A stretch of DNA of 52,107 bases from an uncultured Selenomonadaceae bacterium (GCA_905234505.1 CAJOIA010000015.1:1-52107); one strand, 5' to 3'. Shown: positions 1-52,107, counted from the first letter of the stretch. Notes: generated by a model from the sequence alone, not told the origin. Program-made: numbers and translations.

Positions 1-1794
1 TCGAAATTGGGGACTGGCGAATGGGCGCGGGCAAAATCTCGTGCGGCGGCGGCTGTCGAAGATATTGCCGAGAAACTGTTAGAAATTTACGCGCGGCGCA
101 GTACGGCTGAAGGTTTTGCATTTGACGCGGACGACGCCACTCAAGCCGAATTTGAAGAAAAATTTCCCTACGAAGAAACGCCCGATCAGATTCAAGCGGT
201 TGCTGATGTCAAAACTGATATGGAAAATTCAAAGCCGATGGACAGGTTGATTTGCGGCGATGTTGGATTTGGCAAAACTGAAATTGCGATTCGCGCGGCG
301 TACAAGGCGGCTATGAATGGCAAGCAGGTTGCAATGCTCGTACCCACAACAGTTTTGGCGCAACAGCATTATCAAACTTTTTCAGAGCGCTTTGCAGGAT
401 TTTTGCCAACTGTCGATGTCATTTGCAGATTTCGCACTCCCAAGGAACAGCGAATTACTATGCAAAAAGTTCGCGCAGGGCTGGTTGATATTTTAATCGG
501 CACGCACGCCATTTTGAACTCGAAGATTGAATTTAAAGATTTAGGCTTAATAATTATTGACGAAGAACAGCGATTCGGCGTCAAGCAAAAAGAAAAAATT
601 CGCTCGATTAGCGACGGCGTAGATATTCTTGCAATGAGCGCGACGCCAATTCCCAGAACTTTGCATATGTCGCTGGTTAATGCGCGTGATATGAGTTTGA
701 TAACAACGCCGCCTGCTGACAGGTTTCCGGTTCAAACTTACGTGATTGAAGACGACGACGAAATTATTGCTGAGGCGATACGGCGTGAGATTCGACGCGG
801 CGGGCAAGTTTATTTTGTTTATAATCGGATTGAGACGATTGAATTGATGAATGCGCGGCTTCAAGATTTAGTGCCAGAGGCGAATATTCAAGTGGCGCAT
901 GGTCAGCAGAGCGATATTTATTTGGAAAACGTGATGATGGATTTTTACGAAGGCAGATTCAATGTTTTGCTTTGCACGACGATAATTGAGAACGGCTTGG
1001 ACGTGGCGAATGCGAATACGATAATAATTTATGACGCAGATAATTTTGGACTTGCGCAGCTTTATCAAATGCGCGGTCGAGTTGGTCGCTCTCACGAAAT
1101 GGCTTTTGCATATTTTGTACACAAGCAGACGAAAGTTTTAACCGAAACTGCGGAAAAGCGCTTGCACGCTATGAAAGAATTTGCGCAATTGGGAGCGGGC
1201 TTTAAAATTGCGATGCGAGATTTGGAAATTCGCGGCGCGGGAAATTTGCTCGGCGCTCAACAGCACGGGCATATTGCTAGCGTCGGATTTGAAATGTACA
1301 GCCAACTTTTAAAAGATGCGGTTGCCAAATTACAAAATCGCCCTGTTGAAAAAATCGAGCCCGATCCGACCATTTCGCTGAATATTGAAGCTTACATTGA
1401 CGATAATTACATTCCAAATTCTATGCACAAGATTGAAATTTATCAGCGGCTGGCAGTACTGCGCGACGATACCGAAATTAACGATTTGCTTGACGAAATT
1501 ATTGACAGATTCGGCGAGCCAACCGAGCCGGTAATGAATCTGCTGAAATTCACGAAGATAAAATGCGCGGCTAAAAAAATTGGCTTGCTGACTTTACAGA
1601 TGAACGTTTTCACGCTGGAATTGCAATTCGGCAACGCGGTTAAAATTTCGCCCGCCGGTTTCAATTTCTTGCAAAACAAATTTATGGAACGAATGAAATT
1701 TTCGCACGAATCCAAGTCAATCTCAATAAATCTGCAGACGAAAAAAAATTTGCTCGATACCGTTTTAATGATACTGAAAAGGCTGCAAGGCTAA
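1..1794 (+). CDS. mfd: Transcription-repair coupling factor Mfd, 3' part
   Basis: This is the C-terminal half of Mfd, the ATP-dependent translocase that removes RNA polymerase stalled at DNA lesions and recruits the UvrABC excision machinery. The frame is open from base 1 and reads SKLGTGEW at the window edge, matching the RNA-polymerase-interaction and D5 region, so the gene starts upstream and the first ATG-like codon seen here is internal. Visible motifs are the Walker A motif GDVGFGKTE (near residue 81), the DEEQRFGV box (near 182), the SATPIPRT motif, the motif VI block QMRGRVGRS (near 358) and the TRG segment AMRDLEIRGAGNLLGA (near 400). The last 170 residues form the D7 autoinhibitory domain. 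About half of the usual ~1100 residues is present. It converges on the diguanylate cyclase gene, with a shared hairpin terminator between them. Confidence 0.97.
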   Translation, partial: SKLGTGEWARAKSRAAAAVEDIAEKLLEIYARRSTAEGFAFDADDATQAEFEEKFPYEETPDQIQAVADVKTDMENSKPMDRLICGDVGFGKTEIAIRAAYKAAMNGKQVAMLVPTTVLAQQHYQTFSERFAGFLPTVDVICRFRTPKEQRITMQKVRAGLVDILIGTHAILNSKIEFKDLGLIIIDEEQRFGVKQKEKIRSISDGVDILAMSATPIPRTLHMSLVNARDMSLITTPPADRFPVQTYVIEDDDEIIAEAIRREIRRGGQVYFVYNRIETIELMNARLQDLVPEANIQVAHGQQSDIYLENVMMDFYEGRFNVLLCTTIIENGLDVANANTIIIYDADNFGLAQLYQMRGRVGRSHEMAFAYFVHKQTKVLTETAEKRLHAMKEFAQLGAGFKIAMRDLEIRGAGNLLGAQQHGHIASVGFEMYSQLLKDAVAKLQNRPVEKIEPDPTISLNIEAYIDDNYIPNSMHKIEIYQRLAVLRDDTEINDLLDEIIDRFGEPTEPVMNLLKFTKIKCAAKKIGLLTLQMNVFTLELQFGNAVKISPAGFNFLQNKFMERMKFSHESKSISINLQTKKNLLDTVLMILKRLQG

Positions 1795-1803
1795 AAAAAA
1801 AAT

Positions 1804-1830
1804 AGCGGTCTTACCTTAGACCGCTTTTAA
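1804..1830. terminator. Bidirectional intrinsic terminator between mfd and the GGDEF gene
   Basis: An 8-bp stem (AGCGGTCT at 1804-1811 pairing with AGACCGCT at 1818-1825) with a six-base loop is preceded by a run of A and followed by TTTTAATTTT. It can end transcripts from both convergent genes. Confidence 0.8.
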
Positions 1831-1832
1831 TT

Positions 1833-4235
1833 TTATCTCACTTCTTCACCTAACTTGGATTTAATGGCTAATTTGTGATTGTACATTGCAACATCAGCCT
1901 TTTTGGCGACGGCTGAAAATTCCATTCCGCGTTCGTAAATGCCGAGCCCGCGCGCCACAGAAACTGTTAACGTGTCTCCTGCTACAGTGAATCTTTCCTC
2001 TGCAACTTTTTCATCAAAAAGGCGTAGAAGTTCTTCTCTGTTGTCGTAATCTTGCTTTTCCAAAATCGCCGCAAATTCATCGCCGCCAATGCGATAAACA
2101 AGACTGTTAGCAAAAACTTTACGAATTACATCAGCCGCATGGCACAAAAGTTCATTGCCCGCTTCATGCCCGTAATTGTCATTGACTTTCTTTAAAAAAT
2201 TCGCGTCAAATATAATAACGCCATAGGACAAGTCAGAAACAATTTTATTTTGCGCGTCAAGCTCATTCGCTTTACTGATATAAGCCGCCGCATTTCTGAG
2301 CCCCGTTAATTTATCGCGGTAAACATAGACTTCTAATTTAGTTGCCATTTCGCGGATACTGCGAACCAAAATTCCTAGCTCATTGCCGGATTCATAGGAA
2401 ATTTTAACGTTAAGGTCGCCGGAAGCAATACGCTTTGCCGCCTCAGTCATTCCCGCTAATGGCTTTATGGCTCTTGAGGCAAACGAAATGCTGATAACTG
2501 AAATTAATAAGGCAACGAATATAACCGCAGCAATTACATGCATTAAAATTTTATTGCGCGCGTCATACATTTCGCTAAGTGGCATTGCAATTCCAAGCCA
2601 CATACCATTTGTTAAATAAACCGTTATTTCTTTAAATTCCGGATTTGGCTTAAATATAGAGCCTTGCCTTTGGTCTCTGTGATAAAGTACTATGTTATTA
2701 CGATCTATGAGATACACGTAACCATAATCATAAATCGACATCCGCCGCAATTCTTGAATTATGAAGTTAAAATCTATGTCCATACCAACCACGCCGACAA
2801 ATTTTCCTTCAATAAACATTGGCGCTACAAAGGAAATAACATAAAATTTCGTTACAGCGTCAACGTAGGGCTCAATCCAAGTGGCGGAGTTGCTTCTCAT
2901 TGGAATGTAAAACCATCCGACATTTTGAACATCATCCGGATTGTAAGGCGCAAGGTCAATAGGTTCACGCTCAAAAAATGGCGAGAGCGCGCCCTCCCAG
3001 CGAGCCTCTCCGCGTTGCATTGAAAAGCCGCCTTTAGTTCCTTCAATTTCCGGTATAAATCTCAAATAGTATGAAATGCTGCCGTCTATTCTTATTGCCG
3101 TGAAACTAAAATTTCGCTTCATATCGTTAAGATAATTTTTCCTGTAGTCGGCATCTTCGGCAAGTCTTTCATAGCTTTCAATTGAATTCACAGCTTGTAA
3201 TTGCATTCCATTTACTGCTTGGCGCACGAGGTAAAAAGTTCTGTATAATCTTTCACGACAAATAATGCTCATTTCACGCAAAGATTCATCTGAATGGTCG
3301 TTGACAATTTCGCCTATTGATAAGGAATTGCCGCCTCCAAGTACTGTGGCAGTGAAGAATACCGTTTGCGTTACCAAAAATACAACTTCCAACATTATTG
3401 AGCGGCGATAACGCAGCAACAAATAAAGCATTATCACAAGATAAATATCTATCAATGTGAGACATTCGCCGATAAAATGTAGCCAGGTTTCTATGTGATT
3501 CATTCCATAAATTTGATATTGCGTTATGTAGACGCAACTGATAGGGAAGAGCCCATAAAAGCCTAATGCTATTTTCCACGCTTTTACAGTATCTTTTGAA
3601 GCATTATCTTTCTGCTTGGGGTGCGGCTCATTTGTTTTTTGGGGCGAATTATGAAATGAATATTCTTGGCTTATCAAGAAGAAAAACCAAGCCAAATCGA
3701 AAAATATTGCTATAAAAAAATCATTCATGAAACAGGCGATTATAGCGGTTGAAATACTTCCGGTCTTTGACGAGCCAATCCAACCGGACAACGCCGATAA
3801 TTCTGTCGCCGTCAATGTCACTGCGCGAAAAATCGATGTTACTGCAAAAGTGGTTAGCATTATTATTAAAAATTTTCGGAGCGTACTAACATTGAGCGAA
3901 AAAGAATATCTGTCTGAAGAAACGAGTAATTTTTGCCAGAGGAAATAAGGTAAGTATGCGGCAACGAATATCCAAAATCCGTGCGCAAAATACAAAGCCC
4001 AGCTGTGAATTTCACGCTCTGCCGAAAGCATATTTTGCAAATCTGGCAAAGCTAAAAGCCCGCCCACATATACACCAATTGCCGCCGGAAATCCCCACAT
4101 AAAACCCAGCATTGGCGGTATAAATGTAGCGACGGTTATAACTTTATCGGGAATTGAGAATATCTGATTTGCGAAAGACGCAACCAGCCAATAAAAGAAA
4201 GCCGAAAGGCAGAATCGGTATATTTTCTGTGTCAT
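1833..4235 (-). CDS. Membrane diguanylate cyclase: multi-TM N-terminus, dCache, HAMP, GGDEF
   Basis: This is probably a receptor that makes cyclic di-GMP from two GTP in response to an external ligand. The first ~280 residues hold several hydrophobic segments, like a MASE-type membrane domain. About 250 periplasmic residues resembling a double Cache sensor follow (WFYIPMRS and WIEPYVDA near the ligand pocket). Then come a transmembrane segment, a HAMP stretch (SRAIKPLAGMTEAAKRI) and a C-terminal GGDEF domain starting at RDKLTGLRN. The catalytic motif reads GGDEF at about residues 717-721, so the cyclase should be active. The RxxD inhibitory site usually found just upstream is FANS here, so product inhibition at that site is unlikely. 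The start has AGGAG nine bases upstream. The gene begins 15 bp after the stop of the TRAP-type binding protein, which suggests one sensing unit. Confidence 0.88.
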   Translation of the reverse strand: MTQKIYRFCLSAFFYWLVASFANQIFSIPDKVITVATFIPPMLGFMWGFPAAIGVYVGGLLALPDLQNMLSAEREIHSWALYFAHGFWIFVAAYLPYFLWQKLLVSSDRYSFSLNVSTLRKFLIIMLTTFAVTSIFRAVTLTATELSALSGWIGSSKTGSISTAIIACFMNDFFIAIFFDLAWFFFLISQEYSFHNSPQKTNEPHPKQKDNASKDTVKAWKIALGFYGLFPISCVYITQYQIYGMNHIETWLHFIGECLTLIDIYLVIMLYLLLRYRRSIMLEVVFLVTQTVFFTATVLGGGNSLSIGEIVNDHSDESLREMSIICRERLYRTFYLVRQAVNGMQLQAVNSIESYERLAEDADYRKNYLNDMKRNFSFTAIRIDGSISYYLRFIPEIEGTKGGFSMQRGEARWEGALSPFFEREPIDLAPYNPDDVQNVGWFYIPMRSNSATWIEPYVDAVTKFYVISFVAPMFIEGKFVGVVGMDIDFNFIIQELRRMSIYDYGYVYLIDRNNIVLYHRDQRQGSIFKPNPEFKEITVYLTNGMWLGIAMPLSEMYDARNKILMHVIAAVIFVALLISVISISFASRAIKPLAGMTEAAKRIASGDLNVKISYESGNELGILVRSIREMATKLEVYVYRDKLTGLRNAAAYISKANELDAQNKIVSDLSYGVIIFDANFLKKVNDNYGHEAGNELLCHAADVIRKVFANSLVYRIGGDEFAAILEKQDYDNREELLRLFDEKVAEERFTVAGDTLTVSVARGLGIYERGMEFSAVAKKADVAMYNHKLAIKSKLGEEVR

Positions 4236-4250
4236 TTGCCTGCACTCCTC

Positions 4251-5288
4251 TTATATATTTTTGTCCATGTCAATACGAAAGGCACGGCAGGCTTCTTCGC
4301 CATATTTTTTCTTTAGCTCTTCGCGCAGAGGTTCAACTTGTTTTTTGAAATGGTTCAATTCCTCAGGCGTAAGATCTATAATTTCTAAACCATCTGCGGC
4401 AAATTGTACGCGAATGGTCTTTTCTTCTGCTTCAAGATAATCTCGGCTCCATTCGCAAGCTTCACGCATTTTTTCACGAAGCAAATTTTGCGTTTTCGGT
4501 TCCAACTGCTCAAAAGTTTTACGATTTATAACAAAAAGATAATTTTCATAAAGATAATTCCAGACCGTCATATATTTTTGAATCTCGTTTAGGCGACCGG
4601 AGCGCATTAAAAAAAAGCCATTTTCCTGACCTTCAATAACGCCCTGCCGAATTGCAACATTAAGTTCACTCCAACCAAGCGGAACGGGCGTTGCACCAAG
4701 CGTCGAAAAGAGAAGCCGATAAACTTCACCGCCCAAAACGCGGATTCGCATACCTTGAAGATCCTCCGGCGTTCTTATTGGGTTTCTATTGCTGGTAAGT
4801 TGGCGCATGGCGTTATGCGTCGAACCTAAGTAAACTAAGCCATATTCTGATAAAATTTTTGCGTAATATTCGCCGCCTGTTTTATCGATAATTCGCCGCA
4901 CTTCTTGATAATTTGAAAATGACCAGGGAATTGTCGCAACTTCCAAACGCGGATCTAAAAGCGACATTGTACCCGAAACATACGCGCCCAAATCTACTGC
5001 GCCCTCTGTAATTTGTCTTACTGCTTCATTGGTATTGCCGCCTGTAAGTTCATCATTTGGATAAAATTCAATATATACATTGCCGCCCGATGCTTCTTCA
5101 ACCAATTTTGCGAAACGATTTGCCGTCAGTGATTCAATTCCTATTTTAGTGCCGTTAGCCGTCATTACCAACCGCACTTTTTGATATTCGTCATTAGTTT
5201 TTTGCAACTCATTATTTCTTTCGGCGCAGCCATTCAAAATCAACATCATTGTCAACAATAAAAGAGTGGTCCTCAAACAACGTATCAT
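4251..5288 (-). CDS. TRAP-type solute-binding lipoprotein, DctP family
   Basis: This is an extracytoplasmic binding protein of the DctP/TAXI-like TRAP family, whose members usually bind organic acids and hand them to DctQ/DctM membrane subunits. The N-terminus is a lipoprotein signal peptide ending in the lipobox LNGC at about residues 19-22, so it should be lipid-anchored. The mature region shows typical DctP landmarks: GTKIGIESLTANRFAKLVEE, FYPNDELTGGNTNEAVRQ, and the ligand-arginine region MRIRVLGGEVYRLLFSTLGA. Length (345 aa) is normal. No TRAP membrane subunits are present in the window. The next gene in the operon is a Cache-GGDEF protein, so this protein may present a ligand to that sensor rather than to a transporter. 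The ATG start has AGGAGG 12 bases upstream, a slightly long spacing. Confidence 0.88.
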   Translation of the reverse strand: MIRCLRTTLLLLTMMLILNGCAERNNELQKTNDEYQKVRLVMTANGTKIGIESLTANRFAKLVEEASGGNVYIEFYPNDELTGGNTNEAVRQITEGAVDLGAYVSGTMSLLDPRLEVATIPWSFSNYQEVRRIIDKTGGEYYAKILSEYGLVYLGSTHNAMRQLTSNRNPIRTPEDLQGMRIRVLGGEVYRLLFSTLGATPVPLGWSELNVAIRQGVIEGQENGFFLMRSGRLNEIQKYMTVWNYLYENYLFVINRKTFEQLEPKTQNLLREKMREACEWSRDYLEAEEKTIRVQFAADGLEIIDLTPEELNHFKKQVEPLREELKKKYGEEACRAFRIDMDKNI

Positions 5289-5448
5289 TGCAAAAAATCG
5301 CCTCCTTTTAACTTGAAATAGCTTATAAAATTGCCATGATATTAAGTGCTGTTAACTAAATTTATTCCGTCCATAAAAGTTTAGGCTATTGTAACAATAA
5401 GATTATTATAATGCAATACGGTTTTTACCATAAAATTATAACAAAAAA

Positions 5449-5472
5449 CGGACTGCCAATTTTGGTAGCCCG
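5449..5472 (-). terminator. Intrinsic terminator downstream of rsgA
   Basis: A 10-bp stem with one mismatch and one wobble (5449-5458 with 5463-5472) and a four-base loop starts four bases past the rsgA stop. On the minus strand it is followed by TTTTTT. The A run on one side and T run on the other make it potentially bidirectional. The rest of the 188-bp gap to the TRAP gene is AT-rich leader; I see no clear promoter in it. Confidence 0.75.
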
Positions 5473-5476
5473 CTTT

Positions 5477-6337
5477 TTATTTTAATTCCTCTAACAATAT
5501 TAAATAATTTTCGTAGCGTTCGCGCAGGATCTTTCCGCTGTCAACCGCTGCTTTAACGCCGCAATTCGGCTCGTGGCTGTGACTGCAACCGTTCAGAAAT
5601 TTACACGCCGTCGCATATTCAGCAAATTCTTTGAAACAGTGTCGCAAAGTTTCAGTGTCGAGCCCAGCTTCCGCTAAATCTACTGCGCTAAATCCAGGCG
5701 TATCTACTAAAAATCCGCTGCCAAATGCAATCAATTCCGATACGCGCGTTGTATGTTTGCCGCGCAAGATTTTTTCGCTAACTTCGCTGGTTTTCAATTT
5801 CAAATTTTTATCAATCGCATTCAGCAAAGATGATTTTCCAACGCCTGAAGGACCGGCAAAAACCGTTACGCCTTTTGAGATAATCGCCTTCAATTCGTCA
5901 ATGCCGATATTTTCTCGCGCAGAAGTCCGAAGGATTTTGTACAGTGGCTCATATTCCGCAAGAAAATTTTTATCGGCAACCAAATCAATTTTATTAATAC
6001 AAAGAATAATTTCAGCCAGCTTGGAATTTTCAGCCAGTGCAATAAACCTGTCCAAAAGCAGCGGGTGCAAATCTGGTTGAGCCGCCGCAAATGTCAAAAT
6101 GATTCTGTCGACATTGGCAACCGCCGGACGATTTAATAAACTTCTGCGCGAAAGAACTTTTTCAATAACGCCTGAACCGTCTTTGAGCTGAGAAATCTCA
6201 ACAAAATCACCAGGATTGACCGCACTGCCAGATTTTTTATCGCGCTTCATTAGCCCGCGCAATTTGCAGGGAATTAATTCAGATTCAACCCTTACAAAGA
6301 AAAAACTGTTGTAAAATTTAATAACGCGCCCAATCAT
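5477..6337 (-). CDS. rsgA: Ribosome biogenesis GTPase RsgA
   Basis: RsgA is a circularly permuted GTPase that acts in late maturation of the 30S ribosomal subunit. An OB-fold occupies the first ~65 residues. The GTPase motifs then appear in permuted order: G4 as NKID near 120, G1 as GPSGVGKSS near 163, and G3 as DTPGF near 213. A C-terminal zinc knuckle is built from CKFLNGCSHSHEPNC. Length (286 aa) is typical. Its ATG overlaps the stop codon of the upstream PASTA kinase by four bases, so the two are translationally coupled. RsgA is a known phosphorylation target of PrkC-type kinases in other Firmicutes, which fits this arrangement. Confidence 0.96.
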   Translation of the reverse strand: MIGRVIKFYNSFFFVRVESELIPCKLRGLMKRDKKSGSAVNPGDFVEISQLKDGSGVIEKVLSRRSLLNRPAVANVDRIILTFAAAQPDLHPLLLDRFIALAENSKLAEIILCINKIDLVADKNFLAEYEPLYKILRTSARENIGIDELKAIISKGVTVFAGPSGVGKSSLLNAIDKNLKLKTSEVSEKILRGKHTTRVSELIAFGSGFLVDTPGFSAVDLAEAGLDTETLRHCFKEFAEYATACKFLNGCSHSHEPNCGVKAAVDSGKILRERYENYLILLEELK

Positions 6338-7989
6338 TTGCTTTTCGTGCCGCCATCTTCGCGCAGTGGAACTTCAACTTCTTCAGTGTTTCTTCGATAA
6401 GGCGATTCAAATTTTTTAAACGGTAACACTTCAGTGCTTTCCTCAGTTTTCGCCTTAGAATTTGGAAGTAATTTATCGGCGTCATTATCGACGAAGAAAG
6501 CAGAAAAATTACGCATTGCAACACTTTGACCGCGCGAAACAGTAATATCTACAGATTGCCCGCGAGTAATTTTCGTACTAAAAACTGGGTCACAAGATAA
6601 AACCGTGCCAGGACTTTTCTCAGAATCCTGCTCGTAAATTCTGCCGACGTGCAAGCCCATTTTTTGAATACGCTCAGTAGCCGCAGATTTCGACAAACCA
6701 ACCAAATCTGGCATGCTGATAGTTTCTCCACCCTTGCTAATGTAAATCGTAACCAGCCGCCACATTTTAACATTCCTGCCAGCGTCAGGATCTTGCTTGA
6801 CAACTTGACCGGCGGGAACGTTTGAATCATAAACTTCAGCCACATTGACGCGCAAATTAGCATCTTCCAAATTTTCGCGCGCTAACTTAAGATTTTTACC
6901 AACAACATTTGGCACTGGCACCTCCGCAACAGTCCACGACTTTTCCATAGCCATAAACAGCCCCGCGCCAAAGCCAATCATTAACATAAAAATAATTCCG
7001 GCAATAAAAATTTGGGGTAAAACAAAAGATTTCGCAAAGTAACTGATACTTTTTTTGGAGGTATTACGAATAAAACTGCTTTGTTGAATATTTCTGCGCG
7101 GCGGGAGATTTTCAGTATCAATGCGCGGCAAAATCTTTGTGGCGTCGGGGTCTATCAACTGCGCGACGCTCAGATTAGCTTCAATGTTAGACAACGCTTG
7201 TATCATATCAAAACTGGAAAGTCGCAAATCCGGATTTTTATTCATATCACGAACAACGACAGCTTCAAGCATTGATGGAATTTGCGGGCGATAAACGCTA
7301 GGCGCGACAGGTTCTTCTTCAATGTGGCGCATTGCAATTACAACTGCATTGTCGCCAGTGAATGGCAAGCGATTTGTCAGCATCTCGTACATAACAATTC
7401 CCAGCGAATAAATATCAGATTTTGGCGTAATAGCGCCGCCCTGCGCTTGTTCAGGCGAAAAATAATGCACAGAGCCAACGACATTGCCGCCATAAGTCAT
7501 AGTCGATTCAGTAATGGCGCGCGCAATTCCAAAATCAGCAATTTTCGCATGCCCGTCATTTGTCATCAAAATATTGTGCGGCTTAATATCGCAGTGAACA
7601 AGATTATTGGCGTGCGCGTGAGCCAGCCCGCTTGAAATATCTTTCGCAATTTTTGTAGCCGTCAAAATGTCAAGCGGTCCTTCGTCTCGGATTTTATCTT
7701 TGAGAGATTTGCCTTCAACGTACTCCATAACAATGTAATATTCGTCGAGCCTCTCAACGCCAACGTCATAAATGCTGACAATATTTGGGTGCGATAATCG
7801 AGCCGCCGCCTTAGCCTCGCGCTGAAATTTTTTAATAAATTCTTCGTCCGAGCGAAAAGCCTCATGCAAAATCTTCACGGCTACAGTGCGGTCAAGCGAA
7901 TTGTCATGCGCTTTGTAAACTTCCGCCATACCGCCAGAACCAATTTTCTCTTCAAGCTCATAACGCCCGCCTAATATCCGCTCTAACAT
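6334..7989 (-). CDS. prkC: Serine/threonine kinase PrkC (PknB/Stk family) with PASTA repeats
   Basis: This is a transmembrane Hanks-type kinase that senses peptidoglycan fragments or lipid II through extracytoplasmic PASTA domains and phosphorylates cytosolic targets. The kinase domain covers residues 1-270, with the glycine loop GSGGMAEVY, the AVKIL lysine, the catalytic loop HCDIKPHN (Cys replaces the common Arg of HRD), DFG and SPEQ. A transmembrane helix follows near residues 325-350. Two PASTA repeats follow, starting at VPVPNVVGKNL and ISMPDLVGLSK; many relatives have three or more. An in-frame TTG six codons upstream is possible, but AGGAGG sits just before the ATG chosen here. The gene begins 14 bp after the phosphatase stop and overlaps rsgA. 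Confidence 0.95.
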   Translation of the reverse strand: MLERILGGRYELEEKIGSGGMAEVYKAHDNSLDRTVAVKILHEAFRSDEEFIKKFQREAKAAARLSHPNIVSIYDVGVERLDEYYIVMEYVEGKSLKDKIRDEGPLDILTATKIAKDISSGLAHAHANNLVHCDIKPHNILMTNDGHAKIADFGIARAITESTMTYGGNVVGSVHYFSPEQAQGGAITPKSDIYSLGIVMYEMLTNRLPFTGDNAVVIAMRHIEEEPVAPSVYRPQIPSMLEAVVVRDMNKNPDLRLSSFDMIQALSNIEANLSVAQLIDPDATKILPRIDTENLPPRRNIQQSSFIRNTSKKSISYFAKSFVLPQIFIAGIIFMLMIGFGAGLFMAMEKSWTVAEVPVPNVVGKNLKLARENLEDANLRVNVAEVYDSNVPAGQVVKQDPDAGRNVKMWRLVTIYISKGGETISMPDLVGLSKSAATERIQKMGLHVGRIYEQDSEKSPGTVLSCDPVFSTKITRGQSVDITVSRGQSVAMRNFSAFFVDNDADKLLPNSKAKTEESTEVLPFKKFESPYRRNTEEVEVPLREDGGTKSK

Positions 7990-8003
7990 AAATCTCCCTC
8001 CTT

Positions 8004-8702
8004 TCAAAATTTGGCAACAATCGCCGAAATATTATCAACGCCGCCATTATCCAGCGCCGCTTGAATCAAATCGTCAGCGGGATTGGCACTGCGCGAAAGA
8101 AATTCAGCAATTTCAGCGTCATTAACCATATTTGTTAAACCATCAGTGCAAAGCAAAAAAATATCGCCGTCGTCAACAGTAAAGCTCCCCGTGTCGACGG
8201 TAATATCAAAAGTGGCACCAACCGCTTGAGTCAAAATATTTTTCATAGGGTGAACGCGCGCTTCAGCTTCTGTAATTTCGCCGCGCCTAACTAAACTTTC
8301 AACGTACGAATGATCCTGCGTAATTTGTTCAAGCTGATTATTTTTCAGCCGATAAAGCCTGCTATCACCAACATGCGCGTAATAAGCCCGCCCGCTGTAA
8401 ACGTGCATAAGAGTCGCCGTCGTTCCCATGCCGTGATATTCCGGATTTTCCTCAGCCAAACGCAAAATTGCCGCGCTCGACTTCATAATAGCTTTCTTCA
8501 AAATATTTTCGCCCCAAGGCTCAGGAACATTCGGCAGGAAATTTTTACAAGTGGCAATCACTATTTGACTTGCAACTTCGCCAGCCGCCGGTCCGCCCAT
8601 ACCGTCCGCCACAATAAAAGTTTCAGGCTCAATGAATATCAGCGAATCCTCATTATTTTTGCGCACCTTGCCAATATGTGTCGCCGTGTAAACTTTTGAC
8701 AT
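8004..8702 (-). CDS. prpC: PP2C-family protein phosphatase, PrpC/Stp
   Basis: This is a metal-dependent serine/threonine phosphatase that reverses phosphorylation by the adjacent PrkC kinase. PP2C motifs are clear: the N-terminal RKNNEDS, the metal-binding VADGMGGPAAGEVAS, HVGDSRLYRL, the TQDHS region, LLCTDGLTNM and the final GGVDNISAIVAKF. Length (232 aa) matches bacterial PrpC/Stp. The ATG is preceded by GAGGTGATAAT, which overlaps the stop codon of the upstream FHA gene. It is cytosolic. The order FHA protein, phosphatase, kinase, RsgA makes one signalling operon. Confidence 0.95.
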   Translation of the reverse strand: MSKVYTATHIGKVRKNNEDSLIFIEPETFIVADGMGGPAAGEVASQIVIATCKNFLPNVPEPWGENILKKAIMKSSAAILRLAEENPEYHGMGTTATLMHVYSGRAYYAHVGDSRLYRLKNNQLEQITQDHSYVESLVRRGEITEAEARVHPMKNILTQAVGATFDITVDTGSFTVDDGDIFLLCTDGLTNMVNDAEIAEFLSRSANPADDLIQAALDNGGVDNISAIVAKF

Positions 8703-8711
8703 ATTATCACC

Positions 8712-9485
8712 TCACAAAACTTTATAAACCAGCGTGGTATTGCCAATTAAAATCTTGTCATTGTTTCGTAAATCGTAGCGCGTAACCTGTTTCTTATTAA
8801 CAAATGTGCCATTCAAACTTCCGGCGTCGCGCAGAACGTGCCGGTGCCGCTCGTAAGAAATATAAGCGTGAATCCGCGAAACGCCATCATCATACAAAAT
8901 AAAATCGTTGGTATCTTTGCGCCCCAGATAAATCTGCTTTTCGCCAAGCACAATCTCACTATTTTTTGAATCAGTAATGACGGCAAGGTGATATTCAACA
9001 GTGCGTTTTGAACTTTTCATCGACTCGCCAATTTTCGTCTTATCGGCAACAATAGTTTTTTCGGTCGTGGTATCGCCGTCTTCCAGCAAAGTTTTTGAAA
9101 GTACGTCATTTTCAAGATTAATCGTATCTTCAGCAATTTCAGCGCCCTCAACATAATTAGACGCAATTATAATCGCGTCGTCACCGCTGCGCATTTTTTC
9201 AATCCGCACATTCAAATTACCGTCCATAAAGCAATTTTCGCGAATAACTGTTTTTTCAACAGACTCATACAGAGATTTGATAATCCGCGCCGCGCTTAAC
9301 CGGTAACAATCTTCCGCACTCAGATAAATAGTATAATCATTCGGCACAATTCGCACACCATCAACCGATTTTTTTTGCTTGGCAACTTCACGTTCAAGCG
9401 CCTTGACAAGTGCAGGCGGGTCAATTTCACCGCGCTTCTGAAACATATTTGCAAATTGGCTTTTGATCACGTCGGTAATATTCAA
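8712..9485 (-). CDS. FhaA-like protein: DUF3662 plus C-terminal FHA domain
   Basis: This is a cytosolic adaptor whose FHA domain binds phosphothreonine, most likely on or near the PrkC kinase encoded in the same operon. The N-terminal ~120 residues match the DUF3662/FhaA N-terminal domain (FANMFQKRGEIDPPALVKAL). A variable linker rich in Asp, Glu and Thr follows and contains several candidate TT phospho-sites. The FHA fold covers roughly residues 165-257, with GRKDTNDFILYD, SRIHAYI and GTFVNKK carrying the usual Arg, Ser and Asn residues. The start is a TTG with AGGAGG ten bases upstream. It is the first gene of the operon, behind a good promoter. Confidence 0.9.
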   Translation of the reverse strand: MNITDVIKSQFANMFQKRGEIDPPALVKALEREVAKQKKSVDGVRIVPNDYTIYLSAEDCYRLSAARIIKSLYESVEKTVIRENCFMDGNLNVRIEKMRSGDDAIIIASNYVEGAEIAEDTINLENDVLSKTLLEDGDTTTEKTIVADKTKIGESMKSSKRTVEYHLAVITDSKNSEIVLGEKQIYLGRKDTNDFILYDDGVSRIHAYISYERHRHVLRDAGSLNGTFVNKKQVTRYDLRNNDKILIGNTTLVYKVL

Positions 9486-9519
9486 CTGCGCCGCACCTCC
9501 TAAAAAAATTTATGGCGTC

Positions 9520-9548
9520 ATTATAACATATCCTTCAAAAAACGTTAA
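9520..9548 (-). promoter_or_regulatory. Sigma-70 type promoter of the fha-prpC-prkC-rsgA operon
   Basis: On the minus strand TTAACG (9548-9543) is followed after 17 bases by a perfect TATAAT (9525-9520). It lies 35 bp upstream of the FHA start codon. Confidence 0.65.
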
Positions 9549-9605
9549 CAGGAAAATTAAAAAAAGCTGAAAAACTTCCCAACTTTGCAAATAAAAATTC
9601 TCAAA

Positions 9606-10637
9606 TTAGCGATTAATCCAACTGTTTCTTAGTTGTCCACAAGCCGCATCAATACCTGCGCCAAATTCTTTGCGAAGCGTGACGTTAATTCCGTGCGTGT
9701 TCAGATAGTGGAAAAATTTTTGAATGGCGTTGCGCGTCGGGCGTTTGAAGTTTCTTTCGTCTACAGGATTAATCGGGATTAAATTTACATTGCAAAGTTG
9801 ACCGGCAAGAATTTTCGCAAGTTGCCGCGCGTGTTCTTCGGTATCGTTGACGCCGCCGATTAAAATATATTCATAAGTGACGCGCCGCCCTGTTGCTTGT
9901 GCATAATCATTGCCCGCCGTCAAAACTTCTTCGAGCGGGAAGGCTGAATTTATCGGCATTAATTCGGAGCGCAGAATATTATTGGGCGCGTGCAAGGAAA
10001 TGGATAGCGTGACTGGAATTTTTTCATCAATCAATTTGTAAATCGCAGGGACGATACCGCAAGTTGAAATTGTAATTTTTCTGTAGCTTAAGCCGAGCGT
10101 ATAATTTTCGTGCAGAAGTTTCAGCATCGCCAGCAAATTTTCAAAATTCGTCAGCGGTTCGCCCGTTCCCATAATTACGACTGTATCGACTTTGCCGGAT
10201 TTTTCGCGCAGAAATTCACTGACAAAAATAATTTCGCCGAGCATTTCAGCCGTCGTCAAATTTCTGGTTAAACCGTTCAGCGTCGACGCGCAAAATTTAC
10301 AGCCCATTTGGCAACCAACCTGCGTAGAAATGCAAACGCTGTTGCCGTAATCGTGGCGCATTAAAACTGTTTCGACCGCCGCGCCGTCAGAAAAGCAAAG
10401 CAAAAATTTCGTTGTCAATTTGTCGGTGGAATTTTGAATTTTAATCTGTTTGGGCTTGGAAATTTCATAGCGCTGATTGAGTTCTGCGCGAAGATTTTTT
10501 GATAAATTCGTCATAGCGTCGAAAGAATTTGCGCCGCGCTGATAGAGCCATTCAGCAATTTGTTTAGCACGGAATTTCGGCAAATCGGACAGTTCCGTTT
10601 CCAATTCCGGCAATGTTAATCCAAATAAATTTTTCAA
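9606..10637 (-). CDS. rlmN: 23S rRNA (adenine2503-C2)-methyltransferase RlmN
   Basis: RlmN is a radical SAM enzyme that methylates C2 of A2503 in 23S rRNA and A37 in some tRNAs. The radical SAM cluster motif CQMGCKFCAS is present near residue 115. The SAM-binding segment GTGEPL and the C-terminal catalytic cysteine region (GIDAACGQL) are also visible. A GTG four codons upstream is possible, but a TTG start is preferred: GAGG lies six bases before it and it follows the rsmB stop by one base. Length (343 aa) is normal. It is translationally coupled to rsmB, so two rRNA methylases are made together. Confidence 0.95.
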   Translation of the reverse strand: MKNLFGLTLPELETELSDLPKFRAKQIAEWLYQRGANSFDAMTNLSKNLRAELNQRYEISKPKQIKIQNSTDKLTTKFLLCFSDGAAVETVLMRHDYGNSVCISTQVGCQMGCKFCASTLNGLTRNLTTAEMLGEIIFVSEFLREKSGKVDTVVIMGTGEPLTNFENLLAMLKLLHENYTLGLSYRKITISTCGIVPAIYKLIDEKIPVTLSISLHAPNNILRSELMPINSAFPLEEVLTAGNDYAQATGRRVTYEYILIGGVNDTEEHARQLAKILAGQLCNVNLIPINPVDERNFKRPTRNAIQKFFHYLNTHGINVTLRKEFGAGIDAACGQLRNSWINR

Positions 10638-10638
10638 G

Positions 10639-11904
10639 CTACACCTCACGAATCATTTTGGCAATAAAAAATCCATCCGTTCCGTCAATGTGCGGCAACA
10701 GATTTTTCATTTCAACCAGTTTAAAATTTTTATTGGCGGCAAGAAATTTCTCAACGACCGATTCATTTTCGCGGCGAATAATCGTGCAAGTGCAGTAAAC
10801 CAAAACGCCACCAATTTTCACAGCTCGCCCCGCACTATTTAAAATTTCGCTCTGAAGTTTCGGCAATTCGGCAATTTCAGCAGGAGTTTTTTTCCAACGC
10901 AGATCAGCTTTGCGCCGAATCACGCCCAACCCAGAACAAGGCGCGTCAACTAAGACTTTGTCGGCTTGATTGGAAAATTTATCGCCAATTTCCCGCGCGT
11001 CTATTAAAACCGGCTCAATAATTTTTACACCAAGTCGCGCAGAATTTTCTTTGATATGCTCAAGCTTAGTTTTAAAAATGTCAGCCGCAATAATCCGCCC
11101 ACTGTTTTTCATCAGCTCGGCAATATGAGTAGCTTTACCGCCAGGCGCTGCGCAACAATCTATCACAAAATCACCCGCAACAGGATTCAAAATATGCGCC
11201 GCCAACATCGAACTTTCATCTTGCACTTGACAGCGACCATCTTTCAGCGGCTTAAATTTGTCAAGCGCGCCGTGACCTCTGCAAATAATTCCTTCCGGCA
11301 CAAGCTTGGATTTTTCCGCGTTTTTAAGTTCATTCATAATTTCTGCGCGAGTCGCCTTCAAAAAATTAACACGCAGACAAAGCGGCGGCTCAATATTATC
11401 AGCGTCAAGAATTTTTTTAGCCGTGTCAAATCCAAATTCTGCAATAAATAAATCGACCAGCCAAGCCGGATGAAATGTATTCAAAGCTAAATCGTCCGGC
11501 GGAAAATCTGATTTGGCAGGTTCGCGAATTGCCGAGCGCATAACGCCATTTACAAATTTTGACGCGCCAATATTCGCGAAAGTCTTTGCAATTTCAACCG
11601 ATTCATTGACTGCCGCCGAATTGGGCACTCTGTCCATAAAAAAAATCTGATAAAAGCCCGCACGCAATACCGCCATAACCTTATCGTCAACCGTGCGACT
11701 CACGTACTTTGAAATTTTCCAATCCAATGACGCGCCCGCCTTAACCACGCCATAAACAATTTCTGTGCAAAAGCGCCTGTCTAAATCGTTTAATTTTTCT
11801 TGCCGCAAAATCTGCGCGAGTGACACGTTTGAATATGCGCCTTCAACTTGCACAGCATAAATAGCTTTGACCGCCGCCAATCTCGCTTTGTCCAAAATCT
11901 TCAC
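10639..11904 (-). CDS. rsmB: 16S rRNA (cytosine967-C5)-methyltransferase RsmB
   Basis: RsmB methylates C967 of 16S rRNA. An N-terminal NusB-like RNA-binding domain (residues ~1-130, DLDRRFCTEIVYGVVK) is joined to a Rossmann-type SAM methyltransferase domain. The SAM motif DCCAAPGGKATHIAEL is near residue 245. The two catalytic cysteines of the m5C class are in DAPCSGLG and VYCTCT. Length (421 aa) is usual. The start is GTG; the stop lies inside the ribosome binding region of rlmN. It sits one base downstream of a small conserved gene. Confidence 0.95.
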   Translation of the reverse strand: MKILDKARLAAVKAIYAVQVEGAYSNVSLAQILRQEKLNDLDRRFCTEIVYGVVKAGASLDWKISKYVSRTVDDKVMAVLRAGFYQIFFMDRVPNSAAVNESVEIAKTFANIGASKFVNGVMRSAIREPAKSDFPPDDLALNTFHPAWLVDLFIAEFGFDTAKKILDADNIEPPLCLRVNFLKATRAEIMNELKNAEKSKLVPEGIICRGHGALDKFKPLKDGRCQVQDESSMLAAHILNPVAGDFVIDCCAAPGGKATHIAELMKNSGRIIAADIFKTKLEHIKENSARLGVKIIEPVLIDAREIGDKFSNQADKVLVDAPCSGLGVIRRKADLRWKKTPAEIAELPKLQSEILNSAGRAVKIGGVLVYCTCTIIRRENESVVEKFLAANKNFKLVEMKNLLPHIDGTDGFFIAKMIREV

Positions 11905-11905
11905 C

Positions 11906-12166
11906 TCAATAAATATGATATTCCTTCCAGGGAATTTGATCTAATCGCACGGTTTTTAAAAAATCAACTATGTCACGCCGCCCGTAATAATGCGGGTTGC
12001 CCGCCGAATCCTGCGACATTAAAATTATCGGCATGTTCGGGAAGAAATATTGTAGTTGCTGCCGCGTCCGGATTATTCGTGAGGTGTAATTTGTTACCGC
12101 TGGATTGACGACCACAACCGCAAATGTTACGCCCTGTTCGATTATTACTGCGCCTTGTATTTTCAT
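11906..12166 (-). CDS. Small protein of unknown function upstream of rsmB
   Basis: I cannot assign a function. From the ATG at 12166 the product is about 86 residues, with a compact alternating hydrophobic start (MKIQGAVIIEQGVTFAVVVV), then PAVTNYTSRI and an acidic, aromatic tail (IPWKEYHIY). It has no signal peptide and looks like a small cytosolic alpha/beta protein. An in-frame TTG at 12247 would add 27 residues but has no ribosome binding site. The chosen ATG follows a G-rich stretch. It ends one base before rsmB and is probably co-transcribed. Confidence 0.55.
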   Translation of the reverse strand: MKIQGAVIIEQGVTFAVVVVNPAVTNYTSRIIRTRQQLQYFFPNMPIILMSQDSAGNPHYYGRRDIVDFLKTVRLDQIPWKEYHIY

Positions 12167-12285
12167 TTTAACCGCCCCCAAAACTTTTATTAATCGTACA
12201 ACAAGCGCCGCCAATTTGCAACTGAATTTGACAAACGATAGCCTCAAGCTTAGAATTAATCAAAATGTTTTCGGAGTGATTGATT

Positions 12286-12648
12286 TTGGCTGAGAAAGAT
12301 TTTATGTACGGCGCGGCGGAAAGACTGCGCGAAAAACTTAATGATTTAATAACGAAGATGGAAAATCCATATTATATAATTTTGGAAATTGCGAAGCTGC
12401 TTGGCGAAATGAGCGGCGAAAAAAATTATTATCGCACGGTTCAAGAGCAGCTTCATACGAATTACGGGCTGATTCTCAAAGATAAATTCGTTTTGAACCA
12501 GGAAATTAAATTGCTTGAAGAGCGGCTGAAAAAAATTGAAGCGGCATATAATAATCCGGATTTTGCCGAAGACGAACATCAGCGCATCGGTTTTGCATTG
12601 GCGCGGCACAAAGCAGAAATTGAGCGCTTGAAAAATATGCATGAATAA
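12286..12648 (+). CDS. Small helical coiled-coil protein, function unknown
   Basis: The predicted product of about 120 residues is almost entirely helical and charged, with a strong heptad-like stretch in the second half (KLLEERLKKIEAAYNNP and ARHKAEIERLKN). I see no signal peptide, membrane segment or known motif. The TTG start was chosen because GGAG lies nine bases before it; a second TTG two codons upstream is too close to the ribosome binding site. Its last eight bases overlap the next gene, an ABC-2 permease, so it is probably made together with that exporter. Confidence 0.6.
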   Translation: MAEKDFMYGAAERLREKLNDLITKMENPYYIILEIAKLLGEMSGEKNYYRTVQEQLHTNYGLILKDKFVLNQEIKLLEERLKKIEAAYNNPDFAEDEHQRIGFALARHKAEIERLKNMHE

Positions 12649-13375
12649 TTTTCTGTTCGACGTAAGCACGGTAATTTGGCGCGACTGGATTGTTTTAAGG
12701 CGGCGGCTCAAAAAATTTATTCTGTCGCGATTGGTGACGCCGGTTTTGTATTTGGTTGCATTCGGCTGGGGATTGGGCAAAAATATTAATCTGGAAAGCG
12801 GCAGTTATTTGGATTTTCTTGTGCCAGGAATTATCGCGCTGAATACAATGAACGTCAGCTATATGAGCATTATCACGATTCATACTGAAAAAATTTACCA
12901 CAAGAGCCTTGAAGAATATTTGAGCGCGCCAATTTCGCCAGTCGCCTTTGTGATTGGAAAAATGAGTTCGGCAGTTTTGCGGGCGTTAATTTCGGTGTCG
13001 TTGATTTTGTGCGTGGCAATTTTGTTTGACGCCAGCTTGAATTTTTTATCAGCGAGCTTTTTATTCGTGGTAATTTTAAATTCGGTGATATTCGCGGGCG
13101 TGGGATTTTGCGCGGCAATGCATGTTCAAACTTACGAAGAACTCGCGCAGGTCAACACTTACGCGCTAATGCCGATGAGCTTTTTGTGCGGAACATTTTT
13201 TTCGACGGCGCAGTTGCCGGAAATGGTGCGGTGGCTGATAGAAATTTTGCCACTGACGCATGCAAGCGTGCTCTTACGTTCGGGAATGAATTTAACTTCG
13301 CTGGCGATTTTGATTTTTTACGCGGCGGCATTTTTAATTTTATCATGCCGCGAATTTAAAAAGTTGGTGAATTGA
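12641..13375 (+). CDS. ABC-2 type transporter permease
   Basis: This is the membrane subunit of an exporter of the DrrB/NodJ class. The 244 residues contain about six hydrophobic helices (for example VTPVLYLVAFGWGLG, FLVPGIIALNTMNVSYM and ILIFYAAAFLIL) and the EYLSAPISPVAFVIGK segment typical of ABC-2 permeases. The substrate cannot be told from sequence; relatives move drugs, polysaccharides or lipids outward. The stop overlaps the ATG of the ATPase gene (TGATG), a strong sign that the two form one transporter. Confidence 0.85.
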   Translation: MNNFLFDVSTVIWRDWIVLRRRLKKFILSRLVTPVLYLVAFGWGLGKNINLESGSYLDFLVPGIIALNTMNVSYMSIITIHTEKIYHKSLEEYLSAPISPVAFVIGKMSSAVLRALISVSLILCVAILFDASLNFLSASFLFVVILNSVIFAGVGFCAAMHVQTYEELAQVNTYALMPMSFLCGTFFSTAQLPEMVRWLIEILPLTHASVLLRSGMNLTSLAILIFYAAAFLILSCREFKKLVN

Positions 13376-14106
13376 TGAGAAAACATCACAGAGAAAAATT
13401 GTGCGAAACGCGAGTTGAAAATTTCGGCGTGAAGGTCGGCGAGCTGATTATTTTTCAAGACGTGAATTTTACGCTGAATTGCGGCGAATTGACGGCGCTG
13501 ATTGGACCGAACGGCGCGGGAAAATCTACACTGTTAAAATCTATTTTGGGCGAAGTGGCGCATACTGGCAAATTAAATTATTTTGACGCGAAAGGTAAGC
13601 ATTTGCGTCCGATAATAGGTTACGTTCCGCAAACATTGAAATTCGATGCGACTTCCCCAACTTCAGTCTTGGATTTATTTATGGCGTGCTTGACGTGGCG
13701 ACCGGTGTGGTTATTTTCGGCGAGTTCAATTCGCGAGCGCGTATTAAAAAATTTACAGCGCGTACAAGCCGAATATTTAATCGACAGGCGATTGGGCGCA
13801 TTGTCTGGCGGCGAATTACAACGAGTTTTATTAGCGTTGGCACTTGAGCCATTGCCAGATTTATTATTATTGGACGAGCCGGTGAGCGGCGTTGACGAAA
13901 TTGGGCTAAAGATATTTTACGAATTAGCGGCAAAGTTATGCGCGGAGGAAGATATGGCGATATTGTTAATTTCGCACGATTTAGAAATGGTAAAAAAATA
14001 CGCTGATCGAGTGATATTACTCAATAAGCGCATATTAAGATATGGTAATGTGCAGGAAGTATTTCAATCGCTGGAGATGCAAAAGATATTTTTCAGTTTG
14101 AGTTGA
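13375..14106 (+). CDS. ABC transporter ATP-binding protein, ZnuC-like
   Basis: This is the ATPase subunit that should pair with the ABC-2 permease just upstream. Walker A (IGPNGAGKST near residue 44), Q-loop (GYVPQ), signature LSGGELQR, Walker B (LLLLDEP) and the switch histidine (LISHD) are all intact. Overall character is closest to ZnuC/MntB-type metal-importer ATPases rather than to the DrrA ATPases that usually accompany ABC-2 permeases. The gene starts at an ATG overlapping the permease stop; a TTG one codon earlier is possible. Its 3' end faces folE2 across a structured repeat. Confidence 0.85.
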   Translation: MRKHHREKLCETRVENFGVKVGELIIFQDVNFTLNCGELTALIGPNGAGKSTLLKSILGEVAHTGKLNYFDAKGKHLRPIIGYVPQTLKFDATSPTSVLDLFMACLTWRPVWLFSASSIRERVLKNLQRVQAEYLIDRRLGALSGGELQRVLLALALEPLPDLLLLDEPVSGVDEIGLKIFYELAAKLCAEEDMAILLISHDLEMVKKYADRVILLNKRILRYGNVQEVFQSLEMQKIFFSLS

Positions 14107-14115
14107 CAAAAAAAA

Positions 14116-14280
14116 GAGCGCTCAAGGATGAGCGCTCCCGCGCCATTTTCAAGGATTGAAAATTTGCGCGGCTGTATATTATTTTTTTATCACTCTCGTC
14201 TGATCTCGCGGAACCGATTCTACTTCGTTTTTCTTTCTTTGCTTGGCGTTTCTTTATTTTTACAAAAAGAAAGAAATGCC
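14116..14280 (-). repeat. Modular 3'-UTR element, copy A (after folE2)
   Basis: Read in the folE2 direction (minus strand), the element starts three bases after the stop codon. Hairpin 3 (14280-14245) has GGC/GCC ends closing a TTTCTTT/AAAGAAA stem. A purine-rich AGCAAAGAAAG tract follows, then about 55 variable bases, hairpin 2 (14171-14138, GC-rich base with an A/T-rich upper stem) and hairpin 1 (14137-14116, stem GAGCGCTC, loop ATCCTT). A T run follows hairpin 1. Hairpin 1 plus the T run is a good intrinsic terminator. Copy B at 31528-31690 is about four-fifths identical by eye. Confidence 0.85.
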
Positions 14281-14283
14281 GAA

Positions 14284-15051
14284 TTAAAGAACTTCAATAT
14301 GGCTGGCAAAGGCGTTATGGTTGTGAATCGATTCAAAATTCTCGCACTCAATTTCAAACGCAGAAACATTTTCAATCTGCCTTACTGCAATCACGACATC
14401 GCGCAGAATATCTTCCACGAACTTGGGATTTTGATATGCAGCTTCGGTAACAAATTTTTCGTCTTCACGCTTGAGCACAGGATAAAGTTTGCTAGAACCT
14501 TGACTTTCAATCAGCTGTACAATTTTTTCAATATCAATATATTCAACGTTAGCAAAATCCAATTTCACGCGGCAAATAGAGCGCTGATTATGAGCGCCAA
14601 AATTCGAAATTTCCTTACTGCAAGGACAGAGCGAAGTAAAAGGCACGGTTAATTGTAAACTAAAATTAAATTCACCACTGCGCGAAAGAGCGGCGTCAAT
14701 TTCGCAATCAATATCAAGGAGTGAGACACGCTCTGAAACCGGCGCAGTTCGTTTGACGAAAAATTTAAACGCCATCCTAATTGCCGAAAAATCTGTGTCG
14801 AGTTTTTTTATCGCTTCGCGCAGAATTTTTTCCACATCAGAGATTTGCATTGGCACATTCGACCAGTCAGTTAAAATTTCCATTAACCTGCTCATATGCG
14901 TCCCACGAATTTTTTCACTCAGCGCGACCGTAAATCTAATTTTCGCCAGCACTTGCTGATTCAAAATAAAAAATGGCAGGTGTACACCCGTTACACCTGT
15001 CCGTTGAATTTTAATACCGCGTGTGTCCACTTGGTTTTGTACGTCAATCAT
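14284..15051 (-). CDS. folE2: GTP cyclohydrolase FolE2 (type IB)
   Basis: This enzyme converts GTP to dihydroneopterin triphosphate, the first step of folate synthesis. Type IB enzymes can use various metals and often replace zinc-dependent FolE when zinc is scarce. The family motif CPCSKEISNFGAHNQR (near residue 145) carries the metal-binding cysteine. The N-terminal DTRGIKIQRTGVTG and the segment GTHMSRLMEIL are also characteristic. Length (255 aa) is normal. It is the last gene of a likely operon with the MgtC-like and glucosaminidase genes and ends at the structured repeat. I see no Zur box upstream. Confidence 0.95.
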   Translation of the reverse strand: MIDVQNQVDTRGIKIQRTGVTGVHLPFFILNQQVLAKIRFTVALSEKIRGTHMSRLMEILTDWSNVPMQISDVEKILREAIKKLDTDFSAIRMAFKFFVKRTAPVSERVSLLDIDCEIDAALSRSGEFNFSLQLTVPFTSLCPCSKEISNFGAHNQRSICRVKLDFANVEYIDIEKIVQLIESQGSSKLYPVLKREDEKFVTEAAYQNPKFVEDILRDVVIAVRQIENVSAFEIECENFESIHNHNAFASHIEVL

Positions 15052-15069
15052 TTTTGCCCTCGTCTCAAT

Positions 15070-15717
15070 TTAATTTACATCGACGCTGACAACGCCCTCA
15101 ATTCTCTTAATCGCGTCAACAACGACAATGCTTTTCAAATTCCGGTGATTGTAAACTTCAAAATCTATGCATAAAATATCTGAATGCTCTTCGTCCGCCT
15201 TGACTTTGACGCCGCGAACTTTAAGCTGTAAATCGTCAATTAGCTGACCTGGTCTTTCGTGCGTGTGAATGGTGAGGAATAAATTTTTTTCGTGCATAAC
15301 CCATTCGTCAATTCGCGAAAGTGTACCGAGCGTAGAAAAAATCAGTGCGGTGGTAAATAACGCGCCGGAATAATAACCCGCGCCTACCGCTAAACCTACA
15401 CCCGAAACCGCCCAAATGCAAGCCGCCGTTGTAAGCCCTGTAACTGTTAAACCTTCTTTCATAATTGCGCCCGCGCCGAGAAAACCTATTCCACTGACAA
15501 CTTGAGCTGCTAATCTGGCAGGGTCAGCGTTAGTCCTTCCCTCAACGTTAAAATATAATGCCTCGCTTAAAACCATGATCAAGCATGAACCGAGACAAAC
15601 CAGGACATTCGTTCGCAAGCCCGCAGATTTACGCCGACTTTGCCGCTCATATCCTATCACGCCGCCTAATACACAAGCCAGCGTTAATCTAAAAAATAAT
15701 TCCCACTCAGAAATCAC
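15070..15717 (-). CDS. MgtC/SapB family membrane protein
   Basis: This is an inner-membrane protein of the MgtC/SapB family; members affect magnesium homeostasis and F-type ATPase activity, but many have unknown roles. Four or five hydrophobic segments fill the first ~140 residues, with the family signature GGVIGYERQSRRKSAGLRTN and GIGFLGAGAIMKEG. The last ~75 residues look like a soluble ACT-like domain ending in EGVVSVDVN. A GTG three codons into the longest frame is chosen because AGGTGA lies five bases before it. The gene precedes folE2 by 18 bp. Confidence 0.88.
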   Translation of the reverse strand: MISEWELFFRLTLACVLGGVIGYERQSRRKSAGLRTNVLVCLGSCLIMVLSEALYFNVEGRTNADPARLAAQVVSGIGFLGAGAIMKEGLTVTGLTTAACIWAVSGVGLAVGAGYYSGALFTTALIFSTLGTLSRIDEWVMHEKNLFLTIHTHERPGQLIDDLQLKVRGVKVKADEEHSDILCIDFEVYNHRNLKSIVVVDAIKRIEGVVSVDVN

Positions 15718-15748
15718 AATTATCACCTGAAGGTTAAGGCGTTATAAA

Positions 15749-16600
15749 TTATTGAACCAAAATAGCTTTAAATATCGATAAAATTTCTTGACCGTAGTAA
15801 TTGCCAGGAACAGCCCAGCGTCCATTTAAATCTTGCCAGTTACCCAAAGTTTTTGAGCCGTAAGCTTCACGAACCAAATCATAACGAGGATCTACAATTT
15901 GCGTGGTAGGTTTACGCGTTGAAGAATAAGCTAACAAATGCTGAATATGAGCGCGAACGCCCATTCTCGGACTTGAAAAATATGAACCTCTGACGCCGCC
16001 GCCAGTCGTGCCTAAACCGCAATAATTATTTTGCTCAGGAACAACATCGCCGCCATAGCGGAAAAATCCAGTTTCTTTCAAAGCCTGCGCGAATGCTACA
16101 TCAGGACGAACACCTTCGCGCGCGCCCTCTTCGTAGTAAATCTGAACAATTTCTTCGGCGGAAATCGGCAAATTCGGATAAGGATTGTTGCTCAAAAGAT
16201 AATTTACACATTGCTCTTGAGTTGCAAGCGGCGTTCCAATTATTGAAGTGTCATAACGCGAAACAGTTTTTTTCACATATACATTGTCAGGATATGGCGA
16301 ATCAATATTAATTTCTTCCGCAATTTCAGACTGCATGATCGAATCAATATCAAAATCCGAGCCCAAAATTGCATGTGGAGCTATACTTGATTTAACCGTT
16401 TGAACTTTAGCCTGCGTGTCAATGTTTTCAGTTTCGTTAATATTAACAGCCTTGCTCTTGCTGGCTATCTGCCTCACCTCCGATTTAGTCGTAACTTTCG
16501 GGTCATGAACTCTTTTAGCGTCGGTCATTGTCGGCAGCGAAATTGCAAACGTGCCTATAGCAACCGCTGCCACCAACTTTTTTAATCGCTTTCCTTCCAA
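15749..16600 (-). CDS. Secreted glucosaminidase-domain protein (GH73-like)
   Basis: This is probably an exported peptidoglycan hydrolase that cleaves after N-acetylglucosamine. After a signal peptide (RLKKLVAAVAIGTFAISLPT, cleaved near TDA) there is a low-complexity region of ~90 residues. The C-terminal ~150 residues are glucosaminidase-like: ARE, DVAFAQALKETGFF with the putative catalytic Glu, NNYCGLGTTGGG, and a terminal NWQDLNGRWAVPGNYYG. The longest frame starts 29 codons upstream, but AGGTG seven bases before the TTG at 16600 and the signal peptide position support the start used here. Confidence 0.82.
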   Translation of the reverse strand: MEGKRLKKLVAAVAIGTFAISLPTMTDAKRVHDPKVTTKSEVRQIASKSKAVNINETENIDTQAKVQTVKSSIAPHAILGSDFDIDSIMQSEIAEEINIDSPYPDNVYVKKTVSRYDTSIIGTPLATQEQCVNYLLSNNPYPNLPISAEEIVQIYYEEGAREGVRPDVAFAQALKETGFFRYGGDVVPEQNNYCGLGTTGGGVRGSYFSSPRMGVRAHIQHLLAYSSTRKPTTQIVDPRYDLVREAYGSKTLGNWQDLNGRWAVPGNYYGQEILSIFKAILVQ

Positions 16601-16645
16601 ACTTAAACACCTCATTTTCATTAATTTTTCAGTAAACCAGGCTAA

Positions 16646-16674
16646 AGTATACACCATTATTTGAAGCGGTGCAA
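16646..16674 (-). promoter_or_regulatory. Promoter of the glucosaminidase-mgtC-folE2 operon
   Basis: On the minus strand TTGCAC (16674-16669) and TATACT (16651-16646) are 17 bases apart, about 45 bp upstream of the chosen start codon. Confidence 0.5.
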
Positions 16675-16736
16675 GAAATACTTTCAATTACGGTAGGAAA
16701 TTTTAAATTGCACTAATTTTTTTTAATAAAATTTTA

Positions 16737-16765
16737 AAGACAAAAGAGCATTTTGATATTATAAT
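16737..16765 (+). promoter_or_regulatory. Possible promoter of the secreted repeat protein
   Basis: A perfect TATAAT (16760-16765) lies 35 bp before the ATG. The matching -35 position (AAGACA) is weak. It diverges from the glucosaminidase promoter. Confidence 0.4.
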
Positions 16766-16799
16766 TCAGCTATTCCAAGTTTGCAGGAGGAACAATATT

Positions 16800-17477
16800 A
16801 TGACTAGTTTTAAAAAGAAATTAATTGCCGGTCTTCTGAGCGGTGCGATTTTATTTACAGGCGGTCTTGCAATGAATGACGTACAAGCTGCTGAAAGACC
16901 TACAAAAAATGTACAGCAAACCGACACGAAAAAGCATCGCGAGCGCCCGCAAATGACAGAGGCACAAATTAACGAAGCAGCTAAAAATCTTGCCGATATG
17001 TACGGCGTGAGTCAAGCTGAGGTGGCAACGGCGCTGAAAGATCATGTGCATTTCGGCGATATTGAACAGGCGGCAATGCTTTCAAAAATCAGTGGCAAAT
17101 CTTTTTCTGCAGTACTTGCTATGAAATGCGATTGGTGGCAAGTTGCTGAAAAACTCGGCGTGACGCAGGAACAGTACGACGCGCTTATGAAAGAGCAAAT
17201 GACTAGCCGCCTTGTTGAAGATTCAAAGCTTGACAAGAAAACTGTTGAAAGTCTGTTGAATGACAATTACGATCCGCGCGATATCCACATTGCGGGCATT
17301 ATCGCTAATGAATCCGGTAAAAATGTCAAAACTATATTGGCTAAACGCAAAATTAATAACAGTTGGAAAGACGTTGCCCAAGAGTTTAACGTTGATTTTA
17401 AGAAAATCATGGGCAAACATCACGGTCCGCGCGATGAATCCGCTGAAGAAGACGATAACGACAATCGCCGTTTCTAA
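16800..17477 (+). CDS. Secreted protein with two helical repeats, function unknown
   Basis: I do not recognise a described family. The 225-residue product has a clear signal peptide (FKKKLIAGLLSGAILFTGG, cleavage near VQAA). A basic linker follows, then two copies of a helical unit of ~68 residues, roughly 60-128 and 137-205. Matching positions include FGDIEQAAMLSKISGKSF against PRDIHIAGIIANESGKNV, and DWWQVAEKLGV against NSWKDVAQEFNV. The C-terminus is very acidic (ESAEEDDNDN). It carries an AGGAGG ribosome binding site, its own promoter region and a strong terminator, so it is a monocistronic unit. A periplasmic or envelope role is inferred only from the signal peptide. Confidence 0.75.
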   Translation: MTSFKKKLIAGLLSGAILFTGGLAMNDVQAAERPTKNVQQTDTKKHRERPQMTEAQINEAAKNLADMYGVSQAEVATALKDHVHFGDIEQAAMLSKISGKSFSAVLAMKCDWWQVAEKLGVTQEQYDALMKEQMTSRLVEDSKLDKKTVESLLNDNYDPRDIHIAGIIANESGKNVKTILAKRKINNSWKDVAQEFNVDFKKIMGKHHGPRDESAEEDDNDNRRF

Positions 17478-17503
17478 TAAAAATTATCCTTAACAATATT
17501 AAA

Positions 17504-17538
17504 CGCCCTTGCTACAACGAGCTCGGGCGGTTTTTTTT
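17504..17538 (+). terminator. Intrinsic terminator after the secreted repeat protein
   Basis: CGCCC (17504-17508) pairs with GGGCG (17525-17529), followed by a run of eight T. It also faces the 3' end of tmRNA. Confidence 0.7.
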
Positions 17539-17545
17539 ATTTTGA

Positions 17546-17872
17546 TGGAGATGAGGAGAATCGAACTCCTGTCCGAAAACATTGTTATTCAACTTTCTCC
17601 GAGCGCAGACAATGATTATTTTTCAATCTTGCCTAGTTCATTGACAAACTTTGCAAAATCAAGCGCCTTAAAAAAAATTCCTCGAGCGTTGCGGCGCGGT
17701 CGCGTTCGAGTATCCTGCATTGACCTCTAACACTACCTAGCAGGACTCAGCAGGTAGAGGCTGGCTTAAGCCGCCAGAGCGTATTCTTCGTTAGCGTTTA
17801 TTTTAAAAACACTTTTTCCCTTACTAAAGCGTATCAAATATCATCTATCCCCGTCGAAACCATTACATCCCC
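17546..17872 (-). ncRNA. ssrA: tmRNA (transfer-messenger RNA)
   Basis: This RNA rescues stalled ribosomes with SmpB and tags the unfinished protein for proteolysis. The 5' end GGGGATG pairs with the 3' end CATCTCC to form the tRNA-like acceptor. The T-arm GGAGTTCGATTCTCC is close to the 3' end, and the 5' part reads TAATGGTTTCGACGGGGATAG. The tag frame runs from 17795 to 17766 and encodes ANEEYALAA followed by TAA, giving the degradation tag AANEEYALAA with the alanine carried by tmRNA itself. The discriminator is A and CCA is not encoded (ATCA follows). It has its own promoter at the end of dnaB. Confidence 0.95.
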
Positions 17873-17887
17873 TTAGAAATTTTTGCA

Positions 17888-17916
17888 AGTCTAACATAAA
17901 AAAATTTTACTGTCAA
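17888..17916 (-). promoter_or_regulatory. ssrA promoter
   Basis: On the minus strand a perfect TTGACA (17916-17911) and TAGACT (17893-17888) are separated by 17 bases. The mature 5' end lies 15 bp further on. Confidence 0.75.
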
Positions 17917-17920
17917 ATCT

Positions 17921-19255
17921 TTATTCATCGTCGCGGGTAAATGAACCGAAACGCATACATTCTTTTTGAAATTGCAAAGTGACAATTGACGTTGGACCAT
18001 TGCGATTTTTGGCTATGACCAATTCTGCAGTATTATAATTTTCGGTTTCGTGGTTGTAATATTCTTCTCGATAAAGAAACATAACCATATCGGCGTCTTG
18101 CTCCAATGAGCCGCTTTCGCGCAGGTCGCTTAACATTGGGCGTTTATCTGCGCGAAGTTCCACGCTGCGCGACAACTGACTTAAAGCCAAAATTGGAATT
18201 TTTAATTCACGTGCAAGAGCTTTAAGACTGCGCGAGATCTCCGAAATTTCCTGCTGTCGGTTATAATCCGAACCCTTGCGAATATTTCCTTGCATAAGCT
18301 GAAGATAATCAATGACAATAAAATCAAGACCGTGCTCATTTTTAATTTGTCGTGCCTTTGAGCGCAATTCTAAAGCGGTAATTCCGGCGCTGTCGTCAAT
18401 AAATAAATTTGCGCCGCTCAATTCTTCCTGCGCGTTTATCACGGCGTTAAATTCCGCTGTGTTGAGTTGCCCAGTATTAAGTTTGAGAGAATTAATGCCG
18501 CTACGTGAACTTAAAAGACGCATTCCAAGTTGCTCTTTGCTCATTTCCAACGAAAAAAGCGCTACTACATAATTATCAAGCGCTGCATTTATCGCCATAT
18601 TCAAAGCAAGCGCCGTTTTTCCCATCGAAGGACGCGCCGCCAGCAAAATCAAATCCGATTTTTGAAAACCGCTGGTAAGTTTATCCAAATCCAAAAAGCC
18701 AGTTTTTACGCCAGTGAGTCCGTCCGGATTATCTACTGCCTCGCGTATTCTATCAAAGGCGCGTTCCAAAATCGGCGAAATATGCTCAAATTCTGAGCGT
18801 TCGCCTTTAGAGGTTATTTCAAAAATTTTCTTTTCCGATTCATCGAGAATATCTTGGAGCGGCATTTTATCTTCGGCTGCCATTTGTGAAATTTCTTCAC
18901 CCGCTTTCATAAGTTTGCGCAAAATAGATTTTTCCTTGATTGTATTGGCATAAATTTTTGCATAGGCAGTTGTATTAATCATAGCTGGCAAGCCAGTCAA
19001 ATAATTAAATCCGACCGCGTCAACTTTACCAATTTTGCGTAATTCTTCAAAGACAGAAAGCGTATTCGGAATAATTTTTTTCTGATATAACTTGAATATC
19101 GTTTCAAACAGAATTTTATTGGCGTTATCAAAAAAATCTTCGCTTTTTAAAATTGAAATAATCGTTGGAATTTCTTCGCCGTTTTGAACCAACATCACGC
19201 CCAAAACATATCTTTCCATATCGACCACTGCAGGATATTTATATTCGTTATTCAT
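17921..19255 (-). CDS. dnaB: Replicative DNA helicase DnaB
   Basis: This is the hexameric 5'-3' helicase of the replication fork. The N-terminal primase-interacting domain covers residues ~1-105 (PAVVDMERYVLGVMLVQNGE). A linker leads to the RecA-like domain with Walker A ARPSMGKTALAL near residue 208, FSLEMSKEQL, Walker B-type FIVIDYLQLM and SDLRESGSLEQDADMVMFLYR. Length (444 aa) is normal and no intein is present. The ATG has AAGGAG seven bases upstream. No terminator is visible between dnaB and ssrA, so some readthrough into tmRNA is possible. Confidence 0.96.
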   Translation of the reverse strand: MNNEYKYPAVVDMERYVLGVMLVQNGEEIPTIISILKSEDFFDNANKILFETIFKLYQKKIIPNTLSVFEELRKIGKVDAVGFNYLTGLPAMINTTAYAKIYANTIKEKSILRKLMKAGEEISQMAAEDKMPLQDILDESEKKIFEITSKGERSEFEHISPILERAFDRIREAVDNPDGLTGVKTGFLDLDKLTSGFQKSDLILLAARPSMGKTALALNMAINAALDNYVVALFSLEMSKEQLGMRLLSSRSGINSLKLNTGQLNTAEFNAVINAQEELSGANLFIDDSAGITALELRSKARQIKNEHGLDFIVIDYLQLMQGNIRKGSDYNRQQEISEISRSLKALARELKIPILALSQLSRSVELRADKRPMLSDLRESGSLEQDADMVMFLYREEYYNHETENYNTAELVIAKNRNGPTSIVTLQFQKECMRFGSFTRDDE

Positions 19256-19265
19256 TAGCCGCTCC

Positions 19266-19294
19266 TTTTTAACGATAAAAATTTATGATATAAT
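19266..19294 (+). promoter_or_regulatory. Promoter of the acyl-CoA synthetase gene (extended -10)
   Basis: TGATATAAT at 19286-19294 is an extended -10 element. The -35 region is poor, which is common for such promoters. It lies 63 bp before the start codon and is divergent from dnaB. Confidence 0.5.
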
Positions 19295-19357
19295 TTCTGC
19301 CGAACAAACATAATGGGCGCAGAAAATTATTGCGCCGAACGAAAGGAGAGTTTTAAT

Positions 19358-20800
19358 TTGTTAGTCCACGAAATTATGAAACGAGGACACATAAACGACA
19401 TAGCTATTGTTGACGAGGGGCGCAAATTCACCTACGCCGCCGCTATTGAATCGATTAAGAATTTTCGCGACCGCCTTTATAATTTGGGCGTGCGTCAAGG
19501 CGATAGAGTTGCAATTTTTTCGCGTAATAGCGCTGAATTTATTTTTGCTTATTTCGGTACGACTTCACTTGGCGCTATTTGCGTGCCGATTAATTTTCAG
19601 CTCAGCACGCGTGAAACCGCTTTCATTATCAAAAATGCCGAAGTTAAGCTTGTTTTGACATATGAGCCGCTTGAGATTGACGTCGCGCAGTACGACATTG
19701 CAACCTTTGAAAAAATTCCCTGCGAAATTGACGCGCCCACTTTGCCCGCTGATTTTGATGAAAATTCGCCCTGCGTGATCATTTACACTTCGGGGACGAC
19801 CGGAAATCCTAAAGGTGCTGTGCTTTCTCATAAAAATTTGGTTCACAATACCAAGCAGTGTAGCGTTTTTAAGTGCAACAACAAATGCAAAGTTCTCTGC
19901 GTTTTGCCGATGTATCATTGCTTCGAATGGACTTGCAGCGTATTGAATACGTTTTACTGCGGAGCGGAAGCTCATGTTATGCGTAATTTCAAGCCAAAAG
20001 ACATGATTGACATGGTGCGCGATAATCAGCTTACCGATATAATTATAGTACCGTCGATTTTCAAATTGGTAACGGCGATGGCTCAACCGGAAGATTTTAA
20101 AAGCGTGCGATTTGCAATGAGCGGCGGAACTACTTTGCCTGTTAAAATGGTCGAGGAATTTACTAAAAAATTTGGCTTGCCGATAGCTGAAGGTTACGGA
20201 TTGTCTGAAGCGTCGCCGTGTGTCTTTTTGACTACGCACGGAGAAGAGCGCATTGGTTCTGTTGGCAAAATTCTTGACGGTGAGGAAGTCAGAATTATTG
20301 ACGAAACTGGAAAAGATTTACCAGTTGGTGAGCCTGGCGAGTTATTGGTACGTGGCGGTCAAGTTATGCTGGGTTATTGGAAAAATCCAACTGCAACGGC
20401 TGAAACTATTGACGCGGACGGCTGGTTGCATACCGGCGACGTGGCGAAAGTTGACGCGGACGGTTACTATTACATTGTCAATCGGATTAAAGAAATGATT
20501 ATCAGCATGGGCGAAAATATTTATCCGCGCGAAGTTGAAGAAGTTGTTTATCAATTTCCTGGAATAAAAGATGCGGCGGTTGTTGGCGTTGAGGATAAAT
20601 TGCGCGGGCAAGTTGGCGCTTGTTTTTATGAAGTGCAAGACGGCAAAAAAGTTGACGTACGTGAATTGAAAAAATTTCTGCAGAAAAACCTTGCAATGTA
20701 CAAAGTGCCGCGTGAATTTCGACAAATACCAGAAATGCCCCGCACTTCCACAGGTAAAATTTCTAAACGCACAATCATTGAAAAGTTTGTAAAAAGTTAA
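19358..20800 (+). CDS. AMP-forming acyl-CoA synthetase (fatty acid-CoA ligase family)
   Basis: This enzyme activates a carboxylic acid, probably a fatty acid, to its acyl-CoA through an acyl-adenylate. The ANL-family motifs are intact: the P-loop YTSGTTGNPKGAVLSHKN, GYGLSEASP, the hinge region DGWLHTGDVAKVDADGYYYI and the C-terminal catalytic lysine in STGKISKR. The length of 480 aa is nearer medium- or long-chain ligases than acetyl-CoA synthetase. The TTG start is preferred because AAGGAG lies nine bases before it; the upstream in-frame ATG at 19313 has no such site. The gene ends three bases before a structured repeat. The true substrate cannot be read from sequence. Confidence 0.88.
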   Translation: MLVHEIMKRGHINDIAIVDEGRKFTYAAAIESIKNFRDRLYNLGVRQGDRVAIFSRNSAEFIFAYFGTTSLGAICVPINFQLSTRETAFIIKNAEVKLVLTYEPLEIDVAQYDIATFEKIPCEIDAPTLPADFDENSPCVIIYTSGTTGNPKGAVLSHKNLVHNTKQCSVFKCNNKCKVLCVLPMYHCFEWTCSVLNTFYCGAEAHVMRNFKPKDMIDMVRDNQLTDIIIVPSIFKLVTAMAQPEDFKSVRFAMSGGTTLPVKMVEEFTKKFGLPIAEGYGLSEASPCVFLTTHGEERIGSVGKILDGEEVRIIDETGKDLPVGEPGELLVRGGQVMLGYWKNPTATAETIDADGWLHTGDVAKVDADGYYYIVNRIKEMIISMGENIYPREVEEVVYQFPGIKDAAVVGVEDKLRGQVGACFYEVQDGKKVDVRELKKFLQKNLAMYKVPREFRQIPEMPRTSTGKISKRTIIEKFVKS

Positions 20801-20803
20801 TAT

Positions 20804-20904
20804 CAACTTTCTTTTATCGTAAAAGAAAGTTGCAAAGAAAAGCGCGTCGCGGGTTGTCACATCACGTGACAAGCGCGCCGCATGGGCGCTCATCCGTGAG
20901 CGCC
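20804..20904 (+). repeat. Modular 3'-UTR element, copy C (after the acyl-CoA synthetase)
   Basis: Short variant of the element. Hairpin 3 (20804-20832) has a 13-bp perfect stem of the CTTTCTTTT/AAAAGAAAG type. The linker GCAAAGAAAAGC follows, then hairpin 2 (inner stem TTGTCAC/GTGACAA at 20854-20872 with GC-rich flanks) and hairpin 1 (20885-20904, stem GGCGCTC/GAGCGCC, loop ATCCGT). TCTTTTATT follows hairpin 1, so it can act as the terminator. Confidence 0.8.
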
Positions 20905-20908
20905 TCTT

Positions 20909-21931
20909 TTATTGGTTGAATAAATTTATTTCGCCAGATTTTGGATAATTTAAATTCATATGATTGTAACCGGCTTCAGTAACAATGCGTCCGCGCGGTG
21001 TTCTCATTATGAAACCTAGTTGCAAAAGATACGGTTCATAAATATCTTCAATGGTTTCGCGAGTTTCGCTGATAGCTGCGGCAATGGTGTCGAGCCCAAC
21101 CGGACCTCCGCGAAATTTTTTTATCATTGCTTCCATCATTCGCCGGTCAGTTGCGTCAAGCCCCGCGCTGTCTACTTCCAATGCAATTAGCGCCTTATCT
21201 GCAATTTCGTCTGTGATTTTTGTACTGCCTTCAAATTCGGCAAAATCTCTAACACGTTTCAAAAGCCTATTGGCAACGCGCGGCGTCCCCCTTGAACGCT
21301 TTGCAATTTCTATCGCGCCGTTTTTTTCAATCGGGATTTTTAAAATTTCCGCCGAACGCGTCACAATTTCAATCAGCGCCTCTACCGAATAATATTCCAG
21401 CCGCGAAATTACGCCGAATCTGTCACGTAGCGGAGGCGATAAATTCCCTGCCTTTGTGGTCGCTCCAATTAATGTAAAGGGCGCTATGTCCAATCGAATA
21501 CTGCGCGCGCTTGGTCCTTTGCCGATTATTATGTCGATTGCAAAATCTTCCATTGCCGAATATAAAATTTCTTCGATTTGCCGCGAAAGCCTGTGTATTT
21601 CGTCGATGAAAAGTACGTCGCGTTCTTGCAAATTTGTTAAAAGCGCCGCTAAATCTCCGCTGCGCTCAATCGCAGGTGCTGAAGTTGGGCGAAAATTTAC
21701 GCCAAGCTCATTTGCGATTATCGCTGCAAGCGTAGTTTTGCCCAAGCCTGGCGGTCCATATAATAAAACGTGATCAAGTGCTTCTCTGCGCGAAAGTGCT
21801 GCTTTGACGAAAACTTTTAAATTTGCCTTAGCTTTTTCCTGTCCAATGTATTCAGATAGTCGGCGCGGGCGCAAACTGTATTGCCAATCGTCGGCTTTTT
21901 GCTCAGCCGTTGCGATAATTCTTTCGTCCAT
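20909..21931 (-). CDS. ruvB: Holliday junction branch migration ATPase RuvB
   Basis: RuvB is the hexameric motor that drives branch migration of Holliday junctions with RuvA during recombination repair. Motifs include [12 protein letters not shown], Walker [13 protein letters not shown], Walker [12 protein letters not shown], sensor I IGATTKAG, and the arginine-finger region near RDRFGVI. The C-terminal winged helix ends with [14 protein letters not shown]. The ATG at 21931 is preferred because GAGGT lies four bases before it. ruvA and ruvC are not beside it in this window. It follows fmt after 7 bp. Confidence 0.96.
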
Positions 21932-21938
21932 AGTTACC

Positions 21939-22844
21939 TCAATCAAATTTTTCAGCCGTGATTTTATGTCCGTTCAGATAATCCGCCGCTGAAATTTTTT
22001 TAGCATTGGGCGCTTGAAGTTCCAAAATTTCTAAATTGCCGCCGCCCGTGCCAACTAGAATTTTTCTGTCGGTAATTTTAATTTCGCCCGCCGCAAGATT
22101 TTTATTATCAAGAATTTTCGTCCGCCAGATTTTAAATTTTTCACCGCCAATAAAACTAAAAGCGCCTCCATAAAGCCCGCGTACCAAATTATGAATTTCT
22201 CGCGCAGTGCAAGCCCAATTAATTTTGCCAGTATCTTTTTTCAACATCGGCGCGTAATTCGACAGCGAGTCATCTTGCTTAATCGGCTTAATTTTATCAA
22301 GCTGTTTAATGGTTTCAATTAAAATTTCTGCGCCCGCCGTCATAAGTTTTTCGCGCAGTTCCGGCAGAATCATATTTTCCTCAATAGGAACTTCCTGCGC
22401 CAATAAAATATCACCCGTGTCTAAGCCTGCGTTCATTTGCATTGTCGTGACGCCGGTTATTTTTTCGCCATTGATTAAGCACCATTCGATTGGAGCGGCG
22501 CCGCGATATTTCGGCAAAAGTGACGCGTGCACATTGATACAGCCAAATTTCGGTAAATCTAAAATTTCCTGCGACAGAATTTGCCCGAAAGCCACAACCA
22601 CAATTAAATCTGCGCGAAATTTTTTAAGTTCGTCAACAACTTCAGGCGTTTTGACTTTTTGAGGCTGTAAGATTGGCAAATTTTTTTCCTGCGCGAAAAT
22701 TTTTACCGGCGAGGGCAATAATTTTTGTCCGCGCCCGCGTGGTCTATCCGGCTGTGTTACGACGCAGAGTATTTCTTCAGTTTCGCACAATCTTTTTAAA
22801 CACGGCACGGCAAAATCCGGCGTTCCCATAAATATTATTTGCAT
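21939..22844 (-). CDS. fmt: Methionyl-tRNA formyltransferase
   Basis: Fmt formylates initiator Met-tRNA using 10-formyltetrahydrofolate. The product begins [16 protein letters not shown], typical for the family, and contains the catalytic segment [18 protein letters not shown] and [18 protein letters not shown]. The longest frame extends 21 codons upstream into def, but AGGAG lies just before the ATG at 22844, which follows the def stop by one base. Length (301 aa) is normal. def and fmt are coupled, as in many bacteria, so formylation and deformylation are made together. Confidence 0.96.
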
Positions 22845-22845
22845 T

Positions 22846-23328
22846 TTAATTCTCCTGATCGCTTTCAGTTTGAGGTTTGCCCTTAGTAATATTTTTCGCA
22901 ATGTCAATGAAAAGTCGCCCGTTCAAATGGTCAATTTCGTGCTGAATGCAACGCGCCAATAAACCTTCAGCTTCAATTTCTTTTTCTTTGTGATAGCGCG
23001 TCATAAATTTCACGCGAATTTTAGTTGCCCGCTCAACTTCACCAAAAAGATTTGGACAAGACAAGCAGCCTTCCAAATCCACTTCCGAGCCTTCGCGATA
23101 GGTAATTTCTGGATTTAACATATCGTAGCGTTTATGGTCCACATCAACCACAATCATGCGCAGGGAATATCCAACTTGCGGCGCAGCAATTCCAATGCCA
23201 TCTGTCGCATACATTGTTTCAGCCATATCATCCAAAAGTTTCTTCACGCGCTTATCAATTTTTTTAACACTCGCGCAGATTTGTTTCAAAATGGGGTCGC
23301 CCGCAGTTTTAACTTCAAGTAAAGCCAT
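22846..23328 (-). CDS. def: Peptide deformylase
   Basis: This metalloenzyme removes the N-formyl group from nascent proteins. All three motifs are present: GIGIAAPQVG, EGCLSCP and QHEIDHLNGRLF. The metal ligands are the cysteine of EGCLS and the two histidines of HEIDH. The residue after EGCLS is Cys rather than the common Val. Length (160 aa) fits. AAGGAG lies upstream of the ATG. It is cytosolic, at the ribosome exit. Confidence 0.96.
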   Translation of the reverse strand: MALLEVKTAGDPILKQICASVKKIDKRVKKLLDDMAETMYATDGIGIAAPQVGYSLRMIVVDVDHKRYDMLNPEITYREGSEVDLEGCLSCPNLFGEVERATKIRVKFMTRYHKEKEIEAEGLLARCIQHEIDHLNGRLFIDIAKNITKGKPQTESDQEN

Positions 23329-23340
23329 TAATTTTCTCCT

Positions 23341-24369
23341 TTACACCGCGTAGGGAATATTCACGGATTCGTCCGCGTCCAGATTTTTAATATTCAGCGC
23401 GTTAAGCATATCGTCTTTAGTCACAGCGTAAGTGCCAGATTTTGAAACGACAATTCCAGCCGCAACATTTGTAATATAAGCGCCATCATATGGTTTTAAA
23501 CCGCCAGCCAGAGCCATTGAAAAAACAGCGGCAACCGTATCAGCCACGCCCGCGCTATCGTAAACTTCCTGTGATTTGGTTGGAATATGAGCAACGTCAT
23601 TTTCATTGACAAGGGTAATTCCATGAGCCGAGCGCGTCGCTAAAACATTTTTAATATTAAATTTGCGCATAATGTACCGCCCCGCGCGTTCAACGTCTTC
23701 ATCATTCTCTGCGCGAATAGGACTAAGCATAATTTTATTAATCTTGGCGACGTTGGGCGTTACGTAATCGGCATTTGAATATTTACTCCAGCGCTGACCA
23801 TAAGGCATAACTGTGACAGGGACGCCATGACTGTGAGCCGCCTTGATAATCGACGCACAAAAATATTCCGTGCAAACGCCTTTTTCATAATCGGCAATGA
23901 CAACCGCGTCAAGACTTTCATTTAATAGCCGCCGAATATATTTTTCAAGCGCCGCGTATTTTTCATCAGGTTTGGGCGAATTATCTTCAAAGTCCATTCG
24001 AAACATTTGCTGATGCCCGCTGATAATTCTAACCTTCGTAGTCGTGGGAGAATCCGTTGTAATAAGCCCCTCTTGATTAATCCCGCGCTCAAAAAGTTGC
24101 TCAGCTAAAGTTTCATAATTGTGGTCGAAACCAACAAAGCCTGCAAGGTAAGTTTGGCAACCAAGCAACGCTAAATTATTGGCAACATTTGCCGCCGCGC
24201 CCAAACTCGACCAGCGCCTTATAATTTTCGCAACAGGCACAGGAGCATCGCTTGCAAATTTATTAACTTCGCCGTGATAATATTTATCAATCATAACATC
24301 GCCGACAACTAGCACTTTGCATTTGCAAATCTTACTATCAAAAAAAATTTTCCAATCAGATCTATTCAT
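23341..24369 (-). CDS. PfkB-family sugar kinase, HldE kinase-domain-like, with altered active-site motifs
   Basis: The 342-residue product aligns from end to end with the N-terminal kinase domain of HldE (D-glycero-beta-D-manno-heptose-7-phosphate kinase), with VVGDVMIDKYYHGEVNKFAS, APVPVAKI and ADYEKGV in place. Several key positions differ. The usual GAGDTV anion-hole motif reads GVADTV, keeping the catalytic Asp but replacing glycines. The usual DPKG reads MPYG, and GGAANVA reads GAAANVA. It could be a kinase with a shifted substrate, or inactive. No nucleotidyltransferase domain is attached. It lies 12 bp upstream of def. Confidence 0.75.
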   Translation of the reverse strand: MNRSDWKIFFDSKICKCKVLVVGDVMIDKYYHGEVNKFASDAPVPVAKIIRRWSSLGAAANVANNLALLGCQTYLAGFVGFDHNYETLAEQLFERGINQEGLITTDSPTTTKVRIISGHQQMFRMDFEDNSPKPDEKYAALEKYIRRLLNESLDAVVIADYEKGVCTEYFCASIIKAAHSHGVPVTVMPYGQRWSKYSNADYVTPNVAKINKIMLSPIRAENDEDVERAGRYIMRKFNIKNVLATRSAHGITLVNENDVAHIPTKSQEVYDSAGVADTVAAVFSMALAGGLKPYDGAYITNVAAGIVVSKSGTYAVTKDDMLNALNIKNLDADESVNIPYAV

Positions 24370-24438
24370 CGCGCCTCACCATTTAAAATTTTTGACAATT
24401 ATATCACGGATATTAAAAAATACCACTAAAAATAAAAA

Positions 24439-24457
24439 GCCGCCCGAGCGGGGCAGC
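24439..24457 (-). terminator. Intrinsic terminator downstream of the DcuB-type gene
   Basis: On the minus strand GCTGCCC pairs with GGGCGGC (one wobble) around a five-base loop, followed by TTTTTATTTTT. It lies beyond repeat copy D, which itself lacks a U tract. Confidence 0.75.
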
Positions 24458-24480
24458 CAATTCAGCGGAACGAACTAGAC

Positions 24481-24578
24481 GGCGCCCAAGGATGGGCGCC
24501 AAGTGCCGCGTCGAGGAGCGTGAAGCGACTCATACGCGGCTGTTTTCTTTGCTACTTTCTTTTGCGCCAAAAGAAAGT
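24481..24578 (-). repeat. Modular 3'-UTR element, copy D (after the DcuB-type gene)
   Basis: Read on the minus strand, hairpin 3 (24578-24554, ACTTTCTTTT/AAAAGAAAGT) starts nine bases after the stop codon. The linker TAGCAAAGAAAAC follows, then hairpin 2 (24540-24505, closing stem GCCGCGT/ACGCGGC) and hairpin 1 (24500-24481, stem GGCGCCC/GGGCGCC, loop ATCCTT). Hairpin 1 lacks a T run here; a separate terminator follows 24 bp on. Confidence 0.8.
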
Positions 24579-24587
24579 TGTTATCAA

Positions 24588-25928
24588 CTATAAAACAATA
24601 TGCGCCATAACGAAACCAACGGCGCAACCGCTGATAACGCCTATTAATCCAGGAATCATAAAACTGTGATTCAAAATATATTTACCAATGCGAGTCGTGC
24701 CGGAGCGGTCAAAGCCGATACAAGCCAAATCTGACGGATAAGTCGGCAGGAAGAAATATCCATAGCACGCGCTGATAAATGACATAACAATCACGGGGTC
24801 CATTCCAACGCTCAATGCCATCGGAAAAACAATCGCAATAGCTGCCGCCTGCGAATTGACCAGCTTTGAAGTCAGAAACGCGATAACTGCAAATGCCCAT
24901 GGATATTCTTTAACCGCACTGCCGAGAAATTCTTTCAAGAAATCCATATGCGCGCCAAAACAAGTATTCGCCATCCACGCAACGCCATAAACTGAAACTA
25001 ACGCGACTATACCCGATTTGAAAACTTGGCTGTTGCCAACGTCTTTAGCTTTGACTTTGCAGACAAATAAAATTACCGCCGCCACCAATAGCATTACCAT
25101 TTGAATTACCGCCGTCATTGATATTGCTTTCATTTCGCCCTTAGCGTTCGGGAAATGCGGCAATAAATCTGGGAAATTACCAAGCGCCGCGATTACTAAA
25201 ATTCCTATGAAGAAAATATACATTGAATGATAAAAGCTGGACGGCAACTCCTTACCCTGCAATGATTCTGAATCGCCGTAAACGTACGCTTTATTTTCGG
25301 GGTCTTTGATAAATTCTTGAAAGCGCTCATCTTTGTCCAAATCTTTGCCGCGCCGATAACTCCACAGTGCCGCGAAAAATACGCCTAAACCAGTTGCCGG
25401 AATTGATACCGCTAAAATTTGTAAAACCGTGTAATGGTAGCCCGCATTTGCCATAAAACCTACTATTGAAACAATTGCAACCGATACCGGCGAAGCGCAA
25501 ATTCCCATCTGCGAGGCAACTGACGCTACTGCCATTGGTCGCTCTGGTCGAATGTTCTGCTTAATAGCTATGTCGTAGATTATCGGGAACATCGTATAAA
25601 CAACATGCCCCGTGCCGCAGAGTACCGTTAAAAACCAGGTTGTCATAGGTGCTAAAATTGTGACGTGTTTTGGATTGTTTCGCAAAAATTTTTCCGCGTA
25701 TTGCAACATTACCGTTAAGCCGCCCGATGTTTGCAAAAAACCCGCGCAAGTTACAACGGCTAAAATCGTCAGCATTACGTCTATTGGCGGTGAACCTGGT
25801 TTATAGCCAAATATAAATACAAAAATTACAAGTCCTATGCCGCTTATAACGGCTAAACCAATTCCACCGTGCCGCACGCCAATTATCAAGCACGCCAGTA
25901 ATACTAAAAATCCCGCAAGCATTTCCAT
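24588..25928 (-). CDS. dcuB: Anaerobic C4-dicarboxylate transporter, DcuB type
   Basis: This inner-membrane carrier exchanges fumarate, malate or aspartate for succinate during fumarate respiration. About ten hydrophobic helices are visible. Family segments include HGGIGLAVISGIGLVIFVF, the CGTGHVVYTMFPIIYDIAIK block with NIRPERPMA, and ASPVSVAIVSIVGFM. These match DcuB more closely than DcuA. Length (446 aa) is normal. Several starts are close together (GTG at 25937, ATG at 25928, ATG at 25922); the middle one is used here without strong support. It suggests succinate or propionate fermentation, typical of Negativicutes. Confidence 0.92.
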   Translation of the reverse strand: MEMLAGFLVLLACLIIGVRHGGIGLAVISGIGLVIFVFIFGYKPGSPPIDVMLTILAVVTCAGFLQTSGGLTVMLQYAEKFLRNNPKHVTILAPMTTWFLTVLCGTGHVVYTMFPIIYDIAIKQNIRPERPMAVASVASQMGICASPVSVAIVSIVGFMANAGYHYTVLQILAVSIPATGLGVFFAALWSYRRGKDLDKDERFQEFIKDPENKAYVYGDSESLQGKELPSSFYHSMYIFFIGILVIAALGNFPDLLPHFPNAKGEMKAISMTAVIQMVMLLVAAVILFVCKVKAKDVGNSQVFKSGIVALVSVYGVAWMANTCFGAHMDFLKEFLGSAVKEYPWAFAVIAFLTSKLVNSQAAAIAIVFPMALSVGMDPVIVMSFISACYGYFFLPTYPSDLACIGFDRSGTTRIGKYILNHSFMIPGLIGVISGCAVGFVMAHIVL

Positions 25929-26024
25929 TACTCTCACCCTCTCCTAAAAAATATGTTGTCCTATTCGATTTAACAAATGCTTTTCCTGCCGCTTTAGCAA
26001 CTAAAACTAATTTCAACTTTCCTA

Positions 26025-26053
26025 TTGACATTTTGTCTAATTAGTGATAACCT
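26025..26053 (+). promoter_or_regulatory. Candidate promoter of the grpE-dnaK-dnaJ operon
   Basis: A perfect TTGACA (26025-26030) is followed after 17 bases by TAACCT (26048-26053), 31 bp before grpE. No CIRCE inverted repeat is visible in the 146-bp gap. Confidence 0.45.
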
Positions 26054-26083
26054 TAAGCCACTGAAACGAAAGGGGCTGAGGAA

Positions 26084-26653
26084 TTGGCGGACGATAAAAA
26101 AATTTTAGTTGAAAACGAGGACGGTGACAGCGCGGAGTTAAATGCAAATCTGGCATCTTCTCCGGAAGAAATAAACGCGGATAACAACGATTTAAATTTG
26201 TTGGCGGATTTGGAAAAAGTTAAAACGGATCTTGCGGCGAAAAGTGACCGACTTTTAAGGTTGCAGGCGGATTTTGACAATTTCCGAAAGCGCATGGCTA
26301 AGGAAAAAACCGATGTTGCCGCTGTAGTTGAACAAAATTTTTTGACTGATTTATTGCCAGTGGTTGATAATTTTGGGCGAGCTCTTGAGCACAGCGAAAC
26401 TTCAGACGCCGAAACTTTGCGCAAGGGCATTACAATGATTTGGAATGAACTTGTCAAGGCGCTCAGCAAACACGGGCTTGAAGTTATCGATACTGAAAAT
26501 CAGAAATTCGACCCCTATTATCATCAATCAATCGGCAATGTTAAAGACGAAACTAAGGCTGACGGCATGATAGCTGTCGAACTTCAGCGTGGATATATGG
26601 CGCACGGCAAGGTTATTCGTGCAAGTATGGTTCAAGTTGTTAATAATGACTGA
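26084..26653 (+). CDS. grpE: Nucleotide exchange factor GrpE
   Basis: GrpE releases ADP from DnaK in the Hsp70 cycle. The acidic N-terminus is followed by a long helix (LLRLQADFDNFRKRMAKEK), the four-helix bundle (DLLPVVDNFGRALEH) and the beta-wing (VAVELQRGYMAHGKVIRASMVQV). Length (189 aa) is typical. The start is TTG, with AGGGG and GAGG upstream. The usual firmicute neighbour hrcA is not upstream; the order is grpE, dnaK, dnaJ. Confidence 0.95.
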   Translation: MADDKKILVENEDGDSAELNANLASSPEEINADNNDLNLLADLEKVKTDLAAKSDRLLRLQADFDNFRKRMAKEKTDVAAVVEQNFLTDLLPVVDNFGRALEHSETSDAETLRKGITMIWNELVKALSKHGLEVIDTENQKFDPYYHQSIGNVKDETKADGMIAVELQRGYMAHGKVIRASMVQVVNND

Positions 26654-26671
26654 TTTTGGAGGCAAAAAATT

Positions 26672-28517
26672 ATGAGTAAAGTTATTGGTATAGATTTAGG
26701 TACTACAAATAGTGTTGTTAGCGTATTGGAAGGCGGCGAGCCTACGGTTATCACAAATCCGGAAGGTAGCAGAATCACGCCTTCAGTTGTTGGTTTTACT
26801 AAAGACGGTCAGCGTCTAGTTGGGCAGTTGGCAAAACGTCAAGCTGTTTCCAATCCTGACAGAACAATTTCATCAATTAAGCGCCATATGGGCGAAAGTT
26901 ATAAAGTTTCGATTGACGGCAAAGATTACACACCGCCGGAAATTTCCGCGATGATTCTTCAAAAGCTCAAGGCTGACGCGGAAGCTTATCTTGGCGAAAC
27001 TGTAACGCAGGCTGTTATTACCGTTCCTGCTTATTTTAATGACAGTCAACGCCAGGCAACCAAAGACGCCGGTAAGATTGCTGGCTTAGAAGTTTTGCGC
27101 ATAATCAACGAACCAACGGCGGCGGCGCTTGCTTACGGACTCGATAAAGACGCTGACGAAACCATTTTAGTTTTTGACTTGGGCGGCGGTACTTTCGACG
27201 TTTCGATTCTTGAATTGACTGAAGGTACTTTCGATGTTCAAGCCACCAACGGCGATACGCATTTAGGCGGCGACGATTTCGATAAAAAAGTTATGGACTG
27301 GATGGTTGCCGAATTTAAGCGCGAAAATGGCATTGATTTGTCAACTGATAAAATGGCGGCGCAACGTTTGATTGAAGCGGCTGAAAAGGCTAAAATCGAA
27401 CTTAGTTCAATGACTTCGACGAATATTAATCTGCCTTTCGTAACAGCTGACGCTAGCGGTCCTAAGCATTTGGATTTGACATTGACGCGCGCGAAATTTG
27501 ATGAACTTACTCGCGATTTGGTTGATCGTACAATGGGACCGACCAAGCAGGCTATGAAAGACGCCGGACTTAGCGGCAAAGACATTAACAAAATTATCTT
27601 GGTAGGCGGCTCTACGCGTATTCCGGCTGTGCAAAATGCGATTCGCGAAATTCTCGGCAAAGAGCCTTCCAAAGGCATCAATCCGGACGAATGCGTTTCA
27701 GTTGGCGCGGCAATTCAAGGCGGCGTTTTGGCTGGCGAAGTCAAAGACGTGCTCTTGCTGGACGTTACACCGCTTTCACTTGGAATTGAAACTTTAGGCG
27801 GCGTTTGCACGAAAATTATTGAGCGCAATACAACAATACCTACGCAAAAATCACAGGTATTTTCAACGGCGGCTGATAATCAATCGAGCGTTGAAATTCA
27901 CGTTTTGCAGGGCGAGCGCGAAATGGCAGCTGGCAATAAAACTTTGGGCAGATTCGTACTTAGCGATATTCCGCCTGCGCCGCGTGGCGTTCCGCAGATT
28001 GAAGTTACTTTCGACATTGACGCGAACGGTATTGTCAACGTTTCCGCGAAAGATAAGGGCACTGGTCGCGAGCAGAAAATTACAATTCAATCTTCCAGCG
28101 GCATGAGCAAAGAAGATATTGACCGCATGGTTAAGGAAGCGGCGGCTCACGAAGCTGAAGATAAGAAACAGCGCGAGGCGGCGGACGCTAAAAATGAAGC
28201 CGAGCAAACAGTTTACCAGGCTGAAAAAACCTGCCAAAGACTTCGAGGGCAAAGTTGACGCCAATTTAATTAAAGACGTTCAAACAGCGACTGAATCTTT
28301 GAAATCGGATCTGAATAATGCTGACGTTGAAACTCTTAAAAAGAAAACTGAAGCTGTTCGTCAAGCTCTGTACAAATTAAGTTCGGCGGCGTATCAAAGT
28401 GGCGCTGCTAATCAGAATTATCAGCAGGAGGCTCCGAAGCAAGAAAATAATTCCAAAGCTGACAATGACGACGGCACAATTGACGCCGAATATACCGAGA
28501 TGAAAGATAAAAAGTGA
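26672..28517 (+). CDS. dnaK: Chaperone DnaK, reading frame broken by a one-base shift near the 3' end
   Basis: This is the main Hsp70 chaperone. The ATPase domain ([33 protein letters not shown]) and the substrate-binding domain ([24 protein letters not shown]) are intact. The first frame ends at 28258 after only 528 residues, while the missing lid ([15 protein letters not shown] to the EYTEMKDKK terminus) continues in another frame to 28517. Removing one base between 28221 and 28240, where an A6 run lies at 28224-28229, restores a protein of about 614 residues, the normal length. A sequencing or assembly error is the simplest explanation because DnaK is rarely lost. A true lid truncation or a frameshift signal cannot be excluded. 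It starts at an ATG after GGAGG. Confidence 0.93.
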
Positions 28518-28547
28518 TAAGTGATTAATCGCTATTCACTAAACAAG

Positions 28548-28576
28548 CGGGGGGAGAGCTAAATACTCTCTTCCCG
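28548..28576 (+). other. Stable hairpin between dnaK and dnaJ
   Basis: An 11-bp perfect stem with two wobbles (28548-28558 with 28566-28576) encloses a seven-base loop, 24 bp before the dnaJ start. The tail TTATTTGCG is a poor U tract, so partial termination or a processing/stability element that lowers dnaJ relative to dnaK is more likely than full termination. Confidence 0.6.
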
Positions 28577-28600
28577 TTATTTGCGTAGAAGGTGAGAAAA

Positions 28601-29764
28601 TTGGCAGATAAACCTAAAGATTTATATGAAATTCTTGGCGTGAATAAAAATGCTACAGACGATGAAATTAAAAAAGCGTATAAAAAATTGGCGAAAAAAT
28701 ATCATCCGGATTTGAACCGCGAAGATCCTAAGACGGCAGAAGAAAAAATGAAGGAAATTAACGTTGCCTATGATATTTTGAAAGACCCGCAGAAACGCGC
28801 GCAATACGACCAATTTGGACCTGGCGTTTTTAATGGTGGCGGCGGCGGCGCAGGTCCAACAGGCGGCTTTGACTTCGGCGATATTTTCGGCGGTGGCGGC
28901 GGCTTTGATATGGGCGATATTTTCGAACAATTTTTTGGTGGCGCTCGGAGAACTGCCAATCGCCAGACTGGACCGGAACGCGGCGCTGATTTACGTTACG
29001 ATTTGACAATTAATTTTGAAGACGCGGCTTTTGGCAAGGAAATGAATATTAAAGTTCCGCGAATGGAACCTTGCGAAGAATGCGACGGCACAGGTGCAGC
29101 TAAAGGCACTACGCCGGAAACTTGTCCGGATTGTAAAGGTACTGGTATGCGGCAAACTATGACGCGCACGGCTTTTGGCGTCATTTCAAATGCGCGTCCT
29201 TGTGAGCGCTGTCACGGCACTGGCAAAATTATCAAAACTCCTTGCGCGCATTGTCACGGCAACGGCAAAGTTCGAGTCGAACGTGATATTAAAGTCAATA
29301 TTCCGAAGGGCGTCGATAATGGCACGCGGCTTCGCATTGCAAACGGCGGGCAAGCTGGCACTCGCGGCGGCGCGGCTGGCGATTTGTACGTTTATATTAA
29401 TGTCAAGCCGCATCCGACTTTCACGCGTGAAGGCGTCGATGTTTATTGCGAAGTTCCAATTAATTTTGTGCAGGCGACGCTCGGCGCAACTGTTAAAGCT
29501 CCCACGCTTGAAGGATTAATTGAGTTGAAAATTCCGGAAGGCACTCAATCTGGCGCAGTTTTTAGGATTCGCGGCAAAGGCATTCAGCAACTGCGCGGTG
29601 AAGGGCGCGGCGACGAATTTGTTAAGGTTAAAGTTTTGACGCCTAAAAATCTTTCTGCCTATCAGCGAAAACTTCTGCAGGATTTTGAGAAGAGTGGTAG
29701 CGACGATACCAACAATCCAGAACAAAAATCTTTCCTCGATAAGCTAAAGGAACTTTTTAAATGA
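28601..29764 (+). CDS. dnaJ: Co-chaperone DnaJ
   Basis: DnaJ delivers unfolded clients to DnaK and triggers ATP hydrolysis. The J domain holds HPD (KYHPDLN), followed by a long Gly/Phe-rich region (residues ~70-115). The cysteine-rich domain has four zinc motifs: [24 protein letters not shown] and CAHCHGNG. The C-terminal substrate-binding domains complete a type I DnaJ of 387 aa. The TTG start is chosen because AAGGTGA lies just upstream; the GTG three codons earlier is part of that site. Its stop overlaps the start of the next gene (ATGA). Confidence 0.95.
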
Positions 29765-30324
29765 TTTATCTGCAACTTTTCATTGAATTTGCGAAAATCA
29801 GCTTAGTTTGTGTTGGAGGCGGCTATGCTTCAATGCCGCTAATGCAGGCGGTAGTTGTCGACCATTATCATTGGTTGAGCTTAAGCGAATTTATTGATGT
29901 GTTCACAATTTCGCAAATGACGCCAGGACCGATAGGAATAAATGCAGCGACTTTTTCGGGAATGAAAACTGCAGGCGTTTTTGGAGCAATCTGCGCGACG
30001 ATGGGATTTGTGACGCCGAGTATATTTCTTTGCATAGCGCTGGCGAAAATAATTTTTAAGTACGGCGAACTTGGCGCGATACATGGGATTTTAAATGGAT
30101 TGCGACCGGCGGTAATGGCGTTAATTGCGGCGGCGTGCATAAGTTTTGTTTTAATGGCGGTCTGGAATGTAGAAGAAATTCCGGAAGATTTTTCGTCGAC
30201 GTTCGATTTAAAGAGCGCAATAATTTTAATCGGCGCGTTAATTGCGGTGCGGCTGAAAATCGGCGTTATCAAAGTTTTAATTGCTTCGGGCGTTGCAGGA
30301 ATAATTTTGGGAAGGATTTTTTAA
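29761..30324 (+). CDS. Chromate transporter family protein, single CHR domain
   Basis: This is an inner-membrane protein of the CHR family, whose named members export chromate; the substrate here is uncertain. The 187 residues hold one CHR domain with [13 protein letters not shown] and the hallmark [15 protein letters not shown], plus about five hydrophobic helices. Single-domain CHR proteins normally occur as adjacent pairs that form a heterodimer. No second CHR gene is next to this one, so it may act as a homodimer. Its ATG overlaps the dnaJ stop, so it is translationally coupled to the chaperone operon. Confidence 0.88.
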
Positions 30325-30558
30325 ATGTTTCTTGAATGGTTTAAAATCGTATTCGAGATAAACTTTTTTATATTTCCAATAAGTGCGGGTTTTCTATCGT
30401 ACCGAAAAATTCGCGGCAGACCGCCAGGCAGATATTTAACTATGACGATAATGAGCGGAATTGTATTAATTTTGTCGTGGATAGGCTTTTTGATAAATCA
30501 CACGCCGGAACAGAAAGCGGAAATGATAAAGCAAATTGAACAAAGTTTGAACGAGTGA
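30325..30558 (+). CDS. Small membrane protein of unknown function
   Basis: The 77-residue product has two likely transmembrane segments (FFIFPISAGFLSY and MSGIVLILSWIGFLI) separated by a short basic loop (RKIRGRPPGRY). A charged C-terminal tail (EQKAEMIKQIEQSLNE) follows. I recognise no family. It starts directly after the stop of the CHR gene, with AAGGA upstream, and is followed closely by the AEC transporter gene, so it is part of the same transcript. It could be an accessory subunit of either transporter; nothing in the sequence decides this. Confidence 0.65.
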   Translation: MFLEWFKIVFEINFFIFPISAGFLSYRKIRGRPPGRYLTMTIMSGIVLILSWIGFLINHTPEQKAEMIKQIEQSLNE

Positions 30559-30564
30559 TTGAAA

Positions 30565-31506
30565 ATGTTTAGCAATTTTATAGTGGCGTTGAGCGCGGTA
30601 ATACCTATGTTTTGTTTAATGGCGATAGGCGCGTTTGTGAAAATCAGCAAATTGCTCACGGACGTGGAACTTAACCATATGAACAGAATGGTTTTCCGCG
30701 TTTTCTTTTTTTGCATGATGTTCCACAGCATTTACACGACAGATCTATCGGCGACATTTCGCCCCAATCTGATGATATTCGGCGCGGGCAGTGTGCTTGC
30801 GCTTTTTATTTTGCTGATGTTAATAATTCCAAAAATCGAGCCGGACAATAAACGACGCGGCGTAATGATACAGGCTATTTTCCGCAGCAATTTTGTAATA
30901 ATGGGCGTACCGATTGTAGCGAATATTTTTGGCGACGAAAATATAGCGGTCACCACAATGATGATCGCTGTGATAATTCCAATGTACAATATTTTAGCGG
31001 TATTTGCGCTTGAAACATTCAGAGGCGGGAAAATTGTACTTCTGCCGATTTTAACAGGCATAATAAAAAATCCGATGATATTGGGCGCAATTTTGGGCGC
31101 AATTTTTTTAAATTTGGACATACATATTCCAGCGCCGGTTTTGAAACCAATTGGTCAAATTTCCGCCGCTACAACTCCAGTAGCATTAATAATTTTGGGC
31201 GCGTCCTTCAAATTTGGCAGTGCTCAATCGCATATCAAACAATTAATCACGTGCGTATTCAGCAGATTAATTTTAGTACCGGCGGTAGTTTTGAGCGTGT
31301 CGCTTATTTGGGGATTTCGCGGAATAGATTTTGTAACGCTAATAGCGATATTTGGCACGCCCTGCGCAATAGTATCGTTTGCTATGGCTCAGCAAATGGG
31401 CGGCGACGCTGACCTTGCCGGAAATTGCGTAGTATTTACTTCAGCGTTATCTTGCTTCACGATTTTCTGCTGGATATTATTCTTTAAAACTTTAGGCGTT
31501 TTTTAA
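30565..31506 (+). CDS. AEC-family transporter (auxin efflux carrier-like)
   Basis: This inner-membrane carrier belongs to the AEC family; bacterial members often move malate, malonate or other small carboxylates. About ten hydrophobic helices in two inverted halves are visible, each half with a characteristic broken helix (MGVPIVANIFGDE in the first, FGTPCAIVSFAMAQQMGGD in the second). Length (313 aa) is normal. A TTG two codons upstream is possible. It lies in a run with the CHR protein and small membrane protein, and its 3' end carries repeat copy B. Confidence 0.87.
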   Translation: MFSNFIVALSAVIPMFCLMAIGAFVKISKLLTDVELNHMNRMVFRVFFFCMMFHSIYTTDLSATFRPNLMIFGAGSVLALFILLMLIIPKIEPDNKRRGVMIQAIFRSNFVIMGVPIVANIFGDENIAVTTMMIAVIIPMYNILAVFALETFRGGKIVLLPILTGIIKNPMILGAILGAIFLNLDIHIPAPVLKPIGQISAATTPVALIILGASFKFGSAQSHIKQLITCVFSRLILVPAVVLSVSLIWGFRGIDFVTLIAIFGTPCAIVSFAMAQQMGGDADLAGNCVVFTSALSCFTIFCWILFFKTLGVF

Positions 31507-31527
31507 AGTTCATTAATATCGGTATTA

Positions 31528-31690
31528 GGCATTTCTTTCTTTTCGGAAAGAAAGAAACGCCTAGCAAAGAAAGAAAAACAAATTTTTAATCGATAGCTTA
31601 AGTTTTTACGAGAGTGATAAAGAAATTGATAGTAGCCGCGCAAATTTTCAATCCTGAAAATGGCGCGGGAGCGCGCGTCCTTGCGCGCTC
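31528..31690 (+). repeat. Modular 3'-UTR element, copy B (after the AEC transporter)
   Basis: This inverted relative of copy A begins 21 bases after the stop codon. Hairpin 3 (31528-31561) has GGC/GCC ends and a TTTCTTTC/GAAAGAAA stem. The tract TAGCAAAGAAAG and about 60 variable bases follow, then hairpin 2 (31636-31668) and hairpin 1 (31669-31690, stem GAGCGCGC/GCGCGCTC, loop GTCCTT) with a TCTTT tail. ACGAGAGTGATAAA in the middle is shared with copy A. Confidence 0.85.
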
Positions 31691-31701
31691 TCTTTACAGT
31701 T

Positions 31702-32205
31702 TCAAAATAATGTCAATTGCTCATACAAAGGTTCTTTATCTGATCGGTTATCTTCTGCAGATAGCTGATTTTTTTGTGTCAAAGCGGCGTCTCTAGCAAT
31801 TTTGTCACATCGCTCGTTAAAACTGTCGCCCGCATGCCCCTTAACCCAATTAAATTTTATGTTGCGATTCTCAACCAATTTGTCAAGTTTTGTCCATAAA
31901 TCTTTATTCTTCACTGAAGATTTATCTTCGCTAAGCCAACCCTTGCGTTTCCAATTCGCCAGCCACCCCTGCGTAAATGCATTTTTCAAATACGCACTGT
32001 CAGTAAAAAGTTCAACAAAATCTTCAGCCGTAATTTTTTTCAATGCCATTATCGCCGCCGTCATTTCCATTCGATTATTCGTCGTTCGCGGCGCACTTCC
32101 AAAAATTTCTTCGCATTTGCCGGTCGCGTCAATGATAATCGCTGCATATCCACCCGCACCCGGATTGCCCAAACATGAACCATCTGTATAAATTTTATAT
32201 TCCAT
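31702..32205 (-). CDS. rnhA: Ribonuclease HI
   Basis: This enzyme degrades the RNA strand of RNA-DNA hybrids. The product of 167 aa starts MEYKIYTDGSCLGNPG and keeps the four catalytic carboxylates: Asp in TDGS, Glu in NRMEMTAA, Asp in FTDSAYL and Asp in the C-terminal NERCDKIA block. The basic handle WLANWKRKGWL is present. The ATG at 32205 follows AAGGAGG; the longer frame to 32244 lacks such a site. A short acidic and polar C-terminal tail extends past the catalytic domain. Confidence 0.95.
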   Translation of the reverse strand: MEYKIYTDGSCLGNPGAGGYAAIIIDATGKCEEIFGSAPRTTNNRMEMTAAIMALKKITAEDFVELFTDSAYLKNAFTQGWLANWKRKGWLSEDKSSVKNKDLWTKLDKLVENRNIKFNWVKGHAGDSFNERCDKIARDAALTQKNQLSAEDNRSDKEPLYEQLTLF

Positions 32206-32267
32206 TTCAATGCCTCCTTGACGCATATGATAAACTATTGCCAAAATAAAATCCAGAGGTTAAAGTT

Positions 32268-34046
32268 ATGAGCTTACTCGAGGAAAAATTAAAAACTTTG
32301 CCAGATTCGCCAGGCGTTTACCTCATGAAAAACGCGCAAGGAAAAATTATTTATGTCGGCAAAGCGATCGTGTTGAAAAATCGCGTGCGGCAATATTTTC
32401 ATTCCAATAAAAATCACAGCGCGAAAGTTCAGGCAATGGTTTCTAAAATTGTTGACTTTGAAACGATTGTCACGGCGTCTGAAGTCGAAGCGCTGATTTT
32501 GGAGTGCAACTTGATAAAAAAGCATCGCCCGCGCTATAACATTTGCCTCAAGGATGATAAATCTTATCCATATTTGAAATTGACGCTTGCAGAAGATTTT
32601 CCGAGAATAATTTTGACGCGGCGCATTGAAAAGGATGGCTCGCGATATTTTGGACCATACACGAGCGGCGGCGCTGTCAAGGAAAGTTTAGAATTGCTTA
32701 GGAAACTTTTTCCGCTGCGTACTTGCAAACATTTTCAAAATCGCCCTTGCTTGCAGTTTCATATTAAACGTTGTTTAGCTCCGTGCGCGAATAAAATTTC
32801 GCAGCAAGATTATTTTCAATTTGTGGTGGCTGTGGAGAAATTTTTAGATGGCAAGACAGTTGAAGTCGAACGAGATTTAGAAAACAAAATGCAAGCGGCG
32901 GCTGAAGATTTAAATTTTGAAATGGCGGCACGTTTCAGAGATATTTTATTGGCGGTGCGGAAAATTAGCGAGCGCCAAAAAATTGTAACCGATGCGGGCA
33001 ATGTTGATGCAATTGGATTAGCGCGGCTAAATTCTGAAGTTTGCGCGCAGATTTTCTTTGTTCGTGAAGGCAAAGTTATTGGGCGCGAAAATTTTTTATT
33101 GAATGGCGCGGCGGACGAATCGGACGCGCAGGCGATTTTAGAATTTATCAAGCAATATTACAGTCAAGCGAAAATCACGGCGGAAGAAATTTTATTGCCG
33201 GTTGAATTGAATGAAGAAAAAATTTTAACTGAATGGTTGAAAGTCAAGTTGACCGTGCCGAAACGCGGCGTTAAAAATTCGCTGGTTGAAATGGCTAATG
33301 AAAATGCCAAAAAATTTTTGGAAGAGCGAACTGCGCGAATGGAATTAGCCAATGCTCAAACAATCGGTGCAGTGGTGGATTTGCAGAAGTATTTGAAGCT
33401 GTCGAAATTGCCGCGTCGAATGGAATGCTTTGACATATCGCATTTTCAAGGCGCCGAAACTGTTGCGTCAATGGTTGTTTTTGAAAATGGTGCGCCCGAC
33501 AAAAAAAGTTATCGCCGATTTAAAATTAATTCGACAGAGGGCAAGCCGGATGATTTTTTATCAATGCGCGAAGTGACACAGCGGCGTTACAGCAAATTGA
33601 CAGCTGAAGAGTTGCCAGATTTAATTGTTATCGACGGCGGCATAGGGCAATTAAATTCGGCGCTGGAAATAATTCGCCAATTTCATAAAGACGTACCGGT
33701 TGTTGGCTTGGCGAAACAATTTGAATTAATTTTCGTGGAAGGCAAATCAGATCCGGTAGAATTGCCGCGCGGCAGTCAAGCGTTGTACTTAATGCAAAGG
33801 ATACGTGACGAAGCCCACAGATTTGCCATAACATATCATCGAAAATTGCGGCGGGCTCGAAATTTAAAATCTGAGCTGGACAACATTTCCGGCATAGGTG
33901 CGAAACGTCGCGCAGAGCTTTTTAAAAAATTTGGTTCGTTGCAAAAAATAAAGTCCGCCACAATCGACGAACTTCTAGAAGTACCAAGTATGAATCGCGC
34001 AGCGGCTGAAGCGTTGCAAAGATTTTTCGCCGCGCAGGAGGAGTAA
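32268..34046 (+). CDS. uvrC: Excinuclease ABC subunit C
   Basis: UvrC makes both incisions in nucleotide excision repair. The N-terminal GIY-YIG nuclease domain (PGVYLMKNAQGKIIYVGKA), a cysteine-containing stretch (CLQFHIKRCLAPC), and a UVR domain (EMAARFRD) are followed by an RNase H-like C-terminal nuclease (RMECFDISHFQG, VIDGGIGQLN) and tandem helix-hairpin-helix motifs (ISGIGAKRRAELFKKFGS). Length (592 aa) is normal. It functions with Mfd, whose gene opens this window. It is divergent from rnhA with a 62-bp gap. Confidence 0.97.
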   Translation: MSLLEEKLKTLPDSPGVYLMKNAQGKIIYVGKAIVLKNRVRQYFHSNKNHSAKVQAMVSKIVDFETIVTASEVEALILECNLIKKHRPRYNICLKDDKSYPYLKLTLAEDFPRIILTRRIEKDGSRYFGPYTSGGAVKESLELLRKLFPLRTCKHFQNRPCLQFHIKRCLAPCANKISQQDYFQFVVAVEKFLDGKTVEVERDLENKMQAAAEDLNFEMAARFRDILLAVRKISERQKIVTDAGNVDAIGLARLNSEVCAQIFFVREGKVIGRENFLLNGAADESDAQAILEFIKQYYSQAKITAEEILLPVELNEEKILTEWLKVKLTVPKRGVKNSLVEMANENAKKFLEERTARMELANAQTIGAVVDLQKYLKLSKLPRRMECFDISHFQGAETVASMVVFENGAPDKKSYRRFKINSTEGKPDDFLSMREVTQRRYSKLTAEELPDLIVIDGGIGQLNSALEIIRQFHKDVPVVGLAKQFELIFVEGKSDPVELPRGSQALYLMQRIRDEAHRFAITYHRKLRRARNLKSELDNISGIGAKRRAELFKKFGSLQKIKSATIDELLEVPSMNRAAAEALQRFFAAQEE

Positions 34047-34086
34047 ATGAGCTGGAGATTGAATTTGGATTGCGCATTTTGAGCTG

Positions 34087-34569
34087 TTAAATAAATTTGA
34101 ATTTATTCACGGCTTGAATTAATTTCTTGCAGACATTTATTTGGTAAAGATTTTCAACTTGAAATTGCGCGCCATTTGGAAAACGCCAGCTACGCGGATA
34201 ATAAACATAATAAAATTTATCTTCCTCATTGTAAAGCAGCGCGTATTCACCGTATATATTATAGTTGCCGTCATATTCCACTTCATAGCCGTCAAAAATA
34301 ATCGCTGCGTTGCCGTACTGCAATTTTTGCTCAGATTTTCGCGCAGATTTTAGACTAAACGCTAGCATTGAGCCATCGTCGCGGGCGGTGAAAATCGGGC
34401 AATTCAAATCGCCATTCCAATATTCAAGCTTAACGTCATTAGTCTTCGTAATTTTATTAAACTGCAAAAAATCAATATTGCTCGGCGCCTCGAAATTTTT
34501 ATAACAGTATGAAACCACTGAAAAAACTATCGTGAGTATTATCCAGTCTTTGAGATTCAAATTGGGCAT
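34087..34569 (-). CDS. Membrane-anchored protein of unknown function, downstream of the Hsp70-like gene
   Basis: The 160-residue product begins with a single uncleaved hydrophobic helix (WIILTIVFSVVSYCY) followed by an extracytoplasmic region rich in tyrosine and beta-type patterns (FDGYEVEYDGNYNIYGEYAL, KFYYVYYPRSW). I recognise no family. It lies six bases downstream of the Hsp70-like gene and is the last gene of the operon that starts with pilin-like genes. It could be an additional surface or assembly component, but this rests on position only. It converges on uvrC across 40 bp. Confidence 0.65.
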   Translation of the reverse strand: MPNLNLKDWIILTIVFSVVSYCYKNFEAPSNIDFLQFNKITKTNDVKLEYWNGDLNCPIFTARDDGSMLAFSLKSARKSEQKLQYGNAAIIFDGYEVEYDGNYNIYGEYALLYNEEDKFYYVYYPRSWRFPNGAQFQVENLYQINVCKKLIQAVNKFKFI

Positions 34570-34575
34570 AAATAT

Positions 34576-36213
34576 TTAATCGGCGGAAATTCTGAGTTGA
34601 TGCACTGCGCTTTTTTCAACGTCAATATCAGATTCGGTGCGGAGGAAAGTTTCAAAAACTTCATTGGTTTTGGTATTAACTGCCTCGACATGAACGCCGG
34701 ACGCGTCAACTTTAAACGTGACTTTAATTGGCGTGGTGCGTGAAGTTTCGGGCGGCAAATTGACAATAAGCTCACCCAAAAGTTTCACGGCATTAGCGGG
34801 GTCGGTAATTTGTGGATTGCCTTCTTCGTCAACGCAGGGTATAAGTGTATCTTCCAGCGACATATTTTCAAAGGCGCGCAATCTCACGCGTTCCTGATTA
34901 TCTTCAAGCGGATAATAAGTTTTGCTAAAAACGGCAGGCATTTTTTCGCCAATCTTGATAAAGTTTTCGAGCACGTATTTTTGCTTGCTGCCTTTAGTAT
35001 CCATAACGCCTGGACCAAATGAGCGTGGCGTCTGATCTTCGACAGTAAATTTCGCGGTTAATTGTTCAACGGCGGACGGAGTTTTTTCAGCGGAATTATC
35101 GTCGGAAGTTTCGCCGCCTTGAACGCTGCCTTCTTCGACAACTAGCATACTTGCATAAATCGCTGCGCCTTTTGCAACGGCTTGGTCGGGGTCATGCTGT
35201 TGAACCCTGCCAGGAAATTTAGCTTCAACCGCTTTTTGAATCATCGGCATGTAAGTTGAGCCGCCCACCAATAAAACCGTGTCAATTTCAACATTGGGAA
35301 CTTTTTCAAGTGTCGAATCAATCCAATTAATGGTGCGGGCGACGATATCTGAAGTCATATTTTCAAATTCTGCGCGAGTGATAGAAATTTCAGTACGTGC
35401 GCCGTTCACGTCAATTCTGACTTTAGCGGATTGTTTTTTGCTAAGTTTGCGCTTCACCTCTTCAACTTTGCTGCGAATATCTTGCCGCGTTTCAACTTCA
35501 ATTTCTTCTTGAGTTAAACCATTTTCATCACAGCAAGCGCGAAGAATATAATCAAAAAGTTTATCGTCCCAGTCTTTACCGCCGAGTCGATCATCGCCGC
35601 CGGTTGCCAGCACGTTAATTTTTTGAACGTCTTTACCCTGCTCATTGCGCGTCATTGACATTTTAACAACGGTAACGTCGAAAGTTCCGCCGCCCAAATC
35701 ATAAACCAGAATTGTTCTATCCTCTTGAAATTGCCGCGCGCAGTAACTCAAAGCTGCCGCTGTGGGCTCGTTAATCAAACTTAAAACGCGCAAGCCTGCC
35801 AATTCGCCAGCCTGTTTAGTTGCACTGCGCTCTTCAAGCCCAAAATAAGCCGGTACTGTTATAACAACATTTTCAATTTCGTTGCCCTGCGATTCAACAA
35901 GATTTTTCAGGCGCGTTAAAATCAGCGCGCTAATTTCAACCGGCGTGTAAGTTTTGCCGTCAAATGTATATGTTCGACCATTCGGCTTGCCAATTTCGCG
36001 CTTAACAAATTGAACAACGCGGTCGCCGTCAGTTTCAATATTTTCTTTCGCTGCCTGTCCAACAACGACATTATGCTCATTTTCGAAAAAAACTACCGAC
36101 GCAACCATATTTGAATCATCTTCGTTATTGCGAATAACTTCGGGGTTCCCGTTAGAATCTAGCCGCGCAATGCAAGAATAAGTTGTCCCAAGATCTATAC
36201 CGTAAGTACTCAT
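34576..36213 (-). CDS. Hsp70-family chaperone, divergent and without the helical lid
   Basis: This is a second Hsp70, clearly different from the dnaK product at 26.7 kb. The ATPase domain is complete ([57 protein letters not shown]) and should bind and hydrolyse ATP. After ~370 residues comes a linker rich in Gly, Ser and Glu, then a beta-rich region of ~150 residues with weak similarity to DnaK substrate domains. The alpha-helical lid is missing and the protein ends at 545 residues. The ATG directly follows the GrpE-like stop codon, with GGAGG inside the upstream gene, so the two are coupled. A client-specific chaperone is inferred. Confidence 0.88.
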   Translation of the reverse strand: MSTYGIDLGTTYSCIARLDSNGNPEVIRNNEDDSNMVASVVFFENEHNVVVGQAAKENIETDGDRVVQFVKREIGKPNGRTYTFDGKTYTPVEISALILTRLKNLVESQGNEIENVVITVPAYFGLEERSATKQAGELAGLRVLSLINEPTAAALSYCARQFQEDRTILVYDLGGGTFDVTVVKMSMTRNEQGKDVQKINVLATGGDDRLGGKDWDDKLFDYILRACCDENGLTQEEIEVETRQDIRSKVEEVKRKLSKKQSAKVRIDVNGARTEISITRAEFENMTSDIVARTINWIDSTLEKVPNVEIDTVLLVGGSTYMPMIQKAVEAKFPGRVQQHDPDQAVAKGAAIYASMLVVEEGSVQGGETSDDNSAEKTPSAVEQLTAKFTVEDQTPRSFGPGVMDTKGSKQKYVLENFIKIGEKMPAVFSKTYYPLEDNQERVRLRAFENMSLEDTLIPCVDEEGNPQITDPANAVKLLGELIVNLPPETSRTTPIKVTFKVDASGVHVEAVNTKTNEVFETFLRTESDIDVEKSAVHQLRISAD

Positions 36214-36810
36214 TTATAAATTTCCTCCAATATTCTCTTCGTTATCTACAATTTCAGTTTCCGGCGCAGGCTCAATCGTCGAATCGAATACGTACACGTC
36301 AACAAATTCGCGGTACAAAGGACGCCCATTGCGGACGACACCTGCGCGACGACTTTTAGCAATGGTATTGTGCCGCACTCTATCATTAGTTGCAATGGTA
36401 TTAATAATTTTTGTCAAGAGCGGGCGACGCGGCTCACCAATTTTGGAATTAAAAATTTCAGCGCCATAATCGGCAAGAATATCTTCAATTTCATCAAACA
36501 TCAACTGTAAAGTTCGGCGCGTATTCTGCGAAATAGTTTCATCGGCAAGAAGCATCCTATATTCAACGCAAATTGCCGCCAATGATTTTAAAATCGGCGT
36601 GAATTGCTCGCCGCGCTGTTGTTTGCGCAAATCCTCCAAATCGTTATACATCCCTTGCCGCACTTGATTTTGAAAATTTATATTCTCGCGCAGAACTTGA
36701 TTTAGAAGCCGTGAATTTCTATCCTGCTGATTGAGAATCTCATTGATCATTTCCACTAATTTATTTAAATCAAACTGCGCCGCGTCGAAATCTTCATTAT
36801 TAGAATCCAT
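36214..36810 (-). CDS. GrpE-like protein paired with the divergent Hsp70
   Basis: The 198-residue product looks like a distant GrpE, the nucleotide exchange factor of Hsp70. An N-terminal helical segment (residues ~15-70, with LVEMINEILNQQDRNSRLL) resembles the dimerising helix. A bundle region (RGEQFTPILKSLAAICVEY to EIEDILADYGAEIF) and a terminal beta-wing pattern (KSRRAGVVRNGRPLYREFVD) follow. The wing matches the GrpE layout of hydrophobic-Arg-Gly-basic and Arg-Pro residues. Sequence identity is low, so this relies on pattern and on the adjacent Hsp70 gene. The stop and the Hsp70 start are immediately adjacent. Confidence 0.7.
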   Translation of the reverse strand: MDSNNEDFDAAQFDLNKLVEMINEILNQQDRNSRLLNQVLRENINFQNQVRQGMYNDLEDLRKQQRGEQFTPILKSLAAICVEYRMLLADETISQNTRRTLQLMFDEIEDILADYGAEIFNSKIGEPRRPLLTKIINTIATNDRVRHNTIAKSRRAGVVRNGRPLYREFVDVYVFDSTIEPAPETEIVDNEENIGGNL

Positions 36811-36873
36811 AAGCTCGCCTCCTTCGATTTATTTTCGCAAAAAAATTCGTCAAACCGCTGTAACTTTCCTGCA

Positions 36874-37371
36874 TTACAAATCGTTGACAAAATGAATCGT
36901 CTGATTTGGATCATCTTCAAGCACAAAAGCCAACGCCCGCCGATAAATCTCGCCCTCCATAAAATTCGCCTCACAGCTCGCTACCGCTATACAAATTATT
37001 CCGGTCTCATTCGAAATGTGCGTCTTTTTTTTTGAAGGGTAATTCATTTTAACTTGCTCAAAATTTTCGTAGTATATGGCATAAACTTGCACTTTAAAAT
37101 TTTTATCTTTAAATCTTTCCTCATCAGAAGGAATTACTTTTTCGTCAAGAATCAGTTCTATTTTGCCTGGATCCCATTGTTTGTCTTTGCACTTTGCCAC
37201 TGCCTCAACCAGCGCACTATCGGCTATATTTTGCAATTCAGTTTCCACCCAAAAATTTTCAGCGCCGCTTGAATAATTCGTTTCAAACCCTTGCACGCCC
37301 ATAATTGAAATTGCGACGGTGAGCAACAGACATAATCCAACAACAGTAAAAAAGCCTCGCTCATTAATCAT
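36874..37371 (-). CDS. Type IV pilin-like protein (PilX position)
   Basis: A short basic leader (MINERG) is followed by a hydrophobic N-terminal helix (FFTVVGLCLLLTVAISIMG), the layout of a prepilin cut after Gly by prepilin peptidase. Position 5 of the mature form is Val rather than Glu. The remaining ~130 residues form a charged globular domain. The ATG at 37371 has GAGGT eight bases upstream and overlaps the previous gene by eight bases. It is the fourth of four tandem pilin-like genes, in the place of the PilX/GspK-type minor pilin. The protein should be exposed outside the inner membrane. Confidence 0.7.
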   Translation of the reverse strand: MINERGFFTVVGLCLLLTVAISIMGVQGFETNYSSGAENFWVETELQNIADSALVEAVAKCKDKQWDPGKIELILDEKVIPSDEERFKDKNFKVQVYAIYYENFEQVKMNYPSKKKTHISNETGIICIAVASCEANFMEGEIYRRALAFVLEDDPNQTIHFVNDL

Positions 37372-37945
37372 TATCGGGATACCTCGTGTCAATTATTTTG
37401 GGACAAGCCGGAGCAAAAACCGCCGTACTAAGTTTTACCATTTGACCGGTAACTTTATTATCCATTTCCAAAGTTATATGCAAAACATTTTTTGTTAGCG
37501 CCGAAAATTCCAGCCGCTTGATAAAAGTTTCGCCATATGAACTTTTTCCAGTGATTGGACTGGTATAATTTTTTTCGTCATCCGTATGTTTAAAATAAAC
37601 GTGACTGTAAACGTCATTTTTCGGAGTATGCACGTCATAAATCCGCGTGTCTTGAACATTTTCAAAAGTGAGTAGTTTATCGGTGGTTTGCGTGTGACAC
37701 ATAAAAATTACTCGCTGACCGTTTTTCTTAATCGTAATTTCATAGGCGGCGCGGGCGTCAGTCGTTATCCTTTCGATAACTTCTTGCGCCTCCGTTTCCA
37801 AAACATAATCAGCAACTTGTTCTCTAGAAATTTTCCAGGCGCTAAGACTTACCGAGCCGAGCACATGTAAAAGCAAAATTAAAAGCGGCAAAGCTATTGC
37901 AAATTCTATCAATGCAAAGCCGCGCTGATTTTTAATCTCCTTCAT
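37364..37945 (-). CDS. Type IV pilin-like minor pilin (PilW/GspJ position)
   Basis: The leader MKEIKNQRG precedes FALIEFAIALPLLILLLH, a good class III signal with Glu at mature position 5, so prepilin peptidase processing and assembly are expected. The 193-residue product continues with a beta-rich C-terminal domain. It overlaps the upstream pilin gene by 14 bp and the downstream one by 8 bp. By gene order and size it corresponds to PilW/GspJ-type minor pilins that prime pilus or pseudopilus assembly. No major pilin, ATPase or secretin gene lies in the window. Confidence 0.78.
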   Translation of the reverse strand: MKEIKNQRGFALIEFAIALPLLILLLHVLGSVSLSAWKISREQVADYVLETEAQEVIERITTDARAAYEITIKKNGQRVIFMCHTQTTDKLLTFENVQDTRIYDVHTPKNDVYSHVYFKHTDDEKNYTSPITGKSSYGETFIKRLEFSALTKNVLHITLEMDNKVTGQMVKLSTAVFAPACPKIIDTRYPDND

Positions 37946-38354
37946 TGACCGTTTCCTTGTGGGTTGCTATAATTTTTTCAAATTCAATGGGGGGCGTATT
38001 TTTAATATCCCAATTGACAGTAATTTTAACTTTTTTCAGCGTATCATCACCACTAACAGTAGTTTTAATATTGAAAACCACCGGCGGCGAATCCTCTTTA
38101 ACGCCATTCAAACTTTTCAAATCGGATTCGCCAAGAAAATTGTAGCTGCCGTTTGTCAAATTATTTTCAGCTGCACGACTTTCAAGTATCGCGAATTGCT
38201 CATTTGCTAAATTAATTGCCGTTAGGTACAGCGTAGAATCTCTTTGCTGAACTTTCGCTTGCACGTTCATTAAAATCATTGCCGCAGTTGAAACAATCAG
38301 CGTCAAAAATACCGCGCTCAGCAGCATAAAGCCGCGCTCATTTTGGTGCTTCAT
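37932..38354 (-). CDS. Type IV pilin-like minor pilin (PilV/GspI position)
   Basis: The ATG at 38354 gives MKHQNERG followed by FMLLSAVFLTLIVSTAAMI, a prepilin-type leader and hydrophobic helix. Mature position 5 is Ser, not the conserved Glu, as in some minor pilins that sit at a filament tip. The product is about 140 residues, with a polar C-terminal part. The longer frame to 38405 lies inside the previous gene and adds a non-leader sequence, so it is not used. It overlaps the upstream gene by 17 bp and the next by 14 bp. Confidence 0.72.
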   Translation of the reverse strand: MKHQNERGFMLLSAVFLTLIVSTAAMILMNVQAKVQQRDSTLYLTAINLANEQFAILESRAAENNLTNGSYNFLGESDLKSLNGVKEDSPPVVFNIKTTVSGDDTLKKVKITVNWDIKNTPPIEFEKIIATHKETVNEGD

Positions 38355-38859
38355 AACTGCCGCGAAAACGCCCGACCGAGTCAAAGATAATATATGCCTT
38401 GTCATTCAGTTTTGAATTCAAGGTATAGTGACCACTGGCGACACTCTGACTGCCAAGATTTTTTGCGCTGCCATAATTATCAAAAGTAATTGTCGCATCT
38501 AAATTGTTGCGAGTAATTTGAAAGCCGCTCGGCAAATAATGCTTCCTCATTGAGTGCTTTACATTATTAACATTTCTAAAAAGCTCATAATAACCATTTT
38601 TGTTTACAGTAATTCTAACGTCATTATTAGCGTTGCTGATCTCATTAATAAAGATGGATGGCTTAAAACACGCCGTTTTACTTAGCGACCGCGCAAAATT
38701 TAATTCACTGTAGAGATGTTTCATCTCATAGTTAAGAGTAACTTTATCAAGGCTGCGAATCATTTTCGGCACGGCAATTGTCGCTAAAATTCCAATTATC
38801 GCCGTGACTAAAATAATCTCAAGCGTTGCAAATCCCATTTGATTTTTAATTTTATTCAT
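38338..38859 (-). CDS. Type IV pilin-like protein, GspH/FimT type
   Basis: The leader MNKIKNQMG precedes FATLEIILVTAIIGILATIAVP, with Glu at mature position 5; this is the best-conserved prepilin signal of the four. The downstream region has the GspH/FimT pattern, with a Ser-rich helix followed by beta-strands (DVRITVNKNGYYELF, LPSGFQI, ITFDNYGS, YIIFDSVGRFRG). Length (173 aa) is typical. It is the first gene of the pilin-like operon, 49 bp from divergent trpC. Such sets usually encode minor pilins of type IV pili, competence pili or type II secretion. Confidence 0.85.
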   Translation of the reverse strand: MNKIKNQMGFATLEIILVTAIIGILATIAVPKMIRSLDKVTLNYEMKHLYSELNFARSLSKTACFKPSIFINEISNANNDVRITVNKNGYYELFRNVNNVKHSMRKHYLPSGFQITRNNLDATITFDNYGSAKNLGSQSVASGHYTLNSKLNDKAYIIFDSVGRFRGSYEAPK

Positions 38860-38868
38860 AACTTTTGC

Positions 38869-38897
38869 AGTATAGCAGATAATTTTTATTTAGTAAA
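38869..38897 (-). promoter_or_regulatory. Possible promoter of the pilin-like/GrpE-like/Hsp70 operon
   Basis: On the minus strand TTTACT (38897-38892) and TATACT (38874-38869) are 17 bases apart. The -10 box is only nine bases from the start codon, so the transcript would be nearly leaderless. Confidence 0.35.
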
Positions 38898-38908
38898 GGA
38901 AGGTTTTT

Positions 38909-39679
38909 ATGCGGGACATTTTATCGGAGATTGTCGCCGAGAAAAAATTGACTGTGGCGCAAGCGAAAATTTCAAAGCCTCTAGAAAAAATTCAGCGAGA
39001 ATTGCAGATTGGAAAGTTCAGAATGTCGCAGGCAATTCAAAAGGGCGCGTGGTCATTAATCGCCGAATGCAAATTGCAATCACCGGCGAAGGGCAGATTA
39101 AATCAAACTCACAGCGTCATTGAGCTGGCGAAAATTTATGAAGCAAATGGCGCGGCGATGTTGTCAGTTCATACTGATAAACATTTTTTAGGTAGCAATG
39201 AAGATTTTATAAAAGTTCGCGCAGAAGTCGATTTGCCATTGCTCAGAAAAGATTTTGTCATTGATGAATATCAGATTTATGAGGCGCGCTTAATCGGCGC
39301 TGATGCTGTACTTTTGATTGTGCGAATTTTGACGCCCGCTGAATTGAAAAAATTTTTATATGTGACTTGGTCGCTTGGAATGGACGCGTTGATTGAAGTT
39401 CACGACGAACAAGATTTAAAAATCGCGCAGGCTACGCAGGCAAATTTTATCGGCATAAATAATCGCAACTTGAAAACTTTCACCACGTCGATTGAAAATA
39501 CTATTGAAATTTTTCCGTACGTTGAAAAAAGCAGAGTTATTATCAGTGAAAGCGGCGTATCGAATGTGGAGGATATTAAAATTCTGCGCGATTTAGGTTG
39601 CGATGGCGCTTTAGTTGGTGAAGGTTTAGTGCGGGCTGAAAATATCGGCGAGCAGACGAAACTTTTTGCCGGAGGTTGA
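38909..39679 (+). CDS. trpC: Indole-3-glycerol phosphate synthase
   Basis: TrpC closes the indole ring in tryptophan synthesis, converting CdRP to indole-3-glycerol phosphate. The TIM-barrel motifs are present: IAECKLQSPAKG, LLRKDFVIDEYQIYEA, LIEVHDEQDL, GINNRNLKTF, ISESGV and GALVGEGLVRA. Length (256 aa) is normal. The ATG has AAGGAAGG upstream. No other trp genes are nearby, so it is an isolated pathway gene here, followed after three bases by glycerate kinase. Confidence 0.95.
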   Translation: MRDILSEIVAEKKLTVAQAKISKPLEKIQRELQIGKFRMSQAIQKGAWSLIAECKLQSPAKGRLNQTHSVIELAKIYEANGAAMLSVHTDKHFLGSNEDFIKVRAEVDLPLLRKDFVIDEYQIYEARLIGADAVLLIVRILTPAELKKFLYVTWSLGMDALIEVHDEQDLKIAQATQANFIGINNRNLKTFTTSIENTIEIFPYVEKSRVIISESGVSNVEDIKILRDLGCDGALVGEGLVRAENIGEQTKLFAGG

Positions 39680-39682
39680 GCG

Positions 39683-40774
39683 ATGAAAATTATTGTGGCG
39701 ATTGACAGTTTCAAGGGCAGTTTAACAAGTTTGGAAGCGGGGCGCGCGGCTGAAATTGGAATTAAAAATGCTGATGAAAATATTTGCGTGAAGGTTTATC
39801 CATTGGCTGACGGCGGCGAGGGCACTTGCAGAACTTTGACTGACGGCTTGAGCGGCGAAATTAAGACTGTCGAAGTTATCGGTCCGCTCGGCGAAAAAAT
39901 TTCTGCTGAATACGGCAAGATAGGCGATTTGGCGGTAATGGAAATGGCTTCGGCGGCGGGGCTTGCGCTTGTTCCTGAAAATCTTAGAAACCCGCTGAAT
40001 ACCACAACTTTTGGCGTGGGTGAAATGATTCTTCGCGCAGTGCAAGACGGTTGCAAAAATTTTATCATTGGAATTGGCGGCAGTGCGACGAATGACTGCG
40101 GACTTGGAATGTTGACGGCGCTGGGCTTTGATTTTGGCAGTGGAATTTTCGGGCGCGATTTAGCATATGTGAAAAAAATTGACGCAGAAAAAGTTCCGGC
40201 TGAAATTCGTAGCTGCAAATTTCGTATTGCCTGCGACGTGAAAAATCCGTTGACCGGAGAAAATGGCTGCTCGGCGGTTTATGCTCCGCAAAAAGGCGCG
40301 GATTCTGAAACTGTCAAGATTATGGATGGCTGGATAAAAAATTTTGCTGAACTTAGCGCGCCGGAAAAAATTCCTGTGGCAGGCGATGGTGCGGCGGGCG
40401 GTTTAGGTTTTGCATTTAGAATTTTTTTGAATGGTGAACTTGTGCCAGGCGTTAATTTGATTTTGGACACGCTGAAAATTTCTGAAGACCTGCGCGACGC
40501 TGATGTTTTGATAACCGGCGAAGGCAAAATTGACGAACAAACTTTGCAGGGAAAAGCACCGGCGGGCGTGGCGAAATTGGCTAAGTCACTTAATTCAAAA
40601 ATAAAAGTTGTGGCAATTGGCGGCGGCGTGAAAAAATTTATCGGCGGCACGGAAATTGACGCGGCATTTTCAATTCTGCGCGAGCCAATGAATTTAACAG
40701 CGGCAATGAGAAAATCAACGGCGCTGGAAAATATTTCGGCAACGGTTGAGCAAATAATTCGGCTAATGATTTAG
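39683..40774 (+). CDS. Glycerate kinase (GlxK/GarK family)
   Basis: This enzyme phosphorylates D-glycerate, probably to 2-phosphoglycerate as in the GarK/GlxK family. The N-terminus VAIDSFKGSLTSLEAG, the ADGGEGT motif, the GIGGSATNDCGLGML loop and VLITGEGKIDEQTLQGKAP are all characteristic. Length (363 aa) is normal. Its ribosome binding site GGAGG overlaps the trpC stop, so the two are coupled. No glycerate-forming genes are adjacent. Confidence 0.92.
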   Translation: MKIIVAIDSFKGSLTSLEAGRAAEIGIKNADENICVKVYPLADGGEGTCRTLTDGLSGEIKTVEVIGPLGEKISAEYGKIGDLAVMEMASAAGLALVPENLRNPLNTTTFGVGEMILRAVQDGCKNFIIGIGGSATNDCGLGMLTALGFDFGSGIFGRDLAYVKKIDAEKVPAEIRSCKFRIACDVKNPLTGENGCSAVYAPQKGADSETVKIMDGWIKNFAELSAPEKIPVAGDGAAGGLGFAFRIFLNGELVPGVNLILDTLKISEDLRDADVLITGEGKIDEQTLQGKAPAGVAKLAKSLNSKIKVVAIGGGVKKFIGGTEIDAAFSILREPMNLTAAMRKSTALENISATVEQIIRLMI

Positions 40775-40785
40775 GGGGAAATTTT

Positions 40786-41766
40786 ATGGCGATATTGATA
40801 TGTGGCGGCGCTGGCTATATAGGCGCGCATACGGTTTTTGAATTGATTGGGCGCGGCGAGGAAGTTGTAATTGTTGACAATTTGCAGACGGGACATCGCG
40901 GCGCATTGAATCCGGCGGCGAAATTTTATGAAGGAGACATTCGCGACGCTTATATTCTTGACAAAATTTTTATCGAAAATAAGATTGAAGCGGTGATACA
41001 TTTTGCGGCAAATTCGCTAGTTGGTGAGAGCGTGCAAAATCCACTGAAATATTTTAACAACAATGTCGGCGGAATGCAGATTTTATTGGAAGAGATGACG
41101 AAATTTGACGTTGATAAAATTGTATTCAGTTCGACGGCAGCGGTTTATGGTGAGCCGGAAAAAATTCCGATTGTGGAAACTGATAAAACTTTGCCGACAA
41201 ATCCCTATGGCGAATCCAAGCTGATTATGGAGCGAATGATTCGCTGGGTAAAAAATTTGCGCTTCGTGAGTTTGAGATATTTTAATGCGGCAGGTGCAAT
41301 AGAAAACGGCTCCATAGGCGAAGATCATAAATGCGAAACTCATTTGATCCCGCTGATTTTGCAAGTGCCATTGGGTAAACGCGATCACATTACAATTTTT
41401 GGTGAAGATTATCCGACGCACGACGGAACTTGCCTGCGCGATTATATTCACGTGGTAGATTTAGCGGACGCTCATATTTTGGCGCTGAATTATCTTCGCA
41501 GTGGCGGCGATTCTGAGATTTTCAATTTGGGCAACGGGCGCGGTTTTTCCGTCAAGGAAATTATTTCGGCGGCGGAAAAAGTTACCGCTCAAAAAATCAA
41601 GACTGAAATTGGCGCTCGTCGCGCAGGAGACCCCGCGAAATTAATTGCCTCCAGCGACAAAGCTAAAAAAATTTTGCATTGGAAGCCGCGCTTTTCTGAC
41701 GTTGAAGAAATCATCGCCACTGCCTGGAATTGGCACAAAAATAATCCGGACGGCTACAAAGAATGA
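40786..41766 (+). CDS. galE: UDP-glucose 4-epimerase
   Basis: GalE interconverts UDP-glucose and UDP-galactose and feeds surface polysaccharide synthesis. It is an extended SDR enzyme with the NAD motif GGAGYIGAHT at the N-terminus, the catalytic Ser in FSSTAAVYG, the Tyr-Lys pair in NPYGESKLIMER, RYFNAAGA, and DGTCLRDYIHVVDLADAH. Length (326 aa) is normal. Its last four bases overlap the start of the DUF441 gene (ATGA). Its product may supply the glycosyltransferase encoded 3 kb downstream. Confidence 0.95.
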   Translation: MAILICGGAGYIGAHTVFELIGRGEEVVIVDNLQTGHRGALNPAAKFYEGDIRDAYILDKIFIENKIEAVIHFAANSLVGESVQNPLKYFNNNVGGMQILLEEMTKFDVDKIVFSSTAAVYGEPEKIPIVETDKTLPTNPYGESKLIMERMIRWVKNLRFVSLRYFNAAGAIENGSIGEDHKCETHLIPLILQVPLGKRDHITIFGEDYPTHDGTCLRDYIHVVDLADAHILALNYLRSGGDSEIFNLGNGRGFSVKEIISAAEKVTAQKIKTEIGARRAGDPAKLIASSDKAKKILHWKPRFSDVEEIIATAWNWHKNNPDGYKE

Positions 41767-42215
41767 GCGAATATTTAACGTTGCTGGCGGTATTAATTTT
41801 GAGCATTGTCGGGCACAATATGACGGTGGTTTACGCGGCGCTGATAGTTTTGGCGGTGAAATTTTTTCTACCGGCGGAAATGCTGAATTACTTAGGAAGT
41901 CACGGCTTAAACTTCGGAATAATAATTTTGACGGCGGCGGTTTTAGTACCAATTGCAAACGGCACGGTAACAATTCACACAATGATAAATTCTTTCAAAT
42001 CTGTAATAGGCATTGTAGCGGTAACTGCGGGCTTATTGGCGGCAATGGCGGGCGGCGTCGGAGTTCCCTTAATGCAGTCGAATCCAAATGTAATTCCAGC
42101 GCTGATTGTCGGAACTATGGCGGGCGTATTTTTTTTCAAGGGAATTGCTGTCGGTCCATTAATCGCGGCGGGGTTTACTTATTTTGTTATGGCGATTATC
42201 GAATATTTCAAGTAG
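41763..42215 (+). CDS. DUF441 family membrane protein
   Basis: The 150-residue product has four or five transmembrane helices and matches the DUF441/YeaL family, with IIILTAAVLVPIANGTVT and GIVAVTAGLLAAMAGGVG as recognisable segments, and GTMAGVFFFKGIAVGPLIAAG near the end. The role of this family is unknown. It is translationally coupled to galE. Confidence 0.85.
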   Translation: MSEYLTLLAVLILSIVGHNMTVVYAALIVLAVKFFLPAEMLNYLGSHGLNFGIIILTAAVLVPIANGTVTIHTMINSFKSVIGIVAVTAGLLAAMAGGVGVPLMQSNPNVIPALIVGTMAGVFFFKGIAVGPLIAAGFTYFVMAIIEYFK

Positions 42216-42217
42216 CG

Positions 42218-42247
42218 TTGTCAAAACAAATCGAAAAGTGATACAAT
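42218..42247 (+). promoter_or_regulatory. Candidate promoter of the NYN nuclease gene
   Basis: TTGTCA (42218-42223) and TACAAT (42242-42247) are 18 bases apart, 26 bp before the TTG start. Confidence 0.5.
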
Positions 42248-42272
42248 GAAATAAAAACGGTTGGGAGATTAA

Positions 42273-43571
42273 TTGAGCGCACAAATTTTTATCGACGCAG
42301 AAAATGTTAAGCCGGAAATTGGACTTCAAGCAGTTAAAAAATTCAGCGGCGAATATTCCATTAACAGCGTTAATATCATCGGCAAAGAGGATGCCATTTC
42401 AAGCAAGTACAAGGAAGCCGGCGAGCTTTATAATGTTCAAAATTGCTACTATGGAAAAAATTCAGCTGATACTTGGCTTTGTACGGAAATTGCCAAAACG
42501 ATTTTTGCTGAGCCGGAAGTTGAAGTCATAATTTTAATTTCAAGCGACAGAGATTTTTTACCGGCGATTAAACTCGCCACTGACAAGCAAAAAAAAGTTA
42601 TTCTGGTTTCCGACGGCAACGGTCATAAAAATTTGAAGGCTTTGCTGTATGATTTGCGAATTAATCCAGATTTAATTGAACTTGTCGATTTTCGCAATGA
42701 ATTAACCGCGCTCATTAATCCGTCAGCTAAGAAGAAAGGTCAAGACGAACCTATGGAAAATCCGCCGCCCAAAACCCTATTGATAAAGTTGCAAAAAATC
42801 TGCGCGACGCTCCCAAATAATACTAAAAATTTTTTCATAAACCGCGCGGCTCAAGTCAAATTTATTTTTGTCAAGCATGACGATAAACTTTTTGAAGTTC
42901 CATTTATCGACGGAATTAACGCTACGACTTTTGCTAACGTTCTGCGCGATTTTAAAATTATTGACAAGAAAGACGCGCCCGACAAAGTTATTGGCGATAG
43001 TTTTTTGAAAGTAGTTGATGACCAAATCTTTCTTCGCAACGAACAAGAAATTTCTCAAGCCGATTCTTTCGACGCGGTGATTGATTATTTTGTCGATCAC
43101 TCCGCCAATACCAAGACAATCTTTATTAAGCACGGAAGTGATTTGCGCGAAATTCCCTTCGTTAATGGTATGCCTTTTGAGATTTTTTCAAAGCTGCTGA
43201 TTAGCTACGGAATTTCCATCGACAACGTTAACACGAAGCAGATTATCCTTGAAAGTTTTTTGGATTTTAAAAATGACCGAGTTTATTTTCGCGGCGAAGA
43301 AGATTTTTCTGACAGCAATATTGATTTAGATAAACTTTCTGAGCCAGCGCGCGAATTTATCAAAGCCAATGAAGCTAATCTTGAATTTATTTTAGTTACA
43401 CACGGAAACGCCAAGTACGAAGTTCCATTTATCGAGGGCATTGCAATTAACATTTTTTCAGTTATGTTGCGCGATTTGAAAATTCTTGGCAAAAATGCGA
43501 AAGTCCAAAAATTTTTAGCGAATAACAATTTTACTGTCAAAGATAATCTTGTTTACAGAAATGCAAAGTGA
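42273..43571 (+). CDS. NYN-domain (PIN-like) nuclease with three tandem C-terminal repeats
   Basis: Residues 1-140 form an NYN domain, a PIN-fold metal-dependent RNase. The acidic residues are in place: Asp8 in FIDAEN, Asp66 in NSADTWLC, and Asp92/Asp94 in ISSDRDFLPAIK, so catalysis on RNA is plausible. After a linker the protein carries three copies of a unit of ~60 residues at about 196-256, 281-340 and 370-430. Each contains a strand (FIFVKHDDK, IFIKHGSD, FILVTHGNA), an EVPFI-type motif followed by a helix (TTFANVLRDFKI and equivalents) and a final strand ending in Phe/Tyr-Arg. I do not recognise this module. Start is TTG with GGGAG upstream. It precedes thyX by 12 bp. Confidence 0.82.
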   Translation: MSAQIFIDAENVKPEIGLQAVKKFSGEYSINSVNIIGKEDAISSKYKEAGELYNVQNCYYGKNSADTWLCTEIAKTIFAEPEVEVIILISSDRDFLPAIKLATDKQKKVILVSDGNGHKNLKALLYDLRINPDLIELVDFRNELTALINPSAKKKGQDEPMENPPPKTLLIKLQKICATLPNNTKNFFINRAAQVKFIFVKHDDKLFEVPFIDGINATTFANVLRDFKIIDKKDAPDKVIGDSFLKVVDDQIFLRNEQEISQADSFDAVIDYFVDHSANTKTIFIKHGSDLREIPFVNGMPFEIFSKLLISYGISIDNVNTKQIILESFLDFKNDRVYFRGEEDFSDSNIDLDKLSEPAREFIKANEANLEFILVTHGNAKYEVPFIEGIAINIFSVMLRDLKILGKNAKVQKFLANNNFTVKDNLVYRNAK

Positions 43572-43583
43572 GGCGAAACTGCT

Positions 43584-44207
43584 TTGAAAGTCATTGAAGC
43601 GAGCGCAGAACTCGCGCAGAATTTAGACGCGACCGAAATCATGCGACACATAGAGCGCGCCGGTCGCGTTTGCTACAAATCCGAATCGAATATTTCAGAT
43701 ACCAGCGCTGAAAAATTTATAGCCAACATTATTAAGAGCGGGCACGAATCGGTTATCGAACACGTTAGCATAACTTTTAAAATTATTTGCGATCGCGGCG
43801 TCAGTCACGAAATTGTTCGGCACAGGTTAGCATCGTACAGTCAGGAAAGTTCTCGCTACTGCGATTATAGCGGTGAAAAATTCGGCGGCGAATTGACTTT
43901 TATTAAGCCGTGTTTTTGGAATGACGGCGACGAAAATTATTTGCTGTGGAAAAAAACTATGAGCCAGATTGAAGAAACATATCTTGCAATGCGGAAAAAC
44001 GACGCCAAGCCCGAAGAAGCGCGTTCGATTTTGCCAAATTCGCTGAAGACAGAATTATTTATGACGGCAAATCTGCGCGAATGGCGGCACTTTTTAAAAC
44101 TGCGAACGTCAAAGCGCGCTCACCCGCAAATGCGGCAAATTGCACTTCAAATTTACGAGATACTCAGTTCAAAACTGCCGATAATCTTTTCAGATATTGT
44201 GATATAA
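43584..44207 (+). CDS. thyX: FAD-dependent thymidylate synthase ThyX
   Basis: ThyX makes dTMP from dUMP using methylenetetrahydrofolate and reduced FAD. The signature RHRLASYSQESSR is present near residue 75, together with ESVIEHVSITFKI and the C-terminal NLREWRHFLKLR with RAHPQMR. Length (207 aa) is normal. The start is TTG. Use of ThyX rather than ThyA affects folate cycling, as it produces tetrahydrofolate directly. Confidence 0.95.
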   Translation: MKVIEASAELAQNLDATEIMRHIERAGRVCYKSESNISDTSAEKFIANIIKSGHESVIEHVSITFKIICDRGVSHEIVRHRLASYSQESSRYCDYSGEKFGGELTFIKPCFWNDGDENYLLWKKTMSQIEETYLAMRKNDAKPEEARSILPNSLKTELFMTANLREWRHFLKLRTSKRAHPQMRQIALQIYEILSSKLPIIFSDIVI

Positions 44208-44234
44208 TTTTTATTATTTAGGAGGAATTTTTTT

Positions 44235-44921
44235 ATGGCTACGATAATTGCACCGTCGATACTTTCAGCGGATTTTGCACATTTGGCGGACGATATTAAA
44301 AAAATCGCCGACGCGGGCGCTGAGTACATTCACCTTGACGTTATGGACGGCACTTTTGTTCCGGAAATTACGATTGGCGCACCGGTTGTTAAGAGCCTGC
44401 GCAAAGTTTCTGATATTGTTTTTGACGTGCATTTAATGGTTGAACATCCCGAGACGCAGATTAAATCTTTTGCCGACGCGGGAGCTGACATTATTACTTT
44501 CCACGTTGAAACCACGCGCCATCCGCACAGAGTTATTCAGCAAATCCACGCGCTTAATTGCAAAGCAGGAATCGCACTCAATCCTGGAACTTCGCTTTCT
44601 GCAATTGAAGAGCTCATTGAAGACGCTGATATGGCGCTGGTTATGACGGTTAATCCTGGTTACGCCGGACAAAGTTTCATTGAGTCGATGCTCGGCAAAA
44701 TTCATATGCTCTATCATATGGTACAGGAAATGGAAACTAAATGCGATATTCAAGTTGACGGCGGCATTAACGCGGAGACTTCGGTTTTAGTACGCGAAGC
44801 GGGCGCAAATATTTTAGTAGCAGGGTCGGCAATTTTCGGCGCGACTGACATTGCTCAGGCAATTAAAGATATTCGCGGCAAGGAAATTCATCACCACCAC
44901 CATCATCACGACGAGGATTAA
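44235..44921 (+). CDS. rpe: Ribulose-phosphate 3-epimerase with a natural poly-His tail
   Basis: Rpe interconverts ribulose 5-phosphate and xylulose 5-phosphate in the pentose phosphate pathway. Motifs include APSILSADFAHL, the metal-site HLDVMDGTFVPEITIG, DVHLMVEHPE, VNPGYAGQSFIESM and QVDGGINAETS. The first ~214 residues are a standard TIM barrel. The last 13 residues (KEIHHHHHHHDED) add seven consecutive histidines and an acidic end, beyond the usual family length. The ATG has TAGGAGG ten bases upstream. The next gene starts three bases after its stop. Confidence 0.95.
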   Translation: MATIIAPSILSADFAHLADDIKKIADAGAEYIHLDVMDGTFVPEITIGAPVVKSLRKVSDIVFDVHLMVEHPETQIKSFADAGADIITFHVETTRHPHRVIQQIHALNCKAGIALNPGTSLSAIEELIEDADMALVMTVNPGYAGQSFIESMLGKIHMLYHMVQEMETKCDIQVDGGINAETSVLVREAGANILVAGSAIFGATDIAQAIKDIRGKEIHHHHHHHDED

Positions 44922-44924
44922 ACT

Positions 44925-46260
44925 ATGAAAAATCTTGTAATGAGCGTTGCAAAAGGTTATGGTTGGTACGACCTTGAGCCTTTCATAATTTCTTTCAATC
45001 GGAATTGTCCGAACGCCGATTTAGTTTTATTTGTTGACGATTTATCAGAATTTACTTTGCAGTGTTTAAAGTCCATAGGGGGGGGGTATTAATTTAATTC
45101 CAATTCCGGAAAATTTAAAGGATATGGCGATAGTGTGTTCGCGGTTTATTATGTACAAAGATTTTATTAACGCTCATTCTGAATACGATAAGTTTTTTGT
45201 TACTGATATTCGCGACGTGATTTTTCAAGGTGATATTTTTGCCAGCTATGAAGGAAATTTTTTGGCTTACAGTACAACCAAATATACAATTCAAACTAGC
45301 GCCTATGATTCTCAGTGGGTTAGAAATATTTTCAGCGAAGAAGATTATCAGCAAATCAAGGATAATCGCGTTATTTGCGCAGGAATGATTTTTGGAACTC
45401 GCGCAGAAATGATTATAGTATTAACGAAAATGATTGAATTTTTTCAGCGTGAAACTGTTTGGGGCGACGATCAAGCTGTATTAAATTATCTGATTTATGC
45501 TAAGCAATTGCCGATTGAAAATATTGTTACAAGTGAAGTTGAAACTGGATCATTTATAAATCTTGGCGTGATTGGGACGCCGCACGTGGGCTTTGTCAAT
45601 GGTGATAAAATTCTGCGCGAAGATGGCGGTATACCTGCAGTTGTTCACCAATGGACGGGCTACGATTATGGCATTAATTTTGTGAATGAGTTTTACCGCG
45701 CGAAAGAATTTCAGCCGGACGAAAAATTCACTGATACAAGATGCGCTCTGGAACAGGTATTTTGTTTGGCGCAGGTTAAAAATTGGGACGCGGCGACTAA
45801 ATTTTTTATGAAATATGTTTTTGGCGCTGACAATCTAAATATTTACGCTGAAAAATTCGTCAAGCTATGGACAAATATTTTAGATATCTACGCACCTCAG
45901 CATTTCGACGCTGAACTTTTGATTATGACGCTTAAAAAAATTATTGTTTCCACTTTTGGACCCACTGTTAATATTAAACAGTTGGATAATTTTTATTCGC
46001 TTTACGTTCGTACAAAAAATTTCGCATTGCCGATTAATACTTCGTTTAAAATTTGGATGGTAATGTATTTGCGCCAATTCGCTGTCATTTTTCATCAGAA
46101 TAAAATGTTTGATCCTGCTCTGATTTGTATTGCGCGAATTTTTGAGATTGGTTTACCAATTGGCGCTGATGTTTATCTTTTGCAGGCTGAAATTTATCGC
46201 GCCGCAGGTAAAAAAGCTGAGGCGTTGGCGGCTTACGAAAAAGCGATTGACGCCACTTGA
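44925..46260 (+). CDS. Putative glycosyltransferase, frame interrupted at a G9 tract (possible phase-variable gene)
   Basis: Translation from the ATG at 44925 gives MKNLVMSVAKGYGWYDLEPF and continues to a stop just after nine G (45078-45086). The remaining ~390 codons are open in the next frame to 46260. With eight G the gene reads through as one protein of about 444 residues. The joined product resembles GT-A type glycosyltransferases: an early LVLFVDD strand, a DxxD-like acidic motif in FFVTDIRDVIFQGDIF, WGDDQAVLNYL, and a helical TPR-like end (AEIYRAAGKKAEALAAYEKA). The donor and acceptor cannot be inferred. In the present sequence the gene is off. It lies three bases after rpe. Confidence 0.72.
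45078..45086 (+). repeat. Homopolymeric G9 tract inside the glycosyltransferase gene
   Basis: Nine consecutive G lie about 150 bases into the gene, exactly where the frame breaks. Such a G run stands out in this AT-leaning sequence. G tracts of this length are known contingency sites in other bacteria. Confidence 0.85.
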
Positions 46261-46272
46261 AAGGATGATTGA

Positions 46273-47037
46273 ATGATTTTTGACTGTCACAGCCACACGA
46301 AATTTTCTGCTGATTCAAGAATGCTCGCGCAGGACGCCATTGCCCGCGCAAAGGCTTTAAATTTCGGGATTATTTTTACTGAGCATTACGATTACAATTT
46401 GCCTGGAGACGTGGATTTTACTTTTGACGCGGCGTCTTACATTGCCGAATATAAAAATTTTCGCAGTGACAAAGTTAAGCTCGGTGTTGAAATTGGCTTG
46501 CGTAAATCTGCGCGAGAGCTCAATAAAAATTTTATCGCGCAGGTGGATTTTGATATGGTTATCGGCTCAATTCACGTGGTCGATGATATTGACATTTACA
46601 ACGTGGATTTTTACGCAGATAAAGACAAGCTGACGGCTTACCGAAAATATTTTGCTGTGATGGTTGAAGAAGTCGCAGTTGCAGATTTTGACGTGCTCGG
46701 TCATATCGATTACATTTGCCGCGCCGCCACTTACGATAACCCGGAAATTGATTACGCCACTTTTAAAACTGAAATTGACGCTGTGCTGAAAATTATTGTT
46801 GAGCGCGGGAAAATTCTTGAACTGAATACTCGGCGCCTTGATAAAATTCTCGGACTGAAAGAGCTCGTGCCAATTTATACGCAATATAAAAATCTTGGCG
46901 GCAAATATATTACAATCGGCTCAGACGCTCACAAGGTAGAGGCGATTGGTGCGTATTTTGATAGGGCGCTGGATTTTGCTAAGGAAATTGGATTGACACC
47001 GGTGCATTTCAATCAGCGGAAAATTGAGTTCAATTGA
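46273..47037 (+). CDS. PHP-family phosphoesterase, histidinol-phosphatase HisJ-like
   Basis: This is a metal-dependent hydrolase of the PHP superfamily, most like HisJ, which makes histidinol from histidinol phosphate. The four PHP motifs are visible: DCHSHTKFSADS at the N-terminus, FTEHYD, GVEIGL with GSIHVVDD, and GHIDY with GSDAHKVEAIG. Length (254 aa) is usual. No other his genes are nearby, so a different phosphoester substrate is possible. It follows the glycosyltransferase by 12 bp. Confidence 0.88.
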   Translation: MIFDCHSHTKFSADSRMLAQDAIARAKALNFGIIFTEHYDYNLPGDVDFTFDAASYIAEYKNFRSDKVKLGVEIGLRKSARELNKNFIAQVDFDMVIGSIHVVDDIDIYNVDFYADKDKLTAYRKYFAVMVEEVAVADFDVLGHIDYICRAATYDNPEIDYATFKTEIDAVLKIIVERGKILELNTRRLDKILGLKELVPIYTQYKNLGGKYITIGSDAHKVEAIGAYFDRALDFAKEIGLTPVHFNQRKIEFN

Positions 47038-47089
47038 TACTATTCTCTTTTGGTTTAATGTGATAAAATTCAGTTGAGGAGGTGTCCAC

Positions 47090-48055
47090 GTGGATTATTT
47101 ATTGGTGATTTTGTCGACGGTTCTAGTAATTTTCGGCGGCAAGGCGTTTTGGGATTGGAAAAAAAATCGGACGCCGCAACTGGATTTAGAGGAACTTGAA
47201 GAAGATAGGGCTGAGTATCTGCAAGAGAATTTTGATAAGGCGATGGCTGATTTTAAATATTTGGAAGAAGCACGCCGCGAAATTTCCGACCGCGAGCTTG
47301 CGGCGCAACTTGCCCGAATGCAGCGCGTAGCTAAAAATTTGCTGTCTAACCTCGAAAAAAATCCCGACCGAATCCCGCTTGCGTATAAATTCATTGATTA
47401 CTATCAAGATCGCGCAGTTAAAATCGTCAAGCAGTACCAAGATTTGGAAGAAACCGAACTTTCAACAGAGCGCGTACGCGATTTAAAAAATCGAATGAAA
47501 TTAACGCTTGCCGCGCTTGATGATGCATATGAAGACCAATTTGAACACGTGCTGAATGACCAAATTATTTCCGCCGACGCCGAATTGAAAGTTATGCAAC
47601 AGCAACTTGACGCCGAAGGCATTAAACGAAAAACTGTTGACATTGGACAAGTTGATGAATTTGGAAATGTGCGAATTGATACCGATTTGCTGAATCAGCC
47701 GCTAGGTGGAATTGAGCGCCGAAATTTGCCGCTACCGCAACGCCGCCGCCGCAATTATGACGATGACGACGATTTTGAAGATTTTCCAGAAGAAGAACGT
47801 CCGGAAATTATTCAGAAAAAGTTGGTTCAATCGGCGCTGGCAATTTTTCTAGGCTCGCTTGGCGCGCATAAATTTTATCAAGGCAAAACTTTTCAAGGCA
47901 TTTTGTACTTGATATTTTTCTGGACGACTTTACCGACATGGATTAGCTTTGTGGAAGGTATCAGATATTTGTTTATGCCGGTGGAAGATTTTTACGAGCA
48001 ATACATAAAAAAAGACAAAGACAAAAACAAAAATGGACGCAATAAACGCCGGTAA
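47090..48055 (+). CDS. XpaC-like membrane protein with C-terminal TM2 domain
   Basis: An N-terminal transmembrane helix (YLLVILSTVLVIFGG) is followed by a long helical, charged region. This includes a segment like XpaC (IPLAYKFIDYYQDRAVKIVKQY), a family named for 5-bromo-4-chloroindolyl phosphate hydrolysis and often found beside TelA-type proteins. An acidic, Arg-rich linker (RRRRNYDDDDDFEDF) leads to a C-terminal TM2 domain (LAIFLGSLGAHKFYQGKTFQ and a second helix) and a Lys-rich tail. Start is GTG with AGGAGGT six bases upstream. The function is unknown; membrane association is certain. It ends before a strong terminator. Confidence 0.8.
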   Translation: MDYLLVILSTVLVIFGGKAFWDWKKNRTPQLDLEELEEDRAEYLQENFDKAMADFKYLEEARREISDRELAAQLARMQRVAKNLLSNLEKNPDRIPLAYKFIDYYQDRAVKIVKQYQDLEETELSTERVRDLKNRMKLTLAALDDAYEDQFEHVLNDQIISADAELKVMQQQLDAEGIKRKTVDIGQVDEFGNVRIDTDLLNQPLGGIERRNLPLPQRRRRNYDDDDDFEDFPEEERPEIIQKKLVQSALAIFLGSLGAHKFYQGKTFQGILYLIFFWTTLPTWISFVEGIRYLFMPVEDFYEQYIKKDKDKNKNGRNKRR

Positions 48056-48071
48056 TTTAAGCACGAAAAAA

Positions 48072-48093
48072 GCCCCGATTAAAACCTCGGGGC
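48072..48093. terminator. Bidirectional terminator between the XpaC/TM2 gene and tRNA-Thr
   Basis: GCCCCGA (48072-48078) pairs with TCGGGGC (48087-48093), with A runs on one side and a run of eight T on the other, so it can serve both converging transcripts. Confidence 0.85.
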
Positions 48094-48111
48094 GATTTTT
48101 TTTAATTTTAG

Positions 48112-48184
48112 AGCTGGCTAAGGGACTTGAACCTTCGACCTGCGCATTACGAATGCGCTGCTCTACCAACTGAGCTAAGCCAGC
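48112..48184 (-). tRNA. tRNA-Thr(CGT)
   Basis: The cloverleaf is complete on the minus strand. The acceptor stem is GCTGGCT/AGCCAGC, the D-arm AGCTCAGTTGGTAGAGC, the anticodon stem GCGCA/TGCGC with loop TTCGTAA, and the T-arm GTTCAAGT. The anticodon CGT (48151-48149) reads ACG threonine codons. The discriminator is T and CCA is not encoded. Confidence 0.95.
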
Positions 48185-48202
48185 AGCTTCAACAACGCCA
48201 GG

Positions 48203-48231
48203 ATTTTAACACCGGCAATAGAATTTGTCAA
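48203..48231 (-). promoter_or_regulatory. tRNA-Thr promoter
   Basis: On the minus strand a perfect TTGACA (48231-48226) and TAAAAT (48208-48203) are 17 bases apart, about 19 bp before the mature 5' end. Confidence 0.75.
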
Positions 48232-48253
48232 CTAATTTTTATTTTAAGCGGCG

Positions 48254-48282
48254 TTGACGTTAAACAAACTAAGTGGTACAAT
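48254..48282 (+). promoter_or_regulatory. rpsU promoter
   Basis: TTGACG (48254-48259) and TACAAT (48277-48282) with a 17-base spacer lie 48 bp upstream of the GTG start, back to back with the tRNA promoter. Confidence 0.75.
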
Positions 48283-48330
48283 AGCGCGGTAATGAGCTTT
48301 AGTTTTGAAGCGGGAGGAGGGAAGATAATC

Positions 48331-48510
48331 GTGGCTAATGAAGTTAAAGTTGGAAAAAATGAATCTATTGACAGTGCTCTCCGTCGTTTCAAGCGTACTT
48401 GTCAAAAGGCAGGCACGCTCGCTGAAGTTCGTAAACGCGAACATTACGAAAAACCAAGTGTCCGCCGGAAGAAAAAATCAGAGGCGGCTCGTAAGCGCAA
48501 ATTCCGTTGA
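48331..48510 (+). CDS. rpsU: 30S ribosomal protein S21
   Basis: S21 is a small basic protein of the 30S platform involved in translation initiation. The 59-residue product reads [20 protein letters not shown], then [16 protein letters not shown] and a basic tail [15 protein letters not shown], all typical. The GTG start has GGAGG ten bases upstream; the longer open frame back to 48127 runs through the tRNA region and is not coding. It has its own promoter and terminator. Confidence 0.95.
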
Positions 48511-48534
48511 GCTTTAATCACAAATTGAAAATAG

Positions 48535-48570
48535 CCGCTGTCTTTCTTGTGGATTGACGGCGGTTTTTTA
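48535..48570 (+). terminator. rpsU intrinsic terminator
   Basis: CCGCTGTC (48535-48542) pairs with GACGGCGG (48556-48563), one wobble, followed by six T. Confidence 0.8.
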
Positions 48571-48607
48571 CATTGTAAATTATTTGAAGGGAGCATCATA
48601 TAGAAAT

Positions 48608-50725
48608 ATGCCTGAAAATGAATCCTCCTCAGTTGCGAATCGTACGGGAATTATCTCGGTTATCAAAGTTCTGCAACATTTTGGCGTTAAAGATTTGGAA
48701 AAAATTTATAATGAAAATCCAGATACTGACGATAAACTTGATTGGGAGAGGTTAAGAAAATTCGCCAGCAAGTATAATATTCGCAGTACGCTTATTCGCC
48801 CGACTGCTGAGGAACTGCGCGAAATTGAATATCCCGCCGTCGCAAAAATGAATGACGGCGCATATATCGCAATCGGAAGCGCAAATGATGAAGTTTTGCT
48901 TGTAATCGACCCGCGACAAAATAGACCCATTGCGATGAAAACTAAGGAATTTTTAGAGAGCTGGTCAAACGAACTTTTAATTTTTTCTGCGGCATTCAGT
49001 TGGACTTATTTTAAAAAGCGTTTCAATGTCGATTGGTTTTTGAAGGTTATGAAACGCTATAAGCGACCGCTCAGTGAAGTTTTAATTGCGTCATTTTTCC
49101 TGCAATTAATGGGAATTGCCTTTCCGCTAATCACGCAGGTTATCATAGATAAAGTTATTGGCAACGCCGGTTATTCGACGCTCACGGTTATTGGTACGGC
49201 AATGGTGCTGTTTTTCTTCATGCAGTCGCTTCTGACGCTGATCAAGCAATACGTAATGAACCACACGACGAATAAACTTGACGCGATTTTAGGCACACGG
49301 TTATTCAGACATTTAATAGCTTTGCCGCTGCCGTATTACGAAAGACGCCGCGTCGGCGATACGTTAATGCGCGTGGGAGCGCTGCAACAAATTCGCGAAT
49401 TTTTAACCGGCACAGGTTTATTGACGATTCTTGACGTGTTCTTTTCGATTGTATTTATCGGGTTTATGTTCTGGTATTCAGTGCCGCTAACGTTAATTGC
49501 GCTGTGCACAATTCCGGTTTACCTCGTACAAAATATTTGGGCAGTGCCGATTATCAAGAAAAAAATTGAAGCTGTCTGGCGTACCGGCGCGATGAATAAT
49601 GCGTTTATGGTCGAATCCATTTCTAATATTGAAACGATTAAAGCGCTGGCAGTTGAGCCGCAATTTGTCAACAAATGGGAAAATCTTTTAGCGCGTTACG
49701 TCCGCACGACTTTTGAAAATGTCAAATTCAATCTGTTTATTAACGGCTTCAGCGGAATGGTACAGGTTATAATTTCAATGGCAATTCTGTGGTACGGCGG
49801 TCACATGGTTATGGACGGATTTTTTACGCTTGGACAATTAATCGCTTTCCAAATGATTTCGCGTCAGGCGATAGCGCCAATGACTAAACTTTTAACAATG
49901 TGGCCGCAAGTTCAACAAGTTGGTTTAGCGCTCGAACGTATTGGTGATATTTTGAATACGCCAATGGAGCCGATTGTTCGGGATATGGGCAAACGCGGCG
50001 CTGACAGAATTGACGGCGCAATTGAATTTCAAGATGTTTCATTTAGATATCGCGTAGATTTGCCGCTGGTTTTGGAAGGTATTAATTTGAAAGTTGCACC
50101 TGGTGAAAAAATTGGTATTGTTGGGCGCTCGGGCTCGGGTAAATCTACTTTGACAAATCTTGTACAAAATCTTTACATTCCCGAAGCGGGAAATATCACG
50201 GTTGGCGGAATTAATACGCGCGAGGCAAATTTAGGCTGGTTGCGTGAACAAATTGGCGTTGTTATGCAGGAAAATTATTTATTTAATTCCAGCGTCCGCG
50301 ATAATATCGCTGTGAGCCGCCCGACTGCGACTATGGATGAAATTATTCGTGCGGCGCGTCTTGCGGGTGCTCATGATTTTATTTTGGAACTTAAGGAGGG
50401 CTACGATACTAGCTTGAGCGGCGGGCAACGTCAGCGCGTAGCTATTGCGCGTGCTCTTTTAGCCAACCCGCCAATTTTAATTTTCGACGAAGCTACCAGT
50501 GCTCTTGATTATGAATCCGAGCGTATCATTTTTAACAATATGGGGGCTATCGGCGCTCAAAGGACGATGTTAATCATTGCCCACAGATTGAGCGCTGTTC
50601 GTCGTTGCGATAAAATTATTGTTGTTGATAAAGGTCATATCGTTGAAAGCGGCTCGCACGAACAATTACTAGCGATGGGCGGGCTGTATAAATATCTTCA
50701 CGATCAACAGGAAGGCAGAGGCTAA
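48608..50725 (+). CDS. Type I secretion ABC transporter, HlyB family
   Basis: This is the inner-membrane ATPase of a type I secretion system, which exports an unfolded protein directly to the outside with HlyD and a TolC-like pore. The N-terminal ~125 residues are a C39-like domain without the catalytic cysteine (SSVANRTGIISVIKVLQHFGV), as in HlyB, so it docks rather than cleaves the substrate. Six transmembrane helices follow (~160-430). The nucleotide-binding domain has Walker A VGRSGSGKSTL, LSGGQRQRVAIARALL, Walker B ILIFDEATSALD and the HRLS histidine. About 705 residues is the usual size. The upstream open frame to 48554 runs into the rpsU terminator, so the ATG at 48608 is used. Its stop overlaps hlyD. 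Confidence 0.93.
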   Translation: MPENESSSVANRTGIISVIKVLQHFGVKDLEKIYNENPDTDDKLDWERLRKFASKYNIRSTLIRPTAEELREIEYPAVAKMNDGAYIAIGSANDEVLLVIDPRQNRPIAMKTKEFLESWSNELLIFSAAFSWTYFKKRFNVDWFLKVMKRYKRPLSEVLIASFFLQLMGIAFPLITQVIIDKVIGNAGYSTLTVIGTAMVLFFFMQSLLTLIKQYVMNHTTNKLDAILGTRLFRHLIALPLPYYERRRVGDTLMRVGALQQIREFLTGTGLLTILDVFFSIVFIGFMFWYSVPLTLIALCTIPVYLVQNIWAVPIIKKKIEAVWRTGAMNNAFMVESISNIETIKALAVEPQFVNKWENLLARYVRTTFENVKFNLFINGFSGMVQVIISMAILWYGGHMVMDGFFTLGQLIAFQMISRQAIAPMTKLLTMWPQVQQVGLALERIGDILNTPMEPIVRDMGKRGADRIDGAIEFQDVSFRYRVDLPLVLEGINLKVAPGEKIGIVGRSGSGKSTLTNLVQNLYIPEAGNITVGGINTREANLGWLREQIGVVMQENYLFNSSVRDNIAVSRPTATMDEIIRAARLAGAHDFILELKEGYDTSLSGGQRQRVAIARALLANPPILIFDEATSALDYESERIIFNNMGAIGAQRTMLIIAHRLSAVRRCDKIIVVDKGHIVESGSHEQLLAMGGLYKYLHDQQEGRG

Positions 50726-52065
50726 TGAAATTTTGGAATTGGTTAATACATGGCGAGGAGAAGGAAAAGGAAACGATATTGGAAGTAACCGAAACGCCGC
50801 CTTCGCCAACAGGGCGAATCGTTATGTGGTCGATAATGCTTTTGTTGGTAGTGGGTTTAGCTTGGGGCTTTTTGGGGCACATTAATGAAGTTGCGGTTGC
50901 GCCTGGCAAAGTTATTCCTTCGGGGCAAGCTAAGACGGTACAAGTTAAAAACAAGGGGATTATCAATGAAATTCGCGTTGAAGAAGGCGACCAAGTTCAA
51001 GAGGGCGACGTTTTAGTGGTACTCGACCCTACAACCACTTCAGCGGATTATGACAGCTTGAGAAAACGCGCGGCTTATTACAAGCTTGATATTCAGCGCT
51101 TAACTGCGGAATTGTCGGGTGACCCTTTCATACCGGAAGAAGATCCAGATTTGGAAGCTCACGATTTAGCGGCGGAATTGGCGCTTTATCAAAGTCGCAC
51201 CAGTGATTATCAGACGCAGCGTCAAAGTCGGCAAGATGTTATCACGCAGAAAGAAGCTCGCTTAAGAGCAACACAGGCAACTTACGAGCGCTACAATGAA
51301 GGTTTACGTATCGCGCAGGAAAAGGAACGCCGCTTAACTGATTTGTTCCATCAAAGTGCAGTTTCTGAGTTCCAACTTCTTGAACAGCAAAATCAAACAA
51401 TTGAATACGCGAAAAGCGCGCAGGCTCAGTTAGACGAAATTTCAAGTATTCAAGCTGAGATTGCTGAAGCTGAACAAAATTTAGCGAATGTTGATGCTGC
51501 CTATCACAAGGATATTATGACTTCGCTTGTTGATTCTAAAAAAGAATACTACGCAATTACTGAATCCATAAAAAAAGCTGAAGAAGATTCGCGCTTGGCC
51601 ACGATAGTCGCGCCGATAAGCGGCAGGGTTTACAATTTGGCTGTGCATACTGTTGGCGGTATCGTCACCGACGCTCAGGCTTTAATGCAAATTATTCCGG
51701 AAGATGTTTCGCTTGAATTTGAAGTTTACGCCGACAACAAAGATATTGGTTTTATTCGCGTTGGGCAAGTTGCCGAAGTCAAGGTTGAAACTTTTAACTT
51801 TCAAAAATTCGGTATGGTAGACGCGAAAGTTACTGAAGTTAGCGCGGACGCCGTTAATGACGCCAGCGATATTGAGCGCAATAAAAAATTCAAACTGATT
51901 CTTGAGCCGATTGGCGCGCCGGTTATGGATGTTTTTGGTGAAGATGTGCCGCTCAGTGTTGGTATGAATGTTAGCGCGGAAATTAAAATTAAGGAAAAGC
52001 GCATTGTTGACTTCTTCCTTGATCCGTTCCGCCGTTACACTTCCGAAGCTTTGAGGGAGCGTTGA
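50725..52065 (+). CDS. Type I secretion membrane fusion protein, HlyD family
   Basis: This periplasmic adaptor links the ABC transporter to the outer-membrane channel. A short cytosolic N-terminus is followed by one transmembrane helix (IVMWSIMLLLVVGLAWGF, residues ~29-46), a lipoyl-type half (VAPGKVIPSGQAKTVQVKNKG and IRVEEGDQVQEGDVLVVLD), a long coiled-coil hairpin (~110-290), the second lipoyl half (ATIVAPISGRVYNLAVHTVGG) and a beta-barrel region. The HlyD C-terminal signature region is intact at 446 residues. The start overlaps the transporter stop (TAATG). An outer membrane is therefore expected in this organism. Confidence 0.93.
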   Translation: MKFWNWLIHGEEKEKETILEVTETPPSPTGRIVMWSIMLLLVVGLAWGFLGHINEVAVAPGKVIPSGQAKTVQVKNKGIINEIRVEEGDQVQEGDVLVVLDPTTTSADYDSLRKRAAYYKLDIQRLTAELSGDPFIPEEDPDLEAHDLAAELALYQSRTSDYQTQRQSRQDVITQKEARLRATQATYERYNEGLRIAQEKERRLTDLFHQSAVSEFQLLEQQNQTIEYAKSAQAQLDEISSIQAEIAEAEQNLANVDAAYHKDIMTSLVDSKKEYYAITESIKKAEEDSRLATIVAPISGRVYNLAVHTVGGIVTDAQALMQIIPEDVSLEFEVYADNKDIGFIRVGQVAEVKVETFNFQKFGMVDAKVTEVSADAVNDASDIERNKKFKLILEPIGAPVMDVFGEDVPLSVGMNVSAEIKIKEKRIVDFFLDPFRRYTSEALRER

Positions 52066-52068
52066 TAA

Positions 52069-52107
52069 ATGGCTGATAACGATAATAAAAATTTAGTGCC
52101 GAGCGGC
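52069..52107 (+). CDS. Start of a further gene in the type I secretion operon (cut by window end)
   Basis: An ATG at 52069, three bases after the HlyD stop and behind GAGGGAG, opens a frame reading MADNDNKNLVPSG to the last base. Only 13 codons are visible, so no family can be named. Position suggests a secretion substrate, an outer-membrane partner or a regulator. Confidence 0.5.
   Translation, partial: MADNDNKNLVPSG

Follow-up and report, generated by a model that had tools for sequence, protein, structure and literature searches.

A lidless Hsp70 and its divergent GrpE beside four prepilin genes in a Quinella-like genome: a probable chaperone core of a DO-GTPase/Hsp70 system

What is an Hsp70 with its own GrpE doing directly downstream of four prepilin genes? 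The question is raised by the window, i.e. the whole stretch of DNA analyzed, a 52-kb contig from a 1.8-Mb genome that is 94% complete. The named relatives of this genome are rumen Selenomonadaceae, including Quinella MAGs, and the name used here for the genus (Quinella-like) is borrowed from them. A sequence-only reading of the window had proposed that the pair is a chaperone dedicated to a pilus or secretion apparatus. The comparisons reported below point to another origin: the GrpE-like/Hsp70 pair is probably what remains, as a chaperone core, of a GAP1-N2-type DO-GTPase/Hsp70 system, to which the pilin linkage was added later and in one clade.

Organization of the gene block

Seven ORFs are present on the minus strand at 34087-38859, read in the direction from prepilin 1 to a small membrane protein (Table 1). 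The layout described in the sequence-only reading (four prepilins, a GrpE-like protein, an Hsp70 and a membrane-anchored protein) was recovered in full, as was its tight spacing: each prepilin gene overlaps its neighbour, the stop of the GrpE-like gene and the start of the Hsp70 gene are separated by 0 bp, and a 6-bp gap precedes the gene of the 160-aa membrane-anchored protein. A terminator-like site was looked for in the 63-bp gap between prepilin 4 and the GrpE-like gene and none was found, as had been claimed; the gap carries instead a strong ribosome-binding site (AAGGAGG) ahead of the GrpE-like gene. The canonical grpE-dnaK-dnaJ operon is indeed a separate one, at 26 kb, and its dnaK carries a frame-shift in the lid region. 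Adjacency of the 160-aa protein to the Hsp70 is limited to the window and its two nearest relatives (59-65% identity).

Table 1. Features of the gene block and, for comparison, the canonical chaperone genes of the window
Feature	Coordinates	Strand	Remarks
Prepilin 1	38338..38859	-	Minor-pilin like; weakly similar to GspH/FimT-type; with Glu+5
Prepilin 2	37932..38405	-	G|F motif; without Glu+5
Prepilin 3	37364..37945	-	Glu+5 present; in 56/60 genus genomes
Prepilin 4	36874..37392	-	G|F motif; without Glu+5 as in GspK/PilX; start TTG, or ATG at 37368
Prepilin 4/GrpE-like gap	36811..36873	-	63 bp; ribosome-binding site AAGGAGG; without terminator-like site
Divergent GrpE	36214..36810	-	Long helix 7-66, two helices, beta domain
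Lidless Hsp70	34576..36213	-	ATPase motifs all intact; linker acidic and expanded; keeps the substrate-binding beta domain
160-aa protein	34087..34569	-	Single N-terminal hydrophobic segment
Canonical grpE + dnaK (outside the system)	26084..28518	+	dnaK frame-shifted in lid

All four prepilins start with the G|F cleavage motif and a hydrophobic N-terminal segment, which are the marks of type IV prepilins; Glu at +5 is found in proteins 1 and 3, and not in 2 and 4. Their pilin family scores are weak and stay under every family cut-off (for prepilin 1 against the GspH and GspG models, E ~1e-4). The genes resemble minor pilin operons (fimT/pilVWX or gspHIJK) in being four tandem prepilins of which the last lacks Glu+5, as do GspK and PilX. 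They differ from these operons in their sub-cut-off scores and in having no pilus machinery genes alongside. Pilus/secretion-type ATPases are located elsewhere in the window genome, on contigs C10, C8 and C38.

A specialised pair distinct from DnaK and GrpE

The Hsp70 of the window matches Pfam PF00012 with an E-value of 1e-88. Its five ATPase motifs are intact (DLGTT at 7, KREIG at 71, NEPTAAA at 148, DLGGGTFD at 172 and GGST at 317) and its sequence stops at the end of the substrate domain's beta part, and the earlier description of a lidless Hsp70 with an intact ATPase is accurate. The protein has no signal peptide and is therefore cytoplasmic. It is not a DnaK: besides the missing lid, it scores 295 bits with the DnaK equivalog model, for a cut-off of 648, and it shares ~41% identity with DnaK of the same genus compared to 62-66% with Hsp70s of DO-GTPase systems.

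The GrpE-like protein is harder to recognize by sequence. No match to the Pfam GrpE family (PF01025) was obtained for the window protein, and its Aerococcaceae homologue reaches 21.4 bits for a cut-off of 25.8. Comparison with a canonical GrpE profile gave an hhalign probability of 0.7%, with a low-diversity input, and searching PDB sequences with a profile returned weak coiled-coil matches only. The structure model (pLDDT 85) shows the long helix, the helices and the C-terminal beta domain of the GrpE fold, and the 11 best matches in the PDB are without exception GrpE or GrpEL1 chains (E 4e-7 to 9e-4, the next match being at E ~1). The model thus indicates that the protein is a true GrpE fold, divergent in sequence, and bears out an assignment that was weak by sequence. 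Low identity to DnaK, the missing lid and the divergent GrpE together agree with the earlier claim of a second, specialised Hsp70/GrpE pair. A degenerate, non-functional pair is ruled out, since the ATPase motifs are invariant and the Hsp70 keeps 77-91% identity throughout the genus.

Relation to DO-GTPase/Hsp70 systems

The nearest Hsp70s outside the genus come from an Aerococcaceae (L089, 66% identity), an Oscillospiraceae (L090, 62%) and a Massilimicrobiota (L096, 51%). In all three, the operon is composed of a zinc-ribbon/TM DO-GTPase1, a GrpE-like protein, the Hsp70, a zinc-ribbon protein of ~1,050 aa and a second DO-GTPase-like gene; in two of the three (L089 and L096) there is also another Hsp70, one fused to vWA. 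The DO-GTPase family PF19975 is above its cut-off in each of them. GAP1-M matches lie directly downstream in L089 and L096 and within the locus in L090, with scores above the cut-off for L090 and L096 and slightly under it for L089. A weak fn3 match was observed in L089 only. These operons correspond nearly part for part to the Hsp70 + GrpE theme of GAP1-N2/DO-GTPase systems, predicted from sequence in actinobacteria and firmicutes by Kaur, Burroughs, Iyer and Aravind (2020, PMC7159879), which includes an FNIII protein, fused to DnaJ or TPR, and, in a subset, a second Hsp70 without peptide-binding domain. An Hsp70 with its own GrpE, as these systems have, is what the window pair consists of.

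As a theme, the pair with its ancestral operon has already been described (PMC7159879), and the assertion that no described system has this layout holds for the pilin arrangement and not for the chaperone pair. A search of the literature for a GrpE/minor-pilin operon found none, and the main text of the Quinella genome paper makes no mention of pili, chaperones or Hsp70. What is new is a form without GAP1, its near-core status in the genus, the lack of the GTPase in one particular clade and a stable linkage to minor pilins.

The distribution of the module was analyzed in 60 genomes of the genus, mostly fragmented MAGs, in which absences rest on translated or HMM searches. The Hsp70 orthologue is present in 55 of them (77-91% identity) and the GrpE-like gene in 52, nearly always adjoining the Hsp70. 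Among 16 other sampled families of the class no orthologue was detected, only matches at the level of DnaK. In many loci of the genus the pair is followed by a partner of ~1,075 aa and by a DO-GTPase-like gene, all four genes being co-directional in L051, L062, L069, L071 and L099 among others. The partner is 32% identical over its full length to that of the Aerococcaceae operon, and the DO-GTPase-like protein is 46% identical to that of the Oscillospiraceae operon, yet under the Pfam cut-off; these alignments indicate that both proteins are homologous between the genus and the outgroups. In the window genome the partner (~1,071 aa) is encoded on another contig (G000:C22:1763-4975). By eye its N-terminus is J-like. 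No HPD motif, Pfam DnaJ match or significant structural match was found for a J domain, and we do not retain a J function for it.

GrpE, Hsp70, the large zinc-ribbon partner and a DO-GTPase-like gene are thus common to the GAP1-N2 system (PMC7159879) and to the rest of the genus. The genus departs from that system in that no Hsp70-vWA gene stands beside the pair, in that the module is near-core and not patchy, and in the lack of GAP1, which was found in 0 of 41 genomes searched. GAP1 is the defining third component, and its absence from the 25 genomes of the genus included in this search counts against a core-module reading, as do the sub-cut-off scores of the DO-GTPase-like proteins and the failure to find one in the window genome. 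The clade of the window departs further, with pilins adjacent to the pair and the DO-GTPase-like gene found in none of its 8 genomes, one of them 99% complete. This gene is present in 44 of the 60 genomes; it is missing in 9 of the 13 genomes where pair and pilins are linked compared to 2 of the 42 other Hsp70 carriers. Since shared ancestry accounts for eight of the nine, these absences correspond to roughly one or two loss events and not to nine independent ones. The five genomes without Hsp70 all lack the DO-GTPase-like gene as well (four are incomplete and one is estimated 100% complete).

A retained chaperone core, the reading that we favour, suggests the following history. The pair was probably acquired horizontally in an ancestor of the Quinella-like genus, presumably from a Bacillota donor, and would then have been inherited vertically as a near-core module. 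In most of the genus it exists in a four-part form (GrpE-like, Hsp70, one DO-GTPase-like protein and the zinc-ribbon partner of ~1,075 aa). The Hsp70 would cycle between open and closed states with ATP and be reset by its own GrpE. This cycle may serve to build or hold together a complex around the ~1,075-aa partner, which the DO-GTPase may gate where it is present. In the clade of the window, GrpE and Hsp70 have come to lie directly downstream of the four minor-pilin genes, most likely in one transcription unit. Almost all of this rumen genus has thus kept a stripped-down version of the DO-GTPase/Hsp70 system with defined absences, GAP1 throughout the genus and the GTPase in one clade; such a natural series of part-removals offers a way to ask what the Hsp70 core does alone. 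Counting against this reading, too, near-core vertical inheritance is unlike the distribution of a typical patchy conflict system. A PADLOC search gave no convincing defence call.

Linkage with the pilin genes

Prepilin 3 is present in 56 of the 60 genomes, 52 of which also have the Hsp70. The two genes are adjacent in 13 of these 52; in one they are 4.4 kb apart, with opposite-strand genes between the pilins and the Hsp70 pair, and in 38 they are on different contigs, including two genomes (G002 and G010) in which a contig end interrupts the locus and a linkage may be hidden. Where over 1.5 kb of sequence is available upstream of the pair, in 31 loci of named genomes, no pilin adjoins it. The linked loci are grouped in the Hsp70 tree: they fall within a 14-row clade (support 93/89), apart from L044 and L066, which are placed in another, small clade, whereas a 29-row clade (with the named Quinella inside) and an 8-row clade contain no adjacent locus. 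Within the 14-row clade the pilins are directly upstream in all 11 loci with readable upstream sequence; L045, L078 and L085, considered as unlinked members of the clade, were rejected as such, being contig ends and not real separations. The prepilin-3 tree is similarly divided into a 13-row clade that is entirely unlinked and a 19-row clade containing all linked rows. Gene order in the genus is heavily shuffled, and the outer flanks of the block vary by lineage in the linked clade, where the pilin-GrpE-Hsp70 block itself is constant. The gap between prepilin 4 and GrpE ranges from -23 to 63 bp across the 13 linked relatives, with the same orientation in all, and shared transcription of the pilins and the pair is likely within this clade from the gene arrangement. 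Unlinked pilin clusters retain their own four-gene order.

The pair is thus apart from the pilins in 39 of 52 genomes, the situation that the sequence-only reading had itself named as contrary to a pilus-dedicated function. An operon-like layout with pilins does exist and its gene order is stable in one clade. It does not extend to most of the genus, and the idea of a pair that is pilus-specific by origin or across the whole group finds no support here. Because the pair belongs to a described GTPase-linked family and stands beside pilins in only part of the genus, the pilin linkage looks like a later, clade-limited arrangement, secondary to the original purpose of the pair. Each of the two blocks is conserved without the other; therefore neither requires the other.

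How far other readings account for these data can now be weighed. If the pair were a spare general chaperone, i.e. an extra DnaK/GrpE pair in ordinary proteostasis, its intact ATPase motifs, beta substrate domain and GrpE fold would be expected, and the frame-shifted canonical dnaK of the window speaks for it; the identity values are nevertheless those of a DO-GTPase-system Hsp70 and not of DnaK, lid loss, expanded linker and divergent GrpE do not fit, and relatives with a full-length DnaK retain the pair, which makes this reading highly improbable. Scarcely more credible is a chance neighbourhood of pair and pilins, with neither common transcription nor common function. A shuffled gene order and a linkage confined to part of the Hsp70 tree could produce it, but not easily the short gaps, the same orientation in 13 of 13 linked relatives and a constant block between variable flanks.

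These last features, with the 11 of 11 readable loci, the grouping of linked loci in the prepilin-3 tree and the pilus/secretion-type ATPases of the window genome, are what favours a chaperone that, in the clade of the window, helps minor pilins to reach or assemble into a type IV pilus, or reports pilus activity to another process. We consider this unlikely. The Hsp70 is 77-91% identical with or without nearby pilins, and both blocks are mostly found apart; moreover, a direct role in pilin assembly fits poorly with an Hsp70 that has no signal peptide, as the globular heads of pilins fold outside the cytoplasm. On topological grounds, coupling to pilus motors, of the cyanobacterial kind, or signalling downstream of pili, of the kind known in Myxococcus, would be possible. 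A combination of both histories is doubtful too: in the clade of the window, a formerly DO-GTPase-gated module would have lost its GTPase and joined a minor-pilin operon, and the ~1,075-aa partner would now connect its chaperone cycle with the assembly of type IV pili or with sensing by them.

The linked clade lends itself to tests of a possible recruitment of the pair to pili, and Hsp70-pilus coupling is known in two other phyla. In cyanobacteria, the DnaK1-DnaJ3-GrpE system links the motors of type IV pili with the secretion of polysaccharide (PMC9239167). Like the present pair, it combines GrpE with a specialised Hsp70, and type IV pili are involved, as they may be here. It differs in that its J protein is a genuine one and that its interaction with pilus motors has been demonstrated, where here there is gene adjacency in one clade only. 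StkA of Myxococcus xanthus (PMC4319316) is likewise an Hsp70 homologue that acts downstream of type IV pili; it is encoded in a different operon, stkABC, and regulates exopolysaccharide, and the abstract notes no dedicated GrpE gene.

Gene order from the pair to its large partner

In several loci the succession from the GrpE-like gene to Hsp70 and on to the large zinc-ribbon partner is modified. At L069, a YoeB-like toxin gene and a small ORF upstream of it interrupt the order between Hsp70 and the ~1,072-aa partner, and comparable short ORFs occupy this position in several relatives. In two other loci (L056 and L057), Hsp70 is followed by a ~1,080-aa partner and no GrpE-like gene stands in front of it; G057 and G007, the genomes to which these loci correspond, carry the GrpE-like gene on a different contig, and the GrpE-like/Hsp70 pair itself can therefore split.

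Pilin genes near the partner or the pair

The contig of the window genome that bears the gene for the ~1,071-aa partner also has a pilin-like gene, ~9 kb away from it. Outside the clades of the Hsp70 tree in which pilins adjoin the pair, L053 is the sole locus with pilins near it. There the GrpE-like gene is 3.3 kb downstream of the pilins, the intervening genes being on the opposite strand.

Features of the loci discussed
Location	Feature
L069:7626-8170	YoeB-like toxin gene (PF06769) and small ORF
L101:14091-14486 (G000:C22, window genome)	pilin-like gene
L053:583-5949	pilins near the pair
Window 26672-28518	canonical dnaK, frame-shifted
L100:11193-15221 (G000:C36, window genome)	two more divergent Hsp70-like genes separated by a coiled-coil ORF
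L158:689-2116	phage-baseplate/type VI injector OB-domain protein (PF04717)

Other Hsp70 genes

The canonical dnaK of the window shifts frame near 28240, and its lid resumes in a different frame, reaching about 28518; this is either an assembly error or a real break. Besides the two additional divergent Hsp70-like genes of the window genome, clusters of 2-4 such genes, interleaved with small, partly coiled-coil ORFs, were observed in relatives (L156, L157, L158 and L159). An established name for this alternating arrangement was looked for and none was found. The OB-domain gene of L158 lies 2 kb upstream of its Hsp70-like cluster.
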